61,026 nucleotides of DNA from Candidatus Chromulinivoraceae bacterium (lineage in GTDB: Bacteria > Patescibacteriota > Saccharimonadia > Saccharimonadales > Saccharimonadaceae), in contig DATIJL010000003.1 of the NCBI GenBank assembly GCA_035478595.1, forward strand, positions 1 to 61,026. Direction: 5' to 3'. This document shows, piece after piece, positions 1 through 61,026 of this stretch; position 1 is the stretch's first letter, and every line of letters starts with the position of its first letter. The translations under genes and the position numbers were made by a program. Below the pieces are notes generated by a model. The model made no database searches. It had not been told where the DNA came from and saw only the letters and a program-made list of their open reading frames with translations.

Positions 1-211
1 TTGGTGTGGTTGGCTGGTTGTAGAGACTAACGAGCTGTTTGTTACTCGCTACCCACCGGCTATGCCAGTAGTAATACTCACTCCTGGCAATCCCGTAGTG
101 TTTACAGGCAGCGCTCACGCTGCCGAGTTCCTCGGCAGCTCTAAACCAGGCCAGTCGAATACGAGCCCCATACACTTGGAGTTGTTTTCCGGTCATTGTT
201 CTTGTTCTCAC
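1..211 (-). CDS. Transposase N-terminal part (IS481-like helix-turn-helix), cut by window edge
   Basis: On the minus strand a frame opens at GTG 211 (alternative ATG at 196), 5 bases after AAGGAG, and stays open to the window edge. The protein contains the helix-turn-helix stretch SVSAACKHYGIARSEYYYW followed by LVSLYNQPTTP, the pattern of the DNA-binding head of IS481-type and related integrase-core transposases. Only about 70 residues are visible, so the catalytic domain cannot be checked. It faces away from cassette A. The family assignment rests on pattern recognition of a short segment. Confidence 0.6.
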   Translation of the reverse strand, partial: MRTRTMTGKQLQVYGARIRLAWFRAAEELGSVSAACKHYGIARSEYYYWHSRWVASNKQLVSLYNQPTTP

Positions 212-292
212 TTTCACTCCTTTCTAGATTAGAAAGTATATGACGAAGTGTCCAAGATGTATGGGAGCCGGATATGTCATATCTAGCATGTA

Positions 293-321
293 TTGACTTT
301 TTAGAATTTATATTGTATAAT
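293..321 (+). promoter_or_regulatory. Near-consensus sigma70 promoter of cassette A
   Basis: TTGACT at 293-298 and TATAAT at 316-321 are separated by exactly 17 bases. Transcription would begin near 328, giving a leader of about 70 bases before the ATG at 400. Confidence 0.85.
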
Positions 322-399
322 CAAATTCACTTGCTGGGGATTACGATTTTCCAGCAGAGCACCCTCAGCCCGCAACTACCCGCTTAAGGAGTGAGCGCT

Positions 400-780
400 A
401 TGCTCAGCACCCAGTCCCGTCCGACCCCCAGCACGTTCGCAGCATTGCTCGCCGCCAAGAAGGCGAACAGCGTGACCGAGCAGGCCGGCGGACCGAAGCA
501 CACCGCCCAGCAGCAGCACAGGCCGTACACCTCACAGTCGGAAGGCTACGAGGTTCCCTACGTACCGCTCCCGGCCGTCAAGGAGATCGAAGTCACCGAC
601 GTGATCTCCTCGATCGAGCCCGAGACCATCCACGACACCTCGTGGATGTCCGGGATCGGGGAGCTCGGCATCGGCTGGACGTCGCGCCTCAGGCGCTCCA
701 CGGTCATCGACGAGGTCGACCCCAACGAGGCCCTCGACGAGACCGACGAGTTCCTCGGATTCCACGTGGTGGCGTGGTAG
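400..780 (+). CDS. Cassette A: GC-rich protein of unknown function, 126 aa
   Basis: The start is placed at ATG 400 because AAGGAG lies at 386-391, 8 bases upstream; an in-frame GTG at 391 overlaps that site. No known domain is recognised. The first 50 residues are rich in Ser, Thr, Gln and Ala and look disordered; the rest is acidic (VIDEVDPNEALDETDEF near the C-terminus). There is no signal peptide or membrane segment. The gene is far richer in G+C than its flanks, with G or C at most third codon positions, and it has a private promoter and terminator. This suggests recent acquisition or a distinct expression class. Function unknown. Confidence 0.8.
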   Translation: MLSTQSRPTPSTFAALLAAKKANSVTEQAGGPKHTAQQQHRPYTSQSEGYEVPYVPLPAVKEIEVTDVISSIEPETIHDTSWMSGIGELGIGWTSRLRRSTVIDEVDPNEALDETDEFLGFHVVAW

Positions 781-794
781 TAGTTCGCTGAGAT

Positions 795-838
795 AGCCGA
801 TGTCGCATGCCCATGTAGGGCGGCGGCATCGGCTTTTT
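795..838 (+). terminator. Rho-independent terminator of cassette A
   Basis: AGCCGATG (795-802) pairs with CATCGGCT (827-834) and is followed by a T run to 838. It lies directly after cassette A. Confidence 0.8.
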
Positions 839-854
839 CGCATCTTAGAGGTAT

Positions 855-2501
855 CTACTTAGAACCGACTTGAATAACTTCGCCGCCGATTGCATCACGA
901 AAATATCCATCATGGCTAACATACAAAACAGCGCCGGCATATTTAGAGAGTGCAGTCTCAAGCTCTTCAATACTTGGTAGATCAAGGTGGTTTGTTGGCT
1001 CATCTAGAATCAGCAACTGAGGATCATTTGCTAACATACTGATAACCTGAAACCTCGCCTTTTGCCCACCCGAAAGACGCGTAATTGGAACATGCCCATC
1101 ACCTTCGGTAAATAGATAGTCGCTCATCAAGCCACGAATTTTAGTGGTACTAATAGGTAGGTCGCGGTCGAGATACATACGTTCAATAGCTTCCTCAAGA
1201 GGGAGCTTGAAATAGGTTTGTCGGACTTCTTGCTCGTATACGCCAATTCGAATGTGTTTATCGAGTGTGATATCACCTGAAAATCGTGTGATTGTACCAG
1301 GTGCCGTCCCAAGAAGCTCTTTAATAAGTGTCGTCTTACCAGCACCATTACGACCCCTTATCTCCAGTGCCTCACCCTCACGCAGGTCAATATTAATGCC
1401 AGAAAATAACGGGGAATCACCATACCCAAGACTAAGATTCTTGGCGCTAACCAAAATATGCTTACTGCGCGACTCCTCATTCTTGAGGTTCATTCGGATG
1501 TTTTTAGCCTTAAACTTATCGTACTGTGCTGCAACCTTGTAGTTAAGGTTCGCAACTGACTCTTTATCGATCCAAAAGGTTGGTTTTTCCTTAGCCTGCA
1601 GTTCCGCCAACTCTTTACGACTAATTTCCTCAAGACGTTTAAATTTTTGAATCGTGCCAGGGTTACGTGACTTTTCCTTAAGACGTTGGTAGTCGAGCAC
1701 CTTAGCTTTTAGGTTTACGATACGCTTTTCAACCATCTCAAAATCGTTCATCTGACTACCAGTACTGACTGCGTTCTGTTTTAAGTAAGCATCGTAGTTA
1801 CCCTTATAGCTGACGCTTTCACCATCTTTAAGTTCAATAATACGATCTACTTCCTTTAGGACGTCACGGTCGTGCGTAATAACCAGCACACCTTCGCGTG
1901 CATCACGCAGCCAATCAATAAACTGAGCCTTCGCAACATAGTCCATGTGGTTAGTCGGTTCGTCAATAAGTGCCAAGTTAGCATCCGAGTGCATAATCTT
2001 CACAACTTCAACAAGGCGTTTTTGACCGCCCGAAAGCGAAGAGAATGGACGATGCGCAACCTCTGGCAGTTGAAAATTATCGAGTTCACGTGTGACATGC
2101 TCTTCGATTTGGTAAAAACCCTTATCATCAAATCGTTGCAATGCTTCGGTGTACTCATTGATTTTCTTCATATCATCACCCATTGTCAGGGGATATTCTT
2201 CGATGATACGGCTTAACTCGGGATATTCCGGTAAACCAGACAACACGTATTGCAGCACTGTTTGATCGCCCACATCGTGATGTTCCTGCGCCGTTGCTAC
2301 GACCACAGTGCCACGCCTATAAATAACGTCGCCGGTAAAGTCTTGGTCGGTGCCAGCTAGAATACCAAAAAGAGTTGACTTGCCAACACCATTACGCCCA
2401 ATGACGCCAATCTTTTCGCCGTCATCAATACTGAACTTAATGCCTTGCATCAAGCTTTTAGGGCCGAAACTTTTTTCGGTAATGGTAATATCAGCAATCA
2501 T
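855..2501 (-). CDS. ABC-F family ATPase (translation factor / ribosome protection type)
   Basis: 548 residues with two ABC domains and no membrane domain. Domain 1 has Walker A GRNGVGKST (35-43), signature LSGGQ (156-160) and Walker B ending DEPTNHMD. Domain 2 has GRNGAGKTT (383-391), LSGGQ (476-480) and DEPTNHLD (500-507). A charged, probably coiled linker spans roughly 230-345. This is the ABC-F layout; such proteins bind the ribosomal E site and modulate translation or protect against antibiotics. Which subgroup it belongs to cannot be told by eye. The minus-strand box TATACT ends 9 bases before the ATG and there is no Shine-Dalgarno site, so the mRNA is probably leaderless. Confidence 0.93.
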   Translation of the reverse strand: MIADITITEKSFGPKSLMQGIKFSIDDGEKIGVIGRNGVGKSTLFGILAGTDQDFTGDVIYRRGTVVVATAQEHHDVGDQTVLQYVLSGLPEYPELSRIIEEYPLTMGDDMKKINEYTEALQRFDDKGFYQIEEHVTRELDNFQLPEVAHRPFSSLSGGQKRLVEVVKIMHSDANLALIDEPTNHMDYVAKAQFIDWLRDAREGVLVITHDRDVLKEVDRIIELKDGESVSYKGNYDAYLKQNAVSTGSQMNDFEMVEKRIVNLKAKVLDYQRLKEKSRNPGTIQKFKRLEEISRKELAELQAKEKPTFWIDKESVANLNYKVAAQYDKFKAKNIRMNLKNEESRSKHILVSAKNLSLGYGDSPLFSGINIDLREGEALEIRGRNGAGKTTLIKELLGTAPGTITRFSGDITLDKHIRIGVYEQEVRQTYFKLPLEEAIERMYLDRDLPISTTKIRGLMSDYLFTEGDGHVPITRLSGGQKARFQVISMLANDPQLLILDEPTNHLDLPSIEELETALSKYAGAVLYVSHDGYFRDAIGGEVIQVGSK

Positions 2502-2607
2502 ATCTGTTAGAGTATATCATTCATTGCATAAATTTACATATTATTATATCGTTTACCCGTTTCCGAGAGAATAGAGGTGGAATGTCGGGAAATCGTCCAA
2601 CGAATGT

Positions 2608-2636
2608 CCGACAATAAATGAGAGTCGTTTTATAAT
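2608..2636 (+). promoter_or_regulatory. Promoter of cassette B
   Basis: TATAAT at 2631-2636 with CCGACA (four of six consensus bases) at 2608-2613, spacer 17. The predicted leader is about 37 bases. Confidence 0.65.
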
Positions 2637-2679
2637 AAGTATCGTCAGCAAGTCAACGACCAAAAGAAAGGCCTTTGAA

Positions 2680-2922
2680 ATGCCACTGACGCAGAAGATC
2701 CAGGATGCCCTGTCCGCCGCTGGCCTGTCCGTCGCTGATTTCACCCTAACTACCGACAGAGTCGGGAGAGTGACCATAAAGTCGAAGACTAACGACTACG
2801 GCAAAGTTGCTTCGGCACGAGACGCGCTAGAGGCGCTATCGTCGACGGACTACTACGTACTATTCGCTCAGTCGGTCACCTGGCCGAACGTCTCCGTGCG
2901 TAGCCTCACGACAGAGTCCTAG
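2680..2922 (+). CDS. Cassette B: small GC-rich protein of unknown function, 80 aa
   Basis: ATG 2680 follows AAAGAAAGGCC, a weak ribosome site. The protein is a single small soluble domain with no recognised family, signal peptide or membrane helix. Codons prefer C or G in third position, unlike the AT-rich genes on both sides, and the gene is a stand-alone unit with its own promoter and a 12-bp hairpin just after the stop. It lies between the ABC-F gene and the convergent glycosyltransferase operon and shares no transcript with either. Function unknown. Confidence 0.7.
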   Translation: MPLTQKIQDALSAAGLSVADFTLTTDRVGRVTIKSKTNDYGKVASARDALEALSSTDYYVLFAQSVTWPNVSVRSLTTES

Positions 2923-2930
2923 GACTCTGA

Positions 2931-2964
2931 AGTCCGACTGCAACCACGAATTTGCAGTCGGACT
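2931..2964 (+). terminator. 12-bp perfect hairpin after cassette B
   Basis: AGTCCGACTGCA (2931-2942) pairs perfectly with TGCAGTCGGACT (2953-2964) across a 10-base loop. A T run comes only at about 2992, so it may act as an RNA 3-prime end stabiliser or a weak terminator. Confidence 0.6.
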
Positions 2965-3094
2965 CCTCCCATATAGTCTGGGCTTTTTTGACCATATTGT
3001 TTCACTCGCAGTCAGAACGATCTAGCGTTCCGATACGTATCCCCGTACAAAGAATGACATCTCGTGCCCTTCAGCTTTGCAGATACAGAAAGAA

Positions 3095-4405
3095 CTATTC
3101 TTTGTCGGCTTTCTTAGCGTCAGACTCTACCACAACACGCTCGTAAAGTTTCACGAGTTTGCCAACTTGGCGTTTTTCAGTAAAACGGCGCGCAAGCCGT
3201 TGACTAGCAAGACCATACTCTGCACGTTTTTTAGGGTGAGCTAGTAGTTCGGTTACCGCATCAGCCACACTTTCAGGTGTGTTTTCGGCATAAATGCCAC
3301 TCACGCCATCTTCAACAACTTCTGAAACTTCTTTATCAATCAGTACAATTGGTAAACCGGCAAGGGCAGCCTCATGCAACACCCACCCTTGAGTATCGGT
3401 CAGCGAAGGGAATACAAATACTTTCATTGCTCCGTATACTGTCCCAAGACTTTCGCGTGGCAATGCACCCGTAAAGGTGATTCGGTCGGGATGGGTAGAT
3501 TCACTCGCGAGACGCTCTAGTGTTTCACGAAACTCAAAATCACCAACAAATAATAGACGGGCGCGAGGCCGCTTAGCGACGACGTGTTCAAAGGCAGGAA
3601 TAAGCATAGCCAGGTTTTTCTCTGATCCTAAACGACCGACAAATCCAAAGACTTCGTCTTTTTCGTCGATGTTATACGTTTCATAAAACGTTTTAACCTG
3701 TGGTTCAGTTGCTGGCTTAATACGGTCGACGCCGTTTGGCATCATCGTAATCTCATAGCGATAATCATCATCTCCTTGCCAACTCTCCAGCTGCGTCTTG
3801 CTCTTACGGCTCAGGGCAATAACAGCGTCACACTTGCTGTAAATGATCGTCAGGATACGCTCAACAATGTCGATATTCCATTGCACACGTTCACGGCGTG
3901 GGCGATACATCTTCATAATCTCACGCACATCCTTACCATTGACTTTGATAGTGAAGGGAAGAAGAGCAATGAGCGCCAAAAGACCAGGTAATAGCATCCC
4001 GTCACGGTAGTGCTCTACGTATTCACGAAGATCCGTACAGTGCTGTGCAACAAGTGGTATCTTACATTTATAAGCCGCGTACACACCCATCATACCGACC
4101 TGACCAGGACTAAAGAAATGGATCACATCCAGGTCAAGATCTTTGACGCGTGAAAGAACACGGGGCGGGAAGAAGAGGCTCATGTCGTAATCATCATAAA
4201 AAGCTCCCTTAACACTGGGGAAACGGATAACGTGTTCGTCCTCATCAAACTCCTCAGCGTGACGACTCGGACGGATAGAACGGGCGGGACAGAAAATAAA
4301 AACTTCATGCCCTTGTTCTTCTAAATGTTTTTTTAGTGACTCTACGACGAAAACGATGCCGTTAATTGATGGACGATATGTATCTGTAAAAAGGCCAATA
4401 CGCAT
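3095..4405 (-). CDS. Glycosyltransferase family 4 (diacylglycerol glucosyltransferase-like)
   Basis: 436 residues. The N-terminus MRIGLFTDTYRPSINGI is the nucleotide-sugar GT-B opening typical of lipid glucosyltransferases of the SQD2/alpha-monoglucosyldiacylglycerol group. The C-terminal half has GFVGRLGSEKN and a donor-site region with FPSLTDTQGWVLHEAALAGLP, where the usual EX7E acidic pattern appears as a variant. It is the last gene of a minus-strand run after pyrH, the hydrolase and a second glycosyltransferase, with only 12 bases to its neighbour. TATAAT lies 11 bases before the ATG, so it may also have its own leaderless transcript. A role in membrane glycolipid synthesis is inferred; the acceptor is unproven. 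Confidence 0.85.
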   Translation of the reverse strand: MRIGLFTDTYRPSINGIVFVVESLKKHLEEQGHEVFIFCPARSIRPSRHAEEFDEDEHVIRFPSVKGAFYDDYDMSLFFPPRVLSRVKDLDLDVIHFFSPGQVGMMGVYAAYKCKIPLVAQHCTDLREYVEHYRDGMLLPGLLALIALLPFTIKVNGKDVREIMKMYRPRRERVQWNIDIVERILTIIYSKCDAVIALSRKSKTQLESWQGDDDYRYEITMMPNGVDRIKPATEPQVKTFYETYNIDEKDEVFGFVGRLGSEKNLAMLIPAFEHVVAKRPRARLLFVGDFEFRETLERLASESTHPDRITFTGALPRESLGTVYGAMKVFVFPSLTDTQGWVLHEAALAGLPIVLIDKEVSEVVEDGVSGIYAENTPESVADAVTELLAHPKKRAEYGLASQRLARRFTEKRQVGKLVKLYERVVVESDAKKADKE

Positions 4406-4417
4406 AATATATCCTTA

Positions 4418-5440
4418 TTATACCAGCTGCCGATATATTTTGACGAGACGTTCTGCAGCTAGCTTACTATCAAAACGCTCAGCAATAGCCCCTGTCTTCT
4501 TCTGCCATTTCTTGTATTCAACAGTGCTGCGGCGAAGTTCTTTAACAGCCGCTACAAAATCATCGTCAGTTTTACAGCGCCAAGCATCATGCTTAAAGGT
4601 ATCATCGTATTCTGGAATATCACGCAAAATAATTGGTAATTTAGCTCCCGCAGCTTCTAGTACGCACATGGGATGATTTTCTTGCTCTGCTGGTAGACAA
4701 AAAACATCCGCTGCCGCCAAGTAGTCACGTACATCCTCGTGCGGAATGACACCAGTAATTTTAAGATTATCTGGCACACTATCCATGAGCCGCTGCATTT
4801 TTTGATAGTCGGCCCCAAGCTGCTTAAACGGAATACCGCCAACCCAAATAAATGTCACGTCAGGCTGTGCGGCCGCCATTGCCATAAACGTATCGAGGCG
4901 CTTACGAGGCTGTACCTGTCCGTTGCCAAGAACGACAAATTCATCATCTTTAATATCAAGTTTTTTGCGAGCTGCCTGCTTGTCTTTAGCAGTAAAATCA
5001 TAGCGATCCATATCGATAGTATTATAGAAGGTCTCAATTTTGTTTTTAGGTACGCGGAGCTCATCATGCAGAACTTTAGCAACCATATTCGAGACCGCTA
5101 ACACTTTATCGGCGCGGTTATAATACCAACGCATGTAATGACGCATTATCGGCATCCAGTAGCGCGCACCAATAATAGAGCCAACTAACGAAGCCGGCAC
5201 GACATGAGCTGAAATAACTTTTTTAGGACCACGCTGTAAAGCCTTGCGCCACGCATAAGGACCAAAAGTGTGAAGATGAATCACATCGCAGTCGACGGAT
5301 TTACCAAATTCACCTCGTATAAGTGTAACGTCATTTCGTTTTTCAAGGGCCTCAGCCATCTCAATGTAGGCGGTATGAACGCCGTGTCCTTGAACGGTAA
5401 TATCGCTCTCGGACACCATATTAATTCGAAGTTTCTTCAT
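4418..5440 (-). CDS. Glycosyltransferase family 4, GT-B fold
   Basis: The start is placed at the Met of MKKLRIN (5440), 7 bases after the hydrolase stop; an upstream extension would overlap that gene. About 340 residues: an N-terminal acceptor domain (GHGVHTAYIEMAEAL), GNGQVQPRKRLDTF at the domain junction, and a C-terminal donor domain with CLPAEQENHPMCVLEAAGA, the EX7E region of GT4 enzymes. It is clustered with another GT4 gene, so the two could act in sequence on one glycolipid or surface glycan. Substrates cannot be read from the sequence. Confidence 0.85.
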   Translation of the reverse strand: MKKLRINMVSESDITVQGHGVHTAYIEMAEALEKRNDVTLIRGEFGKSVDCDVIHLHTFGPYAWRKALQRGPKKVISAHVVPASLVGSIIGARYWMPIMRHYMRWYYNRADKVLAVSNMVAKVLHDELRVPKNKIETFYNTIDMDRYDFTAKDKQAARKKLDIKDDEFVVLGNGQVQPRKRLDTFMAMAAAQPDVTFIWVGGIPFKQLGADYQKMQRLMDSVPDNLKITGVIPHEDVRDYLAAADVFCLPAEQENHPMCVLEAAGAKLPIILRDIPEYDDTFKHDAWRCKTDDDFVAAVKELRRSTVEYKKWQKKTGAIAERFDSKLAAERLVKIYRQLV

Positions 5441-5447
5441 TTGAAAC

Positions 5448-6278
5448 TTATTGTACCATGGCTTCACGAATAAGATGGGCGACGCGATCAGGCGTCTCTA
5501 TTGGGACAAGGTGACCACCCCGTAAAAAGACGGCTTTTGTTTCGCCAAAGATCTCTTCCATATCAAGCGTATCGCGTTGACGCGCGGTAGTATCGTACAA
5601 CCCACAAACCACCAGGGCAACGCGGTTTTTAGCCGTGTGCTGATAGGCAGAACCGTCTAAAATAATATCAACGAGACTTGCCTGAAATACAATCTGGTCA
5701 AAAGAAGGGCGCGAATGCATACCCGTCCAACGAACCCGTCGCAAAGCTTCACGTGAGCGAACTTTCGCAAGTGTCATACCCCGTAGCATAACGAATGGAC
5801 GCCAGTTATAAAGATGCGCCCAGAGATGGGCTGAGTCCATAATCATGCGGGCATAACTAGCATACATACCGCTTGGTGACGGAACGGGGTTGAGCAGCAT
5901 AACTTTTCGCTCGCGTAAGACTTTTTCACTTAGCACAACCGAACAACCAAACGAGTGCGCACAAATAGCTGCAATGGGGCCTATTTTTGCCTCTATCTTG
6001 TCTAGAACATCCGTAAACCAATCCTGCAGCACCGTGGCGCTTGGAAGAAGAATTGCGTCACTAAAACCGTGACCTGGAAGATCTATCATAATAATCCGAT
6101 ATGAGGCCGAGAGCTCAACGGCAAGCGGCACCAGGCCCACATGATCACCACTTATACCATGTACGAGTAGAAGGACAGGCTTATCACTCTCTTTTGTACA
6201 CCACAAACTAACCGTGCGGCCCTCGTTTTTAATGACCACCTGCGTGAGGTGCTTTTTAATCCACGCTCCGTAATCCAT
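5448..6278 (-). CDS. Alpha/beta hydrolase, about 276 aa
   Basis: The likely start is the Met of MDYGAW at 6278, just after the pyrH stop. It has the oxyanion-loop motif LLVHGISGD, the nucleophile elbow AHSFG (Ser in a slightly atypical A-H-S-F-G), and late HL near the C-terminus as the probable catalytic His (RGGHLVPIE). It belongs to the broad lipase/esterase/haloalkane-dehalogenase-like superfamily. It sits between pyrH and two glycosyltransferases in one minus-strand run with gaps of 7 to 13 bases. A lipid or acyl-ester substrate would fit that context, but this is inference. Confidence 0.85.
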   Translation of the reverse strand: MDYGAWIKKHLTQVVIKNEGRTVSLWCTKESDKPVLLLVHGISGDHVGLVPLAVELSASYRIIMIDLPGHGFSDAILLPSATVLQDWFTDVLDKIEAKIGPIAAICAHSFGCSVVLSEKVLRERKVMLLNPVPSPSGMYASYARMIMDSAHLWAHLYNWRPFVMLRGMTLAKVRSREALRRVRWTGMHSRPSFDQIVFQASLVDIILDGSAYQHTAKNRVALVVCGLYDTTARQRDTLDMEEIFGETKAVFLRGGHLVPIETPDRVAHLIREAMVQ

Positions 6279-6291
6279 TGTCTCTATAGTA

Positions 6292-6999
6292 TCAGACTTC
6301 AGCAGTAATCGTGGTACCAACTGACTGTCCGTCAGCGGCGCGCATGATGTTACCCTCAGTCAAAAGATCAAACACAACAATCTGTTGTTGATGATCGTAG
6401 GCGAGGGCAATCGCAGCTTTATCCATTATGCGGATGTCGGGTTGTTCGACAGCTTGCTTCAGGGTAAGAGTTCCATATTTTTGAGCCCCTGGATTTGTAG
6501 TAGGATCGCTATCGTACACACCATCCACCTTAGTTGCCTTTAGGATGGCGTCACACTCAAGTTCAAGCGCCAGATTAACCGCAGCCGTGTCAGTCGTAAG
6601 GTACGGACGACCAATACCACCAGCAACAATAACCACGCGACCTTTTTCGAGATGAGTCACTGCTCTACGATGCGTAAATAAATCAGCCACCTGGTCAGCT
6701 TCAATGTTAGTGAGTGTGCGAGTTGCAACCCCCTTGCTATTAAAAACGTCGGCAAGAGCCAACGCGTTCATCATAGTTGCAAGCATACCAATATTATCCG
6801 CTGTCACGCGCCCTACGCCACCACCAGCAAGTTGAGCGCCTCGTGCATAGTTGCCGCCGCCGATCATGACAACAATCTGGCTATTTTTCACTTTTTTAAT
6901 TTCTTCGGCAATCCACGTTGCCCGCTCGGCGTCAAAACCACCGTCATATTTACCTTGCAGCTGCTCACCCGAAAGTTTCAAAAGGATACGTTTATACAT
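6292..6999 (-). CDS. pyrH: UMP kinase
   Basis: 235 residues starting at MYKRILLKLSGEQL; this start gives the normal family N-terminus and follows TATACT by 7 bases, so the transcript is probably leaderless. It carries KLSGE, GGGN, the NIGMLATMMNAL helix and the C-terminal uridylate-kinase signature VDGVYDSDP. It phosphorylates UMP to UDP in the cytosol for nucleotide and UDP-sugar supply. It is the first gene of a run with a hydrolase and two glycosyltransferases, which could use UDP-sugars downstream. Length is normal for the bacterial hexameric enzyme. Confidence 0.96.
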   Translation of the reverse strand: MYKRILLKLSGEQLQGKYDGGFDAERATWIAEEIKKVKNSQIVVMIGGGNYARGAQLAGGGVGRVTADNIGMLATMMNALALADVFNSKGVATRTLTNIEADQVADLFTHRRAVTHLEKGRVVIVAGGIGRPYLTTDTAAVNLALELECDAILKATKVDGVYDSDPTTNPGAQKYGTLTLKQAVEQPDIRIMDKAAIALAYDHQQQIVVFDLLTEGNIMRAADGQSVGTTITAEV

Positions 7000-7028
7000 G
7001 ATTTCTAGTATACCAGACAAGGAAAGTG

Positions 7029-7064
7029 CCTCTCCGCCCTGGTGGATTGCACCGGGCGGAGAGG
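7029..7064 (-). terminator. GC-rich hairpin after cassette C
   Basis: CCTCTCCGCCC (7029-7039) pairs with GGGCGGAGAGG (7054-7064). It lies between the 3-prime end of cassette C and pyrH. Only a weak T-rich tract (ACTTTCC) follows on the minus strand. Confidence 0.6.
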
Positions 7065-7127
7065 ACTGTTTGGAACTTTCCCGCGTCACAGCCTCGTGGA
7101 CCGTTCAGCGTTTAGTCGTTCAGCCCA

Positions 7128-7897
7128 TCAGACGCTGTCCCAGCGGTACTCTACGATGTCGCCGCGCCGTCCACGATGCTGCGCATTGGGACGGCTGTAA
7201 CTGACGTTGAGTACGTAGGTGGCGTAGAGCCATCCGCTGGAGTCGTGGCGGAAGAAGCGCAGGTTAAGCCCACTCCCTTCACCGACGAAGCAGATGACGC
7301 GGTACGAGCCGAGGCCGGCCGTCCTGGCGTCATCGACGCCGAGGGTGAACGCGACGTTCAGACTCCTGATCTGAGACTCGACTTCAGCGCCCTTGAGCTG
7401 AGCGCTCGTGGGTTGGAAGTCGCGCCAGCAATGCCTCGGCCGTGGAGCGCACCTTGTCCATGTCGATCTCGATCGGCGGCGCCTCGGCGCGCTGTCGACG
7501 GGCATAGGACTGGTAGAAGCCCTTTGCGTCCGTCCACTTGATCGGAGACCGACCACGCTCCTGGTAGCAGAGCGCGTACTCGTACACTTGCTGGACGTTG
7601 CGGTCGGTGCGGTAGAAAATTCGCAGCAGGATGACCTCCTGCGAGCCCACGAAGCACACGGCTGCAGCCTCGCCAACCTGGAGATCACCGTCTTCTCGGA
7701 CGGAGTAGATCGCCTCGTGCGAACGAGCCAGGCCGAAAATGGCCTGCTTGAGCGCGCGACCGTTGTTGCGCTGAGCCTCACCGCCCTCGGGGGGGCGATG
7801 CGGGATGGGCGCCGTCCAGGAACCGCTGGACCTTCTCGTTGACCTCCCGTCGAAGGGTGGTGCGGTCGAAGTCTTGCGGGACTGGAATGTTAGGCAC
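7128..7897 (-). pseudogene. Cassette C: GC-rich protein of unknown function, two apparent frameshifts
   Basis: No single frame covers the gene. From GTG 7897 (GGGAGG four bases upstream; alternative ATG 7909) it reads MPNIPVPQDFDRTTLRREV and continues to a run of seven C (minus strand; plus G at 7789-7795). Removing one C restores the frame that continues as EGGEAQRNNG, FGLARSHEAIYSV and IEIDMDKVRSTAEALLARLP. A second one-base excess near 7410-7412 (CCC) leads into LKGAEVESQIRSL and the end EYRWDSV. With both corrected the product would be about 255 residues. Both shifts lie at C runs, so sequencing error, phase variation or real decay are all possible. No family is recognised. Composition is strongly GC-rich. 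Confidence 0.65.
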
Positions 7898-7931
7898 AAT
7901 GCCTCCCATTGTAGGAAATGTTCCGACACCC

Positions 7932-7959
7932 ACTATACACATAAATTTTTATTTGTCAC
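7932..7959 (-). promoter_or_regulatory. Promoter of cassette C
   Basis: On the minus strand GTGACA (7959-7954) and TATAGT (7937-7932) are spaced by 16 bases. The -35 box is directly joined to a 13-base motif that recurs upstream of cassette D. Confidence 0.65.
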
Positions 7960-7970
7960 CCCTGTAAATG
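7958..7970 (-). repeat. 13-base repeat, copy 1, upstream of cassette C
   Basis: Minus-strand CATTTACAGGGGT, identical to the copy at 8840-8852 and in the same orientation, abutting the -35 region. Possible shared operator or activator site. Confidence 0.5.
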
Positions 7971-7971
7971 G

Positions 7972-8017
7972 AAAAGCCGCCCGTTCTGTCCGCGAATTGC
8001 GAACATACTAAGGCGGC
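7972..8017 (-). terminator. Terminator of cassette D
   Basis: GGCGGC (8012-8017) and GCCGCC (7976-7981) pair across a long loop, followed on the minus strand by TTTT (7975-7972). Placed right after the cassette D stop. Confidence 0.6.
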
Positions 8018-8031
8018 GATCCCATCATCTC

Positions 8032-8748
8032 CTAGACAAAACGCCAGCTCGCAAGCAAGCCAGCGAGCGAGCTGACGAGGCTGTGCAGCCACGACAGGTG
8101 ATGGTTGATGTTGTGCAGACCGCAAGCCACATTGCAAGCAGTGTGGAAGTCGCGGGGGTTCAGCCCTGCTGTCGCATCACGCGCAGCCAACAACACCCAC
8201 ACAACCACGCACGCCAGGTAGGCGATGCGCAGCTTGCCGCGACCATAGCGGATCATCAGGAATGTCGTGAGCGCGAACGCACCGAACAACACCGGATAGA
8301 CGACACCGTCGTGATACACCTTGCTGAAAGCATCGGTCAGGTTGGGCGTGCCGAGTCGCCTGTAGTTACTGACATCCATGAGATGGAAGCCGAGACCGGC
8401 CATCATCCCGATGAACATACAGAGGTACAGCCAACTCGTCGAGATGACGACCACGCCCCAGCGAGGTGCACTGAGTGCGGCGATAGCCGCAGCGGCCGAG
8501 AGCACGAATGTATCGCCGAAAATCAGCGACCAGGGTTGATGTGACAGATGGGTGAAGTCAGTCAGGGAGCGGTTCTCACCGATCGTGATGATCAGTGCCA
8601 GCATGACCGGCGACACGAACACCACCATTGCGGCGGCCAGAACGGGACGGCCTGTGATGATGGACGAGACCAGGCGCCCGTAGAGCAGCCTGATGATCAT
8701 CAGGGTGGCCACGAGACAACCCAGGAACTGCCAGTCTGCAGGGGTCAT
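8032..8748 (-). CDS. Cassette D: polytopic membrane protein of unknown function, 238 aa
   Basis: The start is at the ATG of MTPADWQF (8748), 7 bases after AAAGGA. Six or seven hydrophobic segments are visible (for example the stretches starting LGCLVATLMIIRLLYG, VLAAAMVVFVSPVMLALII, LYLCMFIGMMAGLGFHLM and LAYLACVVVWVLLAA). Conserved-looking polar residues sit near the C-terminus (DFHTACNVACGLHNINHHLSWLH cut into HNINHH and HTAC). These His and Cys residues could bind metal, but that is speculation. No family is recognised. It is GC-rich with its own promoter and terminator. It lies divergent from cassette E, a membrane lipid-type enzyme. Confidence 0.75.
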   Translation of the reverse strand: MTPADWQFLGCLVATLMIIRLLYGRLVSSIITGRPVLAAAMVVFVSPVMLALIITIGENRSLTDFTHLSHQPWSLIFGDTFVLSAAAAIAALSAPRWGVVVISTSWLYLCMFIGMMAGLGFHLMDVSNYRRLGTPNLTDAFSKVYHDGVVYPVLFGAFALTTFLMIRYGRGKLRIAYLACVVVWVLLAARDATAGLNPRDFHTACNVACGLHNINHHLSWLHSLVSSLAGLLASWRFV

Positions 8749-8803
8749 GGTTTTCCTTTGGAGACGATAGGAAGAGCGAGGCCAAGACGGCACTCTAATA
8801 GAT

Positions 8804-8832
8804 ATTTTATCAGATTATATATAATTTGTCAA
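8804..8832 (-). promoter_or_regulatory. Promoter of cassette D
   Basis: On the minus strand TTGACA (8832-8827) and TAAAAT (8809-8804) are spaced by 17 bases; the predicted leader is about 50 bases. Confidence 0.8.
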
Positions 8833-8839
8833 TTTTTCT

Positions 8840-8852
8840 ACCCCTGTAAATG
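8840..8852 (-). repeat. 13-base repeat, copy 2, upstream of cassette D
   Basis: Minus-strand CATTTACAGGGGT, identical to 7958-7970; here it ends 7 bases upstream of the -35 box. Confidence 0.5.
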
Positions 8853-8910
8853 ACACCTATCTTTCACAAGAGAACGTGTGTTGAAGAATTAAATTACATT
8901 AAAAGCAAAA

Positions 8911-8939
8911 TTGACATGCAAAGCTAATGCTGATATAAT
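8911..8939 (+). promoter_or_regulatory. Perfect-consensus sigma70 promoter of cassette E
   Basis: TTGACA (8911-8916), 17 bases, TATAAT (8934-8939), with TG one base before the -10 box (extended -10). This is the consensus promoter at both boxes. Confidence 0.9.
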
Positions 8940-8968
8940 ATACCTCACAGGCCCGGAAAGGAAGTCCC

Positions 8969-9526
8969 GTGAAATCCACGTTGAAGTACCTGGCGGACGC
9001 ACTGTCGTTCCTTCGTGCGGCTGCCGTTGTCCCCGTGATCGTCTTCTCGGTCATGAACAACTGGCACCTCGCGTTCCTCATCCTCATCGCCGCCTGGGCG
9101 ACCGACCTCGTCGACGGCATCGTCGCCAAGAAGTACGATTCGTTCAGCGCCGACCACAAGATCGACGCGGACGGCATCGCCGACTCGGTGTTGGCCTTCG
9201 GGTCTACAGTCGTACCGGTGATCTACGCCTACGAGCACAACCTGTTCGTCGGCGCACTCCTCACCGTTCTGTACGCCGCAACCGTGTACTTCGGCACTCG
9301 GATGGCGCTCGGCATGAACAAGGAGATCACGCCACAGCGACGTTGGCTCGTCGCGGGCAACATGATCGTGCTGCACGCCATTGTCCAGATCGGCGCCACG
9401 CTCGTCTGGTTCGACTACATGGCGTCCGGCACCGAAGCAGCACTACGCTTCGTCGGCCTGATGCTGATCGTCGCGGCGCTTCAGCGCCGCAAGATCCGCC
9501 TCTGGTGGGTCGGTCGGTTCAGCTAG
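8969..9526 (+). CDS. Cassette E: CDP-alcohol phosphotransferase-like membrane enzyme, 185 aa
   Basis: GTG 8969 follows AAGGAAG. The family motif D-x2-D-G-x2-A-R-x9-G-x3-D-x3-D is recognisable: D46, D49, G50 and A53 are present, and D68 and D72 hold the spacing, but Lys replaces Arg at 54 and Lys replaces the motif Gly at 64. Several hydrophobic helices follow. Such enzymes transfer a phosphoalcohol from a CDP carrier to an alcohol, as in phosphatidylglycerol or phosphatidylinositol phosphate synthesis. The substitutions may mean a different substrate or lost activity. The gene is very GC-rich and has its own promoter and terminator, so it is probably horizontally acquired. Confidence 0.78.
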   Translation: MKSTLKYLADALSFLRAAAVVPVIVFSVMNNWHLAFLILIAAWATDLVDGIVAKKYDSFSADHKIDADGIADSVLAFGSTVVPVIYAYEHNLFVGALLTVLYAATVYFGTRMALGMNKEITPQRRWLVAGNMIVLHAIVQIGATLVWFDYMASGTEAALRFVGLMLIVAALQRRKIRLWWVGRFS

Positions 9527-9546
9527 ACAAGGAGAGGGGAACGAAA

Positions 9547-9580
9547 GGGGCGGTCACTATGTGTGGCCGCCCCGTTTCCT
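9547..9580 (+). terminator. Terminator of cassette E
   Basis: An 11-bp stem (9547-9557 with 9563-9573, one G-T pair) with a 5-base loop is followed by GTTTCCTT. It ends just before the smpB -10 box. Confidence 0.75.
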
Positions 9581-9602
9581 TATCTGTTATACTTAGTTTG
9601 TT

Positions 9603-10082
9603 ATGGCACAAAAAAAGAAAAAAATCGCCACTCTTAATAAGTCCGTCGTCAACCGTCGGGCTCGTTTTGATTACGAACTCGGTGATGAAATTGTGGCCGG
9701 TATGGCTTTAACCGGACCTGAAGTGCGCGCAGCTCGTGACGGTCACGTGCAGCTTAAAGGTTCTTACGTTACTATTCGCAATAACGAGTTGTGGCTCAAC
9801 AATGCCAGTTTTAGCCTTAAACTCAACCAAAAGGGTCTGCCTGGCGCTCGGACTATTGATACCTCGGTAAAAAAATTGCTCGCGAGCCGCAAGCAAATTG
9901 ACACACTTATTGCCCACAAAAAAGAAGGGCTAACGATCGTACCGACAAAGCTTTTAACAAGCGGTAAGTTTCTCAAAATTGTCATCGCTCTTGGTAAAGG
10001 TAAGAAGAATTATGACAAACGCGAAACACTCAAGCGCCGCGACCAAGAACGAGAATCTGCACGGGCAATAAAACTACATTAG
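9603..10082 (+). CDS. smpB: SsrA-binding protein SmpB
   Basis: 159 residues. KSVVNRRARFDYEL, TGPEVRAARDGHVQLKGSY and the lysine/arginine-rich tail after GKKNYDKRETLKRRD are the hallmarks of SmpB, which brings tmRNA to stalled ribosomes for trans-translation. Length is normal. TATACT at 9588-9593 ends 9 bases before the ATG with no Shine-Dalgarno site, so a leaderless mRNA is likely. The tmRNA gene itself was not recognised in the window. Confidence 0.96.
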   Translation: MAQKKKKIATLNKSVVNRRARFDYELGDEIVAGMALTGPEVRAARDGHVQLKGSYVTIRNNELWLNNASFSLKLNQKGLPGARTIDTSVKKLLASRKQIDTLIAHKKEGLTIVPTKLLTSGKFLKIVIALGKGKKNYDKRETLKRRDQERESARAIKLH

Positions 10083-10097
10083 TCGTCGTCTAACCAA

Positions 10098-10445
10098 TTA
10101 GCTAATTTTTAAGTCATCCAACATGTTTTTTGTATCATCGACGTAATACTTCCATTCAAGCGAGCCAGTCTTATGTTTGATTGCATGCAGCTTCATAATC
10201 GCGGCTTCGTTAAGACTTACTCCAAGATCTTCACGCACACAGTTCGTTTGTTCGCCGTATACGCTTGCTAATAGGGTAAATTCACCGATAAACTCCCCAA
10301 GAGCAGCAACCTCATCATAGCGATCTGCCTCAATAAGGAGTGTGCAGAGTTTCTTCCCAAAGTCGATGATTACTCGTTCAAGTAATGCACTTTGATGGAA
10401 GGTAATAAGCTCAATATCAATCTGATCTTCTTTAGGTAATTTCAT
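10098..10445 (-). CDS. Hypothetical soluble protein, 115 aa
   Basis: A well-formed frame starting MKLPKEDQIDIELI with mixed hydrophobic and acidic residues and no membrane segment or recognised motif (FGKKLCTLLIEADRYDEV, YYVDDTKNMLDDLKIS at the end). Codon use matches the AT-richer backbone. It is convergent with smpB, with 15 bases between the stops, and may be co-transcribed from the membrane-protein gene at 10710. Function unknown. Confidence 0.7.
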   Translation of the reverse strand: MKLPKEDQIDIELITFHQSALLERVIIDFGKKLCTLLIEADRYDEVAALGEFIGEFTLLASVYGEQTNCVREDLGVSLNEAAIMKLHAIKHKTGSLEWKYYVDDTKNMLDDLKIS

Positions 10446-10482
10446 AATAAGCTACAACTCTTTAATGATTTTGCTATTTGTT

Positions 10483-10710
10483 CTAAAGCCAATATAAATC
10501 AGTTAAAAAATCTACTATTTTACGCCAGCCCTCACCGACCATTACTTGAATACCCACCACCACAATCACGAGCGCACCTAAAGCCATCACGGTAAATAGG
10601 CCCCAATCCGTTCTTTGTATTAGTAAAATAACACTCAAGACTGCAGTGCTTATACCACAGACGATTAACAATAGACCAATAGCAGACCGTATTATTTTCA
10701 GAATCTTCAT
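10483..10710 (-). CDS. Small membrane protein, 75 aa
   Basis: Two hydrophobic segments (SAIGLLLIVCGISTAVLSVI and VMALGALVIVVVGIQVMV) separated by RTDWG. No family recognised. On the minus strand TATAGT lies 5 bases before the ATG. The gene begins just where the truncated GC-rich cassette F stops resembling coding sequence, so its promoter region may be part of the join. Confidence 0.65.
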   Translation of the reverse strand: MKILKIIRSAIGLLLIVCGISTAVLSVILLIQRTDWGLFTVMALGALVIVVVGIQVMVGEGWRKIVDFLTDLYWL

Positions 10711-10731
10711 TAAACACTATATTAGTTATTC

Positions 10732-10834
10732 TGAGGTCACCGCGCCGCTGCATCTTCTTCTGCCTGGCCTTCTTAGTGTCGACGCCATACAGAATGTAGG
10801 CACCGGCGTCCAAGAATTCCCTGAACCAACCCAT
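10732..10834 (-). pseudogene. Cassette F: truncated GC-rich gene
   Basis: From ATG 10834 (after GAGAGA) the minus strand reads MGWFREFLDAGAYILYGVD then TKKARQKKMQRRGDL in GC-rich codons. At about 10732 composition drops to the AT-rich backbone and the frame, although open to 10532, overlaps the small membrane gene in another frame. The upstream promoter and long leader are of the same design as in the intact cassettes, so this looks like a cassette that has lost its 3-prime end. The alternative is a real short protein of about 36 to 48 residues. Confidence 0.5.
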
Positions 10835-10906
10835 CGTTCTCTCGATTCTCGAGAAGAAAATCTGCTTACGCAGGCAAACCTCGGGGATCCCTCAGTTCTG
10901 AAACGT

Positions 10907-10935
10907 AGATTAACATAAATACGCATATTGGTCAA
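10907..10935 (-). promoter_or_regulatory. Promoter of truncated cassette F
   Basis: On the minus strand TTGACC (10935-10930), 17 bases, TAATCT (10912-10907), with TG placed as an extended -10. Predicted leader about 66 bases. Confidence 0.65.
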
Positions 10936-10983
10936 AACAATACTATGTTTGCAATTCAACCTCGTGATATACTAAGTCATATA

Positions 10984-11790
10984 ATGAAGATTTACTCGTG
11001 GAATGTAAATGGTATCCGGTCAGTAGATAAAAAGGGCGCCCTTGCTGAGTTTATCCAAAAAGAAGACCCTGACATTGTATGTTTTCAAGAAGTGAAGGCC
11101 CACGAGACCGATATTGACCTCGAATTTCCTGAGTACCAGAAGTTCTGGAATTCCGGCCTTCGCAAAGGTTACTCGGGTACAGCCATCTGGACAAAAGTAG
11201 CTCCTCTCAATGTTCTATACGGTATACCCGAAGAGCTTGTCAAAGAATACAAACTCGATAGCGACGAATATGGCGATCCTTCAAACGAAGGCCGCGTTAC
11301 TGCGCTCGAATTCGAATTATTCTTTCTTGTAACTGTCTATACGCCCAATAGTAAAGGTGACTTAACTCGGCTAAAACTCCGCCATGAACAATGGGACCCT
11401 GCTTTTCTAAAATACGTCGCTGACCGCGCCAAAACCAAGCCAGTATTTTTCTGTGGTGACCTGAACGTCGCACATAAAGAAATCGACCTAGCAAACCCTA
11501 AACCAAACGTCGGCAAACATGGTTTTACTAACGAAGAACGCGAGGGATTTGACAAAATGCTAGAGGCAGGTTTTGCTGATACTCTTCGTATATTCAACCA
11601 AGAACCTGCCCAATACACCTGGTGGACGCATTGGGCAAACGCTCGTGCTCGCAATGTCGGTTGGCGGATTGATTATTTTCTAGCCAGTGAAAAAGCCATT
11701 CCAATGGTTAAAAAAGCCGAAATCCACACCGGGGTCATGGGTTCGGACCACTGTCCAATAAGCATTACGGTAGACACTTCAAAGGAGTAA
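10984..11790 (+). CDS. xthA: Exodeoxyribonuclease III
   Basis: The start is placed at MKIYSWNVNGIRS (10984), the usual family N-terminus; TATACT ends 10 bases upstream, so the transcript is probably leaderless. 268 residues with the EEP nuclease motifs: NVNGIR, CFQEVKAH (metal-binding Glu), GDLNVAHKEID, YTWW, RIDYFLAS and GSDHCPI (catalytic Asp-His). It cleaves DNA at abasic sites and removes damaged 3-prime ends in base-excision repair. It is the first gene of a tight five-gene operon; the next ATG comes 2 bases after its stop. Confidence 0.95.
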   Translation: MKIYSWNVNGIRSVDKKGALAEFIQKEDPDIVCFQEVKAHETDIDLEFPEYQKFWNSGLRKGYSGTAIWTKVAPLNVLYGIPEELVKEYKLDSDEYGDPSNEGRVTALEFELFFLVTVYTPNSKGDLTRLKLRHEQWDPAFLKYVADRAKTKPVFFCGDLNVAHKEIDLANPKPNVGKHGFTNEEREGFDKMLEAGFADTLRIFNQEPAQYTWWTHWANARARNVGWRIDYFLASEKAIPMVKKAEIHTGVMGSDHCPISITVDTSKE

Positions 11791-11792
11791 CT

Positions 11793-12182
11793 ATGCCAGC
11801 GCCAAAACAACAGTCCGTCACTCTCGAAGAACTAAATCAACTTATCTGGAACCACCTGGAAGAACGCGACTGGCACAAAAATCCCTCGCGCGGATTAGCT
11901 ATATCTATGGCGCTTGAAGCCAGCGAGTTGCTTGAACATTATCAGTGGAGAGATGAGCCGGTAGGTGGTATAGAAGCCGTTGGCGACGAGCTGGCCGACG
12001 TTTTTATTTACGGTATGCAAATTGCCCAGCAAAACAATATCGATATAGCTTTGCATATTCAGAATAAACTTAAGAAAACAGCAAAAAAATACCCAGCCGA
12101 AAACTTTAAGGGAAAAACCGCTGCAGAAAAACGCAGCGCGTGGCTCGACAGTAAACTTGCCCACCAAAAAGAAGGGCTCTAG
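11793..12182 (+). CDS. MazG-like nucleotide pyrophosphohydrolase
   Basis: 129 residues with the all-alpha NTP pyrophosphatase signature: ALEASELLEHYQW (metal-binding Glu pair) and DELADVFIYGMQIA (second acidic pair). These proteins hydrolyse dNTPs or aberrant nucleotides to monophosphates; the short form resembles the RS21-C6/dCTPase-like group. It lies between xthA and a guanylate-kinase-like gene with gaps of 1 to 2 bases, so it is translationally coupled in the repair operon. The exact nucleotide specificity cannot be read. Confidence 0.9.
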   Translation: MPAPKQQSVTLEELNQLIWNHLEERDWHKNPSRGLAISMALEASELLEHYQWRDEPVGGIEAVGDELADVFIYGMQIAQQNNIDIALHIQNKLKKTAKKYPAENFKGKTAAEKRSAWLDSKLAHQKEGL

Positions 12183-12183
12183 C

Positions 12184-12924
12184 ATGCTTTCACCAGCAGT
12201 TGCCGCACGTCTCATGCAGGCCGGAGCAAATCAAATATCATACAAGCCGAATGCTAGTATCGCTCAGCAGCTTAAACAAAAAAACCTGGTAATGTTCGTA
12301 GGCCCTGCCGCCGTTGGTAAGAGCTTCTTAATGAATCGCATCATAGAACAAGATATCGATTTCGGACGTGTTTCGGTTTTTACTAGTCGCGACGCTCGGC
12401 CTGATGACGAACCTGGCATGTTTCGTTACATTCCCCATGATGATACCCATATCGGTCTGCTTCTCGATAAAATCGAAGCAGGCGAGGTGGTGCAGTACGC
12501 AGTTCATCCAACTTCCGGACGTATTTATGGATCTGAAGTTACTGACTATGCAAAATCCTTCAATATGCTTGCTACACTATCTGGCATCGTCAACACGCTT
12601 CGCTTGCTACCGTTTCAGACAACGAACGTAGTAGGGCTCGCGGTAGACCCAGACATTTGGCTCAGTAGGTTCTACAGTCGATATCATGAACCATCTGAAG
12701 AACAACATAAACGCCTTTTAGAAGCCGTCGTTTCACTCCAATGGCTACTTAACCCATCTAATAATCACCAAAAAATAACTTGGGTCGACAATACCTCCGC
12801 TAATGAGACCACCGCTATCCAATCCATTATAGATGCGGTAAAATTCAATAAGCCAGGGGACCCCGCAACATCAAGAATTGCCCAATCAATGCTAGAGCGA
12901 CTGCAAAAGGAACTGCTTAAATGA
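12184..12924 (+). CDS. Guanylate kinase-like P-loop protein, 246 aa
   Basis: The start is set at ATG 12184, one base after the MazG stop. Walker A is GPAAVGKS (40-47). TSRDARPDDEPGMFRYI matches the guanylate-kinase NMP-binding pattern TTRxxRxxExxGxxY with Asp in one of the conserved acidic positions. The C-terminal half departs from normal GMK, and the protein is longer than the usual 200 residues or so, so it may act on another nucleotide. It overlaps the next gene by 4 bases (ATGA). Context suggests nucleotide-pool handling. Confidence 0.7.
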   Translation: MLSPAVAARLMQAGANQISYKPNASIAQQLKQKNLVMFVGPAAVGKSFLMNRIIEQDIDFGRVSVFTSRDARPDDEPGMFRYIPHDDTHIGLLLDKIEAGEVVQYAVHPTSGRIYGSEVTDYAKSFNMLATLSGIVNTLRLLPFQTTNVVGLAVDPDIWLSRFYSRYHEPSEEQHKRLLEAVVSLQWLLNPSNNHQKITWVDNTSANETTAIQSIIDAVKFNKPGDPATSRIAQSMLERLQKELLK

Positions 12925-13394
12925 CCGAGAAGAACTGTACACTATTATTTTTACGAAAAGACGACCAAATTCTCCTTGCCATGAAAAAACGTGGCTTTGG
13001 TTCTGGCCGCTATAACGGTGTTGGCGGTAAGATTGAACCAGACGAAACAATCGAGCAAGCTCTTATACGTGAGTGCCAAGAGGAAATCAAAGTAACACCC
13101 CTCAAATATCACAAAATTGCTGAACACGATTTTACCCAGCTTGAGAGCGAGAAACCCTGGCGCATGTATGTGCACGCGTATTTTTGTGACGAGTGGGAAG
13201 GTGAGCCAGTCGAAACCGAAGAAATGGCTCCTGAATGGTTTAAGATCGACGCCATCCCATACGACGCTATGTGGCAAGATGATATTTTTTGGCTTCCTCT
13301 GGTTTTAAAAGGCAAAAAGCTTTTTGGAAACTTTACATTCGACGAACAAGAAAACATACTAACCCACGACATCAAAGAGGTCGAGGCCTTTTAG
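12921..13394 (+). CDS. MTH1-like NUDIX hydrolase (8-oxo-dGTPase type)
   Basis: 157 residues. The NUDIX box at 36-58 reads GKIEPDETIEQALIRECQEE in its core, with the Gly, the Glu of REcqEE and the metal-binding glutamates in place. KKRGFGSGRYNGVGGK and the C-terminal FWLPLVLKGKKLFGNFTFDE closely follow the MTH1 pattern, including the Trp-Asp region (MWQDDIFW) that recognises the oxidised base in MTH1. It would sanitise 8-oxo-dGTP or 2-OH-dATP. It is coupled to the upstream gene by a 4-base overlap and precedes the next gene by 3 bases. Confidence 0.92.
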   Translation: MTEKNCTLLFLRKDDQILLAMKKRGFGSGRYNGVGGKIEPDETIEQALIRECQEEIKVTPLKYHKIAEHDFTQLESEKPWRMYVHAYFCDEWEGEPVETEEMAPEWFKIDAIPYDAMWQDDIFWLPLVLKGKKLFGNFTFDEQENILTHDIKEVEAF

Positions 13395-13397
13395 ACT

Positions 13398-14195
13398 ATG
13401 GATCTTCATCCATATTGGCAAAAGCAGACGGCCGAAAAATCACTCTTTCCGGACATCGAGTGGTCTAAGCCCGAACAGCGGTCACAACGTGGACGCTTAG
13501 GTATTATTGGTGGCAATAAACTTGGTTTTGCCGGGGTGGCTGAAGGATATAGCACCGCACTTAGTGTCGGGGTAGGCGAGGCACGAGTCCTTTTACCAGA
13601 CGTCCTCAAAAAAACTATCCCGAGTTCTATAACTGATACTCTTTTTGGCGCAACCAACCCATCTGGCAGCCTAGCCAAAGATGCCACGCCCGAACTGCGC
13701 GCACTTAGCGAGTGGGCAACAGGTATCTTAATGATCGGTGACGCTGGCAGGAACAGTGAAACGGCAATCATTTACGAGGATTTTCTAGCCGATTACACCG
13801 GACAGCTTACTATTACACGTGACGCCGTTGATCTTATTAAGAACAGTCCGCAGGCACTTGCAGAGCGACCTAATACGTTACTTGTTGTATCATTCGCACA
13901 ACTACAAAAGTTATTTCAGAGTGTATATTACCCCAAGATCCTCACCTTTAGCATGCAGCTCACTAGTCTCGTAGAAGCTTTACATAAATTTACAATTACA
14001 TATCCAGTGACCATCGCTGTACTCCATAAAGATTATTTACTTGTTGCCAGCAAGGGCGGAGTAACTTCAACCGAATGGCAAAGCCCCATGGCAATCTGGC
14101 GAGGAAGTGTCGCGACAAAGGCCGCAGTTTATTGGTTATGGACCCTGAGTAAGCCGCTCGAGGCAGTGACGGCGAGTCTCGTCACACTGGGCTAA
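13398..14195 (+). CDS. NAD(P)H-hydrate dehydratase-like protein (ribokinase fold)
   Basis: 265 residues. RGRLGIIGGNKLGFAGVAEG and TALSVGVGEARVLLPD resemble the YjeF C-terminal/NnrD domain, which repairs hydrated NAD(P)H using ADP or ATP. The GPG-type anion hole and the catalytic Asp near GTGD in true NnrD are not clearly seen: the middle has ILMIGDAGRNSETA instead. It may therefore be a diverged member. As the last gene of the repair operon its metabolite-repair role would fit. Three bases separate its stop from the permease remnant on the other strand. Confidence 0.65.
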   Translation: MDLHPYWQKQTAEKSLFPDIEWSKPEQRSQRGRLGIIGGNKLGFAGVAEGYSTALSVGVGEARVLLPDVLKKTIPSSITDTLFGATNPSGSLAKDATPELRALSEWATGILMIGDAGRNSETAIIYEDFLADYTGQLTITRDAVDLIKNSPQALAERPNTLLVVSFAQLQKLFQSVYYPKILTFSMQLTSLVEALHKFTITYPVTIAVLHKDYLLVASKGGVTSTEWQSPMAIWRGSVATKAAVYWLWTLSKPLEAVTASLVTLG

Positions 14196-14197
14196 AT

Positions 14198-14441
14198 TTA
14201 AGTTTCATCTCGCATATCTTTAATTGGGCTACGCGCAACGTTTCGCAAAAGCGGCAGTGAAGCCCCGAGTAAACCTGTGAAAAGGATAAGGCCAACAATT
14301 GCTACAGGCGCCTGCCACCATATACCTACAAAGCGAAACTTTAAGCTGTCATCCGCAAATATATAGATGAGGTGAGCCTGAGCAGTTACTCCATGAGAAA
14401 GTTGTGAGTCTAGAACGAGAGACGCAACGAAGGAGTACGGC
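14198..14441 (-). pseudogene. 3-prime remnant of an FtsX-like ABC transporter permease
   Basis: The minus strand from about 14441 to a TAA at 14200-14198 reads SFVASLVLDSQLSHGVT, then FADDSLKFRFVGIWWQAP, VAIVGLILFTGLLGAS and the end RNVARSPIKDMRDET. That end closely resembles the last residues of the intact permease at 25049-27013 (RNVMRPPIRDIRDE). There is no start; the frame meets a stop where the IS1595 remnant begins on the other strand. This is a paralogue of the intact exporter, destroyed by rearrangement. Confidence 0.75.
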
Positions 14442-14852
14442 TAAAGCACACAGCAGCCAGGTTGTATTCGGCATGGTCGAACGTGGTGGCAGGCAAAGAG
14501 CAAACATGTTAAGAGTTCGGGTGTGCGAGTATTGGTGCCGGAGATTCAACGCAGTATCGACAAAACGGCAACAATCTACACGGATAAACACGGGTCATAC
14601 CGCCTACTCAAGCGCAAAGGCTATGAGCACAAGACCGTTAATCATAGTCAGCAGCAATACGTCGTTGGTCGAGTACACACGCAGAACGTTGAGAACTTTT
14701 GGAGTATCTTCAAACGCGGTATTTACGGTGTCTATCGTCACTGTGAGCCGAAATACCTACAGCACTATGCTAATGAGTACGCATTCCGTTACTCCAATCG
14801 GAAGAGTGATAAGCCGATGTTTGAACTAGTATTAGAGAAGCTAACAGATTAG
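14442..14852 (+). pseudogene. IS1595-type transposase remnant (ISXO2 domain), frameshifted
   Basis: Two frames carry one DDE domain: first SQVVFGMVERGGRQRANML (to about 14517), then from 14523 VLVPEIQRSIDKTATIYTD, VHTQNVENFWSIFKRGIYG and YANEYAFRYSNRKSDKP to a TAG at 14850-14852. This is the ISXO2-like C-terminal domain of IS1595 transposases. The zinc ribbon and first half are missing and no inverted repeats are visible, so the element is dead. It interrupts the permease remnant on one side and abuts a tRNA 3-prime end on the other. It is only distantly like the intact IS1595 transposase at 41528. Confidence 0.8.
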
Positions 14853-14857
14853 GTAAT

Positions 14858-14884
14858 GAGGTTCGAATCCCTCCACCCCAGCCA
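14858..14884 (+). pseudogene. 3-prime end of a tRNA gene (T-arm, acceptor strand, CCA)
   Basis: GAGGTTCGAATCCCTC followed by CACCCCAGCCA gives a B box, a T-arm lacking one stem base, a 7-base acceptor strand, a discriminator and CCA. The end resembles tRNA-Gln (5-prime partner TGGGGTG). The D and anticodon arms are absent: upstream is the transposase remnant, only 5 bases away. It is followed by a strong hairpin, as for a normal tRNA unit. Confidence 0.6.
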
Positions 14885-14903
14885 AAATTATCATATTCAA
14901 TAG

Positions 14904-14941
14904 AACTAAAAACAACTCTGTAAATGGAGTTGTTTTTAGTT
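14904..14941 (+). terminator. Terminator after the tRNA remnant
   Basis: AACTAAAAACAACTC (14904-14918) pairs perfectly over 15 bp with GAGTTGTTTTTAGTT (14927-14941), loop of 8 bases. Confidence 0.8.
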
Positions 14942-15000
14942 TGGTTATTAGGTAGGGGAGAAGGGACGACCAAACTCTTCGCGTATGAGACAATGGTGGT

Positions 15001-15534
15001 ATGCATGTACGCACAGTAACTCTCACGAAATTGAATGAACTCCCCAAACTAAGTGGACTCGTTCTGCTTATCGGTCCGCCTGGGTCAGGCAAGTCTACCT
15101 TCGCCAAGAAGATGATTATCCAACAAAAGATGGAAGAGGAGTCATACATATCCAATGACAAGATTGCCAAGGAATTATTTAATGTTACTGTTGGTCGCCG
15201 AGATAAAGATGGTGAGATATTTGCAGAGCAAGACCGGCGCATAGCAATGCAACTTGCGGCGAATAAGGTTGCGGTAGTTGATGCAACAAATGTTAAGCTA
15301 GGAGCTCGGCAACGACTTCTTGCTATTGCACGGAAATATGACGCGCCGACAACTGCTATTTGTTTTAGACGAGATGTAGCAACTTTGTTACGACAAAATA
15401 AGGGGCGTGAAGTTGAAGTGCCAGAAGGAATGGTACTGGAATATGCTGATCTTATGCGCCAAGCTACTCCAACAAAACTGCATAACGAAGGCATCGAGTT
15501 AACAGTTGAAGTAGCTGACAACATAGAATTATAG
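15001..15534 (+). CDS. P-loop polynucleotide kinase-like ATPase, 177 aa
   Basis: Walker A GPPGSGKST at about residues 25-33; ISNDKIAKELF and VVDATNVKLGARQRLL follow the order seen in T4 Pnk-type and bacterial Pnkp kinase domains (SxD lid region, then DATN and an arginine-bearing helix). It could phosphorylate RNA or DNA 5-prime ends or a small molecule; zeta-toxin-like kinases share this fold. It is free-standing, downstream of the tRNA remnant, with no phosphatase or ligase domain. No clear ribosome site precedes ATG 15001. Confidence 0.75.
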   Translation: MHVRTVTLTKLNELPKLSGLVLLIGPPGSGKSTFAKKMIIQQKMEEESYISNDKIAKELFNVTVGRRDKDGEIFAEQDRRIAMQLAANKVAVVDATNVKLGARQRLLAIARKYDAPTTAICFRRDVATLLRQNKGREVEVPEGMVLEYADLMRQATPTKLHNEGIELTVEVADNIEL

Positions 15535-15645
15535 GTCATACTCTATCGCGTCATTTTCGGATTCCAGAAGTTGGCGAATTTCGTCGACGTCAACATCCTC
15601 TTCTTGTGTAAAGGTTATATTCCGGAACCTTAACCCCAGCCATGA
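15529..15645 (-). pseudogene. C-terminal coding remnant, unknown protein
   Basis: The minus strand reads WLGLRFRNITFTQEED then VDVDEIRQLLESENDAIEYDL-like sequence (DVDEIRQLLESENDAI, EYDL) to TAA at 15531-15529. It looks like the end of a soluble protein, perhaps a DUF559-type nuclease tail, but no start exists because a hairpin lies upstream. It is convergent with and touches the P-loop kinase. The family guess is weak. Confidence 0.35.
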
Positions 15646-15659
15646 AATTATTTACAAAT

Positions 15660-15690
15660 AAAGAAAATCGCTATTGTAGTGATTTTCTTT
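15660..15690. terminator. 14-bp hairpin, probable bidirectional terminator
   Basis: AAAGAAAATCGCTA (15660-15673) pairs with TAGTGATTTTCTTT (15677-15690), one G-T pair, 3-base loop, with A and T tracts on both sides. Confidence 0.7.
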
Positions 15691-15739
15691 ATTGTAATTA
15701 TCTCACAACTCTAGCTACCTCCGTTTTATAAGATGTGGG

Positions 15740-15795
15740 TATAATAGATTATGGAACACTCAACAACAGACCGTGTATTAAAAATAATTCTCTAG
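15740..15795 (+). pseudogene. Orphan leaderless gene start, cut at the amidinotransferase operon
   Basis: TATAAT (15740-15745) is followed 5 bases later by ATG 15751 and MEHSTTDRVLKIIL, then TAG inside the 3-prime end of the amidinotransferase gene on the other strand. The layout equals the leaderless starts of backbone genes, so this may be the surviving 5-prime end of a gene truncated when the neighbouring block arrived. Chance is possible. Confidence 0.35.
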
Positions 15796-16830
15796 CCGGC
15801 CGTCACGGTACACATCAAGCGTCACGCAATGAAACCCTCCCTCGAGTTGACGACCATGACGAAGTTTGAGTGGTAAAACATCGATACTATGCTTTTCCAG
15901 CAATGCAATGAGGCCTGTTTGATGAGCATCGACAACGGCTAGATTTGGATTGATCATGAAAAGGTTCATGCCAAGCCAAGCAGAGGATAATGGTGGCATA
16001 CCTGAATAGGTGTATTCTTCCATCTCAGGCGCATAGATGACTTGCCATTTTTTTAATATATCTGGTAGATTACGATCATTGACACGCGAAGGATTTGCTA
16101 GGATCAGCCCAGGTCTAAGAAGCGCGAGTGTAGTGTCGATATGTGTGCCCTGATAGAGAGAGCGAAGTGGATGAACAGTGTAAGCTTCACCAAGGGTGGC
16201 TTGGAGCCAACGTAGCCCTAATTCATTACCACCATTCGAGATTAAATAAAAGATATCTTTACCTGCTCGCAGTATATTGGCAGCATCAAATATCGGCTCC
16301 TTATTCATGAGGATTGACGATGCCCGAGGTGAGAGGTCGTAATCTATGTCTCGTAATTGGGGTTTCGGTGCAGCAATCCACCGACAGCCACTTTCTAAGT
16401 AATCGATAAGGATATCTCGATATGATAGGGTTTCAATCGAACGGGAGCGGTAGACATTTGGCGATTCAACAATCATATCGCCGACAACAAGAAGCGTGTC
16501 ACGGGGGCAATAATTGAAGTACATTGACGTTTCCCACTGCGGTGTTTTGACAATCTGCTGGGTGTTGACAGGGTTTGGTCGCCGCACTCGTATATCAAGT
16601 TTCTGTAATTCTTTCACAAAAAGATCAAGATCTTCGTTTGTCTCGTCGATAACCGACCGAGGAATAGTCGGTATCGCCACATTAGTACTTGGCAGAAGCT
16701 CTTCCTCAAATGCAATGCTTGCGTTCATGCCGAGGTCATTCTTCGGATAGCGTGCATTCGTAGCGATACCAACGACTACCTCTCGCAACGGGTCCCATTC
16801 ATTATACGAATTAACCTTTACATTCTTCAT
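15778..16830 (-). CDS. Amidinotransferase (glycine/inosamine amidinotransferase-like)
   Basis: 350 residues of the guanidino-group-modifying fold. The N-terminus NSYNEWDPLREVVVG is typical of arginine:glycine-type amidinotransferases; EPIFDAANI holds the acidic pair, GTHIDTT the catalytic His with Asp, and GGFHCVTLD the nucleophilic Cys near the C-terminus. Such enzymes move an amidino group from arginine to an amine. It overlaps the upstream aminotransferase by 4 bases, so the two are translationally coupled and probably form a two-step pathway: make an amine or amino acid, then guanidinylate it. The real acceptor is unknown. Confidence 0.88.
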   Translation of the reverse strand: MKNVKVNSYNEWDPLREVVVGIATNARYPKNDLGMNASIAFEEELLPSTNVAIPTIPRSVIDETNEDLDLFVKELQKLDIRVRRPNPVNTQQIVKTPQWETSMYFNYCPRDTLLVVGDMIVESPNVYRSRSIETLSYRDILIDYLESGCRWIAAPKPQLRDIDYDLSPRASSILMNKEPIFDAANILRAGKDIFYLISNGGNELGLRWLQATLGEAYTVHPLRSLYQGTHIDTTLALLRPGLILANPSRVNDRNLPDILKKWQVIYAPEMEEYTYSGMPPLSSAWLGMNLFMINPNLAVVDAHQTGLIALLEKHSIDVLPLKLRHGRQLEGGFHCVTLDVYRDGRLENYF

Positions 16831-17936
16831 AGCGTTTTAAACTCACCGTCTATAATATCGTTGATAATACGCACAAACTCCTTTATTTCTTCGGGCGGTC
16901 GAGCAAGCGATACTCGTATAGATGTAGTCGGAGCGGTCAGAGAATCATGATAAAAATACGACAGTGGGATGACGCCCACATATTGCGCGAGTAGCTTTTG
17001 AGCAAGGCTAATATCGGCATAACCAGTATCGGCAATGTCGATGACACAAAAGACTGCAGCCTCCATCGGTTGTAAATGCAGCATAGGATGCAATTGTGCT
17101 TTGATATGATTGTAGTTATCGACGACTAGCGCATTGAGAGACCGAAGGTAGAAGTCGAAGCGTTTGTCAGTCAAGATGGTCGAGATGAGATATAGATCAT
17201 ACTGGTTATGCTGGAACTGATAATTACTAATAACCCCAGGAAAAACAGCCACCCAATGATCCGAGTAGACCAATGCACCGAACTTTGACCCTTTCAGTCC
17301 CAGTATTTTTCCAGTGTCACCAATAAGAGTATAGGAAAGTCCGTCTATTTCCTTGTACGTCGTAATCAGGGGTACTGCTGAAGGAGAAATCTGGAAAAAC
17401 GTATAGTCGACAACCAGAGTAATAGCTTTATCAACACAAAATGTCATGAGTTGCCGCAGATCGCGTTCGTTATATGTCATCCCTAGTGGATTGTCGGGCA
17501 TAACGAGCACTATTGCTTTTGTTCTACTCGTACATGCTTTTATGATATTATCGATACTTAAAGAAAGATCAGAACGGCGAGCTGCGATAACCGGTTTGCC
17601 CTTATAGACCGTAACAATCTTAGGATATGGCTCGAAGCTGACATCCTGAAAGACAATCTCGTCACCAGATTCTTGAATGAGGGCGTCACAAAGAAAGCAG
17701 AATGCATAGCCCGCAGAAGGCGTCAGGCTAATATGATCCGCCTGAAAGAGATTTAAAAAGTAATCCTCTATCTTCAGCGTAAATACTTGCGCGCTGCGCT
17801 CATCATCGAAGACCGCTTCAGGCACATGAGTTTGAAGCTTCCTGACCCAGGAGGGATTAGCCCCTTCAGGATAGCCGTAGGTGAAGTTAAGATAATCTTC
17901 CGAGCTCTCATGGAGCTTGTGCATTATCTTTACCAT
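16827..17936 (-). CDS. PLP-dependent aminotransferase class I/II
   Basis: The start at the Met of MVKIMHKLHESS (17936) is preferred because AAGGGG lies 6 bases upstream; a longer frame begins at 17975. 369 residues of fold-type I: LTPSAGYAFCF (cofactor phosphate region), VMPDNPLGMTY (Asn contacting PLP), VVDYTF (Asp to the ring nitrogen), and IGDTGKILGLKGSKFG with the Schiff-base Lys. Substrate unknown. It is the first gene of the operon, with the palindrome 17997-18033 directly upstream. Operons pairing an aminotransferase with an amidinotransferase occur in specialised-metabolite pathways; this is inference here. Confidence 0.88.
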   Translation of the reverse strand: MVKIMHKLHESSEDYLNFTYGYPEGANPSWVRKLQTHVPEAVFDDERSAQVFTLKIEDYFLNLFQADHISLTPSAGYAFCFLCDALIQESGDEIVFQDVSFEPYPKIVTVYKGKPVIAARRSDLSLSIDNIIKACTSRTKAIVLVMPDNPLGMTYNERDLRQLMTFCVDKAITLVVDYTFFQISPSAVPLITTYKEIDGLSYTLIGDTGKILGLKGSKFGALVYSDHWVAVFPGVISNYQFQHNQYDLYLISTILTDKRFDFYLRSLNALVVDNYNHIKAQLHPMLHLQPMEAAVFCVIDIADTGYADISLAQKLLAQYVGVIPLSYFYHDSLTAPTTSIRVSLARPPEEIKEFVRIINDIIDGEFKTL

Positions 17937-17996
17937 AGCTGACCCCTTAGCGTGATTCGAATCGTGCCGTTCCATATGCCTAGGAGTATATAACGT

Positions 17997-18033
17997 ATAT
18001 TATTTGTTGTCCACTCCGGACAACAAATAATAT
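17997..18033. promoter_or_regulatory. Perfect 16-bp inverted repeat, operator candidate
   Basis: ATATTATTTGTTGTCC (17997-18012) and GGACAACAAATAATAT (18018-18033) are perfect complements around ACTCC. On the minus strand the repeat covers possible -35 and TAATAT boxes of the aminotransferase operon, so a repressor site is more likely than a terminator, although a hairpin in RNA is also possible. Confidence 0.7.
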
Positions 18034-18138
18034 ATGTGTCCTATAAAAAGTACTTTATGGCTCATCCACAATGGTATACTCACCCTTACAATTGTTCGTC
18101 ACAAAGGAAACGCGACTAATAAGCCTAGCTACTCGCAC

Positions 18139-18213
18139 CTACCAGACGTCGGCCCTGAATAGAATCTCGGCTATTCCAAATATCTCAGCTATTGTACCAG
18201 CAGCATCTTGAGG
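18139..18213 (-). pseudogene. C-terminal piece of the gene split by IS982
   Basis: The minus strand from the left target repeat reads PQDAAGTIAEIFGIAEILF then RADVW and stops at TAG 18141-18139. Deleting the IS and one copy of the 6-bp repeat joins it in frame to the gene fragment starting at 19949, giving a product of about 299 residues. Confidence 0.8.
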
Positions 18214-19130
18214 ACCCCAATCACGAATTAGTCCCCATCTGGTAACCAAGTAACGTACGGATATAGTGCAGGGCGTAGCCCCGCACACTTCTTGGGAACG
18301 AAGAGACCAAGAAGTAATGTTCTTTGAGCTTGCCAAAGGCAGCTTCAATCTTTGGCCGGAGTTGGAGGAGCTGGTGTTGCCACCTGGCCATCGTCCAGAT
18401 TTGTTTTGGCCGGGGCGGCGAGATGACCATGCACCGGAAGTCTCGCCAGATATGCCGTCTGGTGACTTTGGCGGTGTAGCCGGCATCGGCTACGACGACT
18501 CTCGTCGTGGTGTTGACGAGATGCTTGAGCTGGAGAACGTCAGCCTCATTGGCACCGGTGAACCAAACAGCAGAAAGTCTGCCGTCGTAGTCAATGCTCG
18601 CATGCAACTTAAAGCCGTAGTGCCAACCCTGCCAGTTCTTGCCGAATGTGGCGATTCCTCTCGCTACTTTGTGTCTGTCGGCACGAATGTGCCGACAGAC
18701 TGGCAGCATGGTGGAATCGGCAAAACGGAGCGGCGTAGCCGTCGAGAGCGTACGGGTCAGGAGCTGTACGAGCAGCGGGAGGACTCGGTGGCTATGTGCT
18801 ACGAAGTTTTGGTACTGTGGGAGCTTTGGAAAGCAGTCCTGGTAGTCTCGTGTTATCCAGTCGTACACTGAGCGAAGTGTTTTATGCGGTTCGGTGAGGC
18901 TATCCCAGATGAGAATAGTCACGAGTTCGCTGTCGGTTAACACCGACCGAACACCGGGTTTTGAGTGTTTGGGATATGACGCTACCGCGTCATCTACCCA
19001 AACAAAGACATCTACGATATTATTTCTAGATAGAGCACGCATACTTTTTCTCCTGTTTGTTTAGACGATTAACAAGAGAAATTGTAGCGTGCTTTATTTT
19101 GTTTGGCTAATTCGTGATTCGGGTTTGAGG
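18208..19130 (-). mobile_element. IS982-family insertion sequence with terminal repeats and target duplication
   Basis: Terminal inverted repeats ACCCCAATCACGAATTAG (18214-18231) and its near complement at 19107-19124 match at 17 of 18 positions. The direct repeat TTGAGG flanks the element at 18208-18213 and 19125-19130. The element proper is 18214-19124, about 0.9 kb, with one transposase gene. The intact ends, intact transposase and exact target duplication indicate a recent insertion. Confidence 0.92.
18221..19042 (-). CDS. IS982-family transposase
   Basis: 273 residues, starting at ATG 19042 after CAGGAG. DDE residues are visible in RFADSTMLPVC (Asp), VVVADAGYTAKV (Asp) and KIEAAFGKLKEH (Glu); FGKNWQGWHYGFKLH is the IS982 core motif. 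The stop codon lies inside the terminal repeat. The protein appears full length and intact. The partial transposase at the right edge of the window is related but clearly different. Confidence 0.93.
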   Translation of the reverse strand: MRALSRNNIVDVFVWVDDAVASYPKHSKPGVRSVLTDSELVTILIWDSLTEPHKTLRSVYDWITRDYQDCFPKLPQYQNFVAHSHRVLPLLVQLLTRTLSTATPLRFADSTMLPVCRHIRADRHKVARGIATFGKNWQGWHYGFKLHASIDYDGRLSAVWFTGANEADVLQLKHLVNTTTRVVVADAGYTAKVTRRHIWRDFRCMVISPPRPKQIWTMARWQHQLLQLRPKIEAAFGKLKEHYFLVSSFPRSVRGYALHYIRTLLGYQMGTNS

Positions 19131-19949
19131 GGATAGATTGGTGTTGTAAAAGATGTTGTGATAACGCGTTAAAGAAATGTCTAAGGTGCGTAGGATTTCC
19201 CACACCTTATCTTGTTGAGTCTTCATGTAATCAGGAAGGACAACGAGGTGAGTGATAGTTTGATTTTCCGGTTTAAGAAAAGCGGCAGCATCGAGTGCCT
19301 CGCATAACCATCTCCCCTGTTTAGTACGTAGCATAATCTCTGCATAAAGTGGATTTTCAGCACGATCGTTGATAAATCGTATCTCATTCCCATTGCACGT
19401 AATAAGGCCATACGAGTTTAGCCGCTCCACGAGTCGTTCAGCATCAATGAGCTTTGAACTTTCGGGGATTAGACGAAAATCCTCCTCATCAACTGCACCA
19501 CTAGAGAGCACTGATACCTCGTGAAATAGCGCGATAAGACTCGTCCGAAAGTTACGCTTATCCTGCAAAGTAAAGCGACCCGTTTGTTCACGATCGTAAG
19601 TAGAACCCTTCCGACCGTTATAGTCATCATACAGCGAGATAAGTTTTGCAGATGGCAAGAAGGATCGTATTGCACACGCAAGATTTAGTCCAATTTCGTC
19701 TTCTGGAAGAAGGTTGGTTCTTGTTATCCTTCCACCGAATTGAAGGTAATCTGCCAGGTATGGTCCTAATGCCTCAAATTCAATAGGCGAACCCCGATCG
19801 CGAGCCTCAATAAGTATATCGAGTTGGGCTCGTGAAAAATCCAATCCCTGAATCAGACTGCTCTTCTCAAGCTCGTTTAGGTGCTCAGTTAGTACACCCG
19901 CCACTCGTCTTTTAGACAAAGGTTTAGTTGCCTTTAAAGAATCCAGCAT
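19107..19949 (-). pseudogene. N-terminal part of an unknown gene interrupted by IS982
   Basis: From ATG 19949 the frame encodes 280 residues; the last few (TRITN) and the stop come from the IS end. The native reading continues on the far side at 18213. No family is recognised: the protein is soluble, with LISLYDDYNGRKGSTYDREQ and HLVVLPDYMKTQQDKVW as its most distinctive parts, the latter suggesting a nucleotide-fold strand. Since only about 20 C-terminal residues are displaced, the protein may keep partial function. It sits between the aminotransferase operon and the TrmB-like regulator and may belong to that pathway. Confidence 0.75.
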
Positions 19950-20354
19950 TCCCGCGATACTGTCGACTCGCTCACTATGAAATTTATGGCGTGGGCATCT
20001 TTAAATATGTAATAGCAGCTGAGCTGCCGTCTGTTGAATGAAGTATACTCATATTAGATGTTAAAAACTACTTTACTATACCACTCAAGCCGCGCCTCCG
20101 TAAAGAAGCAGGTACGAATCCACGAAAATTCCCACAACGGTACTGGCGCGCAGAGAGCTGTATTAAGCGAAACACGAGATATGAACTAGCCAGATTAGCA
20201 CTATAGATGACGTTGTTGTTACAAAAAATATCTGCCAAGAGGTCTGTTGCACTGCTCGCAGTCATCGTTAAGGCTTAGTCACTTATAAAACCCGACTCAT
20301 GCCTCTGCAAGCTGAACATTGCGTAACGTGACCATCTAATATAAACTGTTCACA
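19950..20354. other. Intergenic stretch of about 400 bases
   Basis: No convincing gene. A plus-strand open frame near 20058-20205 reads KPRLRKEAGTNPRKFPQRYW in part and could be a decayed remnant, but it has no start codon or ribosome site. It holds the promoter regions of the split gene (minus) and the TrmB-like gene (plus). Confidence 0.4.
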
Positions 20355-21158
20355 ATGTCGAACAGAAAGAGCTACTCCCTTGAACAGTTGCGCCTTCTTG
20401 GCCTAAACGCAGACGAAGCCACACTTTATCTTGAGTTACTCCAAGAGCCCGCTACATATTTACGTCTATCTTATGCGACGGGCATAAATAGGACCAAGGT
20501 ATATCGTTTAGTCGCCGAACTGGAGAAAAAGAGCTTAGTCGCTAAGCGTAGTGACGAACGCGGGGCTTTTTTAACTGCAGCAGATCCTTCAACACTTGAG
20601 GTCGGTCTTGCTGATCGGGAAGAAAAAGTAAGACGGCAACGTCAAGCACTGACGGCGCTCCTACCATCGCTCACAGCGCTGCAGAACGGAGAGACAAGTC
20701 GCTTTATTATCCGCACTTACGAAGGAGATGCGGGCTTTAAGCAGATGCTATGGCACGAGCTAAAGACCAAAGGAGAAAACCTTCTTTTGGGTGGCGGAAA
20801 CATGGAAGACCTAGTGAGTGACCGTCGCTGGGTTCAAAAACTTCGTCTGCATACGACCAAAACAGCATATGATGTGCGTGAGATACTCAATCCAAATGAT
20901 AACAATAAACCTATCTTCATGCTTCATAAAGAGTCTATGCATGGCGCATACCGTGCACGTACTATTGAACCTGATGTCATTTCGTTACAGAATCAAATGA
21001 CGATATATAACGATACCGTAGGTATCTATCACTGGCAAGAAGAGCAAAAGGTTGGGATAGAAATTATCAATAAGCCCTATGCCATTATGATGCGTGGCAT
21101 TTTTGAACATCTCTGGGAAATCGCTAGAGATACAGACAAGAACCTCTGGTTAGCCTAA
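20355..21158 (+). CDS. TrmB-family transcriptional regulator
   Basis: 267 residues. The N-terminal winged helix (SYSLEQLRLLGLNADEATLY then ATGINRTKVYRLVAELEKK) is the TrmB/sugar-type HTH, followed by a short coiled region (DREEKVRRQRQAL) and a C-terminal sensor-like domain with IIRTYEGDAGFKQMLW and LLLGGGNMEDL. Such proteins bind palindromic operators and respond to small molecules. It is the nearest regulator to the palindrome upstream of the aminotransferase/amidinotransferase operon and is a candidate for its control, but the link is not shown by sequence. Confidence 0.82.
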   Translation: MSNRKSYSLEQLRLLGLNADEATLYLELLQEPATYLRLSYATGINRTKVYRLVAELEKKSLVAKRSDERGAFLTAADPSTLEVGLADREEKVRRQRQALTALLPSLTALQNGETSRFIIRTYEGDAGFKQMLWHELKTKGENLLLGGGNMEDLVSDRRWVQKLRLHTTKTAYDVREILNPNDNNKPIFMLHKESMHGAYRARTIEPDVISLQNQMTIYNDTVGIYHWQEEQKVGIEIINKPYAIMMRGIFEHLWEIARDTDKNLWLA

Positions 21159-21279
21159 TATCATCAGCTTCTCAGTCTCTATACGACGATAAGTTCCCGA
21201 AGTTTCCTATGCATAAGGCATAAACTTTGATAGATGGTGTTCCAATTTCGAGACACTAGGTCAGCCAGGAGATTATTAC

Positions 21280-21315
21280 AGATAAAAGACGTTCAATTCA
21301 GAACGTCTTTTATCT
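21280..21315. terminator. 15-bp hairpin, bidirectional terminator
   Basis: AGATAAAAGACGTTC (21280-21294) pairs perfectly with GAACGTCTTTTATCT (21301-21315), loop of 6. It separates the convergent TrmB-like and SnoaL-like genes. Confidence 0.85.
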
Positions 21316-21365
21316 ATGCAGACTAGTCTATCCGTATGTTGACTACAGGACAGATAGATACCATC

Positions 21366-21734
21366 TTACTTCCCTATAAAACTGCGGTATTCGCCCTCGT
21401 CATAATAAAGAGTAAACGACGCTATCTTTCCGTCTACTACCTTCCAAACCTCTGCAACCTCTTGATGGAGTCTTGCTTTCATTGGTGATATGTAATCATA
21501 GCTTACAATCGCACAAACAGTGTCACCTCCGGTGATCAGCTGTTTTACGTCCATTTCTTCTACAGCCTGAAGCACGGCTGTATACGTCCTAATAAACGTC
21601 TCTTTTCCTGCAAATTTCTTCTCACTCGCAACTGAAAAACTCACCTCATCCGCCAAGTTCTCTTGCCATTTATCGCTTTTCTTTGCAGCACTGTCGTAAA
21701 AATTCTTAATGATCTCTTTCGCCGTCGCATCCAT
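21366..21734 (-). CDS. SnoaL-like (NTF2 fold) protein
   Basis: 122 residues. The pattern KEIIKNFYDSAAKKSDKW, then VSFSVASEKKFAGKETFI, and the final strands VAEVWKVVDGKIASFTLYYD is that of the SnoaL/NTF2-like cone fold with a ligand pocket. Members include polyketide cyclases, isomerases and stress-associated proteins; the reaction here is unknown. An AAGGAG-like site precedes the ATG. It stands alone, convergent with the TrmB-like gene. A longer SnoaL-like protein is at 50081. Confidence 0.78.
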   Translation of the reverse strand: MDATAKEIIKNFYDSAAKKSDKWQENLADEVSFSVASEKKFAGKETFIRTYTAVLQAVEEMDVKQLITGGDTVCAIVSYDYISPMKARLHQEVAEVWKVVDGKIASFTLYYDEGEYRSFIGK

Positions 21735-22004
21735 GATTTTACTCCTTGATTATGTTTTTTGCGCGCCATTATTGTCGTTCGAGGTATTGTAGAATCGGCC
21801 CATGTAGCACATCATTGCACCGACACGAGCCGAGGAGCCAGCGTTAACTCTAGGAGTCAGTTAGCTCTGGCGTGGCTAGGTCGTTAAAACTCCTCCAATT
21901 CCTGTGACCCAGGCAGGAATGAATTGTTATTCATAGCTACATACTAGCCCAAAAATAGAACTATTTGAGCCTAAGAGTATTGTCGTTATAAAGTTATGAA
22001 ATAT

Positions 22005-22421
22005 CTAAAAAAACGCTCCAACGATTAGTCCCATAGCAACGAGGGTAGCAAATCGGTTGCTTATGTTAACATAAAGAACCGACCTGTCCCGAGGCTCGAA
22101 TACGCCATGAGCAAGTATTGTCGTTACGCCAAAGCCTAGCCAGACTAACAACGAAGTAATGAGGCCGTCCTTGAGCCCGCTGCCTCCATTATAAGCATGA
22201 AAATAAGCTGTAAAGAGCGAAAGTGCATAGGCTGTTAGCGTATATACCGCTACTAATACGACAAGAGCGCTCTTTGTTCTCGCCTTCATAGCCTCGTTAG
22301 TGAGGCTTATTGCTTTCATCCACCGTGCCCCGAACATAACAGGGCTGTACCATACGCCACCTATAACCATTGCTGCAACGACGCTTAGCGCTATTCCCCA
22401 TAATGAAACATGTGCAAACAT
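22005..22421 (-). CDS. DUF1761-type membrane protein, 138 aa
   Basis: Four hydrophobic segments; the N-terminus SVVAAMVIGGVWYSPVMFG with GxxWYSP and the following KARTKSAL/VLVAVYTLTAYAL arrangement are characteristic of the DUF1761 family of small integral membrane proteins of unknown role. The segment LGFGVTTILAHGVFE fits the family as well. It lies next to a YCII-domain gene on the same strand with about 100 bases between. Confidence 0.8.
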   Translation of the reverse strand: MFAHVSLWGIALSVVAAMVIGGVWYSPVMFGARWMKAISLTNEAMKARTKSALVVLVAVYTLTAYALSLFTAYFHAYNGGSGLKDGLITSLLVWLGFGVTTILAHGVFEPRDRSVLYVNISNRFATLVAMGLIVGAFF

Positions 22422-22518
22422 ATATATTTCCCCTTAAAGATCTCTTCTCGTGATCGAACAGCTCAACTTATCTATACAATATGGCGACACTGTCAATCAC
22501 AAGAAGAGAATTATACTA

Positions 22519-22842
22519 TTAGGCCCCGAAAGCTTCGTAAATCTCGACAGTACCTTGGCCACCTAGAACGCTTGGTACATTCTTTGCTTTTTCGAGCGCT
22601 CCATCAAAGTCTTTTGCTTCGATTATGGAAAAACCAACAAGTAAATTATCGGCATCTTTTACACCAGATTGGCTCACACTTTTACCACCAAATTTAAACT
22701 GCTGACCTTTATCGACAACTGCTGACCCCAGTGACTCAAAGAAGGCGTCCCAAAGCTCGAGCATCTTCTTAACTTCTGGTTCAGGTAACGTACTCAAGTC
22801 GTAAGCCTCGTTTACTTTGTAAATAAAAATGTACTTTGTCAT
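22519..22842 (-). CDS. YCII-related (dimeric ferredoxin-like) protein
   Basis: Starts at MTKYIFIYKVNEAYD (22842). 107 residues with the YCII/DGPF-type fold: an N-terminal strand, a helix with PEPEVKKMLELWDAFFE, and DNLLVGFSIIEAKDFDGALE. Function unknown; relatives resemble muconolactone isomerase and are often beside regulators. It is divergent from the HxlR gene at 22929 with a perfect palindrome between them, so HxlR probably controls it. A close paralogue lies at 55783-56103. Confidence 0.85.
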   Translation of the reverse strand: MTKYIFIYKVNEAYDLSTLPEPEVKKMLELWDAFFESLGSAVVDKGQQFKFGGKSVSQSGVKDADNLLVGFSIIEAKDFDGALEKAKNVPSVLGGQGTVEIYEAFGA

Positions 22843-22888
22843 AACCATTGCTCCTCTATTTTTTATTAATACATTCCTAGCGTATCAC

Positions 22889-22911
22889 AACACTTGGAAA
22901 AACCAAGTGTT
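22889..22911. promoter_or_regulatory. Operator candidate for HxlR regulator
   Basis: AACACTTGG (22889-22897) and CCAAGTGTT (22903-22911) are perfect 9-bp arms around AAAAA, centred in the 86-base gap between the divergent YCII and HxlR genes. Confidence 0.75.
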
Positions 22912-22928
22912 TCTGTTATGATAAAGAT

Positions 22929-23396
22929 GTGAAAAAAGCTGTACGTGATCAAACTACTTGCCCCATTGCCTATACAGCTAATATCATTGGGGATCCGTGG
23001 TCATTACTGATCGCGCGTGACATTGTTTTTTACGGTAAACGAACTTACGGTGAATTTCTGTCTTCGAATGAGGGCGTTACCACTAGCATGCTGGCAGACA
23101 AATTAGTGAATCTTGAAATTCAAGGCTTGCTAACCAAAGCTGCGGATACTATAGACAAGCGCAAAGTAATATACTCGCTCACCAACAAAGGACTCGACCT
23201 TTTCATCCCATTATTGGTTGAAATGGCCAACTGGGGCGTAGCATATAATCCCTTGATTATCTCTAACTCGGCGTGGGTGAAGCAAGCTGCAATCGATAAG
23301 AACAAACTAGTGGTGCTTGTCCGACAGACGGTTGTGAAGGGTGGCTCAGTACTGAATGGTGGGGATAGCGTTATGAAGCAGCTTGAGCGAGGATAG
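22929..23396 (+). CDS. HxlR-family transcriptional regulator
   Basis: 155 residues from GTG 22929. The N-terminus TCPIAYTANIIGDPWSLLIA is the HxlR signature (Cys-Pro, then GxxW), followed by the winged helix (GVTTSMLADKLVNLEIQGL, then the wing VIYSLTNKGLDL). Members bind DNA as dimers and respond to redox or reactive electrophiles. The perfect palindrome in the shared promoter suggests autoregulation and control of the divergent YCII gene. Confidence 0.88.
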   Translation: MKKAVRDQTTCPIAYTANIIGDPWSLLIARDIVFYGKRTYGEFLSSNEGVTTSMLADKLVNLEIQGLLTKAADTIDKRKVIYSLTNKGLDLFIPLLVEMANWGVAYNPLIISNSAWVKQAAIDKNKLVVLVRQTVVKGGSVLNGGDSVMKQLERG

Positions 23397-23544
23397 CTGC
23401 GTGCGGGGTTATTTTCTATCTTCGAGAGATCAGAATGAGTTGTATAAAGCCCTTGCTAGTCAACTTTACGCTCTAAGAGCGCTACCCGATTCTTCAGCTG
23501 GTCAACCTGTCTTTGCAGTCTCACATCCAAAGTCTCGGTAGAAT

Positions 23545-23793
23545 GTGTTAAAGTGTCAGGGTAACTGGGGCGTTTTTAAGCCCGAAGGTCCAACACTGCA
23601 TATGCAGATTTATGGTCGTGCCACGACGGCGACTATCCAAAAGTATGGCGACGCCATACAACTTCCACATCGCGAAACTGGATTCTACGACAACTTTAAA
23701 CCACTCAGCGCCGACGACATTAAAGAGCTTAAAACGGACATTGAAAAATTGCTGCAAAGCGAGAAATACAAAGCTGTTTGGAGCGAGGCCTAG
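23545..23793 (+). pseudogene. C-terminal fragment of a HIT-like protein
   Basis: The frame reads GNWGVFKPEGPTLHMQIYG, RATTATIQKYGDAIQLPHRE and TGFYDNFKPLSADDI. The H-x-Q-x-Y-GR and LPHRETGFYD patterns resemble the later part of HIT-superfamily hydrolases. The N-terminal strands are absent and the only starts are GTG or ATG inside the fold, so the gene is probably 5-prime truncated. No ribosome site is seen. Confidence 0.5.
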
Positions 23794-23816
23794 AGCATGA
23801 CGGAGGAAACGTGGGA

Positions 23817-23951
23817 TCATGCGACATCCTCTGGCTCGATGATAATTACTCCGCCTTTACTAACTACAAAGCCAAGCTTCTCTAGCTTTTGACCAACAAG
23901 AATAAAATCTTCAACCGAGGGGTGCCATCTGTCAGACTCATTCCCAGCCAT
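23817..23951 (-). CDS. Small hypothetical protein, 44 aa
   Basis: From ATG 23951: MAGNESDRWHPSVEDFILVG, then KLEKLGFVVSKGGVIIIEPE. It has the look of a folded helix-strand unit, but the start lies at the foot of a terminator hairpin and no ribosome site precedes it. It could be a remnant. No family recognised. Confidence 0.4.
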   Translation of the reverse strand: MAGNESDRWHPSVEDFILVGQKLEKLGFVVSKGGVIIIEPEDVA

Positions 23952-23952
23952 G

Positions 23953-23999
23953 GAAATAACCCAGGTTTCGTTTACGAGGCTTGGGTTATTTCTTTGTTT
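23953..23999 (+). terminator. Hairpin with T-rich tail
   Basis: GAAATAACCCA (23953-23963) pairs with TGGGTTATTTC (23982-23992), with further inner pairing, and is followed by TTTGTTT. Confidence 0.65.
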
Positions 24000-24035
24000 G
24001 GATTTTTTGAAGGATTCGAACCCAACGGGTGAAAA
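24000..24035 (-). other. tRNA T-arm-like remnant
   Basis: The minus strand holds GTTGGGTTCGAATCCTTC, a B box with a partial T stem, next to an acceptor-like tail (AAAAAATCC). No matching 5-prime half was found upstream, although the 80 bases beyond are structured. Weak evidence for a decayed tRNA or integration scar. Confidence 0.3.
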
Positions 24036-24248
24036 CTGCCGCCGTAGTTCGAGACGTAGACACACTTCCAGCGTAAGCACCGCCGTTGGTGAGCTGAGCG
24101 GCCGGAAGCTTTCTGGCGTCTAGATTATATCAGCAACAAAGTAGTCAAAAAGCTTTAACATAATAAGATATTAGACATAAGCTTTATCTGTTATACTATC
24201 AATAAACATTCGATTTACGATTGCTGAATAGTAGGTACGGTAAATATT

Positions 24249-25052
24249 TTGGATGACAAGATAAAAGAATTCCTTTCTCTATTTAATGGAGATGTTTCTG
24301 CGGCACATGCGGCTTTAGCTCGGTATATACACCAACATGTGGCATCTGTTACGTATGATCATAAGAATCCTCAACGGGTAAATGAGGAAATCATTCACAT
24401 GGAAGGCGTCTCAAAGCGCTACAAACTTGGCAAGCAAACTGTCGATGCACTTCGCGATATATCACTTTTAGTTCGTAAAGGTGAATTTGTGGCTATCACA
24501 GGAGCTAGTGGAAGTGGTAAAAGCACGCTTCTGCAAATTATGGGCTGTCTTGAAGCGCCTAGTACGGGAAAAATAATAATAGAATCAAAAGAAACGACCA
24601 ATCTGAGTGACAGTGCCTTAAGTGAGTTGCGCCAGAACGCTATTGGATTTATCTTTCAATCGTTCTATTTGCAGCCGTTTCTTCGTCTGAACGATAACGT
24701 AGCCGTCCCCGCAATGTTTACGAGTAAAACGAAGAAAAACATATATGCAAAGGTTGAGCAGCTTCTGCAGCAGGTCGGATTATCTGAACGCGCGGAGCAC
24801 TTCCCAAAAGAACTATCTGGCGGACAGATTCAAAGAGCAGCTATTGCACGAGCATTGATTAATGATCCTCGAATAATCCTCGCTGATGAGCCAACAGGCA
24901 ATCTCGACTCGGTAAATGGCAAAACGGTCAGTGAGTTATTTAGAACTATACGAGATACATTAGGCACGACAATTGTTGTAGTAACCCACGACATGGCAAT
25001 TGCTCGTCAGGCCGATCGTATTATCGAACTAAAGGATGGGGTCATTGTATGA
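24249..25052 (+). CDS. ABC exporter ATP-binding protein (LolD/MacB type)
   Basis: 267 residues from TTG 24249; a start at MEGVSKRYKLG would omit 50 residues that look coding. Walker A GASGSGKST, signature LSGGQIQRAAIARAL, Walker B ILADEPTGNLDS and H-loop VVTHD are all intact. The N-terminal extension with HAALARYIHQH is unusual for the family. It overlaps the permease gene by 4 bases, so the two form one transporter, probably exporting a lipid, peptide or protein or working in cell-envelope remodelling. Confidence 0.92.
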   Translation: MDDKIKEFLSLFNGDVSAAHAALARYIHQHVASVTYDHKNPQRVNEEIIHMEGVSKRYKLGKQTVDALRDISLLVRKGEFVAITGASGSGKSTLLQIMGCLEAPSTGKIIIESKETTNLSDSALSELRQNAIGFIFQSFYLQPFLRLNDNVAVPAMFTSKTKKNIYAKVEQLLQQVGLSERAEHFPKELSGGQIQRAAIARALINDPRIILADEPTGNLDSVNGKTVSELFRTIRDTLGTTIVVVTHDMAIARQADRIIELKDGVIV

Positions 25053-27013
25053 TTCGGCTCTCGTATGCATTTACGCTTGCCAGTACTAAACTGCGCTCGA
25101 AACGAGGTATGCTTTTTACGTCTATTATGGTAGCAAGCCTTTTATTTGCAGTTCTGATAATGATGGTGGTTGTTTTTACGGGAGCTGAAAAAAGCGCAAC
25201 AGAATTCATTAAAAAAGCTGGCAATAATCATTACCTCGTAAAGACATCGCCCAATATACCATATGAAAAAATAGATTTTATTAATCCACCATCAGTAGGT
25301 GATATTCGGGCAATAAAAGCTTTCGAAAAAAGCTATTACCAAGACTTACAGAATAAATACAAAACGCTTGGTCTTGAATATAGTAAGGACGCGGAAGTTC
25401 CGGCGCTAGTTCCTGCAGCCTGGGCGCCAACAACCTTGCCAGAGGAGCAGCGGGTCACTATTAACTGGTCATCTCCTGTTATTCAAGCGTTGCGAAACAA
25501 AAAAATTGAAGATTATACTAAAGTGGCTACAAATAAGTTGAGTGATCTTAAGCTGGTTGCGGATAAATATGGAGCGAGCGGTTACTACTACGTCGACAAA
25601 CCGAGTTTACTACCGCCCTTTCCTGGTTTGCGTCTACTTCAAGATAATAAAGAGGATTTTAGTACCTCTGAGTTGCAATCGGGAGATTCGACGCCGTATG
25701 GCTACTATGTAAATGCTATTCATAATGGTAGCTATAGCTTTACAGATAAAGGTCTTCTTAGCCGCTATTTGCTTACGACAGATACTACCAATCTGAAGGG
25801 TATTCCTGTCGTTGTGTCCGCCCAAGAAGCCGCTTCGCTTTTTGGCGAAAAGGCTGGTATCGGCAAAGAACCTGAAGCCGCGAGCGAAAAGCGAGCATGG
25901 CTAAAAGATATCCAAACAAAGCTTAATCAAGCCACCTATCAGTCGTGCTATCGAAACACGGCTGAACAAGCGCTTCTTGAAAAAATCCAACATGATTATG
26001 CAGAAATGAAAAGTAATGAAAACAATAAAGATTATAAAAAGCCAAGCCTTATCTACGACTATCCTACAAAGCCGTGCGGTGATATTATCGTCAAAGAAGA
26101 TACACGTACAACACTCGAAAAACAGGCCGATGCTAAGGCGGAAGACACACAAAAGAAACTGGGTACGTATGTCGCTCCGAGTCATGAACTTTTGACATTT
26201 CAGATCGTCGGCATTAAGTATGCTAAACCCTATTCTGACTACTCAAAGAGCATTGACGAATATCTAAAGAACCTTCTTGCGCCACAAGAAGATTCGTCGA
26301 CGCTCGATATTCCTATTCAGATGTATGATTCGTTGCCTAAAGGACTTAAAGCAGATGCAATACAACAGGAAGATAGTGCAGGTGCTCCCGTGAGTGCGAG
26401 TGCGTATGACGAATTTGCTACTCGTGTTCTTGAATTTGTAACCGTAGGTGATGCACGTGCGTTCCTTACGAACGAAACCTGTCCGATGTCTGCGACTAGT
26501 TGTGATAAAAAATTCAAGGCTGGTCCGTATGGATCAAACTATTTGATTCTTGATGAAATTGGTAACATGTTTAATCGCATTGCCGTCATCGCGTTTCCTG
26601 TGGTATTTGGTCTTGCTACAATTATTATCTGGTTTACTGTCTCTCGTATTATGGCTGAAAACCGCAGGGAAACAGCTGTATATCGCGCTATGGGTGCAAA
26701 ACGTCGTGATGTTACTACGATTTACATTGTGTATATAGTGCTTGTCTCGGTACGGATTATACTCATATCTCTGACACTCGGCATTCTATTTGCATTCTTT
26801 ATTAATTACTTTTATGGACGCACATTGACTGATACCGCTGTGACGATATTTGGTATTATCGATAGTGCTCCAACTTTCAGTCTCTTCAATCTTAACTCTC
26901 CGCTACTGCTTGTAATCGTGGCGTCGATATTTGTTATTAGTATAGCAGCGGGTGCTCAGCCCCTTATTCGAAATGTTATGCGGCCACCGATACGTGACAT
27001 CCGAGACGAATAA
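25049..27013 (+). CDS. FtsX-like ABC exporter permease, 654 aa
   Basis: One N-terminal membrane helix (near residues 25-45), a very large extracellular domain of about 450 residues, then three C-terminal helices (AVIAFPVVFGLATIIIWFTV, the VSVRIILISLTLGILFAFF region and LLLVIVASIFVISIAAGA) ending RNVMRPPIRDIRDE. This is the MacB/FtsX topology with an enlarged extracytoplasmic part; that domain contains Cys residues (SCYRN, CGDII, CPMSATSCD) that could form disulfides. It pairs with the overlapping ATPase and is followed after 6 bases by a membrane protein. A dead paralogue remnant is at 14198-14441. Confidence 0.9.
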   Translation: MIRLSYAFTLASTKLRSKRGMLFTSIMVASLLFAVLIMMVVVFTGAEKSATEFIKKAGNNHYLVKTSPNIPYEKIDFINPPSVGDIRAIKAFEKSYYQDLQNKYKTLGLEYSKDAEVPALVPAAWAPTTLPEEQRVTINWSSPVIQALRNKKIEDYTKVATNKLSDLKLVADKYGASGYYYVDKPSLLPPFPGLRLLQDNKEDFSTSELQSGDSTPYGYYVNAIHNGSYSFTDKGLLSRYLLTTDTTNLKGIPVVVSAQEAASLFGEKAGIGKEPEAASEKRAWLKDIQTKLNQATYQSCYRNTAEQALLEKIQHDYAEMKSNENNKDYKKPSLIYDYPTKPCGDIIVKEDTRTTLEKQADAKAEDTQKKLGTYVAPSHELLTFQIVGIKYAKPYSDYSKSIDEYLKNLLAPQEDSSTLDIPIQMYDSLPKGLKADAIQQEDSAGAPVSASAYDEFATRVLEFVTVGDARAFLTNETCPMSATSCDKKFKAGPYGSNYLILDEIGNMFNRIAVIAFPVVFGLATIIIWFTVSRIMAENRRETAVYRAMGAKRRDVTTIYIVYIVLVSVRIILISLTLGILFAFFINYFYGRTLTDTAVTIFGIIDSAPTFSLFNLNSPLLLVIVASIFVISIAAGAQPLIRNVMRPPIRDIRDE

Positions 27014-27019
27014 AACGTC

Positions 27020-27613
27020 ATGTATACTAAGAGTGTGTCTAAACGACCTAGTATCTCGCATTCTGCAATAACAAATCTCTCCGGCTCAAAGGGAGCTAAC
27101 AAGGGTAATTCAGACCGGTCTAGCCTGGTTGAGCTATATCCTAAACCTAAAACCTACGGACAACGAGCACAAGACGACAAAATGCGTCAGCAGGCATACC
27201 GTCGTCATTGGCCAAGATACCCATATCTCAATATTGCTGCATATGGAAGCGCTCTGCTAGGTCTTGTGATTTGGTTTGCGCAAAATCTTAACACATGGTG
27301 GTTTAGCGCTGCTAGCTATGGGGACGTAATGAGTCATGTATTCTTCTCTTTTGTCGTAGGTTTAATGTTGGTTTTTTTGATTGTCTTTTGGGTTAGTTAT
27401 GTCAACAAGCTATTCTCTTATTTTAGAGGTGCGATACAAATATTTTGGTTTATCTACCCCCTTGAAGTGGGGACTTTACTTACCCTCTGGCTGAGCGGTC
27501 TTATGTGGGATTATATGAATATCTCATGGATACCGGTATTGGCAATATTCCATTTTGTCATCGTATTTTTTAGCGTACAGCCTATGATCGGTACTGGGGA
27601 GACTGAGCATTAA
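27020..27613 (+). CDS. Membrane protein of the ABC exporter operon, 197 aa
   Basis: A basic, disordered N-terminal region of about 70 residues is followed by four hydrophobic segments (LNIAAYGSALLGLVIWFAQ, VMSHVFFSFVVGLMLVFLIV, the IFWFIYPLEVGTLLTLWLSG region and PVLAIFHFVIVFFSVQP). No family recognised. It starts 6 bases after the permease and shares its direction, so it is probably an accessory membrane subunit of that transporter or co-expressed with it. Confidence 0.75.
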   Translation: MYTKSVSKRPSISHSAITNLSGSKGANKGNSDRSSLVELYPKPKTYGQRAQDDKMRQQAYRRHWPRYPYLNIAAYGSALLGLVIWFAQNLNTWWFSAASYGDVMSHVFFSFVVGLMLVFLIVFWVSYVNKLFSYFRGAIQIFWFIYPLEVGTLLTLWLSGLMWDYMNISWIPVLAIFHFVIVFFSVQPMIGTGETEH

Positions 27614-27672
27614 GATGCTTAGTTATAGCTCTTCATCAAAGTTTGGACGATGCGCCTCCTCTCCAGCCAGGT

Positions 27673-27700
27673 AGAAAGAAGGCATCGCGTCTTTCTTTTA
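27673..27700 (+). terminator. Terminator of the ABC exporter operon
   Basis: AGAAAGA (27673-27679) pairs with TCTTTCT (27690-27696) followed by TTTATTT. Confidence 0.6.
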
Positions 27701-27761
27701 TTTGGCTGCCGACGTGCGAGCCGTCCCAACGAGATCATCTCCTATCTTCGGGCAATTAATC

Positions 27762-28199
27762 CTATTTAATCTCCTCAAGTTTCGCGATCAACACATCAGC
27801 TTCTCGATCGAATACCTCATATAAACGGTACATTGCCCTAACCCTATCATTCCCTGGTTTTAGCTGTAAGCCTTCTCCAGCTACTTCAAGTGCTTGAGAA
27901 GAAGCTTTTAAACGATGGATTGCATTGCGCTTCCAACTGCTTGAGTCAATCTCATAGAGCATACTCCTCATACCTGGTACACTTACGGGTCGTGCCATTC
28001 CTGAACTGCGCAAGACAGCAAGCACGTTACTGACCGTACCTGTCGAGAGCTTTAGTGTTTCCTGAATGTCCTTTGCGGATTGAGTAACGGGTTCGCAGAT
28101 AAGTAGGTAGCCTATTACCCGCGCAAGGCTTCGAGGCATGCCAGTAGCGTGCCCGAATAATTCCATCTTTTCAATAAAAGCGAGTGATTCTTTGTCCAT
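27762..28199 (-). CDS. MarR/GbsR-like transcriptional regulator, 145 aa
   Basis: The start at MDKESLAFIEKM (28199) lies 7 bases after a TATAAT box, so the transcript is probably leaderless; a start at MKTDIITF (28223) is possible. The winged-helix DNA-binding part reads SAKDIQETLKLSTGTVSNVL followed by LRSSGMARPVSVPGM, as in GbsR-type MarR relatives, with a C-terminal helix for dimerisation (VFDREADVLIAKLEEI). It is divergent from the alpha/beta hydrolase at 28281 and probably regulates it. Confidence 0.82.
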   Translation of the reverse strand: MDKESLAFIEKMELFGHATGMPRSLARVIGYLLICEPVTQSAKDIQETLKLSTGTVSNVLAVLRSSGMARPVSVPGMRSMLYEIDSSSWKRNAIHRLKASSQALEVAGEGLQLKPGNDRVRAMYRLYEVFDREADVLIAKLEEIK

Positions 28200-28280
28200 A
28201 AAGGTGATTATATCAGTTTTCATAAATATCTGAAATATTTGATATACTGATCTTAACTCACTATAAAAAGGAGGCTCATA

Positions 28281-29060
28281 ATAAAAAAGCAAATACAAAA
28301 TAAAGATATCACTCTACCAATCACGATTACGGGTGAAGGCCAACAAGTCATTTTCTTTAACGGAGGTGGTGCGACTCAGATTAGCTGGAAGAAAGTTATC
28401 CAAGAGCTCAAAGGCAATTACCAAATAATAACCTTTGACTTCCGTGGCCACGGCAAGGCATCAGTAGCCGGTGACTACTCATTCGATGCTTTCTTAAGTG
28501 ACGCAGAGAGTGTTATGAGTATGGTCAATTCTAACAAACCGATTGTCGTTGGTTGGTCACTCGGCGCTGATCTCGCCTTAGCATATGCAGTTGCGCATCC
28601 TGGTGAGGTGGGTGGACTTGTGCTCATAGATGGTGCCGTGCCTCTTACTGAGCCACTGATTGAGAATGAGACTCAATTACGGCAATCTCTCAAAAGCCCC
28701 ATCATGAAACTCAGCAGACTTTTGATACGATTTACACCATATAATTATCAGATTTGGGGTGATGCATTCGCCGATATCGTCGTTGAGGTTGATGCACGCA
28801 GGCAGAAGCTGTTAGGTGACTATGCAAACGCCAGCTGCCCTATAACGATGGTTCTCGCAGAAAAGAGTGGTGGCTTAAAGGGTGCTCATGCCGAACGTAA
28901 TAACAAAATATGGCGCGCGAGTGCTGAACGCCTCGTGGCTCAGTATCCATCAATTTCTATACAATGGATAGATGATAGTCATCAATTACCGTTCAAGCAT
29001 CCCGTCGAACTTGCAAAAACAATTGACGAGGTTGCTGCTCGTCTGAAGGCTGCTAATTAA
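28281..29060 (+). CDS. Alpha/beta hydrolase with an apparent AUA start
   Basis: The reading frame encodes a complete alpha/beta hydrolase: VIFFNGGGATQISWKKVI (oxyanion loop), ITFDFRGHGKAS, the nucleophile elbow GWSLGA, and DDSHQLPF with the late His. The only ATG upstream of the nucleophile is at 28515, which would delete the first 78 residues including the oxyanion strand. The strong Shine-Dalgarno AAGGAGG (28268-28274) is followed by two ATA codons at 28278 and 28281, and a TAA at 28254 closes the frame upstream; no ATG, GTG or TTG lies between. Initiation at AUA 28281 (259 codons) is the simplest reading. A mutated ATG is the alternative. Substrate unknown. Confidence 0.75.
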   Translation: MKKQIQNKDITLPITITGEGQQVIFFNGGGATQISWKKVIQELKGNYQIITFDFRGHGKASVAGDYSFDAFLSDAESVMSMVNSNKPIVVGWSLGADLALAYAVAHPGEVGGLVLIDGAVPLTEPLIENETQLRQSLKSPIMKLSRLLIRFTPYNYQIWGDAFADIVVEVDARRQKLLGDYANASCPITMVLAEKSGGLKGAHAERNNKIWRASAERLVAQYPSISIQWIDDSHQLPFKHPVELAKTIDEVAARLKAAN

Positions 29061-29164
29061 GAATATACCAAGACAAGTGCAAGAGCCTCCGCTACGTCTG
29101 TTTCAGACAAAGCATCCGGCCTCTTTATGAACTCGGGACACCTAGGACGTAGGCTGTAGCAGAC

Positions 29165-29338
29165 CTAATTTTCGTTGCCGGGGTTGGCTTTTTTCTTCGC
29201 ATTCTTAAGAGCATTTTCAAATCGCTCTTTGCCGTTTGGGTGACTGAGCGTAACCCTCTCAGTTTTAATCTTTTCATCGATTGCTTTTTGCTGTCGTATG
29301 TCTTTCTTAATAGGTTGTATCGATTTTTTTGCACTCAT
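29165..29338 (-). CDS. Small basic protein, 57 aa
   Basis: From ATG 29338: MSAKKSIQPIKKDIRQQKAI, then RVTLSHPNGKERFENALKNA, and a lysine-rich tail. It is very rich in Lys, Glu and Gln and probably helical, suggesting nucleic-acid or ribosome binding. No family named with confidence. Another minus-strand frame over the same bases is less protein-like. Confidence 0.6.
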   Translation of the reverse strand: MSAKKSIQPIKKDIRQQKAIDEKIKTERVTLSHPNGKERFENALKNAKKKANPGNEN

Positions 29339-29383
29339 ATTATCTAGTATATACTGCACTTACTCCGAATGTGAGTTATGACC

Positions 29384-29399
29384 TGAGGGGATAATTGCC
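29384..29399 (+). repeat. Imperfect copy of the 40076-43374 transposon end
   Basis: TGAGGGGATAATTGCC matches 14 of 16 bases of the right terminal repeat (43347-43362). As there, it ends exactly 11 bases before the -35 box of a GC-rich cassette. A solo end, a MITE scar or chance. Confidence 0.35.
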
Positions 29400-29410
29400 G
29401 TTGAAAAATA

Positions 29411-29439
29411 TTGCATACTCATCATAAAAGTTTTATAAT
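29411..29439 (+). promoter_or_regulatory. Promoter of cassette G
   Basis: TTGCAT (29411-29416), 17 bases, TATAAT (29434-29439). Confidence 0.65.
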
Positions 29440-29472
29440 ATACATGACCCATCGTCTAGAGTTAGGACCTAA

Positions 29473-29784
29473 ATGTCTTCGAGGACTCAGGACCAGACCG
29501 ATCAGTTGGTGCTTGGGGTGCTTCGCGAGATCGCGAAGGACGGTACAGAGGGCCGCGTCAAGGGCAAGCCCGTTCGGCTGGCCGAACCCAAGGACGGCGA
29601 CTGCGTGTACATGCGCATCGCGCTCGAAGCGGAGAGGAGGGGTGATGTTACCCTGGATATCAACATCTTCTCCCACGCACGCGAGCTGGAGGAAAGCCTC
29701 CGACGGCTCATCAACCGAGACCTCGTCTTCAACAACGGAGGCGGGGCGACGGCCGAACGTTCGTTCTGGGTTGTCATAAGCTGA
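29473..29784 (+). CDS. Cassette G: GC-rich protein of unknown function, 103 aa
   Basis: From ATG 29473 (weak AGGACC upstream). The protein is small and soluble, with a helical first half (DQLVLGVLREIAKDG), a central strand region CVYMRIALEAERRGDVTLDI, and FSHARELEESLRRLINRDLV before the end. No family recognised. It has strong GC-rich codon use unlike its neighbours, a private promoter and a classic terminator. It lies between backbone genes and just upstream of tRNA-Leu on the other strand. Confidence 0.78.
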   Translation: MSSRTQDQTDQLVLGVLREIAKDGTEGRVKGKPVRLAEPKDGDCVYMRIALEAERRGDVTLDINIFSHARELEESLRRLINRDLVFNNGGGATAERSFWVVIS

Positions 29785-29815
29785 CGACCCGAAAACTCAG
29801 ATGAAGTAGGGTCTT

Positions 29816-29847
29816 CCCCGTGGCACATGTCACGGGGATTTCCTTTT
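29816..29847 (+). terminator. Terminator of cassette G
   Basis: CCCCGTG (29816-29822) pairs with CACGGGG (29831-29837), then ATTTCCTTTT. Confidence 0.85.
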
Positions 29848-29858
29848 GCAATTTCAGA

Positions 29859-29901
29859 CCAAAGTAAAAAGACGACCAGATGGATCGTCTTTTTACTTTG
29901 G
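29859..29901 (-). terminator. Terminator of tRNA-Leu
   Basis: A 17-bp perfect stem (29859-29875 with 29885-29901), symmetric with A and T tracts; it overlaps the CCA end of the tRNA. Confidence 0.8.
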
Positions 29902-29985
29902 TACCGCGAGCCGGACTTGAACCGGCACGAGCAAATGCTCACCAGATTTTGAGTCTAGCGTGTCTACCGATTCCACCACCGCGGC
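29899..29985 (-). tRNA. tRNA-Leu (anticodon CAA)
   Basis: 87 bases on the minus strand including encoded CCA. The acceptor stem GCCGCGG pairs with TCGCGGT (two terminal G-T pairs). The anticodon stem CTAGA/TCTGG encloses the loop CTCAAAA, anticodon CAA (reads UUG). A long class-II variable arm (TGAGCATTTGCTCG) and T-arm GCCGG-TTCAAGT-CCGGC follow. Decodes leucine. Confidence 0.95.
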
Positions 29986-30044
29986 GTGGTATTGTAACAG
30001 CCAGTCCAATGTATTGTACAATAGATGATAGTAGGAATCCATAG

Positions 30045-31325
30045 ATGAACCCCAGCGACCCAACAGATAAGCGCTCTCAGACTCCGCTCGTTCCACAGCG
30101 GCCGGTTGCTCATAACCCCACGATTCCAGAGCGCCATCCTAGTCAAAACACCGCTATCGCGGCGGCAAATATCGTTCGAGACCAGTTAGATAACATATAT
30201 AGTGGCAACACTTCAACACCAACTCCACAAACCACTCCAGCTGTTCCAGCCGAAAAAACTCAAGAATCCCCAGAACAGGGACAATCTTTAGAAGCAGCCA
30301 ATCCTTACGAGCGAACACATTCTGAGTATGCACATGTTCAAGCAGAGCAGTGGAAACAATATCATAGTGCTTGGCAGGATTACTATCAAAAGTATTATGA
30401 GCGGTATTATATTGGCCAGGTTTATCATGCAAGACAAGCACTTGAGGCTCGCACGCAAGAGGCAACAACGGCGCCTGTAGCCCCTCCATCGAAGGCGACT
30501 CAAACACAGTCGCCACGAGAGCCCGAGTCTATGACGCGAGACGAAGCTATGTATGATCTCCGTAGTAAGCTACTCGGAAGGGTACGCAATTCCGCTAAGA
30601 AAGTCCGAAAAAGTCGCCATTTTGTCCCTATTACTGCCGCAGTCGGTGTCGTGCTCTTATTTCTGTTTCTTCAGTTTAACCGCCTCATAATTGCCAATGT
30701 CCAGGCCTACGTCAGCCCTGGTACGATCGACCCTGCGAACATCATTATCAATCCTTCGACCGACCTAGCGGTTAGTCCAGATCCAAAGCTTATCATCCCT
30801 AAAATCAATGTCGACGTACCAGCGATTTGGGATACTAAACCAGATTACGACTCGCAAATGGCTGCAATGCAAAAAGGTGTGGCATGGTTTGGTATTCCAG
30901 GTGCCGATAGCCACCCGGGTCAAGTAGGTAATACGGTATTGTCTGGTCACTCAAGTAACGACCTCCTTGATCAAGGGGACTATAAGTTCATCTTTGCACG
31001 GCTTGATCACTTAACAAACGGCGATTCGATCTTTATTAATTACCAAGGTAAACGCTACACTTACACCGTAACAAAAACCCAGGTCGTATCACCGACCGAC
31101 GTTTCAGCACTTGTTTACCCAACAACAAAGCCTATTCTAACACTTATCACCTGTACGCCACTCGGCACCTCACAAAATCGTCTGCTCATTACAGCCGAGC
31201 AGGTGAGTCCTGATCCTGCAAATGCTACACCAGCACCAAGCAGTAGCGGCAATACGGCTCCAGCATCGATCCCAGGCAGCTCACCAACCTTTGTTGAGCG
31301 CATCTTCGGTGGCGGTGGTAACTAG
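30045..31325 (+). CDS. Sortase (class D/E-like) with long cytoplasmic N-terminus
   Basis: 426 residues: about 190 residues of Pro/Gln/Tyr-rich cytoplasmic region (with YHSAWQDYYQKYYERYYIGQ), one membrane helix at roughly 193-212, then an extracellular sortase domain. The catalytic triad is visible as His302 (VLSGHSS), Cys370 (LITCTPLG) and Arg379 (SQNRLLI). The C-terminus has a Pro/Ala/Ser tail and a Gly-rich end. Sortases join LPXTG-type surface proteins to the cell wall; no LPXTG substrate was recognised in this window. The long tyrosine-rich N-terminal part is unusual. Confidence 0.92.
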   Translation: MNPSDPTDKRSQTPLVPQRPVAHNPTIPERHPSQNTAIAAANIVRDQLDNIYSGNTSTPTPQTTPAVPAEKTQESPEQGQSLEAANPYERTHSEYAHVQAEQWKQYHSAWQDYYQKYYERYYIGQVYHARQALEARTQEATTAPVAPPSKATQTQSPREPESMTRDEAMYDLRSKLLGRVRNSAKKVRKSRHFVPITAAVGVVLLFLFLQFNRLIIANVQAYVSPGTIDPANIIINPSTDLAVSPDPKLIIPKINVDVPAIWDTKPDYDSQMAAMQKGVAWFGIPGADSHPGQVGNTVLSGHSSNDLLDQGDYKFIFARLDHLTNGDSIFINYQGKRYTYTVTKTQVVSPTDVSALVYPTTKPILTLITCTPLGTSQNRLLITAEQVSPDPANATPAPSSSGNTAPASIPGSSPTFVERIFGGGGN

Positions 31326-31373
31326 TCTTCGTATCGCTGAGTAAAGCGTACACGAATAAGCAAGATATTTAAC

Positions 31374-31403
31374 TAGACGCCCACTGTAACTCGTGGGCGT
31401 CTA
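31374..31403. terminator. Bidirectional terminator
   Basis: TAGACGCCCAC (31374-31384) pairs with GTGGGCGTCTA (31393-31403) between the convergent sortase and PEGA genes. Confidence 0.75.
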
Positions 31404-31463
31404 TCATGCAGCTTTATACCGCTTGTCATTTATCGTCAATATTATTCATCGTCTACTAAAAGA

Positions 31464-32930
31464 CTACGCTAGAATCAGTCGTGCGCGTTCAAGATGATAC
31501 ACACCATCGGCTGTTTTTTGAATACCATAAACATAACGATTATTCGGGCTAAGAACTACATCAAACCCTTCAGTAACAGGCATGATATCGTGCTGGTTAG
31601 TGCCGTCAAACTCATAAAAGCGCAACATGCCATCTCGGTCACTCCATGGCATGTAACCGTCAATCCAACCAAGTTTTTTTGTAACTGGTGATACACCTTT
31701 TAAGGCAGTCTGCGTTGTTTTCTTAAGTTCAAGATCATAGGTCGTAAACGTGTCACCACTTTGCATAATAACAAACCGACCTTCCGTACGAATAGATAGA
31801 TACTGCGCACCGCCAGGTATAGTCACTGTCGCAAGTAATCGCATTTGTGAGGCAGAGGTTGCTGTCGGAAGATTACCTGTATAAATTTTAACCATGTCGC
31901 CATAGTTAATCGCTTCGTACATATCTCCAAAGTAACGGCCAAGGGCAAGATGCAGTGGCGCTTTACCGTTGTCCTTATAGGTCGCGAGAGTTACAGGGCT
32001 ATCTTTACCATCTTCATAGTAGCCGACTGTACGAGAGCCTGTTGTACTATCAAGAAGAGTGGAGTATGTAATGGTCGTCTGATCAAAAATAGAGAAATCA
32101 TCTACATTCGTAACAAGTGGACGAGAAAGTGTCGCTGCTCCAAGGTCAACCTTGCGAACATCGGTTCCAATCTGCGCATATAAAATGTGGCTGTCATTGC
32201 CGCTAAATACTAGTTTGGAAGGCTGAATGTCCAAAAGCCTTGAGACATTTTTAGTACTACTCATGTCACGAGTGTCCACAACCAACCACTCTGTCTTATC
32301 GTCGTTATACGTATGTTTTACAATAATATACCGACTACCAGCATCCCAGTCTTGCAAACTAAAGGTCTGTGTTTTACCAGCATCGGGCTGAGTGAAACTT
32401 TCTGTCGGAAGATCTAACTGCGTCATCTTAACCGTGTCGTTGCTCAAATCAGCTAACTGAATATTTGCCGTATCGGGCTTTTCCTTAACTGCCATCCACT
32501 TTTGATCCGGTGAAACCGCCGTACTTGTAACCGTCGCAAAATTGTTAACACTTTCTGGTTTAATTTGAGTCGGTATAAGGCGCGCGTAATTAAGCCACAG
32601 TACCGCACCAGCAGATAGGTTGATATCTTTCTGCCAGGTCTGATAGCCACTACGACTCATCGCTATAGTGTGATTCGTTGCCGTTAGTGTGGTTTTAGAA
32701 GGTGATTTAGTTCCAAATACTTGGCCATCTATTGTAATGGTCGCACCATTAGGCTGAGAATCGAACTGGACAAGTCCGCCTTGCTCAATCCGACCGTCGT
32801 TTTGATTAAAGCGGTAACCGAGCATAACAAACACTAATATGACGACCAATGCGACCACGGCAACGGTCATAAATCCGTATGATATTATTCGCTTAATAAG
32901 TTGCTGGCGTTTTGAAGGCGAGTGGTACAT
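31464..32930 (-). CDS. Membrane-anchored PEGA-domain beta-propeller-like protein
   Basis: 488 residues. A signal-anchor helix lies at about 13-37 (after SKRQQLIKR). A PEGA domain follows at about 50-100 (NGATITIDGQVFGTKSP, then SRSGYQTWQKDI), and then about 380 residues of repeated strands (for example TSTAVSPDQKWMAVKEKP, VVLSPNNRYVYGIQKTADG) that resemble WD40/TolB-like blades. Such proteins act outside the membrane as binding scaffolds. TATAAT ends 8 bases before the ATG, so it is probably leaderless. Partner unknown. Confidence 0.8.
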   Translation of the reverse strand: MYHSPSKRQQLIKRIISYGFMTVAVVALVVILVFVMLGYRFNQNDGRIEQGGLVQFDSQPNGATITIDGQVFGTKSPSKTTLTATNHTIAMSRSGYQTWQKDINLSAGAVLWLNYARLIPTQIKPESVNNFATVTSTAVSPDQKWMAVKEKPDTANIQLADLSNDTVKMTQLDLPTESFTQPDAGKTQTFSLQDWDAGSRYIIVKHTYNDDKTEWLVVDTRDMSSTKNVSRLLDIQPSKLVFSGNDSHILYAQIGTDVRKVDLGAATLSRPLVTNVDDFSIFDQTTITYSTLLDSTTGSRTVGYYEDGKDSPVTLATYKDNGKAPLHLALGRYFGDMYEAINYGDMVKIYTGNLPTATSASQMRLLATVTIPGGAQYLSIRTEGRFVIMQSGDTFTTYDLELKKTTQTALKGVSPVTKKLGWIDGYMPWSDRDGMLRFYEFDGTNQHDIMPVTEGFDVVLSPNNRYVYGIQKTADGVYHLERARLILA

Positions 32931-33067
32931 GTACGCTCATTATAGCATTTTAGGGGAAACTACTTGCATATTTACTGCCTTTTACCTACTATGAAATGTA
33001 ACAAACCACATGCGGAATTACCCACGTAAAACGCTTTTGGCATAGTAACAGTAGGGGAGAAGCAAAC

Positions 33068-34012
33068 ATGAACAAGCAAACAGTCACAATCAACGGTCGG
33101 GCCTACGACGTCCACACAGGACTCCCCGTTGATGTGGTAGAGCCTCGTGCTCACGAGGTTGCTCGTTCATCACATGCCATTCACCAAACGGCCCAAAAAT
33201 CACAAACACTGAATCGCAAAATCGTGAAAAAGAGCATGAACGGTGTGTCCGCTCATCGTTCGCTCACTCCGCGTCAAGACATTGCTATGCACCCAGCCGT
33301 TGCAAAATTCGCACCACATCCAAGTGGCGCTAAACAACAGCTAGCTCGCTCAGTGGCGACGGATATTGCCCCAACCATCCATCCAATTGCCGCCAAAGCT
33401 AATCAACAACTTCAACAAAAAGCTGTAAAAAAGTCTGAGCAAGCAAAACTTATACCCAAACCAGCGCAAGTTATTAAGCAAGAGGCAATCAAAGAGTCCC
33501 TTGCGAAGGCACAGAGCCACAGTGCGAATCACCAACAAGTTAAGACCAAGCGTCGTTTTCCTCGCATGTTTAGCGTGGCTTCAGCATCGCTGGCGCTCCT
33601 ACTTCTTGGCGGTTACTTCACGTACTTAAACATGCCGAGTCTCTCAGTTCGTGTTGCTGCAGCTCAAGCTGGCGTAAATGCTAGTTTCCCGTCATATCAC
33701 CCAGACGGCTACAGCTTAAAAGGTCCTGTTGCATACAGTCAAGGTGAAGTTTCTATGAAATTTGGTGCTAATGCCGGTCCACAAAGCTTTACCGTTGCCC
33801 AAGCAAAGACAAGCTGGGACTCAAGCGCTGTTCTAGATAATTACGTCAAACAACACGCCGGCGACAACTACATTACGTACGACGAACACGGTCTCACCAT
33901 CTACACCTACGGCGGTAACGCTGCATGGGTGAACGGCGGCGTGCTTTACACCATTAGCGGCGATGCACCACTCTCCGGCGACCAGATTCGCCACATCGCT
34001 ACTAGCATGTAG
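33068..34012 (+). CDS. Single-pass membrane protein with extracytoplasmic domain, 314 aa
   Basis: AGGGGAG precedes ATG 33068 by about 8 bases. The first 170 residues are basic and rich in Gln, Lys and Ala (cytoplasmic, disordered), then a hydrophobic segment (SVASASLALLLLGGYFTYL), then about 120 residues outside with FPSYHPDGYSLKGPVAYSQG and YITYDEHGLTIYTYGGN. The outer part resembles DUF4367-like anti-sigma/lipoprotein sensor folds only loosely. Function unknown. Confidence 0.75.
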   Translation: MNKQTVTINGRAYDVHTGLPVDVVEPRAHEVARSSHAIHQTAQKSQTLNRKIVKKSMNGVSAHRSLTPRQDIAMHPAVAKFAPHPSGAKQQLARSVATDIAPTIHPIAAKANQQLQQKAVKKSEQAKLIPKPAQVIKQEAIKESLAKAQSHSANHQQVKTKRRFPRMFSVASASLALLLLGGYFTYLNMPSLSVRVAAAQAGVNASFPSYHPDGYSLKGPVAYSQGEVSMKFGANAGPQSFTVAQAKTSWDSSAVLDNYVKQHAGDNYITYDEHGLTIYTYGGNAAWVNGGVLYTISGDAPLSGDQIRHIATSM

Positions 34013-34108
34013 TTAATCGCCTCGATTAGACTACACAGAATTCCAACATCTGTCTTAACTGATAGAAAACAGATCATAAGAGCAAAATATGCTATAGTAA
34101 AAGTTATT

Positions 34109-35545
34109 ATGACTACTGTTCGAACTCGTTTTGCCCCTAGTCCGACTGGCTTTTTACATGTCGGAAATATCCGCACTGGGCTTTTTGCCTATCTTGTTGC
34201 TCGCCACGCAGATGGCCAGTTTATTCTTCGTCTTGAAGATACAGACAAAAAACGTGAAGTAGAGGGTAGCGAAGCACATCTTTTAAAATGTCTCGAGACT
34301 CTAGGGATTACGTACGACGAGGGAATTAACCTTGGCGGCCCATACGCACCCTACAAGCAGAGTGAGCGACTTGAGACGTACAAAGAGTGGGCACAAAAGC
34401 TCATCGACGATGGTCGCGCCTATGCAGACCCATACACCCAAGATGAACTCCAAGCCTTCCGAGATGACGCCGTCGCCAACAAACAACCATTCTTATACCG
34501 AAATCACCGTCCAGAACACCCACCTACTTGGGATGGTACACAGCCACTCCGTTTTAAAAGCGATCCTAAAGCCTACACATGGCACGATGAAGTCATGGGT
34601 GAAATTTCTACCGGACCAGAGGTGATCGACGACATCATTCTCATCAAATCGGATGGTTATCCTACCTATAACTTTGCCCATATTGTTGACGACGCTGAAA
34701 TGAAGGTGACTCATATTCTCCGTGGACAAGAGTTTATATCAAGTCAACCAAACTATCTCAATATCTACGAGGCTCTTCGTCTTGAACATCCTGTCTTTGC
34801 GACCATGCCACATATTATGGCGCCAACTGGTGGTAAAAAACTAGGCAAACGAGATGGCGCTAAAGATGTACTGGACTACATTCGTGATGGCATTCTCCCT
34901 GAAGCACTCCTTAACTTCATTGCTAGCCTAGGCTGGAACGATGGAACTGAGCAGGAGATTTTTTCAAAAGAAGAACTCATTGCCAAGTTTACTCTCGACC
35001 GCGTTCAGAGAAGTGGCGCTCGCTTTGATGAGCAGCGTCTTATTTGGCTTAACGGCCAGTGGATGCGCCGCTTGAGCCTGGATGACCTCTATAGCCGTGT
35101 GACTGATTTTTGGCCAGAAAGCGCTAAGACGGCGGACGAAGCTCAAAGAAAGCAGATACTTGGTCTTGTTCAAGACCGTCTTAAAACGCTCCACGATCTC
35201 CCTCTTATGACGAGTTACTTTTTTGCCGATCCGACTCCTGCTTTAACTATGATCTCAGAGAACAAGCAGCTAAAAAAGTTATCGACACAGGAGATAACGG
35301 AGCTTCTCATGGCAGCAAAATCAGCACTCGAAACCTGCGATTTTACACCAGATGCTATTCAAGCAGCACTTAACAATCTCCTCGAAACAACAGGACAAAA
35401 GCCAGGCGTACTATTTAGCCTTGTTCGTATCGCCGTTTCGTGGGCCCCATTCAGTCCTGCGCTCAATGACACGCTTGCAGCGCTCGGAAAAGAAACGGCA
35501 CTACGTCGCCTCAAAAATAGCATCGACAGCATATCTGCCAATTAG
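34109..35545 (+). CDS. gltX: Glutamyl-tRNA synthetase
   Basis: 478 residues of class I synthetase. The HIGH-type motif is in FAPSPTGFLHVGNIRTGL and the KMSKS-type loop is KKLGKRDGA. Other family marks are LRLEDTDKKREVEGSE and LRGQEFISSQPNYL, plus a normal anticodon-binding C-terminus (TGQKPGVLFSLVRIAVSW). It charges tRNA-Glu, and in organisms without GlnRS also tRNA-Gln. TATAGT ends 10 bases before the ATG, so it is leaderless. It opens a plus-strand run that continues to nadD. Confidence 0.97.
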   Translation: MTTVRTRFAPSPTGFLHVGNIRTGLFAYLVARHADGQFILRLEDTDKKREVEGSEAHLLKCLETLGITYDEGINLGGPYAPYKQSERLETYKEWAQKLIDDGRAYADPYTQDELQAFRDDAVANKQPFLYRNHRPEHPPTWDGTQPLRFKSDPKAYTWHDEVMGEISTGPEVIDDIILIKSDGYPTYNFAHIVDDAEMKVTHILRGQEFISSQPNYLNIYEALRLEHPVFATMPHIMAPTGGKKLGKRDGAKDVLDYIRDGILPEALLNFIASLGWNDGTEQEIFSKEELIAKFTLDRVQRSGARFDEQRLIWLNGQWMRRLSLDDLYSRVTDFWPESAKTADEAQRKQILGLVQDRLKTLHDLPLMTSYFFADPTPALTMISENKQLKKLSTQEITELLMAAKSALETCDFTPDAIQAALNNLLETTGQKPGVLFSLVRIAVSWAPFSPALNDTLAALGKETALRRLKNSIDSISAN

Positions 35546-35565
35546 CTTAAAAGCGTATAGATTTG

Positions 35566-35590
35566 ACCGGTATCGTAGCCGGTTTTTTCT
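35566..35590 (+). terminator. Terminator after gltX
   Basis: ACCGG (35566-35570) pairs with CCGGT (35579-35583) followed by TTTTTC. It overlaps the approach to the next promoter. Confidence 0.55.
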
Positions 35591-35608
35591 GATATAATAA
35601 CCGTAAGC

Positions 35609-36706
35609 ATGATCGAAGAAACAAAAAAACACCGTCTCTTCAAGCGTGTCGGTGATTGGATTCGTCATCACCGTACGACTACCTATGCCATTTCTGGGGC
35701 AGTACTTATTCTTATTGCCAGCGGCATCGCTTTTGCCCTACTTAATCAAAAGATGCCCGACCCTCCAAAGGTGACTGCCGCCGTGCATCCAAAACCTAAA
35801 CCAGTTGTGCCGGTTGTTTACTATTCGCCGCTCACAGGGAATCAAGTAGCCAACCAAGCAGCAACCATTCAACCAGTCACTGCCATCATGATCGAAAACA
35901 GCCCCTCAGCCCGTCCACAATCCGGTATAAAGGAAGCGGGGGTTGTCTTTGAGGCTATTGCCGAAGGTGGCATCACTCGCTATCTAACACTCCACCAAGA
36001 GGACAAACCTCAGCTTATCGGGCCAGTCCGAAGCGTCCGTAGTTACTATGTAGATTGGCTTACGCCGTTTAATGCCAGTGTCGCCCATGTTGGCGGTAGT
36101 GCAGCTGCACTCGCTACCGTCCGAAATGGACAGTACCGTGATATCGATGAATTCTTTAATGGCGCTTACTACTGGCGAGCAACCGACCGCTATGCGCCTC
36201 ACAACGTGTACACGAGCTTTGCAAAACTCGATGCACTCAATGTCGCCAAAGGCTACACCGAATCACACTTTACTGGTTTTACCCGTACGGATGGCAAAGC
36301 CGTTGCAAAGCCTGACGCAACTAAAATTGCTATTGGCTTTGGAAGCGCACTTTATGACACCAACTATACCTACAACCCAACCACAAACAACTACAACAGG
36401 ATTCTTGCTGGTGCACCACACCTCGACCGCGAAGAGGGACAAATCACTCCGGCAGTTGTCGTGGCTATGAAAGTGCAAGAAACAACCGTTCTTGAAGATG
36501 GCTACCGGGAAAATATCAATGCCATTGGTAGCGGTGAAGCAGTCATCTTTCAAAACGGCACTGCACAAACAGTGACATGGCATAAAGCCACCCAGGCAAG
36601 TCAGATTACCTTTACCGATACAAACGGCAAGGATGTGCCACTAGTACGCGGCCAAACCTGGATAGCCGCAGTACCAATCGGAAGAGGGAGTGTTTCGTGG
36701 CAGTAG
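35609..36706 (+). CDS. DUF3048-family surface protein (YerB-like)
   Basis: 365 residues. A signal-anchor helix at about 29-46 (TYAISGAVLILIASGIAFAL) is followed by the DUF3048 N-terminal domain (MIENSPSARPQSGIKEAGVV, GITRYLTLHQ, IGPVRSVRSYYVDW) and C-terminal domain (IAIGFGSALYDTNYTYN). It is an extracytoplasmic protein of unknown function common in Firmicutes and Patescibacteria. TATAAT is 10 bases before the ATG. Its last 10 bases overlap the histidine kinase gene, so the two are coupled. Confidence 0.9.
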   Translation: MIEETKKHRLFKRVGDWIRHHRTTTYAISGAVLILIASGIAFALLNQKMPDPPKVTAAVHPKPKPVVPVVYYSPLTGNQVANQAATIQPVTAIMIENSPSARPQSGIKEAGVVFEAIAEGGITRYLTLHQEDKPQLIGPVRSVRSYYVDWLTPFNASVAHVGGSAAALATVRNGQYRDIDEFFNGAYYWRATDRYAPHNVYTSFAKLDALNVAKGYTESHFTGFTRTDGKAVAKPDATKIAIGFGSALYDTNYTYNPTTNNYNRILAGAPHLDREEGQITPAVVVAMKVQETTVLEDGYRENINAIGSGEAVIFQNGTAQTVTWHKATQASQITFTDTNGKDVPLVRGQTWIAAVPIGRGSVSWQ

Positions 36707-38268
36707 AAGAACCGCAAAAAAAGGCCGCCAAGCAACCGGTAATGGTGCGTGACTACTGGCCGCGCTTTAATAGATATGCGATTGTTTTGACAATTCTCAT
36801 GCAGATTGTCATGACCCTTATCATTGCGTGTGTCCTATTTATGACCGGTGTCATTGATGCCAATAGAGCCTACACCTGGATTGCGCTCCTTGCAGTCCTG
36901 GTTATGAGCACTGGCCTTAACCTTATTCTCGTTAACCAGCTGCTAATTCCGCTCAAGGACCTTACCAGCGCTTTAACCCACGCCTCTAAAGAGCCGACTA
37001 ATATTACGCCACCCAACCCCAACGCTCGTCATTTTGAGCGTGACGGCTTCAAGCCACTTTTGCAACTTATCTACCAGCTAGCCTCTGATGAAGATGTGTC
37101 AGATGATGATAAGAAGAAAATGGCAGCCTCCACTAGTGAAGTGACGCAACTAGTTACGGCTCTCAACAATACAAACGCTGGATTCATTGTTATGAACGCC
37201 CAGCAAGATATCTTATATGCCAACACCCAGGCACCTGTTCATACTGATCCAAATGGAAAAAAAGTAGTCGATCTTATCTTTGATGATGATACAACCCTCA
37301 CTAAATGGCTTATCGACTGCGAAGAGAACGCCGTTCACGCTGACCATACATGGTTACGCGTCGCTAATAAGATCACCGGCGAAGAAGGCCGTAAAATCTA
37401 TGACATCACCGCCTCCTACCAAAAGGGAAGCGAAGCTGAAGTTGTTATCATGCTCTTTGAACGTACTTCCGACTACCAACCGGAAGACGATGACCTCGAT
37501 TTCATTGCATTTGCCGCCCACGAGTTACGCGGCCCAATTACGGTCATCCGTGGCTACCTCGACGTATTAAATGATGAACTCGCCGAAAGGCTCGAAGACG
37601 ATCAACATGAGCTGCTCGAGCGCCTTATTGTTTCAGCAAACCGTCTTTCAAGCTATGTTAATAACATCCTCAATGCATCACGCTACGACCGTCGACATCT
37701 TAAGGTTTTACTACGCCAGGATTCGCTCTCAGATATCTATGACATGATCAGTGACGATATGCAGCTTCGTGCTTCGAGCCAAAACCGCATGCTCTCTGTT
37801 TCTATTCCTAAAGATCTACCGACTGTTGCCGCCGATCGAGGCAGTATTAGCGAAGTTCTTTCGAACCTCATAGATAATGCCGTCAAATATAGTAATGAGG
37901 GTGGCCTCGTTAATGTATCTGCCCGTAAAGATGGTGATTTCGTAAAGGTTGCCGTTGAAGACCATGGCATCGGCATGCCGAGTAGCGTCGTAAGTAATTT
38001 GTTTCATAAATTCTATCGTTCACACCGGTCACGCGAAACCGTCGCCGGTACTGGTATTGGACTTTACATCTGTAAGGCCATTGTTGAGTCGCATGGTGGT
38101 ACAATAGGGGTTAGAAGTGCCGAAGGTGAGGGATCAACGTTTGAGTTTAGTCTACCAATTTACAGCACCGTCGCCGACAAACTAACCGCAAGTCAGGGTA
38201 GTAACGAAGGCCTCATCGAGCACAACGAGGATGGATGGATTAAGAATCATGCAATGTACAGGGGTTAA
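36697..38268 (+). CDS. Membrane sensor histidine kinase
   Basis: 523 residues from GTG 36697, preceded by GGGAG inside the DUF3048 gene. Two membrane helices (about 27-53 and 60-82) without a large outer loop, a PAS-like region (around 155-255), the phosphoacceptor His275 in FAAHELRGP, and the ATPase domain with NLIDNAVKYS (N box), DHGIGMP (G1), FHKFYRS (F box) and GTGIGLYIC (G2). It phosphorylates the response regulator encoded 2 bases downstream. The missing outer loop suggests intramembrane sensing or a partner such as the DUF3048 protein. Confidence 0.93.
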   Translation: MAVEEPQKKAAKQPVMVRDYWPRFNRYAIVLTILMQIVMTLIIACVLFMTGVIDANRAYTWIALLAVLVMSTGLNLILVNQLLIPLKDLTSALTHASKEPTNITPPNPNARHFERDGFKPLLQLIYQLASDEDVSDDDKKKMAASTSEVTQLVTALNNTNAGFIVMNAQQDILYANTQAPVHTDPNGKKVVDLIFDDDTTLTKWLIDCEENAVHADHTWLRVANKITGEEGRKIYDITASYQKGSEAEVVIMLFERTSDYQPEDDDLDFIAFAAHELRGPITVIRGYLDVLNDELAERLEDDQHELLERLIVSANRLSSYVNNILNASRYDRRHLKVLLRQDSLSDIYDMISDDMQLRASSQNRMLSVSIPKDLPTVAADRGSISEVLSNLIDNAVKYSNEGGLVNVSARKDGDFVKVAVEDHGIGMPSSVVSNLFHKFYRSHRSRETVAGTGIGLYICKAIVESHGGTIGVRSAEGEGSTFEFSLPIYSTVADKLTASQGSNEGLIEHNEDGWIKNHAMYRG

Positions 38269-38270
38269 AA

Positions 38271-38645
38271 ATGGCAATTAAATCAATTCTATGTATCGAA
38301 GATGATCGCTTTATCGGCGAAATGTACGTTCGTAGCCTTAAAAAATCAGGTTACGACGTCGATTGGATGGTAGACGGTAACGATGGGCTTGTCGCCGCGC
38401 GCAACAAACACTACGACCTAATCCTACTCGATATCATGTTGCCAGAGCGTCGCGGTAGCGAGATCCTCGCTTCACTGCGTGGCGGAAAAGAAGATCTGAT
38501 CCCGAATACCAAGGTGATCGTTATGACCAACTTCGACCAAGATGACGAATCTCGTGCGGCTATGCAACATAACGCAGACGGGTATCTTATTAAGGCAGAA
38601 ATCACCCCTAAAAAACTTCTCGCTATCATAGAGAAACTTCGGTAA
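38271..38645 (+). CDS. Stand-alone response regulator receiver protein
   Basis: 124 residues: a single CheY-like receiver domain with the acidic pocket ED (10-12), phosphoacceptor Asp54 in LLDIMLPE, the Thr switch (MTNFD) and Lys in LIKAEITP. There is no DNA-binding domain, so output must be through protein contacts. It is directly downstream of the kinase and coupled to it. Confidence 0.92.
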   Translation: MAIKSILCIEDDRFIGEMYVRSLKKSGYDVDWMVDGNDGLVAARNKHYDLILLDIMLPERRGSEILASLRGGKEDLIPNTKVIVMTNFDQDDESRAAMQHNADGYLIKAEITPKKLLAIIEKLR

Positions 38646-38655
38646 ATCTTTTAAA

Positions 38656-39225
38656 GTGCGTCATATCGGTATTTATTCAGGTACGTTCGACCCCGTACAT
38701 GCTGGTCATATAGTTTTTGGCCTCGAGACGCTTAAGCAGCTTCAGCTCGATGAAATCATTTATCTCCCAGAGACCACACCTCGCTTTAAAACCGAGGTTA
38801 CCCCGCTCAAACACCGCCTTGCCATGCTCGAGATTGCAACAGTCCCTTACGAAGGTCTTCGTCCATTATCCGTCCGTTCTTCTCAGTTCACGATTACAGA
38901 TACATTGCCAGAGCTGCAGCAATTATTTCCAGATAGCCAATTTACATTCCTATTAGGTTCAGATGTACTGCGTTCGCTCCCTTTGTGGCCTGGAATTGAG
39001 AAGCTGGCTCAAACTGCTCGATTTGCCATGGGTCTAAGAGGTAAGGACACCACAGAGTCACTCGCGCCAGTACTGAATTCTATTTCTACTCTACACCTAG
39101 AGTACACTCTCATTACCACCTCACTTTCAGAAGCATGTTCATCGACCATACGAACGGGTGAGGACGAGCATGTGAGCACTCCGGTCGCCGCCTATGCTTA
39201 CCAGAATAATCTGTATAAAAAATAA
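38656..39225 (+). CDS. nadD: Nicotinate-nucleotide adenylyltransferase
   Basis: 189 residues from GTG 38656. The nucleotidyltransferase motif GTFDPVHAGHIVFG is at the N-terminus, followed by YLPETTPRFKTEVTPLKHRL, FLLGSDVLRSLPLWPG and the ISS/T-type motif SEACSSTIR near the end. It converts nicotinate mononucleotide to deamido-NAD in the last shared step of NAD synthesis. It ends the plus-strand run from gltX and is followed by a terminator. Confidence 0.93.
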   Translation: MRHIGIYSGTFDPVHAGHIVFGLETLKQLQLDEIIYLPETTPRFKTEVTPLKHRLAMLEIATVPYEGLRPLSVRSSQFTITDTLPELQQLFPDSQFTFLLGSDVLRSLPLWPGIEKLAQTARFAMGLRGKDTTESLAPVLNSISTLHLEYTLITTSLSEACSSTIRTGEDEHVSTPVAAYAYQNNLYKK

Positions 39226-39227
39226 AA

Positions 39228-39248
39228 CACCTATTCTAGGTGCTTTTA
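39228..39248 (+). terminator. Terminator after nadD
   Basis: CACCTA (39228-39233) and TAGGTG (39237-39242) form the core of a hairpin flanked by AAAA and TTTT. Confidence 0.65.
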
Positions 39249-39267
39249 CAGATGACTAAGTAGTTTG

Positions 39268-39318
39268 CCGGATGGGCGACTGGTAGCGAGAATATCGCCG
39301 GCCAAGTCGCCCATCCGG
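39268..39318 (-). terminator. 14-bp hairpin after cassette H
   Basis: CCGGATGGGCGACT (39268-39281) pairs perfectly with AGTCGCCCATCCGG (39305-39318). There is no T run on the minus strand, so it may be a 3-prime stabiliser. Confidence 0.6.
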
Positions 39319-39335
39319 ACCACCACCACGAACCG

Positions 39336-39653
39336 TCAGACGGCGGCCACGAGCTCCCGCTCGGAAGCGAAGACGTCGATCTTCTGGGGGTCGGACTCAT
39401 CCAGACCGTCCAGGTAGCTGAGTGCGCTGTCGACGACGGACTTCGAGATCCCCGAGGGGAAGCCGTGACCCGTGCCGATCTTCGCCTTGACGACGAGAAC
39501 CAGCCGGTCGAGCGGCGTGGTGTCCTTCACCATCAGGTAGGTGGTGCGGACGACGTCCACCTCGGCGCGGACCAGAACGGTCGAACCGTCATGCTCGCTG
39601 TTGAGCTCGTCGAGGTTGCCGACGACGACGACCGGCTTGCAGTGCTGACCCAT
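39336..39653 (-). CDS. Cassette H: GC-rich protein of unknown function, 105 aa
   Basis: The start at MGQHCKPVVVVGNLDEL (39653) follows AGAGGA. The protein is a small alpha/beta domain: strands VVVVGNL, TVLVRAEVDVV and RLVLVVKAKIG, with a helical end SALSYLDGLDESDPQKI. No family recognised, no signal peptide. Strongly GC-rich, with a promoter of its own and a leader of about 90 bases. Confidence 0.75.
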   Translation of the reverse strand: MGQHCKPVVVVGNLDELNSEHDGSTVLVRAEVDVVRTTYLMVKDTTPLDRLVLVVKAKIGTGHGFPSGISKSVVDSALSYLDGLDESDPQKIDVFASERELVAAV

Positions 39654-39749
39654 GGGAAAGGTCCTCTCATGTGGAATCGGGGTTGGTGGTAGGTGCTTCA
39701 CGATCGAGTTCGTACCTATCGAGGCCGTACCTACACATCATGTGCATAC

Positions 39750-39778
39750 ATTATAACATGATGAAGTAATAAAGTCAA
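39750..39778 (-). promoter_or_regulatory. Promoter of cassette H
   Basis: On the minus strand TTGACT (39778-39773), 17 bases, TATAAT (39755-39750). Same boxes as the cassette A promoter. Confidence 0.85.
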
Positions 39779-39789
39779 ATTAAACGGCC

Positions 39790-40035
39790 TCAGCCTCTTA
39801 CGGCTATGTTTAAAAGTGCGATGAGTGCCACTACAGCCCACACGATATTAAGGGTTGCAGGCTGTTTAGCTTTTTTCATAACTGAAATAATCGCAATACC
39901 ACTCGCTCCTGTAAGGTTAAGTAGCTGATATAGTAACCCATCGGCCGGTGTTATCTTAAAACTAACGAATGCATAAGCGAGCAAAATTGCCCCAACACCA
40001 TACCAGCCTGCCGCTTCTACAAGAATTTTCTTCAT
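39790..40035 (-). CDS. CBU_0592-type small membrane protein, 81 aa
   Basis: Starts at MKKILVEAAGWYGVGAILL (40035). Three hydrophobic segments with YGVGAILLAYAFVSF, LYQLLNLTGASGIAI and LNIVWAVVALIALLN. The LYQLLNLTGA pattern is typical of the CBU_0592 family of three-helix membrane proteins of unknown role. The transposon's left end lies 41 bases upstream of its start and may have replaced the original promoter. Confidence 0.8.
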   Translation of the reverse strand: MKKILVEAAGWYGVGAILLAYAFVSFKITPADGLLYQLLNLTGASGIAIISVMKKAKQPATLNIVWAVVALIALLNIAVRG

Positions 40036-40075
40036 GGAGAAAGTATAGCACGTCAATAAACTCCTAACGAGATGA

Positions 40076-40102
40076 GGCGACTATCCCCTTACGACAAGTA
40101 CG
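40076..40102 (+). repeat. Left terminal inverted repeat of the transposon
   Basis: 27 bases, starting GGCGACTATCCCC; 25 of 27 match the complement of 43336-43362. Confidence 0.88.
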
Positions 40103-40214
40103 GGAATTCCAGTAAATATTTTTGTGGCCCAAGACCTCATTTTTCCTCTTGCCAACTATCGCTAACCGGAGGATAATTGTTACAGAATATAGCCAAAGTG
40201 TAACAAGGAGGCAT

Positions 40215-41531
40215 ATGGCGGTTGATAATAAATTCAGACTAATGACAGCGGTCGAAGCCGAGGACGAGTTAGGTAAGAAGTATTTCTATCGCCAGAAAAC
40301 CTATCGCTACCATGCAGCGGGGCGCCTTCACGCCTTTGATTACCATGGTAAGCAATGCTTCCTGCCAAGTACGCTTATTAAGCCGTACATCGAAGATCTC
40401 AAGGCTAAGCTCGATCGACAGTTTCCTGAGCTCCAGTATAGCGAGGTATTCTATGACGATCTAACTCGTCGGATGGTTGTGGACGGCATCTTTAGTCGGT
40501 ATGTGGCTGCATATACTGATCAGGAAACCGAGGAAGACCTCCTGAAGAAGATTGCCCACTTAAAAGAATGGTTCCTTGAACAAGGCGAACTGCAGGACGG
40601 CGATCCAACGGTGCCGGCAGCCGACGAGCCTGAGGTTGTGGAAAAACCTGTGGAAAAGGACTTCGTCGATTCAGACGATGATCTTCCAGCACCGATAGCA
40701 TCTCAGTTTCCTGAATCTATTACGTTTGTTCGCGTTGATACACCAGCTGTTGAAGGGGTTGATGTTAAGAGTCTTATCCTCATAAGCTTGCCGTCCATCG
40801 CACAGTTCATAGGGGTAAAAACAGACTCATTTTCCGAATGGTTGAGCGCCACCTCATTTGTGGACTTTACGCTTAGCATCCACCACAGGAAAATCCATGC
40901 TCCGGAAATTTCCGGAGCATGGAAAAAAGGAATACAGAACGGTCTCGTGCCTTTCTTGCCCTTAGAAATGATTCCAGAACTTCTTGTCGCCTTTAAACAG
41001 AGCAACCGGACACCGGCGTATCCTGGTCGGGCGGAACAGCTATACCAATTAGCGAAGAGTACTCTCGAAGCTGTTGGCCTGGCTATCTCCGGTAATAAGA
41101 CACAGGCTGCCAAAGAGCTGGCGAGGGTCAGTGAGGGCTTGGGCATATCGGCAGCCGATCAGGTGATTGAAATATTTAAGCGATATGAATCACGCCCCTT
41201 CCAGGTTGATACGAATAAGTCCTTCCGGGGTCGGGTAATGAAAGAGGGCAAGGACATTAAAGTCGTCACTGGCGATATTACACTTGGCGTAACTGGACGA
41301 TGGCCAAGTCAGTGGCTGGCAGACGGGAAGAAGTACAACCTACCAAGTAAGCAACGCACCACTGGTCGCGAGGTCATGCGGACCATATCTCCTGCTGACA
41401 GTGTGGGCATCACCTTCAGCGAAAGTCACTATCTTAAAGACTCAAGTAATATGAACGAGGTAATAGAGACTGGCAAACAAGGTAAGAACTTCTATACACG
41501 GCTGAAAGACGTTGGTTTACTAGACGACTAG
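40215..41531 (+). CDS. Transposon passenger protein of unknown function, 438 aa
   Basis: The start at MAVDNKFRLMTAVEAED (40215) follows AAGGAGG. An N-terminal part (FYRQKTYRYHAAGRLHAFDY, then GKQCFLPSTLIKPYIEDL) resembles a MerR/excisionase-type helix-turn-helix reader. A charged linker (EVVEKPVEKDFVDSDDDL) follows. The C-terminal region (SLPSIAQFIGVKTDSFSEWL, then GLVPFLPLEMIPELLVAF) loosely recalls phage antirepressor or Bro-N-like domains. No firm family. It is convergent with the transposase and the two genes share the palindromic stop CTAG (41528-41531), consistent with one mobile unit. Possible regulator or host-interaction factor. Confidence 0.7.
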   Translation: MAVDNKFRLMTAVEAEDELGKKYFYRQKTYRYHAAGRLHAFDYHGKQCFLPSTLIKPYIEDLKAKLDRQFPELQYSEVFYDDLTRRMVVDGIFSRYVAAYTDQETEEDLLKKIAHLKEWFLEQGELQDGDPTVPAADEPEVVEKPVEKDFVDSDDDLPAPIASQFPESITFVRVDTPAVEGVDVKSLILISLPSIAQFIGVKTDSFSEWLSATSFVDFTLSIHHRKIHAPEISGAWKKGIQNGLVPFLPLEMIPELLVAFKQSNRTPAYPGRAEQLYQLAKSTLEAVGLAISGNKTQAAKELARVSEGLGISAADQVIEIFKRYESRPFQVDTNKSFRGRVMKEGKDIKVVTGDITLGVTGRWPSQWLADGKKYNLPSKQRTTGREVMRTISPADSVGITFSESHYLKDSSNMNEVIETGKQGKNFYTRLKDVGLLDD

Positions 41532-42334
41532 CCGCCGTCCCAAATAGTGCACAATGCCGCGCGTCCTAACAAAATTGGATACATAGCCTGACTGCGATGC
41601 GAATAGCGCCAGGTGAACTCATCAACATAGAGCTGCAGATACTTGCGTGAGACACGATGATACGTACCGTCGATTGAGCGTTTTAGCTGGCTCCAGAACC
41701 CCTCAATTGTATTGGTCGACACGCGATGGCGAGCATACTCGCGGCGCGCGTGATTAACTGAGTCGTGCTTGATCCCATACTTTTTCGTCCAGAGGTAGAT
41801 CTTCGACTCATCGCTATAGAGGGTGCTGTCAAACTCGATATTCTCGTGAAGAAATGTCTTCGCGCGCCTCATCGAGGCTGTGTCGGATACCTGCGCTCGC
41901 ACCTCCCCGTCACGCTCCACCACACTGAGAACGGGGACCTTGTGTCGCGGGCCGGCCGAGAACCTGCGTCGACCACCGTAGTATGTTTCGTCGGCTTCGA
42001 CGGTTATACCGCGGCCACCGATCTTCTCTGCAAGGAACATCAGTCGGCACACCTGGTGGCCCATGCGATGGGCTGTCTTGTATGTAACGCCAAGATGGCG
42101 CTCTAACTCCTTAGCCGCAACGCCGTTCTTAGAGGCTGAGAACAGGTAGCTGCAGTGCATGCAGGCGTAGCACTTACGTCCAGCAACCCTAAAAAACTTC
42201 GTGTCTATGACGCCGCAGCGTGGGCAATCCTTCACGTGGCCAAAGCGCGCCTTGAAAATAAGGTCGAGGCAGACGTCATCATCTGGAAAGTCCATCCGGA
42301 ACTGCTTGACGGTATATCTCCTGCTGCGCCTCAC
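41528..42334 (-). CDS. IS1595-family transposase, intact
   Basis: 268 residues from GTG 42334. An N-terminal zinc ribbon (CPRCGV and CYACMHC) is followed by the ISXO2-like DDE domain: VEADETYYGGRRRF (Asp), STLYSDESKIY (Asp), SVNHARREYARHRV and NTIEGFWSQLKRSIDGTYHR (Glu region). All key residues are present. It moves the element bounded at 40076 and 43374 by cut-and-paste-type transposition. Confidence 0.93.
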   Translation of the reverse strand: MRRSRRYTVKQFRMDFPDDDVCLDLIFKARFGHVKDCPRCGVIDTKFFRVAGRKCYACMHCSYLFSASKNGVAAKELERHLGVTYKTAHRMGHQVCRLMFLAEKIGGRGITVEADETYYGGRRRFSAGPRHKVPVLSVVERDGEVRAQVSDTASMRRAKTFLHENIEFDSTLYSDESKIYLWTKKYGIKHDSVNHARREYARHRVSTNTIEGFWSQLKRSIDGTYHRVSRKYLQLYVDEFTWRYSHRSQAMYPILLGRAALCTIWDGG

Positions 42335-42869
42335 GAGCAGAGAAAAATAGGTTGAGTAAAAAGAAAATGGAAGGGCGTTCAGTATGTACCTCCTTTCTTT
42401 AGGTTGATGTCAACGCGAGAGCGTAACCAAAATAAAACACCCAAAGGAGGTGCTAGCAAAATAGTGATGAAGGTGCAGACGCCCCCTGGCGTTTGTTTGT
42501 GGTGGGAAGAAAGACTCTCTATTACGACGTGCGAAGTCGCGTTGTTCGTTACTTTATCATAACCCCTTTTTGATTACGAGCATAACCGAATTGCCAGGCT
42601 GCAAAAGTAGTGATGTAGCAATAAACACGGCATATATAGCGTCTAATTGCTTTCCAATGACACAATTGGGTGATAAAATTAAAAGTGAAAGGTACGTAGG
42701 TAGGGAGCACGGGCGAGAGGTTAAGGATCCTTTTTGTCTGTCGCCTTGTTGCGTGCAACTCTTGTCACAACTAGGGGGCGGATAAACGAGATCACCTCGT
42801 CGTCTCGGCCGACGATTGCGATTTCAGGAGCCAATGCCCCATTCGTCAGTGCTCCAGGAAAGGAATTTT
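42335..42869. other. Transposon internal non-coding stretch
   Basis: About 530 bases between the transposase start and the SANT-like gene. It holds the transposase promoter region (minus) and an extended -10 TGATAAAAT at 42671-42679 (plus), giving a leader of nearly 190 bases for the next gene. A GC-richer open frame at 42734-42982 overlaps that gene in another frame and is not called. CCAAT/ATTGG arms (42654-42669) flank the upstream side of the -10. Confidence 0.5.
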
Positions 42870-43076
42870 ATGGTAAAGAAGCCAGCCAATTCCGGCCAGC
42901 ATTGGACACCTTCGCAGATTTCTCAATTGAAATCTCTTGCGAAGCACAACACGCCAACGCGGGTCATGGGTCTGAAGCTTGAACGCACACCAGGTGCGGT
43001 TCAGAGCAAAGCACAAGACCTTGGCGTCAGCTTAAAACCGACGAACCAGAGCCCTTACGGCACTAAAAAGAAGTAG
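42870..43076 (+). CDS. SANT/Myb-like small DNA-binding protein, 68 aa
   Basis: ATG 42870 follows AAAGGA by about 5 bases. The pattern HWTPSQISQLKSLAKHNTP, TRVMGLKLERTPGAVQSKAQ and SLKPTNQSPYG is a conserved small-protein family of homeodomain-like (SANT/Myb) type found in many bacteria. It probably binds DNA. It lies inside the transposon and could be a passenger regulator. Confidence 0.85.
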   Translation: MVKKPANSGQHWTPSQISQLKSLAKHNTPTRVMGLKLERTPGAVQSKAQDLGVSLKPTNQSPYGTKKK

Positions 43077-43123
43077 ACCACGACGTTAATCGTGGTCCGG
43101 GACTCAAGAGCCGAGCTTGAGTC
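43076..43123 (+). terminator. Two tandem hairpins after the SANT-like gene
   Basis: GACCACGA/TCGTGGTC (43076-43083 with 43090-43097) and GACTCAAG/CTTGAGTC (43101-43108 with 43116-43123). No T run follows either. Confidence 0.6.
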
Positions 43124-43191
43124 ACAACGTACAGCATATCACATACTACTATTGTAGCTGAATGAATTTTTATAACCTACGGAGACCATCG

Positions 43192-43329
43192 GTGCCACTT
43201 TATAATGCCAATCCTTCTACGAAAGAAGACATTCAAGAACTTATCCGCGTGACCAAACGCTCAAGCATTACCGCATGGCTGGCCATCGCTATCAGTGCGG
43301 CTAGTTTTCTTGTCGCCACATTTAAATAA
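43192..43329 (+). CDS. 45-residue single-helix membrane protein
   Basis: GTG 43192 follows GGAG with a spacing of about 8 bases. The frame reads MPLYNANPSTKEDIQELIRV, then TKRSSITAWLAIAISAASFL and VATFK, stop TAA 43327-43329: a soluble head of about 22 residues and one membrane helix. It is the last gene inside the transposon; its stop is only 6 bases from the right terminal repeat. Small membrane proteins of this shape occur as holin-like or toxin-like factors, but no family is recognised. Confidence 0.6.
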   Translation: MPLYNANPSTKEDIQELIRVTKRSSITAWLAIAISAASFLVATFK

Positions 43330-43335
43330 ATCTAG

Positions 43336-43374
43336 CGTACTTGTTGTGAGGGGATAGTCGCCCGAGAAGTCGCC
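43336..43374 (+). repeat. Right terminal inverted repeat with duplicated tip
   Basis: The repeat itself is 43336-43362; its last seven bases AGTCGCC recur at 43368-43374 because of a 12-base tandem duplication, so the functional end is probably 43374. Confidence 0.8.
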
Positions 43375-43385
43375 CGAGATGACTA

Positions 43386-43414
43386 TTGAAGATTATTGAT
43401 TTTTATGTTAAAAT
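43386..43414 (+). promoter_or_regulatory. Promoter of cassette I
   Basis: TTGAAG (43386-43391), 17 bases, TAAAAT (43409-43414) with TG as extended -10. The -35 box begins 3 bases after the transposon's target repeat. Confidence 0.75.
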
Positions 43415-43490
43415 ATGAAAGATTTTACGCTCCAAAAGGGCGGAAACATCGCCCTTTTCATCTGCACATCGAACTTCAAGGAGACCGAAA

Positions 43491-44714
43491 GTGAGCAACA
43501 CCAGCATGAGCGAGGTCATCGAGATGGCCCGTAGCGCGGAGGTCTTCGACGACACCACGGCGGGACAGCTCAACGAGCGACTCGCCGACAAGACTGTCGA
43601 ACAGCTCGGCGCCACCAAGTTCGAACTCGCCAAGCAGCTCGGCACGATGCCCAACGCCTTCAAGGTGGCCGGCACCCTGCTCGACTTCATGCGCGAGGCC
43701 GAACTGATCGGGAACACGACCCCGGCCGCTCCGGCCCAGCCGATGGCGGTCACCGTGGTCATGCCGACCAAGCGTAGCGACATGGGACTCGGTGAGCTCT
43801 TTAACGAGCTGACCGAGCACCCCGAAGACGCCGACGAACTGGTGGCCCTCATCGGCCAGCAGAACTCAGTCCAGCAGGCGAACGCCAAGCTCCACGGCAG
43901 CGGCGAGTGGGCCATCCCCAACGAGGACGGCCTGCTCAACGTCGCCGAGACGCTGGAGTACGTCCGCCACCTGGCGGCCAAGTACACCCAGCCCCAGCGC
44001 AAGTGGAAGAGCCAGTACTGGCCGACCACGCTCGAGCGAGCGCTCGGACGGGACCAGCGCATCATGCTGTATCCGTTCGCGACCGGCGCCCAGAACCTGC
44101 TCCTCGTCGGACCGGACCGGTTCGGCAACGACTGGTCCAAGCTGTCGGATAACGTTCACGAGGCGGTGATCCACGCGGTCACGCGGCACATCCTCGCCGT
44201 CAACAACGAGACCGACACCCGCCGCGTCACGCACGAGCTGTTCAGCGACGAGCTGCCCGCGTACCTGCGGGACATCGTCGAGGACTACGAGCAGGGCAAG
44301 GCGCGCGGCGTCAAGGTCGAGCGCTACGCCACGCCGGAACAGCTTCAGGCTGCCGGTCTGGATGTCGACTCCTTCGGGAGCCGCCACCCTTTCGGCGCTG
44401 AGCCCGAGCACGATGACGCGTGGTACGAGGCGCGTCTTCGTGAGGTCGCTCTGGCTCCGATCAACAAGCCGAACGGAGACATCCGCAAGAGTCGCTGCGT
44501 CCTGACGTCAGTCAGCGCCGCACACGGTGATGTACGACTGGACAACGTGATCGTCCTGGGCTTCGTCCAGCTGGCCCACGGTGACCTCGAAGGCACGTTC
44601 TACATGCCTTCGAGGCGCAGCCCCAGTCTGGCTCACGGTGACGACGACTCCATCGTTCGTGACCTCCCCTGGAAGCGGCTCTATGCCAAGGCCCAGGAGC
44701 TCGGCCTGATCTGA
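43491..44714 (+). CDS. Cassette I: GC-rich protein of unknown function, 407 aa
   Basis: GTG 43491 follows AAGGAG by 7 bases. Soluble, no signal peptide. The N-terminal 90 residues are helical (NERLADKTVEQLGATKFELA); a central part reads KWKSQYWPTTLERALGRDQR and FATGAQNLLLVGPDRFGNDW; the C-terminus repeats AHGD in three places (SAAHGDVRLDN, LAHGDLEGTFY, LAHGDDDSIV). These resemble a small beta repeat of about 20 to 35 residues. No family recognised. It is the second largest of the GC-rich cassettes and lies directly beside the transposon. Confidence 0.75.
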   Translation: MSNTSMSEVIEMARSAEVFDDTTAGQLNERLADKTVEQLGATKFELAKQLGTMPNAFKVAGTLLDFMREAELIGNTTPAAPAQPMAVTVVMPTKRSDMGLGELFNELTEHPEDADELVALIGQQNSVQQANAKLHGSGEWAIPNEDGLLNVAETLEYVRHLAAKYTQPQRKWKSQYWPTTLERALGRDQRIMLYPFATGAQNLLLVGPDRFGNDWSKLSDNVHEAVIHAVTRHILAVNNETDTRRVTHELFSDELPAYLRDIVEDYEQGKARGVKVERYATPEQLQAAGLDVDSFGSRHPFGAEPEHDDAWYEARLREVALAPINKPNGDIRKSRCVLTSVSAAHGDVRLDNVIVLGFVQLAHGDLEGTFYMPSRRSPSLAHGDDDSIVRDLPWKRLYAKAQELGLI

Positions 44715-44745
44715 GCAGTTCGATCGTCAGCAAGATGAGAAGGGA

Positions 44746-44775
44746 GGGGGCGGCTTCGGCCGTCCCCACACCTTC
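44746..44775 (+). terminator. Terminator of cassette I
   Basis: A 9-bp stem (44746-44754 with 44759-44767) closed by the very stable loop TTCG. Confidence 0.7.
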
Positions 44776-44810
44776 CTTAGTTTAATATCACTTTATTCAA
44801 CATCTCTTAC

Positions 44811-44831
44811 ACCAGCAAACGCTGGTTTTTT
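44811..44831 (+). terminator. Second plus-strand terminator
   Basis: ACCAGC/GCTGGT (44811-44816 with 44821-44826) followed by TTTTTTG. Confidence 0.8.
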
Positions 44832-44881
44832 GTTTATTCAGAAAAATAAAGCCAACTGCGGGCAATATCCGCAACTCAAAC

Positions 44882-47800
44882 CTAAGTCGGAATACCCCAA
44901 CCTTCAAACTGAACTGTGCCATCACCTATATACAGCACGTCCGCGAAATAACCTCCACCGTTAAAGCTCTGGGTAGGGTAGGTCGAACTACCCGTACCCG
45001 CTTGGTATTTACCGTTATGCACACTCGAGGTAGTCTGCGGCGCCGTTAGGTCACCGTCGGTAACACTACTTGATGCAAATAATCCTGAGGTTGATGCATA
45101 GTAATCAATCGTCCATACACAAATAACGTATTTCGTATTAGCAGTAATCGAGATGGGCGTCGTAAAGAGAACCTGGCTCCAACCTGTTTGAGGATTGCTA
45201 AAAGTAGCTGAAGCGAGAGCCGTGCCTGTTGTATCTGAAGTCCAGCTATATAACGTTGCAATAACAGGATGTGTAGGAAGAATATCAGGGAAATACCACC
45301 GTGCACCATAGATCTTACCGTCGCTCGATGACGTGAAGAGCGTACCAAGGGTATAGTCAGTACTATCATTGGCAATCGTAGAAGTTGGAACAAGTGTCGA
45401 TGTATAAATAGTTTTATAGTCGACAGGAACGGTGGCGGGAAGACCGTATGCCGAAGGTGATTGTACTGTCCCCGGTCCTACGAGAGCAGGAGCTGCAAGA
45501 TTGGCCGTCGTACCTAGTAATGTTGTCGGCTGGTGTCCAAAATCACCCAACACGTTAATAAATGCTTGCTGCATCACAACGTCGACCGGACCATTAATAT
45601 CCAGGTTACCCGCACGGTATCTGCTCAGTCCCCATGGAAAACGCCACGTGCCCGTGTTAAAGACCAACGCACCAGATGGTGCTTGGTAAAGCGTCATGCC
45701 ATAGAATAGCGTTCCATCTGCATTGTAGCTATTACCATAATAGTCGGCGCGCTGCGCACGAATTTGCGTTGCCTGACGATTTAACATCACCATGTTTTTT
45801 GGCGTAGTTGGTTCGTCGACTTTTACATAGTCCCACTCAGCACCTATCGCACCTGGAAAGAGGACTGTTCCCGGTGATATATACATCATTCCCACTGCAG
45901 CATGTGGGTTGGCAAATTGAGCAGTTGCCGAATAGGTATGACTTCCTAGCGTAACGGCACCATTGGTATCCATAGCCACAAGCGACACCCACGGTCCAGA
46001 TGCTGCAGTTGAGGTGTCAACCTCGACACGAGACGTTAGCCCTGCACCGGCTGTCCAGCTAGTTGTTTTCTGGGTGCCCGTTGCATCTACATCAGCAAAC
46101 ACACAAATCGCCCACCGGTCGCTACCTTCAGTTCGAATCGCAAGTGTTGCATGAGCCGCACCACCACTCGCATCTGCAGCAATCGTCTTATTCGTCTCTT
46201 CCCATACAGCGCCTCCGTAGGCAATACAAGTCGCACAGGCCATCACCGACCTGGTCCAGTTAAAAACGTAGGCAGCGGCACCAGCCTGAGATGCGTACAC
46301 CTGAATAAGAACAGTCGAAATATTTGTCAAACCAGTAGATTGTTGAAAGACAACACGGAAACCATTTGAGCTAAAACCACCCGGGTCGCCATTAAAAGCG
46401 ATGGTCATTAGAATGAGATCTCCTACTTGCGTGGACGCCGGCGTGGTAACGGTAATCGCCGTGCCGGCAGTCGACAGAGCGACCGTTGATGAGCCGTGAG
46501 GCGTAATCGTACTACCCGTCGAAACAGATGTATTGCGCCAAATCGGAAGACTGCTGTAGTCGTTCGGAACGGCAATGCGCTCACTAAAGGTTCCGTTACC
46601 AACAAACCATTGACCTGTCATGCCGGTCTCCGGTCGTCGATTGGTATTATTAACACCGCCGACAATCGTACGTGAATCACGCCAGGTACCGGTATAGCTT
46701 ATCGGGTCATACTTAGTAGTATTATCATAACCAGTGGTATCATGTGAGTCTTTATAGCAAATCATAGTACGTCGACTCGTGTCGGCAGGATCAAATCGCA
46801 CATGCCAAAGAGAAGTGTTCGAAGTAATAAACATCAGATTAGTGCCAGCATCGCGAGCACTCTCGTAGGCATCGCGTACATTAGCAGACCAGTACTCACT
46901 ATGTCCCTGCGAAATGGCTGTTGCAAACTTCGACGGTATCGAGGTATCTTTGTCGATATCAACCATCGTATAGTACGCAACGTCGTAACCGTTCGCCTCC
47001 AAAAAGCTCACCGCTCCACCTTCAGAATCCCAAAAAAATGTTTCTGAATTAGCGCCTATTGTTCCAAGAGGTCTATCATAGGAAACAGCAAACCCTCTGT
47101 TAGCTGTCGTAGGACTCGGTGCCGTACCGTACAGGTATCGTCCGCTATAGCCAGAATAACCATTACCCGTATCGGTTACTCCTCCCCAGGGGTTATATGC
47201 CTGCCAGGTGAAATCTGCTGTTGTCATCATGATAGTTTGCGATTTTGTTGATGGGACAGGGGATTTGACCACAAAAGTGCCCATCATTTGATACGCAGAG
47301 TTATCCGTTCGTCTTAATGTATACGAATAAATTCCTGGCGTCGCAGCCGCTGGAATTGCCCAGGTAGCATTTGTCGTCCATGCACATACGGTTCCACCAT
47401 ACGAATTGATCGTAGGCACTGGCTGCACCACAGGACTACCCGAGATCGTAGCTTGGGCTCGTGCACCAAACGGAAAATAGCCATAATGGCCAATGCGCAC
47501 AATCTCTACGTTGAATCCAATATTGTTGGAGTAAACTTTAAAGTCAACTGTGTCACCAGGATTATACGACAGGCTTCCAGTGTAGCCGCTAATTTGAGCA
47601 TTGAGAGCATCAGTTGGAGCAGAGAGCCATTTATTATAGTATGTGCCTGGCAAGGAGTTCTCCGCGGCAATCGCATTCGGGTAGGGATTAGAGTACGTAG
47701 CAACGCCACCAGACAAATCTTGATACGCCCAAACAACTGACTGGTGTATAGAACCAAGCTGGATACTAGCACTCTGAGCCTGCAATGTAGTAGCACTAGA

Positions 47801-48367
47801 CTGATCCGAGACAGCAATCATCGACCAATAAATACTTTTCGATGGATCCGTATTAATGCCTTCATTAGCATATTGTTTACCCAGTGGTTCAAATCCCCAC
47901 CATTGGTGCTGTGATACGGCGATTGAGCTATCGCCAACGGTAAACATAGCAAAAACCACTGCTGAATTGGTCGTAGTAATTGTCCCCGTTTTTGCACGAC
48001 CATTAGTATCAATGCTCGTGTTACCGCCCACTCCACCTTCCGTCGCACCAGCTATAAAACTGCCAAGCGAACCTGAGGCAAACTCATAAATCATCCCATC
48101 AACATTTTCTGCGCCATTGAGCGATATCGCTACGGCCGTCGTTCCACCAGCCGAATCAACAATGTCCTGTGCAGCCACTTCGCGAGTATTAAGCGATGTC
48201 GTTCGTTTCGTGAATGCCGTCGTACCTAATTTTGCCGTTACAATCGCACCGCCACCCGCAACGCACACAAGTGTTGAACCGGCAGTTGTAGCAGGAATCG
48301 TAACGCTAAAATTAGCCGTTGCCGTGCTCGGGCTCTTAAAACGGGTCGAGTTTAAAAGTCGAGCCAT
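44882..48367 (-). CDS. Giant surface protein: dimethylformamidase beta-subunit-like domain plus DUF4082
   Basis: 1161 residues. The N-terminal 230 or so look like a jelly-roll or fibre domain. A middle region of about 400 residues resembles the N,N-dimethylformamidase large-subunit-like domain: PNAIAAENSLPGTYYNKWL, QAYNPWGGVTDTGNG, FFWDSEGGAVSFLEANGYD and GHSEYWSANVRDAYE. A second beta domain follows, then near the end YTLGTLFTSSSDGKIYGARW, the DUF4082 pattern. No classical signal peptide is seen. It follows the gene at 48377-48955 by 9 bases. Probably cell-surface or exported, acting in adhesion or glycan/amide binding; enzymatic activity is unproven. Confidence 0.8.
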   Translation of the reverse strand: MARLLNSTRFKSPSTATANFSVTIPATTAGSTLVCVAGGGAIVTAKLGTTAFTKRTTSLNTREVAAQDIVDSAGGTTAVAISLNGAENVDGMIYEFASGSLGSFIAGATEGGVGGNTSIDTNGRAKTGTITTTNSAVVFAMFTVGDSSIAVSQHQWWGFEPLGKQYANEGINTDPSKSIYWSMIAVSDQSSATTLQAQSASIQLGSIHQSVVWAYQDLSGGVATYSNPYPNAIAAENSLPGTYYNKWLSAPTDALNAQISGYTGSLSYNPGDTVDFKVYSNNIGFNVEIVRIGHYGYFPFGARAQATISGSPVVQPVPTINSYGGTVCAWTTNATWAIPAAATPGIYSYTLRRTDNSAYQMMGTFVVKSPVPSTKSQTIMMTTADFTWQAYNPWGGVTDTGNGYSGYSGRYLYGTAPSPTTANRGFAVSYDRPLGTIGANSETFFWDSEGGAVSFLEANGYDVAYYTMVDIDKDTSIPSKFATAISQGHSEYWSANVRDAYESARDAGTNLMFITSNTSLWHVRFDPADTSRRTMICYKDSHDTTGYDNTTKYDPISYTGTWRDSRTIVGGVNNTNRRPETGMTGQWFVGNGTFSERIAVPNDYSSLPIWRNTSVSTGSTITPHGSSTVALSTAGTAITVTTPASTQVGDLILMTIAFNGDPGGFSSNGFRVVFQQSTGLTNISTVLIQVYASQAGAAAYVFNWTRSVMACATCIAYGGAVWEETNKTIAADASGGAAHATLAIRTEGSDRWAICVFADVDATGTQKTTSWTAGAGLTSRVEVDTSTAASGPWVSLVAMDTNGAVTLGSHTYSATAQFANPHAAVGMMYISPGTVLFPGAIGAEWDYVKVDEPTTPKNMVMLNRQATQIRAQRADYYGNSYNADGTLFYGMTLYQAPSGALVFNTGTWRFPWGLSRYRAGNLDINGPVDVVMQQAFINVLGDFGHQPTTLLGTTANLAAPALVGPGTVQSPSAYGLPATVPVDYKTIYTSTLVPTSTIANDSTDYTLGTLFTSSSDGKIYGARWYFPDILPTHPVIATLYSWTSDTTGTALASATFSNPQTGWSQVLFTTPISITANTKYVICVWTIDYYASTSGLFASSSVTDGDLTAPQTTSSVHNGKYQAGTGSSTYPTQSFNGGGYFADVLYIGDGTVQFEGWGIPT

Positions 48368-48376
48368 GGCACTATC

Positions 48377-48955
48377 CTACGAAACAGCCTTCGTTACGAT
48401 AACAGTTGTTGTTAGGTCGGCACCAGCGACTGTCGAGCCAACCTGAAGCACATCAACCGTTAGATAATCTCCAGCCACAAGAGAAGTTATGTCAGGTGTC
48501 GCACCGGGACCACCGCTATTTGCACCAGCAGTAATGCGAGGCCGATTAGCAGCTGTGGTGTATATGGTGCTGCCATTCTTTTTAATATCGAGTACTAAAT
48601 CCGCTCCAGTTGGAGCTGTACCAACCATAAGTCGCGTACCAACGATAGTATATGTACCATCAACAGGGAATCGCATCGTGCCACCAGAGACAGTGAGCGT
48701 ACCGTTTTTCGAGAATGTAGCGAGCGAAAAGGTGAGGGTGTGAGAGTGCGCAGGTAGATTGGCCATAGGTAACTTGGCTGCTGCGTCTAGCGGTGCATAA
48801 CCGTTTGCCGCACCTTTGTTGGCTGTTTGTTCAGCACTGTTAATAGTTGACGCTTTTTTAAGAGTGCCGTCAGCGTTAAGCTCTACACTTAGAAAATCGT
48901 TTAAAATTGCGCCCCAGGTACTGTCATCTGAACCTGGTATAGGCAAACGCGACAT
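48377..48955 (-). CDS. Surface/fibre-like protein with tail-fibre style N-terminus, 192 aa
   Basis: The N-terminus MSRLPIPGSDDSTWGAILND, FLSVELNADGTLK is a recurring opening of Patescibacteria and actinobacterial surface or fibre proteins. It continues with KGAANGYAPLDAAAKLPMAN, a phage-tail-fibre-like linker, and a C-terminal beta sandwich (TMRFPVDGTYTIVGTRLMV) like viral C1q/TNF-type heads. First gene of a two-gene operon with the giant protein. Likely role is attachment to a surface or host cell; this is inference. Confidence 0.75.
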   Translation of the reverse strand: MSRLPIPGSDDSTWGAILNDFLSVELNADGTLKKASTINSAEQTANKGAANGYAPLDAAAKLPMANLPAHSHTLTFSLATFSKNGTLTVSGGTMRFPVDGTYTIVGTRLMVGTAPTGADLVLDIKKNGSTIYTTAANRPRITAGANSGGPGATPDITSLVAGDYLTVDVLQVGSTVAGADLTTTVIVTKAVS

Positions 48956-49329
48956 CGTTGCTACCTCTTTATTCTATATATGTACAATGCGCTCTACCGC
49001 GCGTTACAATTACACTTATGTTTCATTATAACTACCTACTACAGGATGTAAAGATCACATCAAGAATAATATGTTCGAAGATAGCCACAGGTGTCCCGGC
49101 GTCTGCTAAGAATCATTCGCTTGATATGACTTGAGTAAGGTGGGCGAGGCCGAGTGTTGAAGATGACCACGCACCCAAGGCCACATAGAGGCATCCCTTG
49201 ATGTCGAGGAACAGATAATGCACACCTCAATTAGCGAAAACTCTACTCTACACCATCGACACCCGCACAAGCAATTTCCTAACGGTTATTCAGCAGAGTG
49301 GTCGATTTCTTATAAGGCGCACCCTCCAC
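48956..49329. other. Intergenic stretch of about 370 bases
   Basis: Contains the promoter region of the surface-protein operon (minus). A short minus-strand frame around 49120-49220 reads CLYVALGAWSSSTLGLAH in part and might be a coding remnant; no start or ribosome site supports it. Confidence 0.35.
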
Positions 49330-49968
49330 CTAAATCAAGAACCCCGTCTCTAATTGTTTTAGAGCTTCGTCGATTCTGTCGAGGTAACTTTCATCGTTAT
49401 CCTCACTGTCAATTAAGATACCGATCGTCACTCCCATGAGCGCACTCGCGAGTGTACGAACAGCGGGATCATCTGCCGTTCGTTTGGCGTGTTCAGCGAT
49501 TAAGCTAGCAAGCATGTCGGTGCTCATGGATATCTGATCAATCATGGCCATTCTTAACTTTGGAACGGTACGAATTAAGATCATACGTTGTCTATGTAAT
49601 TTGCTTTCTACGGCGCTTATTGTTGATCCTGAGAATACTTCGTTGAATGTATTTCGCAATGCCTGAATAGTTGTAATATTCGAAGACTGATTACGAAAAC
49701 TGCTCATAAGGTCAGGACCAAGGCTGTTATACAGCACGGCCGCCTCCTTTGTTGCAAAGTGTCTAAAAAAAGTGCTGCGCGAAATCATTGCCGCCACCGC
49801 GATCTGCTCAACTGTTACAAGGTCGTAACCATGTTTGATGGATAATACCACGGCCTTTTTATGCACAGTGTCTAACAGGTGTCGTCTCTTTTGCTCTCGC
49901 AATCCTACGCGAATCTTCATAGCATGCCGTGATTCGCTCATAGGTTTTCTCACTGTGTTCATATTCAT
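49330..49968 (-). CDS. TetR-family transcriptional regulator
   Basis: About 212 residues from MNMNTVRKPM (49968). The N-terminal HTH is canonical: KKAVVLSIKHGYDLVTVEQI and AVAAMISRSTFFRHFATKE. The C-terminal ligand domain is all helical (STDMLASLIAEHAKRTAD). It is divergent from the SnoaL-like gene at 50081 and the shared promoter has a perfect palindrome, so it probably represses that gene and itself. Confidence 0.9.
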   Translation of the reverse strand: MNMNTVRKPMSESRHAMKIRVGLREQKRRHLLDTVHKKAVVLSIKHGYDLVTVEQIAVAAMISRSTFFRHFATKEAAVLYNSLGPDLMSSFRNQSSNITTIQALRNTFNEVFSGSTISAVESKLHRQRMILIRTVPKLRMAMIDQISMSTDMLASLIAEHAKRTADDPAVRTLASALMGVTIGILIDSEDNDESYLDRIDEALKQLETGFLI

Positions 49969-49991
49969 ACAATAGTATAAAATGAGACTGA

Positions 49992-50010
49992 GTGTCAATA
50001 TTCTTGACAC
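49992..50010. promoter_or_regulatory. TetR operator candidate
   Basis: GTGTCAA (49992-49998) and TTGACAC (50004-50010) around TATTC. The right arm contains the -35 box of the SnoaL-like gene; the left arm holds a TTGACA on the minus strand. Confidence 0.75.
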
Positions 50011-50032
50011 GAATACTGCCTTTGCTTATAGT
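50004..50032 (+). promoter_or_regulatory. Promoter of the SnoaL-like gene
   Basis: TTGACA (50004-50009), 17 bases, TATAGT (50027-50032), overlapped by the palindrome. Confidence 0.8.
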
Positions 50033-50080
50033 CGAATTGGCGCCAGGTTTTCAAACTAACATTAAGCAGGAGGGGTAACT

Positions 50081-50578
50081 ATGAATGCAGATGATCTTGA
50101 TTTCGAAAATATAAAACCAATCGATCATAACCAGGAATCATTAAAAGAGGGGTCAAAGGCAACACCACTTTCCACCCTCATCTGGGCAGTTGCATCAGGT
50201 GATCTAGCTACCGTGGGCGCTCAAATCGCCGACGATATCGAATGGGGGCTCATGCCTTACAACAAAGTGCTCAAAGGAAGAAATGAAGTTATGCCGTGGT
50301 TTCAGGCGGCCGTAGCGGATAAAAAAACTCCTATCATGATCACGAACGCAATCGCTAGTGACTGGGGTGTTCTAGAGTACTGGAATATCGGCACCGTGAG
50401 TGAAGAGGTTATTAAGTTTGGCAACGAGCAAAAATGGCCTTGGCCAAAAGACCCAGAGACCTTCCTGGGAGAAAAGTACAAAGTTGCTCAGTGTTTTGTG
50501 TATCACCTTAATTCAGAAAGAAAGATAGATCTGATGAGGCAGTACCTAGACACCGGGAGCGTATGGGCACAGTTTTAA
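50081..50578 (+). CDS. SnoaL/NTF2-like protein, 165 aa
   Basis: ATG 50081 follows AGGAGGGG. ATPLSTLIWAVASGDLATVG, ADDIEWGLMPYNKVLKGRNE and MPWFQAAVADKKTPIMIT fit the SnoaL-like fold (helices then a curved sheet) with a hydrophobic pocket. Substrate unknown. It is divergently transcribed from a TetR regulator whose probable operator overlaps its -35 box, so it is likely an inducible detoxification-type function. Confidence 0.8.
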   Translation: MNADDLDFENIKPIDHNQESLKEGSKATPLSTLIWAVASGDLATVGAQIADDIEWGLMPYNKVLKGRNEVMPWFQAAVADKKTPIMITNAIASDWGVLEYWNIGTVSEEVIKFGNEQKWPWPKDPETFLGEKYKVAQCFVYHLNSERKIDLMRQYLDTGSVWAQF

Positions 50579-50599
50579 TAAGAAGCTAGAAAATATAAA

Positions 50600-50632
50600 A
50601 ACCTGGATGACACCGGCATCCAGGTTTTTTCT
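50600..50632 (+). terminator. Terminator after the SnoaL-like gene
   Basis: AACCTGGATG (50600-50609) pairs with CATCCAGGTT (50617-50626), then TTTTCTT. Confidence 0.85.
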
Positions 50633-50654
50633 TAGGCTGTAATGAATTCACGAC

Positions 50655-50684
50655 TTGAGGTGGGGGATTCGAACCCTGAATAAT
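50655..50684 (-). other. tRNA T-arm-like remnant
   Basis: The minus strand holds CAGGGTTCGAATCCCCCACC followed by TCA, a B box with partial T stem and an acceptor-like strand but no CCA and no 5-prime half. Confidence 0.3.
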
Positions 50685-50787
50685 TTATAACCGTTCCTTG
50701 ACGGGATACTCTCGAAATTTAGCCTTCGGGAAAGCGGATCACTTCTGCGAAGTATAAAGTGATTCAGGCTGGCAATCGAAAATAACG

Positions 50788-53025
50788 TTAGATGTACTGA
50801 GCGATAAGGGCTGTCTTGCTTTTCTGTAGCTCCGTCGGCGTACCTTCAAACATAATTTTGCCACCCTTGTCACCACCATCAGGGCCAAGATCGATAATCC
50901 AATCTGCCTGGCGAATCACCTCAACATTATGCTCAATTGTGATGACCGTATTTCCTTCACCAACCAGCCGATCGATGAGTTTATGGAGGCGAGCAATATC
51001 AGAAATATGCAACCCAGTCGTAGGTTCATCAAGCACATACACGCTACCTTTTTTATGCAGTTCGCTGGCAAGTTTTATGCGCTGACATTCACCACCTGAG
51101 AGGGTACTGAGCGGCTGACCAAGCGTTAGGTATTCTAGGCCAACATCGTTAAGCGCTTGCAATTTAGCTGCAACTTCAGGCAAGTCAAAGAATTCATTCG
51201 CGTCACTCATTGTTAAATCAAGTACATCGGTAATCGACTTGCCATTATATTTGTAGGCAAGTACTTCATCCTTAAACCGTTTACCGCCACATACATCACA
51301 CGGTGTCTTAGCATCATCCAGGAAGCCTAGGTTTTGAGTCAAAAATCCAGCACCTTTACAGTTATCGCAGGCACCTTTGGAGTTAAAGCTAAAGAGTCCA
51401 GCATCTACTTTGTTAGTATCGGCAAAAGCTTTGCGAATCACGTCCATGATTCCTATATAAGTGGCCGGGTTAGAGCGGTTAGAAGTACCAACCGGCGTTT
51501 GGTTAACGACAATTGCAAGCGGATGTTGCTTTAAAAATTCATCATGAATCAGTGAGCTCTTACCTGATCCCGATACACCAGTAACCACCGTAAAGACACC
51601 TGTCGGAATATCAACCGTAACATTCTGCAGATTATGTGCGGTCGCGTTCTTCACCGTCAGTTTACCATTAGATTTGCGAAACTCCGGTTTAATAGGTACT
51701 TGGTCTTTGAGGTGTTCGCCTGTAAGCGTTTTCGCTTTTAACAACTCTGCATAAGTACCCTCAAAAACCACCTCGCCGCCCTTTGTGCCGGCAAGGGGAC
51801 CAACATCCACAATATGATCAGCGGCTTTGATAACATCTGGATCATGTTCTACGACGATAACTGTATTACCTTGATCGCGTAGTTTGCATAACAACTCATT
51901 TAAGCGGTGAACATCTCGCGGATGCAGACCGATGCTTGGCTCGTCAAAGATATACATTACATCAACTAGGCTACCGTTAAGATGTTTTACCAACTTAACA
52001 CGCTGCGATTCACCACCAGAGAGCGTGTCAGTTGTCCGATCTAGACTAAGATATCCGAGTCCAATCTCTACTAAGTTAGATAACCGTTCTTCAACTGTCT
52101 TTACGAGCGCATGATTCTCTTGACGATCAAGTTTTTGAACAACGCCAAGCAGTTTATCAACCTGTATCGCGCTGAAATCAGCAATATTATAACCCTCGAT
52201 CTTGCAAGCTAGCGCCTTTTGGTTCAATCGAGCACCATGACACAGCTCACATATACCCATAGTAATAAATGGACTGACGTTTTTCTGCGTGCGCTCTGAC
52301 ATCGTTCTAAAATCGAACTGCGTGATGTATTTGCGTACGAACTTATCGACTACACCCTCAAAATTGAGCTTCATACCGGCGCCCAGATCAACTTTAACTA
52401 ACCCCGAGTGATAAAGTGCATCAAGTTCTTTTTGACTAAAATCTTTAAGTTTCTTATCCGGGTCAAATAGACCTGAATGCTGAACAATCCTTAGCTGCCA
52501 ACTATTGGTACTAGTATAGTCGGGGAGGCGTAGGGCCCCTTCGTTAATTGATTTATCCATATCAAATGCCGCATCCATATCGATACCCAGTTTTTGGCCT
52601 ACCCCGTTACAGTTAGGACACATGCCGGCGGGATCATTAAAAGAGAAGGCGTTTGCATACCCTACATATGGCTTACCGAACCGAGAAAACATCAGTCGCA
52701 AGGCCGTCGCAATATCGGTTACCGTACCGACGGTCGAGTGTGAACCACCACCGAGCGGCTTTTGATCCACAATCACAGCCATGCTCAAGTTTTTAATCTC
52801 ATCAGCCTCAGGCTGGCTGATACGAGGTAAGAAGTTACGAACAAACATACTAAAGTTCTCGTTTAGCAACCGCTGCGATTCGGCGGCGATAGTATCAAAC
52901 ACAATGCTTGATTTTCCCGAGCCCGATACGCCTGTAAAAATAGTTATCTTGCGTTTTGGAATCTTAAGACTGACGTCCTTTAGGTTGTTCTCGCGGGCAC
53001 CGCGAATTTCAATATATTCTTGCAT
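50788..53025 (-). CDS. Short UvrA-like ABC ATPase (drug-resistance type)
   Basis: 745 residues, much shorter than the 900-plus of true UvrA. Two ABC units: GVSGSGKSS twice (near 32-40 and 485), signatures LSGGESQRVKL and LSGGECQRIKL, and Walker B FDEPSIGLH and LDEPTTGLH. Zinc modules CPNCNGVG and CDNCKGAG with CDVCGGKRF are present. The UvrB-binding insertion seems to be missing. Such paralogues are linked to self-resistance against DNA-binding drugs or act as stand-alone repair ATPases. It is alone between terminators. Confidence 0.85.
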   Translation of the reverse strand: MQEYIEIRGARENNLKDVSLKIPKRKITIFTGVSGSGKSSIVFDTIAAESQRLLNENFSMFVRNFLPRISQPEADEIKNLSMAVIVDQKPLGGGSHSTVGTVTDIATALRLMFSRFGKPYVGYANAFSFNDPAGMCPNCNGVGQKLGIDMDAAFDMDKSINEGALRLPDYTSTNSWQLRIVQHSGLFDPDKKLKDFSQKELDALYHSGLVKVDLGAGMKLNFEGVVDKFVRKYITQFDFRTMSERTQKNVSPFITMGICELCHGARLNQKALACKIEGYNIADFSAIQVDKLLGVVQKLDRQENHALVKTVEERLSNLVEIGLGYLSLDRTTDTLSGGESQRVKLVKHLNGSLVDVMYIFDEPSIGLHPRDVHRLNELLCKLRDQGNTVIVVEHDPDVIKAADHIVDVGPLAGTKGGEVVFEGTYAELLKAKTLTGEHLKDQVPIKPEFRKSNGKLTVKNATAHNLQNVTVDIPTGVFTVVTGVSGSGKSSLIHDEFLKQHPLAIVVNQTPVGTSNRSNPATYIGIMDVIRKAFADTNKVDAGLFSFNSKGACDNCKGAGFLTQNLGFLDDAKTPCDVCGGKRFKDEVLAYKYNGKSITDVLDLTMSDANEFFDLPEVAAKLQALNDVGLEYLTLGQPLSTLSGGECQRIKLASELHKKGSVYVLDEPTTGLHISDIARLHKLIDRLVGEGNTVITIEHNVEVIRQADWIIDLGPDGGDKGGKIMFEGTPTELQKSKTALIAQYI

Positions 53026-53082
53026 GCATGCTCCTTGTACCTCTTATAGTACTATGATTTGATTCACAGTGTTACCGGAATA

Positions 53083-53112
53083 AAAAAGAGGCCCACAGTG
53101 GAGCCTCTTTTT
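53083..53112. terminator. Bidirectional terminator
   Basis: AAAAAGAGGC (53083-53092) pairs with GCCTCTTTTT (53103-53112), with inner CCAC/GTGG pairing. It follows the VOC gene on the minus strand. Confidence 0.85.
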
Positions 53113-53122
53113 GTATGTTTTT

Positions 53123-53527
53123 CTAGAAAGGCGCTCGTGCATCATGCTTCTGCGCAAAGAAGATGACATTTTCATCTGGGTCTTTTACGTTCAACCACTT
53201 TACGGCAGATCCAGGCCCGAATAGATCATCCTGAACTTCATCAATCTCAAGATCTTTATCGCTTAGTTCTTTGTGCGTGGCGTCAACATCTGACGTCTCA
53301 AAATACACCGATACTTTACTAAGCTGAGCGTTCTCAGCGGCAGCGCTCGATCGTGAAAGCGTCAGACTAGCTCCACCTTCGGGGAGGGCAAGGGTAGTCC
53401 ACCAGTTGTCATCGTCCATGCGGTATTCTGTCGAAATGGCAAAGCCAAGTTTATCAACGTAAAACTCTTTAGATTTAGTCATGTCACCAACATTTATCGT
53501 GACCATCATAAGTTTGTTTGCAGTTTG
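53123..53527 (-). CDS. VOC-family (glyoxalase/bleomycin-resistance fold) protein
   Basis: The start at MQTANKLMMVTINVGDMTKS (53527) follows AAAGGA. 134 residues with the paired beta-alpha-beta-beta-beta modules: KEFYVDKLGFAISTEYRMDD, then VSVYFETSDVDATHKELSDK and KWLNVKDPDENVIFFAQ. The family covers glyoxalase I, dioxygenases and antibiotic-sequestering proteins; metal ligands cannot be assigned with confidence. It is divergent from the MarR gene at 53611 with about 80 bases between them. Confidence 0.85.
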   Translation of the reverse strand, partial: QTANKLMMVTINVGDMTKSKEFYVDKLGFAISTEYRMDDDNWWTTLALPEGGASLTLSRSSAAAENAQLSKVSVYFETSDVDATHKELSDKDLEIDEVQDDLFGPGSAVKWLNVKDPDENVIFFAQKHDARAPF

Positions 53528-53610
53528 CATAGAGATCCTTTCTATTGCATTTTTATTCATTTTGCTATATAATCAACTTACTTGATATTAGAGTTATTGT
53601 CAACAACATT

Positions 53611-54075
53611 ATGAATACAAAGCAAGAATTAGAGAAGAAAGTGTTTTTCGCCGCTCGTGATCAAGGGGTTAGTTCGGTTTTATTTCGTAATGCCATTGCG
53701 CGGAAACTGAACCTAAACGCGACCGACTCTGAATGTCTGAGTTTTTTGACTATAAAAGGGACTTCAACTCCAACAGAACTTGCCAGATTCACTGGTCTCA
53801 CCACCGGTTCAACCACCGCGATGCTGGATCGACTCGAAAAGGTTCATTTTATTGTGCGAAAACCTAACCCTAATGACAGGCGCGGGGTACTCATAGAGAT
53901 TGACCCTCATTATACTCAGTTAGCTATGCCACTTGTGATGGGTGTTCAAAAATCACATAAAGAACTCCTCGCTAGCTATTCAAACGAAGAACTCGCCACG
54001 ATAGCAGATTTTTTAACACATTTTACAAAGAATGTTACCGAGCATATAGATAAAATTGACAAAAATCTCAGTTAG
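53611..54075 (+). CDS. MarR-family transcriptional regulator
   Basis: The start at MNTKQELEKKVFFAARD (53611); a longer frame begins at 53545 inside the VOC promoter. 154 residues with the MarR winged helix: TPTELARFTGLTTGSTTAML, DRLEKVHFIVRKPNPNDRRG. It probably controls the divergent VOC gene and itself. A second MarR protein with a similar reading helix (TSGATTAAIDRLVELGY) is at 57429-57851. Confidence 0.88.
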   Translation: MNTKQELEKKVFFAARDQGVSSVLFRNAIARKLNLNATDSECLSFLTIKGTSTPTELARFTGLTTGSTTAMLDRLEKVHFIVRKPNPNDRRGVLIEIDPHYTQLAMPLVMGVQKSHKELLASYSNEELATIADFLTHFTKNVTEHIDKIDKNLS

Positions 54076-54113
54076 ATAGGCTACGATCAGGCGTTCATAC
54101 CTTTAGTACAATA

Positions 54114-54142
54114 TTGACTAAATAGCCAAATACTACTAAAGT
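54114..54142 (+). promoter_or_regulatory. Promoter of cassette J
   Basis: TTGACT (54114-54119), 17 bases, TAAAGT (54137-54142); predicted leader about 35 bases. Confidence 0.75.
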
Positions 54143-54183
54143 ATGCAACACGTCTCCAGGATACTACACGGAAGGATATTCCG

Positions 54184-55701
54184 ATGACCTCTAGTCAGGT
54201 TCAGTCCACGACGTTGCACCTCAACCAACCCGTCGTTCGGTCGCTCCTCCGACCCGTCAGATCTACCCTCGGGTGGATCACCGGCACGCGAAGGTGGCGA
54301 TGGATAGCCGTGGTGCTCGCCCTATTTCTGGGCATCAGCACCACTTCAATCATGCTCTCCGCTGTCGTTACACCCAGTCAGAGCATCAATACGCTTGGCC
54401 AGCATTTTACGGTCAATGCTGTCACGCCCGACTGGTCACTGAGTGGCCACGGTGAAATAACGGTTGATACTGGTACGCCGCAGACGTTCTATCTGCTACC
54501 AACCCAGTACTATGGGCCAGTGCGCGCCCATCTAACCGTGAATGCACCGTTCCAGGGGAGTGATCTCCTGAATAGGGCGGCGGTCGAGCACAAATTGCCG
54601 CCGGATGTCAGTGCCCAGTTCGTCGCCGGCTTTCGGACTTGGCTGATCAACTTCGCGTTCATCGCGTTGGCGATCAGCCTGTTCCTCAGCATCGGCGTCT
54701 CCTTCGTGTTTCTCAACTTCAAGAGCGACAGAAGGCGACAGGCAGGACTACTCGTACTCCGTACGCTCGTTGCGACAATACTGAGTTTGGCAATCGCTGC
54801 CACGCTCTTTGTCGTTGGGTCGAGCTCGATCAGCCAGGCAACATCGCTGGATGATTTGGTCGGACACAGTACGCTGCACCTGTCGCCCGTGCCCATGGGT
54901 CCCAAGCTCAAGGGCTACGACGCCGTATCCATCGGTGATTCGCGTGCGGCAACACAGGGAGGAAAGGACCTCAAAAACCCCACAAAAGATGATTCGGACT
55001 GTCGGCGAAGCAGCGATTCGCTTGCTGCGCAGATAGGACGTGTCGAGGGGTGGCGAGTGCTCAACCTCGCGTGCTCCAGCGCAACCATCGACGAAGGGTT
55101 GATGGGACCGCAATCACGCAGCGGCCGCTCATTGATCCCCCAGATCAGTGCGGTCAAGCAGATGACCGGCATCAAAGCCGTATTCGTCACCATCGGTCCC
55201 AACGACCTCTGGTGGTCGCGCGCGATCGGCCTGTGCTACTTGGCCGACGTGTGCAACGACAACCTCACGACACCCGACTACCAGGCACTCCTCGAGAAGT
55301 TCAAGTGGAGTTACCACGATCTCCTCGTCGAGCTTCAGGGCCTCACCAACGGCCCCGACGGTAGCCATCCGATGATCGTGATCAACGGTTCGTACGACGT
55401 CATCAAGCAGGGAGCAACCTGCGCGGCGACTAAGGGGCTCACGCCCGAGAAGATCGACATGCTCAACCAGCGCAATGCCGATCTGAACAAGGTGTTGCAA
55501 GAGGGCGCCGGCCTGTTCGGGTTCAGGTTCGTCAAGCCAGAGCTCAAGACGCTCTGCGATGACCTGTCAGACAGTCCCGGTGCTGATATCCGCCCACCAA
55601 CCGACAAGGATGCCTTTCACCCAACAGGTGACGGCGTCATGGTCATGGCAGTTGCCGATGCCTTGACGCTCGCAGGAGCATCAAGCGGCACCGTTCGGTA
55701 G
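54184..55701 (+). CDS. Cassette J: membrane-anchored SGNH/GDSL hydrolase, 505 aa
   Basis: ATG 54184 follows AAGGA. Three membrane helices (about 39-62, 152-178 and 188-212) with a beta-type extracytoplasmic loop between the first two, then an outer SGNH hydrolase domain: block I SIGDS with Ser253, block III GPND (338-341) and block V DAFHP with the catalytic Asp and His. The usual second block (Gly in LNLACSSAT) is present in part. Such enzymes remove acyl groups from lipids or glycans. GC-rich throughout, with its own promoter and terminator. Substrate unknown; action at the envelope or on host surface esters is plausible. Confidence 0.88.
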   Translation: MTSSQVQSTTLHLNQPVVRSLLRPVRSTLGWITGTRRWRWIAVVLALFLGISTTSIMLSAVVTPSQSINTLGQHFTVNAVTPDWSLSGHGEITVDTGTPQTFYLLPTQYYGPVRAHLTVNAPFQGSDLLNRAAVEHKLPPDVSAQFVAGFRTWLINFAFIALAISLFLSIGVSFVFLNFKSDRRRQAGLLVLRTLVATILSLAIAATLFVVGSSSISQATSLDDLVGHSTLHLSPVPMGPKLKGYDAVSIGDSRAATQGGKDLKNPTKDDSDCRRSSDSLAAQIGRVEGWRVLNLACSSATIDEGLMGPQSRSGRSLIPQISAVKQMTGIKAVFVTIGPNDLWWSRAIGLCYLADVCNDNLTTPDYQALLEKFKWSYHDLLVELQGLTNGPDGSHPMIVINGSYDVIKQGATCAATKGLTPEKIDMLNQRNADLNKVLQEGAGLFGFRFVKPELKTLCDDLSDSPGADIRPPTDKDAFHPTGDGVMVMAVADALTLAGASSGTVR

Positions 55702-55721
55702 ATCCCATGGAGGCGAAAACA

Positions 55722-55755
55722 CCCCCGAAACCTTCGTGGTTTCGGGGGCCGCTTC
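55722..55755 (+). terminator. Terminator of cassette J
   Basis: CCCCCGAAACC (55722-55732) pairs with GGTTTCGGGGG (55738-55748), loop TTCGT. Confidence 0.85.
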
Positions 55756-55782
55756 ATATATAGCGAGAGTGTTATGTAAAAA

Positions 55783-56103
55783 TTACAAGCCAAACGCCTC
55801 GTACACTTCGACGGTGCCAGTGCCCGCTTGCACGTTTGGCGCCTTCTGAGCGACGGCTAATGCTTCATCAAAGTTTTCAGCCTCGATAATAGCATAACCT
55901 GTTAACAGGTTATCAGCGGCTTTAACACCGTCTTTAGTGGCACTTTTACCACCGAACTTAAAAGCATCACCACTCTTATGAGCTGATCCCAGTAGTCCAA
56001 GCCATTCTCCCCAAGCCTGCATTACTTTTTTAACCTCAGCCTCTGGAGCTGCACTCCAGTCATTCGCTTCGTTCATCTTATATACAAGAATGTACTTTGT
56101 CAT
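55783..56103 (-). CDS. YCII-related protein, paralogue of 22519-22842
   Basis: 106 residues from MTKYILVYKMNEANDWSAAP (56103) after a GAAAGGAAT ribosome site. It is clearly homologous along its length to the protein at 22519-22842 (shared FKFGGKS, GVKxADNLLxGxxIIEA and GTVEVYEAFG). Ferredoxin-like dimeric fold, function unknown. Unlike the other copy it has no adjacent HxlR regulator. Confidence 0.85.
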   Translation of the reverse strand: MTKYILVYKMNEANDWSAAPEAEVKKVMQAWGEWLGLLGSAHKSGDAFKFGGKSATKDGVKAADNLLTGYAIIEAENFDEALAVAQKAPNVQAGTGTVEVYEAFGL

Positions 56104-56250
56104 GTTTTCTATTCCTTTCATTATTAGTACTAGTCGGAGTATACCTACTGACAATGAATCAGCAAATGTAAAAAAATCAACAATATCAATCTCAGCAAAA
56201 CCCGAGAGCATTGCATGCTGCAATCGTGTATTCTTTAGATAAAGCTGTAC

Positions 56251-56279
56251 TTGCTTTTTATACATAAACATGAAATAAT
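56251..56279 (+). promoter_or_regulatory. Promoter of cassette K
   Basis: TTGCTT (56251-56256), 17 bases, AATAAT (56274-56279) with TG as extended -10. Confidence 0.55.
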
Positions 56280-56344
56280 ATTTTAGTCTTACGAATTGGA
56301 TTGGGTGCATGCAACCCGCAGCACCCCCGAGCAAGGAGACACGT

Positions 56345-56596
56345 ATGCATGACATCGATCTGGAGGTCCAGCCCGGCACCTCGATCGAAGAGGCTGTCCA
56401 GCAGGCTTTCGTCCTCGTGGCAAGGATACCCGACGCGAGAGTGGTCCTGGAATACGGGACCATCTGCTCCTCGGGCAAGTTCCTCATCACGAGTGAGTCG
56501 TCGTACAACGAGCACATGGCGGCCTTCGACCGCGCCCAGAACCACACGGGCGAGTTCGAGACGACCTACGACAAGGGCGTCGTCATCGGCCCGTGA
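56345..56596 (+). CDS. Cassette K: GC-rich protein of unknown function, 83 aa
   Basis: The start at MHDIDLEVQPGTSIEEAVQQ (56345) follows AAGGAG by 8 bases. A compact alpha/beta domain: strand, helix (IEEAVQQAFVLVARI), strand VVLEYGTICSS, strand FLITSESSYNEHM, helix. No family recognised; no membrane segment. GC-rich third positions and private signals, like the other cassettes. Confidence 0.78.
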   Translation: MHDIDLEVQPGTSIEEAVQQAFVLVARIPDARVVLEYGTICSSGKFLITSESSYNEHMAAFDRAQNHTGEFETTYDKGVVIGP

Positions 56597-56646
56597 ATTC
56601 GGGTGACGGCGCCAGCATGTAACCGGGATTGACGTCCCTGCTCGTG

Positions 56647-56685
56647 GCCCGTTCCGTCCGTCCCTTTGGGATAGGCGGAACGGGC
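56647..56685 (+). terminator. Hairpin after cassette K
   Basis: GCCCGTTCCG (56647-56656) pairs with CGGAACGGGC (56676-56685). Confidence 0.7.
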
Positions 56686-56756
56686 AACGTTAACCTATTT
56701 AGAATTTTGCTATAAGCCCATCGCGGATCAGTGTCGCAGAGCAACATCCAAACAAG

Positions 56757-56787
56757 AAAAAGCTTCACAGTCCGTGAAGCTTTTTCT
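56757..56787 (+). terminator. Rho-independent terminator
   Basis: AAAAAGCTTCAC (56757-56768) pairs perfectly with GTGAAGCTTTTT (56774-56785), loop of 5; symmetric and may act both ways. Confidence 0.85.
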
Positions 56788-56803
56788 ATCTCATTACAGA
56801 ATA

Positions 56804-56950
56804 TCATAGGGAATGATATGCACTTAATTTGAAGTGTCTCCGTAGTCGTTCTTGGAGCGGTCGGTGCCGACAAACCAGGACATCTGTACGGTAGTCGTCA
56901 ACGTGTCGTACGATCCTCTCGAGTTCAGACTCGCCGTCGACCAAGCTGAC
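56804..56950 (-). pseudogene. Possible GC-rich coding remnant
   Basis: The minus strand reads VDGESELERIVRHVDDYRTD, then VLVCRHRPLQERLRRHFKL and stops at 56804. It is protein-like and GC-rich but has no start of its own before the cassette L promoter. It may be the 3-prime end of a decayed cassette; chance is possible. Confidence 0.3.
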
Positions 56951-56963
56951 GCTCAAGTTGCTG

Positions 56964-56992
56964 TGTGCAATAAGCGTAAAATATGATATAGT
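56964..56992 (+). promoter_or_regulatory. Promoter of cassette L
   Basis: TATAGT (56987-56992) with TG as extended -10 and a weak TGTGCA (56964-56969) at spacing 17. Confidence 0.55.
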
Positions 56993-57038
56993 AGCGTCGT
57001 TCCAAGCGTATCGCTTGGACATACACAGAGGAGTGGAC

Positions 57039-57311
57039 ATGGTGCGTGAGTTGTCCCAGGCGGAATTGTCCAAGTTGGTCAGTCAGCGGATCCAGGAGGA
57101 TCAGGCTGGCCTCGGCGACTTCCGGATGTACGTAGACCTGGCGGTCATGATGCTGACGCAAGCAGAACCACCAGTACTGACAGACACTGAAAACGTCGAC
57201 CCACACGAGGTCTGGCGTCTCGTGGTGCCAGTAGCGTGTACCGTCCTCAGGGAATGCGGTGTTCTCAACGAGGTTAACGCCGAGTTGATACGCACATACC
57301 TACAACTATAA
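57039..57311 (+). CDS. Cassette L: small protein of unknown function, 90 aa
   Basis: ATG 57039 follows GAGGAG. All-helical, acidic: MVRELSQAELSKLVSQRIQE, then DLAVMMLTQAEPPVLTD and VDPHEVWRLVVPVACTVLRE. No family recognised. Less GC-rich than the other cassettes but with the same design: extended -10 promoter, leader of about 40 bases, Shine-Dalgarno site, and a CTACAGCC/GGCTGTAG stem downstream (around 57340-57390). Confidence 0.7.
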   Translation: MVRELSQAELSKLVSQRIQEDQAGLGDFRMYVDLAVMMLTQAEPPVLTDTENVDPHEVWRLVVPVACTVLRECGVLNEVNAELIRTYLQL

Positions 57312-57428
57312 CAGTCTAACCTGTAGCCAGGAACCTCCTCTGTGCTACAGCCCAAGTCGTCAAAATGATTGACGGTTTAGGCTGTAGAGCAGCCATAAAA
57401 CAGTTGCAACGTATCTAACGCAGCTGAA

Positions 57429-57851
57429 CTAAAGCTCCGTCAGTTTCTGTAAAAAACGTCCAACAACATCCAATTCAGCATCCGAGAACTGTTCTAACTT
57501 ATCTTGAAGGCGTGCATCTATTAACGAATACTCACTCCTCATCTTTTTGATACTTTCGGAACGCAGCCGGATTATTGTGCTCCGACGGTCAATGCCACTA
57601 GCAGCGCGTTCTGCATACCCAAGCTCAACAAGCCTATCGATAGCCGCTGTCGTGGCACCGCTCGTAAGGCTAAGGTGTGTTGCGAGTTGGCCTGCCGTTA
57701 ACTCTCCATACTTATCAAGCAGATGAATGCTATGAAAATCCGTCGGGTGCAATTTCATTTTTTCAGCCACTTGTTGCTGAAATAGATAGACATGCGTACT
57801 AAAATCCTGAAGCTTGGTTTGAATGATTGCTACTTTATTAGTTCTTGACAT
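57429..57851 (-). CDS. MarR-family transcriptional regulator, 140 aa
   Basis: The start at MSRTNKVAIIQTKLQDF (57851) follows AAAGGA. The winged helix reads LTAGQLATHLSLTSGATTAA, IDRLVELGYAERAASGIDRR, with dimer helices on both sides. It is divergent from the quinone-oxidoreductase gene at 57928 and a 7-bp palindrome lies between them, so it probably controls that gene. Such pairs often respond to quinones or other electrophiles. Confidence 0.88.
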   Translation of the reverse strand: MSRTNKVAIIQTKLQDFSTHVYLFQQQVAEKMKLHPTDFHSIHLLDKYGELTAGQLATHLSLTSGATTAAIDRLVELGYAERAASGIDRRSTIIRLRSESIKKMRSEYSLIDARLQDKLEQFSDAELDVVGRFLQKLTEL

Positions 57852-57885
57852 GAATATTCCTTTGCGTATAGTTAGATACATAAAG

Positions 57886-57906
57886 ATACTTTATATATAA
57901 AAGTAT
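57886..57906. promoter_or_regulatory. MarR operator candidate
   Basis: ATACTTT (57886-57892) and AAAGTAT (57900-57906) around ATATATA, centred between the divergent MarR and oxidoreductase genes. Confidence 0.65.
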
Positions 57907-57927
57907 TATAACATCGAGGGAGTTTCT

Positions 57928-58875
57928 ATGAAAGCACCACAAATCACTGACTATATACCAGCAAAAAATATCCAGATTAACGAGAATGCTAGTGAGCCAA
58001 CACTAGCACCCGGCTTTGTACTCATAGAAGTTAAGGCCGCCGCATTAAACCCCATTGATTGGAAGATGGTGGAGGGTGAGTTGAGCCGCTTTATGAAACT
58101 TCCTTTTCCTTTCACCCCTGGTAGTGACTTTGCCGGCGTCGTCAAGAAAGTAGGAGCTGGAGTCACACATCTTAAAGAAGGTGACAAGGTCTATGGAATG
58201 GCAGGTTATAACCGAGGTGGGTCAGGTTCATTAGCCGAGATGGCGATTGCAAACGCGGCATTTGTCTGGAAAAAACCCACCAGCCAGAGCTTTGAACAAG
58301 CCGCGGCAGTCCCGATGGCTGGACTTCGAGCCTGGCATGTCCTGGTCGAAATACTACAGGTTAAGGCCGGGCAGCGCGTGCTAATCCACGGTGGTGCAGG
58401 CGGCATTGGCACCCTCGCCTTGCAGATAGCTAAACATCTCGGCGCGTACGTTGCCACCACTGTTAGCGAAAAAGATAAAGAATACGCAAAGAGTCTCGGC
58501 GCAGATATTGTTGTAGACTACCAGAAAGAAGATTTTAGCGAATTGCTCCACGACTACGATGTTGTCTTTGACACTATCGGGGATGAAATCTTTGCGAAGT
58601 CATTCACGGTATTAAAACCTGGCGGCAGGACCACTACGATGCTGTGGGACCGCCATCCAGAACTCGCACAGAAATATCAAATCGAGTTTATCGAGCAAGC
58701 TGAGAGCGCAACATCTCAATCATTCACAGAGCTGGGAAAGTTACTAGATAATGGGCTTGTGAAGGTACAGATAGCTAAAACATTTTCACTCGACGAAATT
58801 GGGAATGCTTTTGACTACCAGAAAAACGGACATCCACGCGGTAAAGTAGTGACTCAAATTGGAGAACGTTCATAA
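57928..58875 (+). CDS. NADP-dependent quinone oxidoreductase-like (MDR superfamily)
   Basis: 315 residues; ATG 57928 follows GAGGGAG. It has the zinc-less medium-chain reductase layout: GroES-like N-terminal half (AAALNPIDWKMVEGELS, FPFTPGSDFAGVVKKVG, GDKVYGM), then the Rossmann motif HGGAGGIGTLALQIAKHLGA and GADIVVDYQKEDF. It reduces quinones or alpha,beta-unsaturated carbonyls with NADPH. Controlled in all likelihood by the divergent MarR protein. Confidence 0.92.
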   Translation: MKAPQITDYIPAKNIQINENASEPTLAPGFVLIEVKAAALNPIDWKMVEGELSRFMKLPFPFTPGSDFAGVVKKVGAGVTHLKEGDKVYGMAGYNRGGSGSLAEMAIANAAFVWKKPTSQSFEQAAAVPMAGLRAWHVLVEILQVKAGQRVLIHGGAGGIGTLALQIAKHLGAYVATTVSEKDKEYAKSLGADIVVDYQKEDFSELLHDYDVVFDTIGDEIFAKSFTVLKPGGRTTTMLWDRHPELAQKYQIEFIEQAESATSQSFTELGKLLDNGLVKVQIAKTFSLDEIGNAFDYQKNGHPRGKVVTQIGERS

Positions 58876-58962
58876 GCGGGGGAAACGCAACCAGAGCCAA
58901 GGACTACACTAACGCTAAACATTCGGATTACTGCTTCTCGAAAATATCGTATTATAAAAAGC

Positions 58963-60045
58963 ATGCACGAACAGTTCGACACTCAGACACTGATGTCCGA
59001 CGCCAGAATGGAAGAAGAGCGAGCATGGATGCGAAGACGAGCAGCCGAGACTGCGCTAGCAGCATCTACGCTCGAATTAGTGACGTCCCAGAATACTAGC
59101 TCAGAGAGTCTTCTCCTAGAACCACGCCCGCTTCTTTCTCTTGATCACTGTCAATTACACACAGGTGGCATGGTCGAGATTCAATTATCCGACAACAGAC
59201 ATATCAACATTATGACTCGCTCTTTTGGACCAGAAGACGGCTATCCGATCATGTTTTGTCCCGGACTTCCTGCAAGCGGCATGCCCGATCTTCCTTATCA
59301 GCGCACAAGAGACTTGCACAACAGTGGTCTCCGGCTGTTAATGTGGGATCGGCCTGCCTATGGTGATTCCGAACGCTGGCAGGGGCACAGGGTAGGTGAC
59401 GGTGCAGTTCTTATGCAAGCAATCGCTCGGGCATACAATATTACACGGCTCAGCGTAGCTGGACGGTCCGGGGGCGCGCCATATGCACTAGCGGCAGGTG
59501 CTTTACTCCCCGAAGTTGCAAACGTTGCTATTTTTGCCTGTCGTGCGCCCGCAAATGCGGAGATCGACCGGCTCAACGGCGTAGAAACAAACAACGAAAG
59601 ACTGATTGGCTTAGCTGACGAGGAAACTTTGGCGAAGAGTTTTGAAGATACATCGGGCGAGGCGATCGTAAGAAATCCTTCAGGGGTAATCCGATCAATT
59701 ATGCCTCATCTCGGCCCCTCGGATATGAGGGTTGTCAATGAACCACAGGTACACCGTTATCTTGCCGCATCACATGAGAATGCCCTCAAACATGGCTCCT
59801 CGGGAAGAATCGATAATATCATGGCGCTTAGGGCACATTGGTGTTTTGAACTCTCAGACCTTGGCGAAAAGGAAGTATATATCATACAGGGGACTGCGGA
59901 CGACAAATACACTAGCATAGCGCATTTTGACTATCTGAGAGAGCATATACCACACAATATACCGATCGAACGATCCGATATGGGACATATGGGTACAATA
60001 GCTCTGGAAATGCCTGTCTTTAGAGCATTAGCTCGGAGTGCCTAA
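58963..60045 (+). CDS. Alpha/beta hydrolase, 360 aa
   Basis: An N-terminal helical extension of about 75 residues precedes the fold. YPIMFCPGLPASGMPD forms the oxyanion region, LRLLMWDRPAYGDSE the next strand, SVAGRSGGAPYALA the nucleophile elbow (Ser), YIIQGTADDKYTS the acidic residue region and SDMGHMGTIA the catalytic His. It resembles proline-iminopeptidase or epoxide-hydrolase-type members. Substrate unknown. ATG 58963 has no clear ribosome site. Confidence 0.85.
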   Translation: MHEQFDTQTLMSDARMEEERAWMRRRAAETALAASTLELVTSQNTSSESLLLEPRPLLSLDHCQLHTGGMVEIQLSDNRHINIMTRSFGPEDGYPIMFCPGLPASGMPDLPYQRTRDLHNSGLRLLMWDRPAYGDSERWQGHRVGDGAVLMQAIARAYNITRLSVAGRSGGAPYALAAGALLPEVANVAIFACRAPANAEIDRLNGVETNNERLIGLADEETLAKSFEDTSGEAIVRNPSGVIRSIMPHLGPSDMRVVNEPQVHRYLAASHENALKHGSSGRIDNIMALRAHWCFELSDLGEKEVYIIQGTADDKYTSIAHFDYLREHIPHNIPIERSDMGHMGTIALEMPVFRALARSA

Positions 60046-60095
60046 AACTCACACAATTAAAAAGAGTTGTCGCATTGTGCTATACTACAAACAAT

Positions 60096-60782
60096 ATGAG
60101 TCAGTCTCCTCAACCTAAAAATGTATTAAGTAGTAATGCGCGTAGACCAGCCCCGGGTAAAGCACCTCTGCATTTCAAAATAGTCCTAGCAGTAACCCTG
60201 CTCTGCGCATACGAGTCGCTCACTAAAGGTTGGCTAACGATCATCCTTTTCCCGGCTTCAATGGTTATATTATTACTATTCGTTTTCCTTCAGTTCCAAG
60301 CATCTTCAAGACTAGCTAAGACCGTACCAGCAACTATTGGATTACGCACTGTGCAAATCGGTCAAATCATTGCTGTACTAGCACTATATCTTGGTGTTGT
60401 CGGCTTTGGAGATACACACCAAGTATTCCTTTTTGGGTTTCTGAGTATAGATTTAAGCTCGCCGCTTGTAGGTATTAGCTCGTTCATAGGCTGGACGGGA
60501 CTTGCACTGACAATTGTCTTTTCGGGACTCCTACTGATTAGCATTGTATTTGGTAAGAGGTATGGAAATAGAGGCGTCATCCTTGGAGGAGCTTTATTTC
60601 TCGTCGTCTGTACAATCTTCGGAATTACCGTCTATAACGATAACAATATGCCGCCGGTACATTACTGCGATGGCAAGGAAATATCGGCAGAAGCTGCTTT
60701 GAATTGTAATGGAGCATTACAGCAAGTTCAGCCCGATACTCCACAGCATCCCGTCATTATCACGCCGGGTCTGACACGATAA
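60096..60782 (+). CDS. Membrane protein with about five helices, 228 aa
   Basis: The start at MSQSPQPKNVLSSNARRPAP (60096); TATACT ends 9 bases upstream, so it is leaderless. Hydrophobic segments include ILFPASMVILLLFVFLQF, QIGQIIAVLALYLGVVGF, GWTGLALTIVFSGLLLIS and GALFLVVCTIFGITVY. A short extracytoplasmic tail holds two Cys (HYCDGK, LNCNGAL) and prolines. No family recognised. Confidence 0.72.
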   Translation: MSQSPQPKNVLSSNARRPAPGKAPLHFKIVLAVTLLCAYESLTKGWLTIILFPASMVILLLFVFLQFQASSRLAKTVPATIGLRTVQIGQIIAVLALYLGVVGFGDTHQVFLFGFLSIDLSSPLVGISSFIGWTGLALTIVFSGLLLISIVFGKRYGNRGVILGGALFLVVCTIFGITVYNDNNMPPVHYCDGKEISAEAALNCNGALQQVQPDTPQHPVIITPGLTR

Positions 60783-60895
60783 CGATTATCCTCTATGGCT
60801 AGAAGGTGACTCTTCTTGTGAGCTATCCTTATAGAGTCCGAACTGGATTTTTTACTTACATGTCAACAAGACAGCGATTCCCTAGAACCTGAGTC

Positions 60896-61026
60896 TCAAA
60901 ACCCCCACATAAGCTGGTACGCGAGCAATGTTCGGATGTAGTGAACGGCGTAGCCGTTCACCGAGCGGGGAAACGAACTCTGTAAGAAGAGATGTTCTTT
61001 AAGATAGTCAAAGACGCATTCAATCC
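60896..61026 (-). CDS. IS982-family transposase C-terminal end, cut by window edge
   Basis: The minus strand reads IECVFDYLKEHLFLQSSFP, RSVNGYAVHYIRTLLAYQ and LMWGF, stop TGA 60898-60896. It parallels the C-terminus of the intact IS982 transposase at 18221 (KLKEHYFLVSSFPRSV, GYALHYIRTLLGYQ) with clear differences, so it is a second, diverged member. The rest lies beyond the window. Confidence 0.82.
   Translation of the reverse strand, partial: IECVFDYLKEHLFLQSSFPRSVNGYAVHYIRTLLAYQLMWGF

Follow-up and report, generated by a model that had tools for sequence, protein, structure and literature searches.

Does an alpha/beta hydrolase gene of a Candidatus Chromulinivoraceae bacterium begin at an AUA codon, and if so, has that codon replaced an ordinary ATG? 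The question arises from a 61,026-nt stretch of assembly GCA_035478595.1 (contig DATIJL010000003.1, positions 1 to 61,026; hereafter the window), where the Shine-Dalgarno (SD) site AAGGAGG (28268..28274, forward strand) is separated by the letters CTC from two successive ATA codons, at 28278..28280 and 28281..28283. The in-frame stop TAA at 28254-28256 lies upstream of the SD, and the frame is then open to the TAA at 29058-29060. On re-reading, the coordinates that the original prediction had given for the SD and both ATA codons were all exact, and a sequence scan confirmed its claim that the frame holds no ATG, GTG or TTG from the TAA at 28254 until the internal methionine Met79 is reached; the first standard start is the ATG at 28515..28517, which is codon 80 counted from 28278 and codon 79 counted from 28281. 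Nor did the scan find an ATG in any frame shortly 3' of the SD. The same prediction had offered two readings, that AUA initiates here or that an ATG-to-ATA mutation has weakened the gene; both fit what we found, and they are mutually compatible. We consider it reasonably probable that this is an intact hydrolase gene whose start at 28281 became ATA by one change from ATG and is weakly translated.

The frame is a real, intact alpha/beta hydrolase gene (28281..29060, forward strand; 259 codons plus stop). It matches the Pfam profiles PF00561 (6.5e-17; 62.4 bits against a gathering cut-off of 25.8) and PF12697 (3.2e-16; 61.1 against 26.3), while its scores to the specific NCBIfam hydrolase families fall under every cut-off. 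The nucleophile elbow G-x-S-x-G reads GWSLG (with S94), the C-terminal catalytic histidine is H235, and both are invariant in five relatives; the frame contains no frameshift or internal stop. The closest relative found, from Peptococcaceae bacterium CEB3 (LDXJ01000064.1), shows 56% identity over the full length. Profile matches, this identity and the conserved S94 and H235 together bear out the fold assignment made from the sequence at the outset. Orthologues from Streptomyces and Nonomuraea are more distant, at about 35%, and one genome of the same order (L003) carries an orthologue at 38%. No orthologue nearer than that of CEB3 was found in searches of the genus, the order, the phylum and the phylum of CEB3. 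Hydrolase matches occurred in 3 of 101 relatives and in 9 of 393 genomes of the order (the own genome counted in), and this rarity marks the gene as accessory, possibly gained by transfer. Viral contigs yielded no orthologues; phage matches were weak, the sole full-length one being at 24% identity.

As to where the ancestral start lies, residues 1-78, the part that a start at Met79 would cut off, turn out to be the best conserved segment of the protein: identity to CEB3 is 68% there and 51% over the remainder. Before Met79, mismatches to CEB3 fall 15/13/53 on the three codon positions, with pN 0.20 against pS 0.89. The sequence 5' of the first standard start has a coding score of +22 (infC, discussed below, scores +7). 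Since the segment before Met79 is the most conserved and its substitutions fall mostly on third positions, Met79 is not the ancestral start, which, judging from these comparisons, is the SD-proximal site. That the gene is nevertheless translated from Met79, with the upstream part left untranslated, has in its favour that this is the first standard start codon in frame, but we give the idea next to no credence: the ATG at 28515 has no SD of at least four matching bases, the 78 codons before it are under the strongest protein-level constraint, and they include the conserved region with FFNG and FDFRGHG, to which relatives in Pfam and PDB align. Orthologues starting at the internal methionine would have spoken against the original prediction; instead they begin at the SD-proximal site. 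The CEB3 ATG (L005:3004-3006) aligns opposite the second ATA, at 28281, as expected of a mutated start codon, and the annotated ATG of Streptomyces decoyicus (L016:1486) is one codon off, opposite 28278. We therefore take 28281 as the most likely start codon and the position of the ancestral ATG, and 28278, at a short spacing of 3 nt from the SD, as the alternative. Loss of an ancestral start by frameshift was rejected because no out-of-frame ATG lies near the SD.

The SD itself is exceptional. Its duplex energy of -11.8 kcal/mol is in the top 2-5% among 303 sampled ORFs, and its spacing of 6 nt to 28281 is normal; the identical SD at the identical distance precedes an ATG elsewhere in the genome (AAGGAGGTTCATT-ATG, L031). 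AAGGAGG-N3-ATAATR is found a single time in the window, where shuffling predicts 0.01 occurrences. The site has three of the features looked for in an AUA start, namely a strong SD 4-9 nt from the AUA (AAGGAGG, 6 nt before 28281), no standard start in range, and coding constraint from the AUA onward. We found no RNA structure hiding the start; the predicted fold is weak (z = -0.66).

The divergent regulator that had been noted beside the hydrolase is likewise real (27762..28199, reverse strand). It scores 21.5 bits to PF12802 (2.6e-4), under the Pfam cut-off of 27, and on that account is called no more than MarR-like. Its start is most likely the ATG at 28199 (an alternative ATG is at 28223), because the methionine there, residue 1, aligns with Met1 of the regulator in L003, the genome of the same order in which the hydrolase is likewise divergent from a MarR-like regulator. 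The regulator may be leaderless: some 8 bases separate a promoter-like TATAAT (28212-28207) from its ATG at 28199, which lacks an SD. Between the two genes, an imperfect palindrome (28215..28258; 24-nt arms, 71% complementary) is a possible operator and overlaps a promoter-like TTCATA-18-TATACT (28219-28248); promoter-like hexamers are no commoner in this interval than in shuffled sequence.

If a single G-to-A transition in the ancestral ATG gave the ATA at 28281, the mRNA would still bind the 30S subunit through the near-perfect SD with its 6-nt spacing, and the initiator tRNA would have to read AUA with a mismatch at the third position. Initiation factor 3 (IF3) would discriminate against that mismatch, so that protein would be reduced, not absent; output would be a fraction of the AUG level, above zero, with the strong SD partly rescuing the weak start. 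The gene would probably be under the control of the divergent MarR-like repressor. From sequence we infer three things: the presence of the ATA in the organism, initiation at the AUA, and a low yield. Published measurements give a range for such starts: about 10-30% of AUG for AUA with an extended SD in S. aureus (PMC13009471), a drop in protein of as much as 5-fold, short of complete loss, after ATG>ATA in E. coli rpoS (PMC12864459), and, from Hecht et al. 2017 as cited in PMC12864459, at most about 1% of AUG for ATA in E. coli, a level from which low expression is expected.

Are such starts used elsewhere in this genome? Our sample covered 790 kb (70%) of the 1.14-Mb genome, with 800 ORFs, and the hydrolase was the only clear case among them of a coding frame opened by an SD and an ATA. 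The only other clear non-AUG start in these 790 kb is that of infC (L036:372-890, reverse strand), either an AUC at 7 nt or an AUA at 4 nt beyond AGGAG. The infC genes of 30 relatives (L068-L097) likewise have no standard start codon where one would be expected; by reading, the homologous codon is ATT or ATC in 28 of them and ATA in two (L087, L096). These AUN starts, seen here and in 30 relatives, make it very probable that the lineage's ribosomes begin translation at AUN codons preceded by a good SD. A genome-wide AUA habit, on the other hand, was rejected: among the genome's 51 AGGAGG-N3-9-ATA sites, all inspected, only the hydrolase frame clearly opens at the ATA, and one case, an IS1595-type transposase, is ambiguous. 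In this transposase (PF12762, PF12760; window positions 41527-42409, reverse strand) AGG replaces the methionine that precedes a conserved RYTVKQF segment in many relatives; an AAGGAGG has an ATA 3 nt and a CTG 6 nt after it, and the gene may start at that CTG, or 16 codons further at a GTG without an SD. A third candidate for an SD and ATA (L117) was discarded, as it appears inside a longer ORF. A search of the literature on start codons in Saccharibacteria returned nothing relevant.

The infC genes of this genome and its 30 relatives resemble the hydrolase in having an AUN codon behind a strong SD. As established in E. coli, infC uses its AUN start for self-regulation, whereas the hydrolase has no known reason for an AUA. 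In S. aureus, citZ, ccpN and infC likewise have AUA behind a strong SD, and the citZ AUA, an allele specific to its lineage in an ordinary metabolic gene, is the nearest parallel to the hydrolase (PMC13009471). Ribo-Ret mapping and reporter measurements stand behind those AUA sites, while the hydrolase is known from its sequence alone; and the ccpN AUA is conserved between species (PMC13009471), while the hydrolase ATA comes from one genome. The rpoS change was also a single G-to-A in the start codon of an otherwise intact gene, but it arose in laboratory cultivation from a known ATG parent (PMC12864459), whereas the ATG ancestor of the hydrolase is deduced from an orthologue. That orthologue, from CEB3, has the same N-terminus as the window hydrolase but starts at ATG (or at an upstream GTG) and not at ATA; the SD at its ATG is weaker (-7.4 against -11.8 kcal/mol), and it adjoins an ArsR-like regulator rather than a divergent MarR-like one.

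A possible objection is that ATG is the organism's usual codon at 28281, the ATA having come in through faulty assembly or sequencing or being the allele of a minority or of one strain. The site is one base away from a normal AAGGAGG-6-ATG start, the rest of the gene is undamaged, and the assembly, with its 19 contigs, estimated contamination of 1.38% and two infC copies, is probably draft or mixed. Against this, substitution errors in a consensus are rare, and it is improbable a priori that one should hit a start codon exactly, so we regard the objection as unlikely to hold, while taking it seriously. The second infC copy (L037:2-403, on G000:C19) is cut by a contig end and is similar but not identical to the C9 copy, which suggests strain mixture, contamination or a duplicated region. 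The window has a G+C content of 0.475, typical of the other contigs (0.44-0.50).

Accepting the ATA as real, one could still argue that it silenced the gene, a pseudogene in the making whose AUA initiates too little to be useful. AUA is among the weaker initiators, and the gene is accessory and missing from nearly all relatives, so its loss could be tolerated. Yet ORF, SD, S94/H235 and divergent regulator are all intact, so that any loss would be very recent, and a strong SD is the published condition for retained AUA activity (PMC13009471); silencing seems to us distinctly improbable. At the opposite extreme, the AUA would be a selected regulatory start that holds the hydrolase at a low level and lets its synthesis respond to IF3 or growth state, in the manner of infC and S. 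aureus ccpN. The exceptionally strong SD, the conservation of non-AUG infC starts in the lineage and that of the ccpN AUA between S. aureus and B. subtilis (PMC13009471) agree with such selection, which we nonetheless hold to be most improbable: the nearest orthologue carries an ATG at the corresponding position, and no second genome with the ATA was found. The broader proposal, that the AUA is fixed, functional and regulatory in an accessory hydrolase of the lineage, tuned by IF3 and compensated by the unusually strong SD, is very doubtful as well.

We return, then, to a probable single ATG-to-ATA change giving a weak AUA start, known so far from one genome, in a gene whose nearest orthologue found has ATG. 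The change is of an unusual but already known kind, and this is a new example of it. Should the ATA prove real, standard gene callers would place the start at Met79 and drop 78 conserved residues, or would miss the true start, and the hydrolase would provide, apart from infC, a natural AUA start in a lineage of small genomes whose initiation has been little studied. For that lineage, the infC starts at AUU, AUC or AUA in 31 of 31 inspected genomes support the standard model of IF3 self-regulation.
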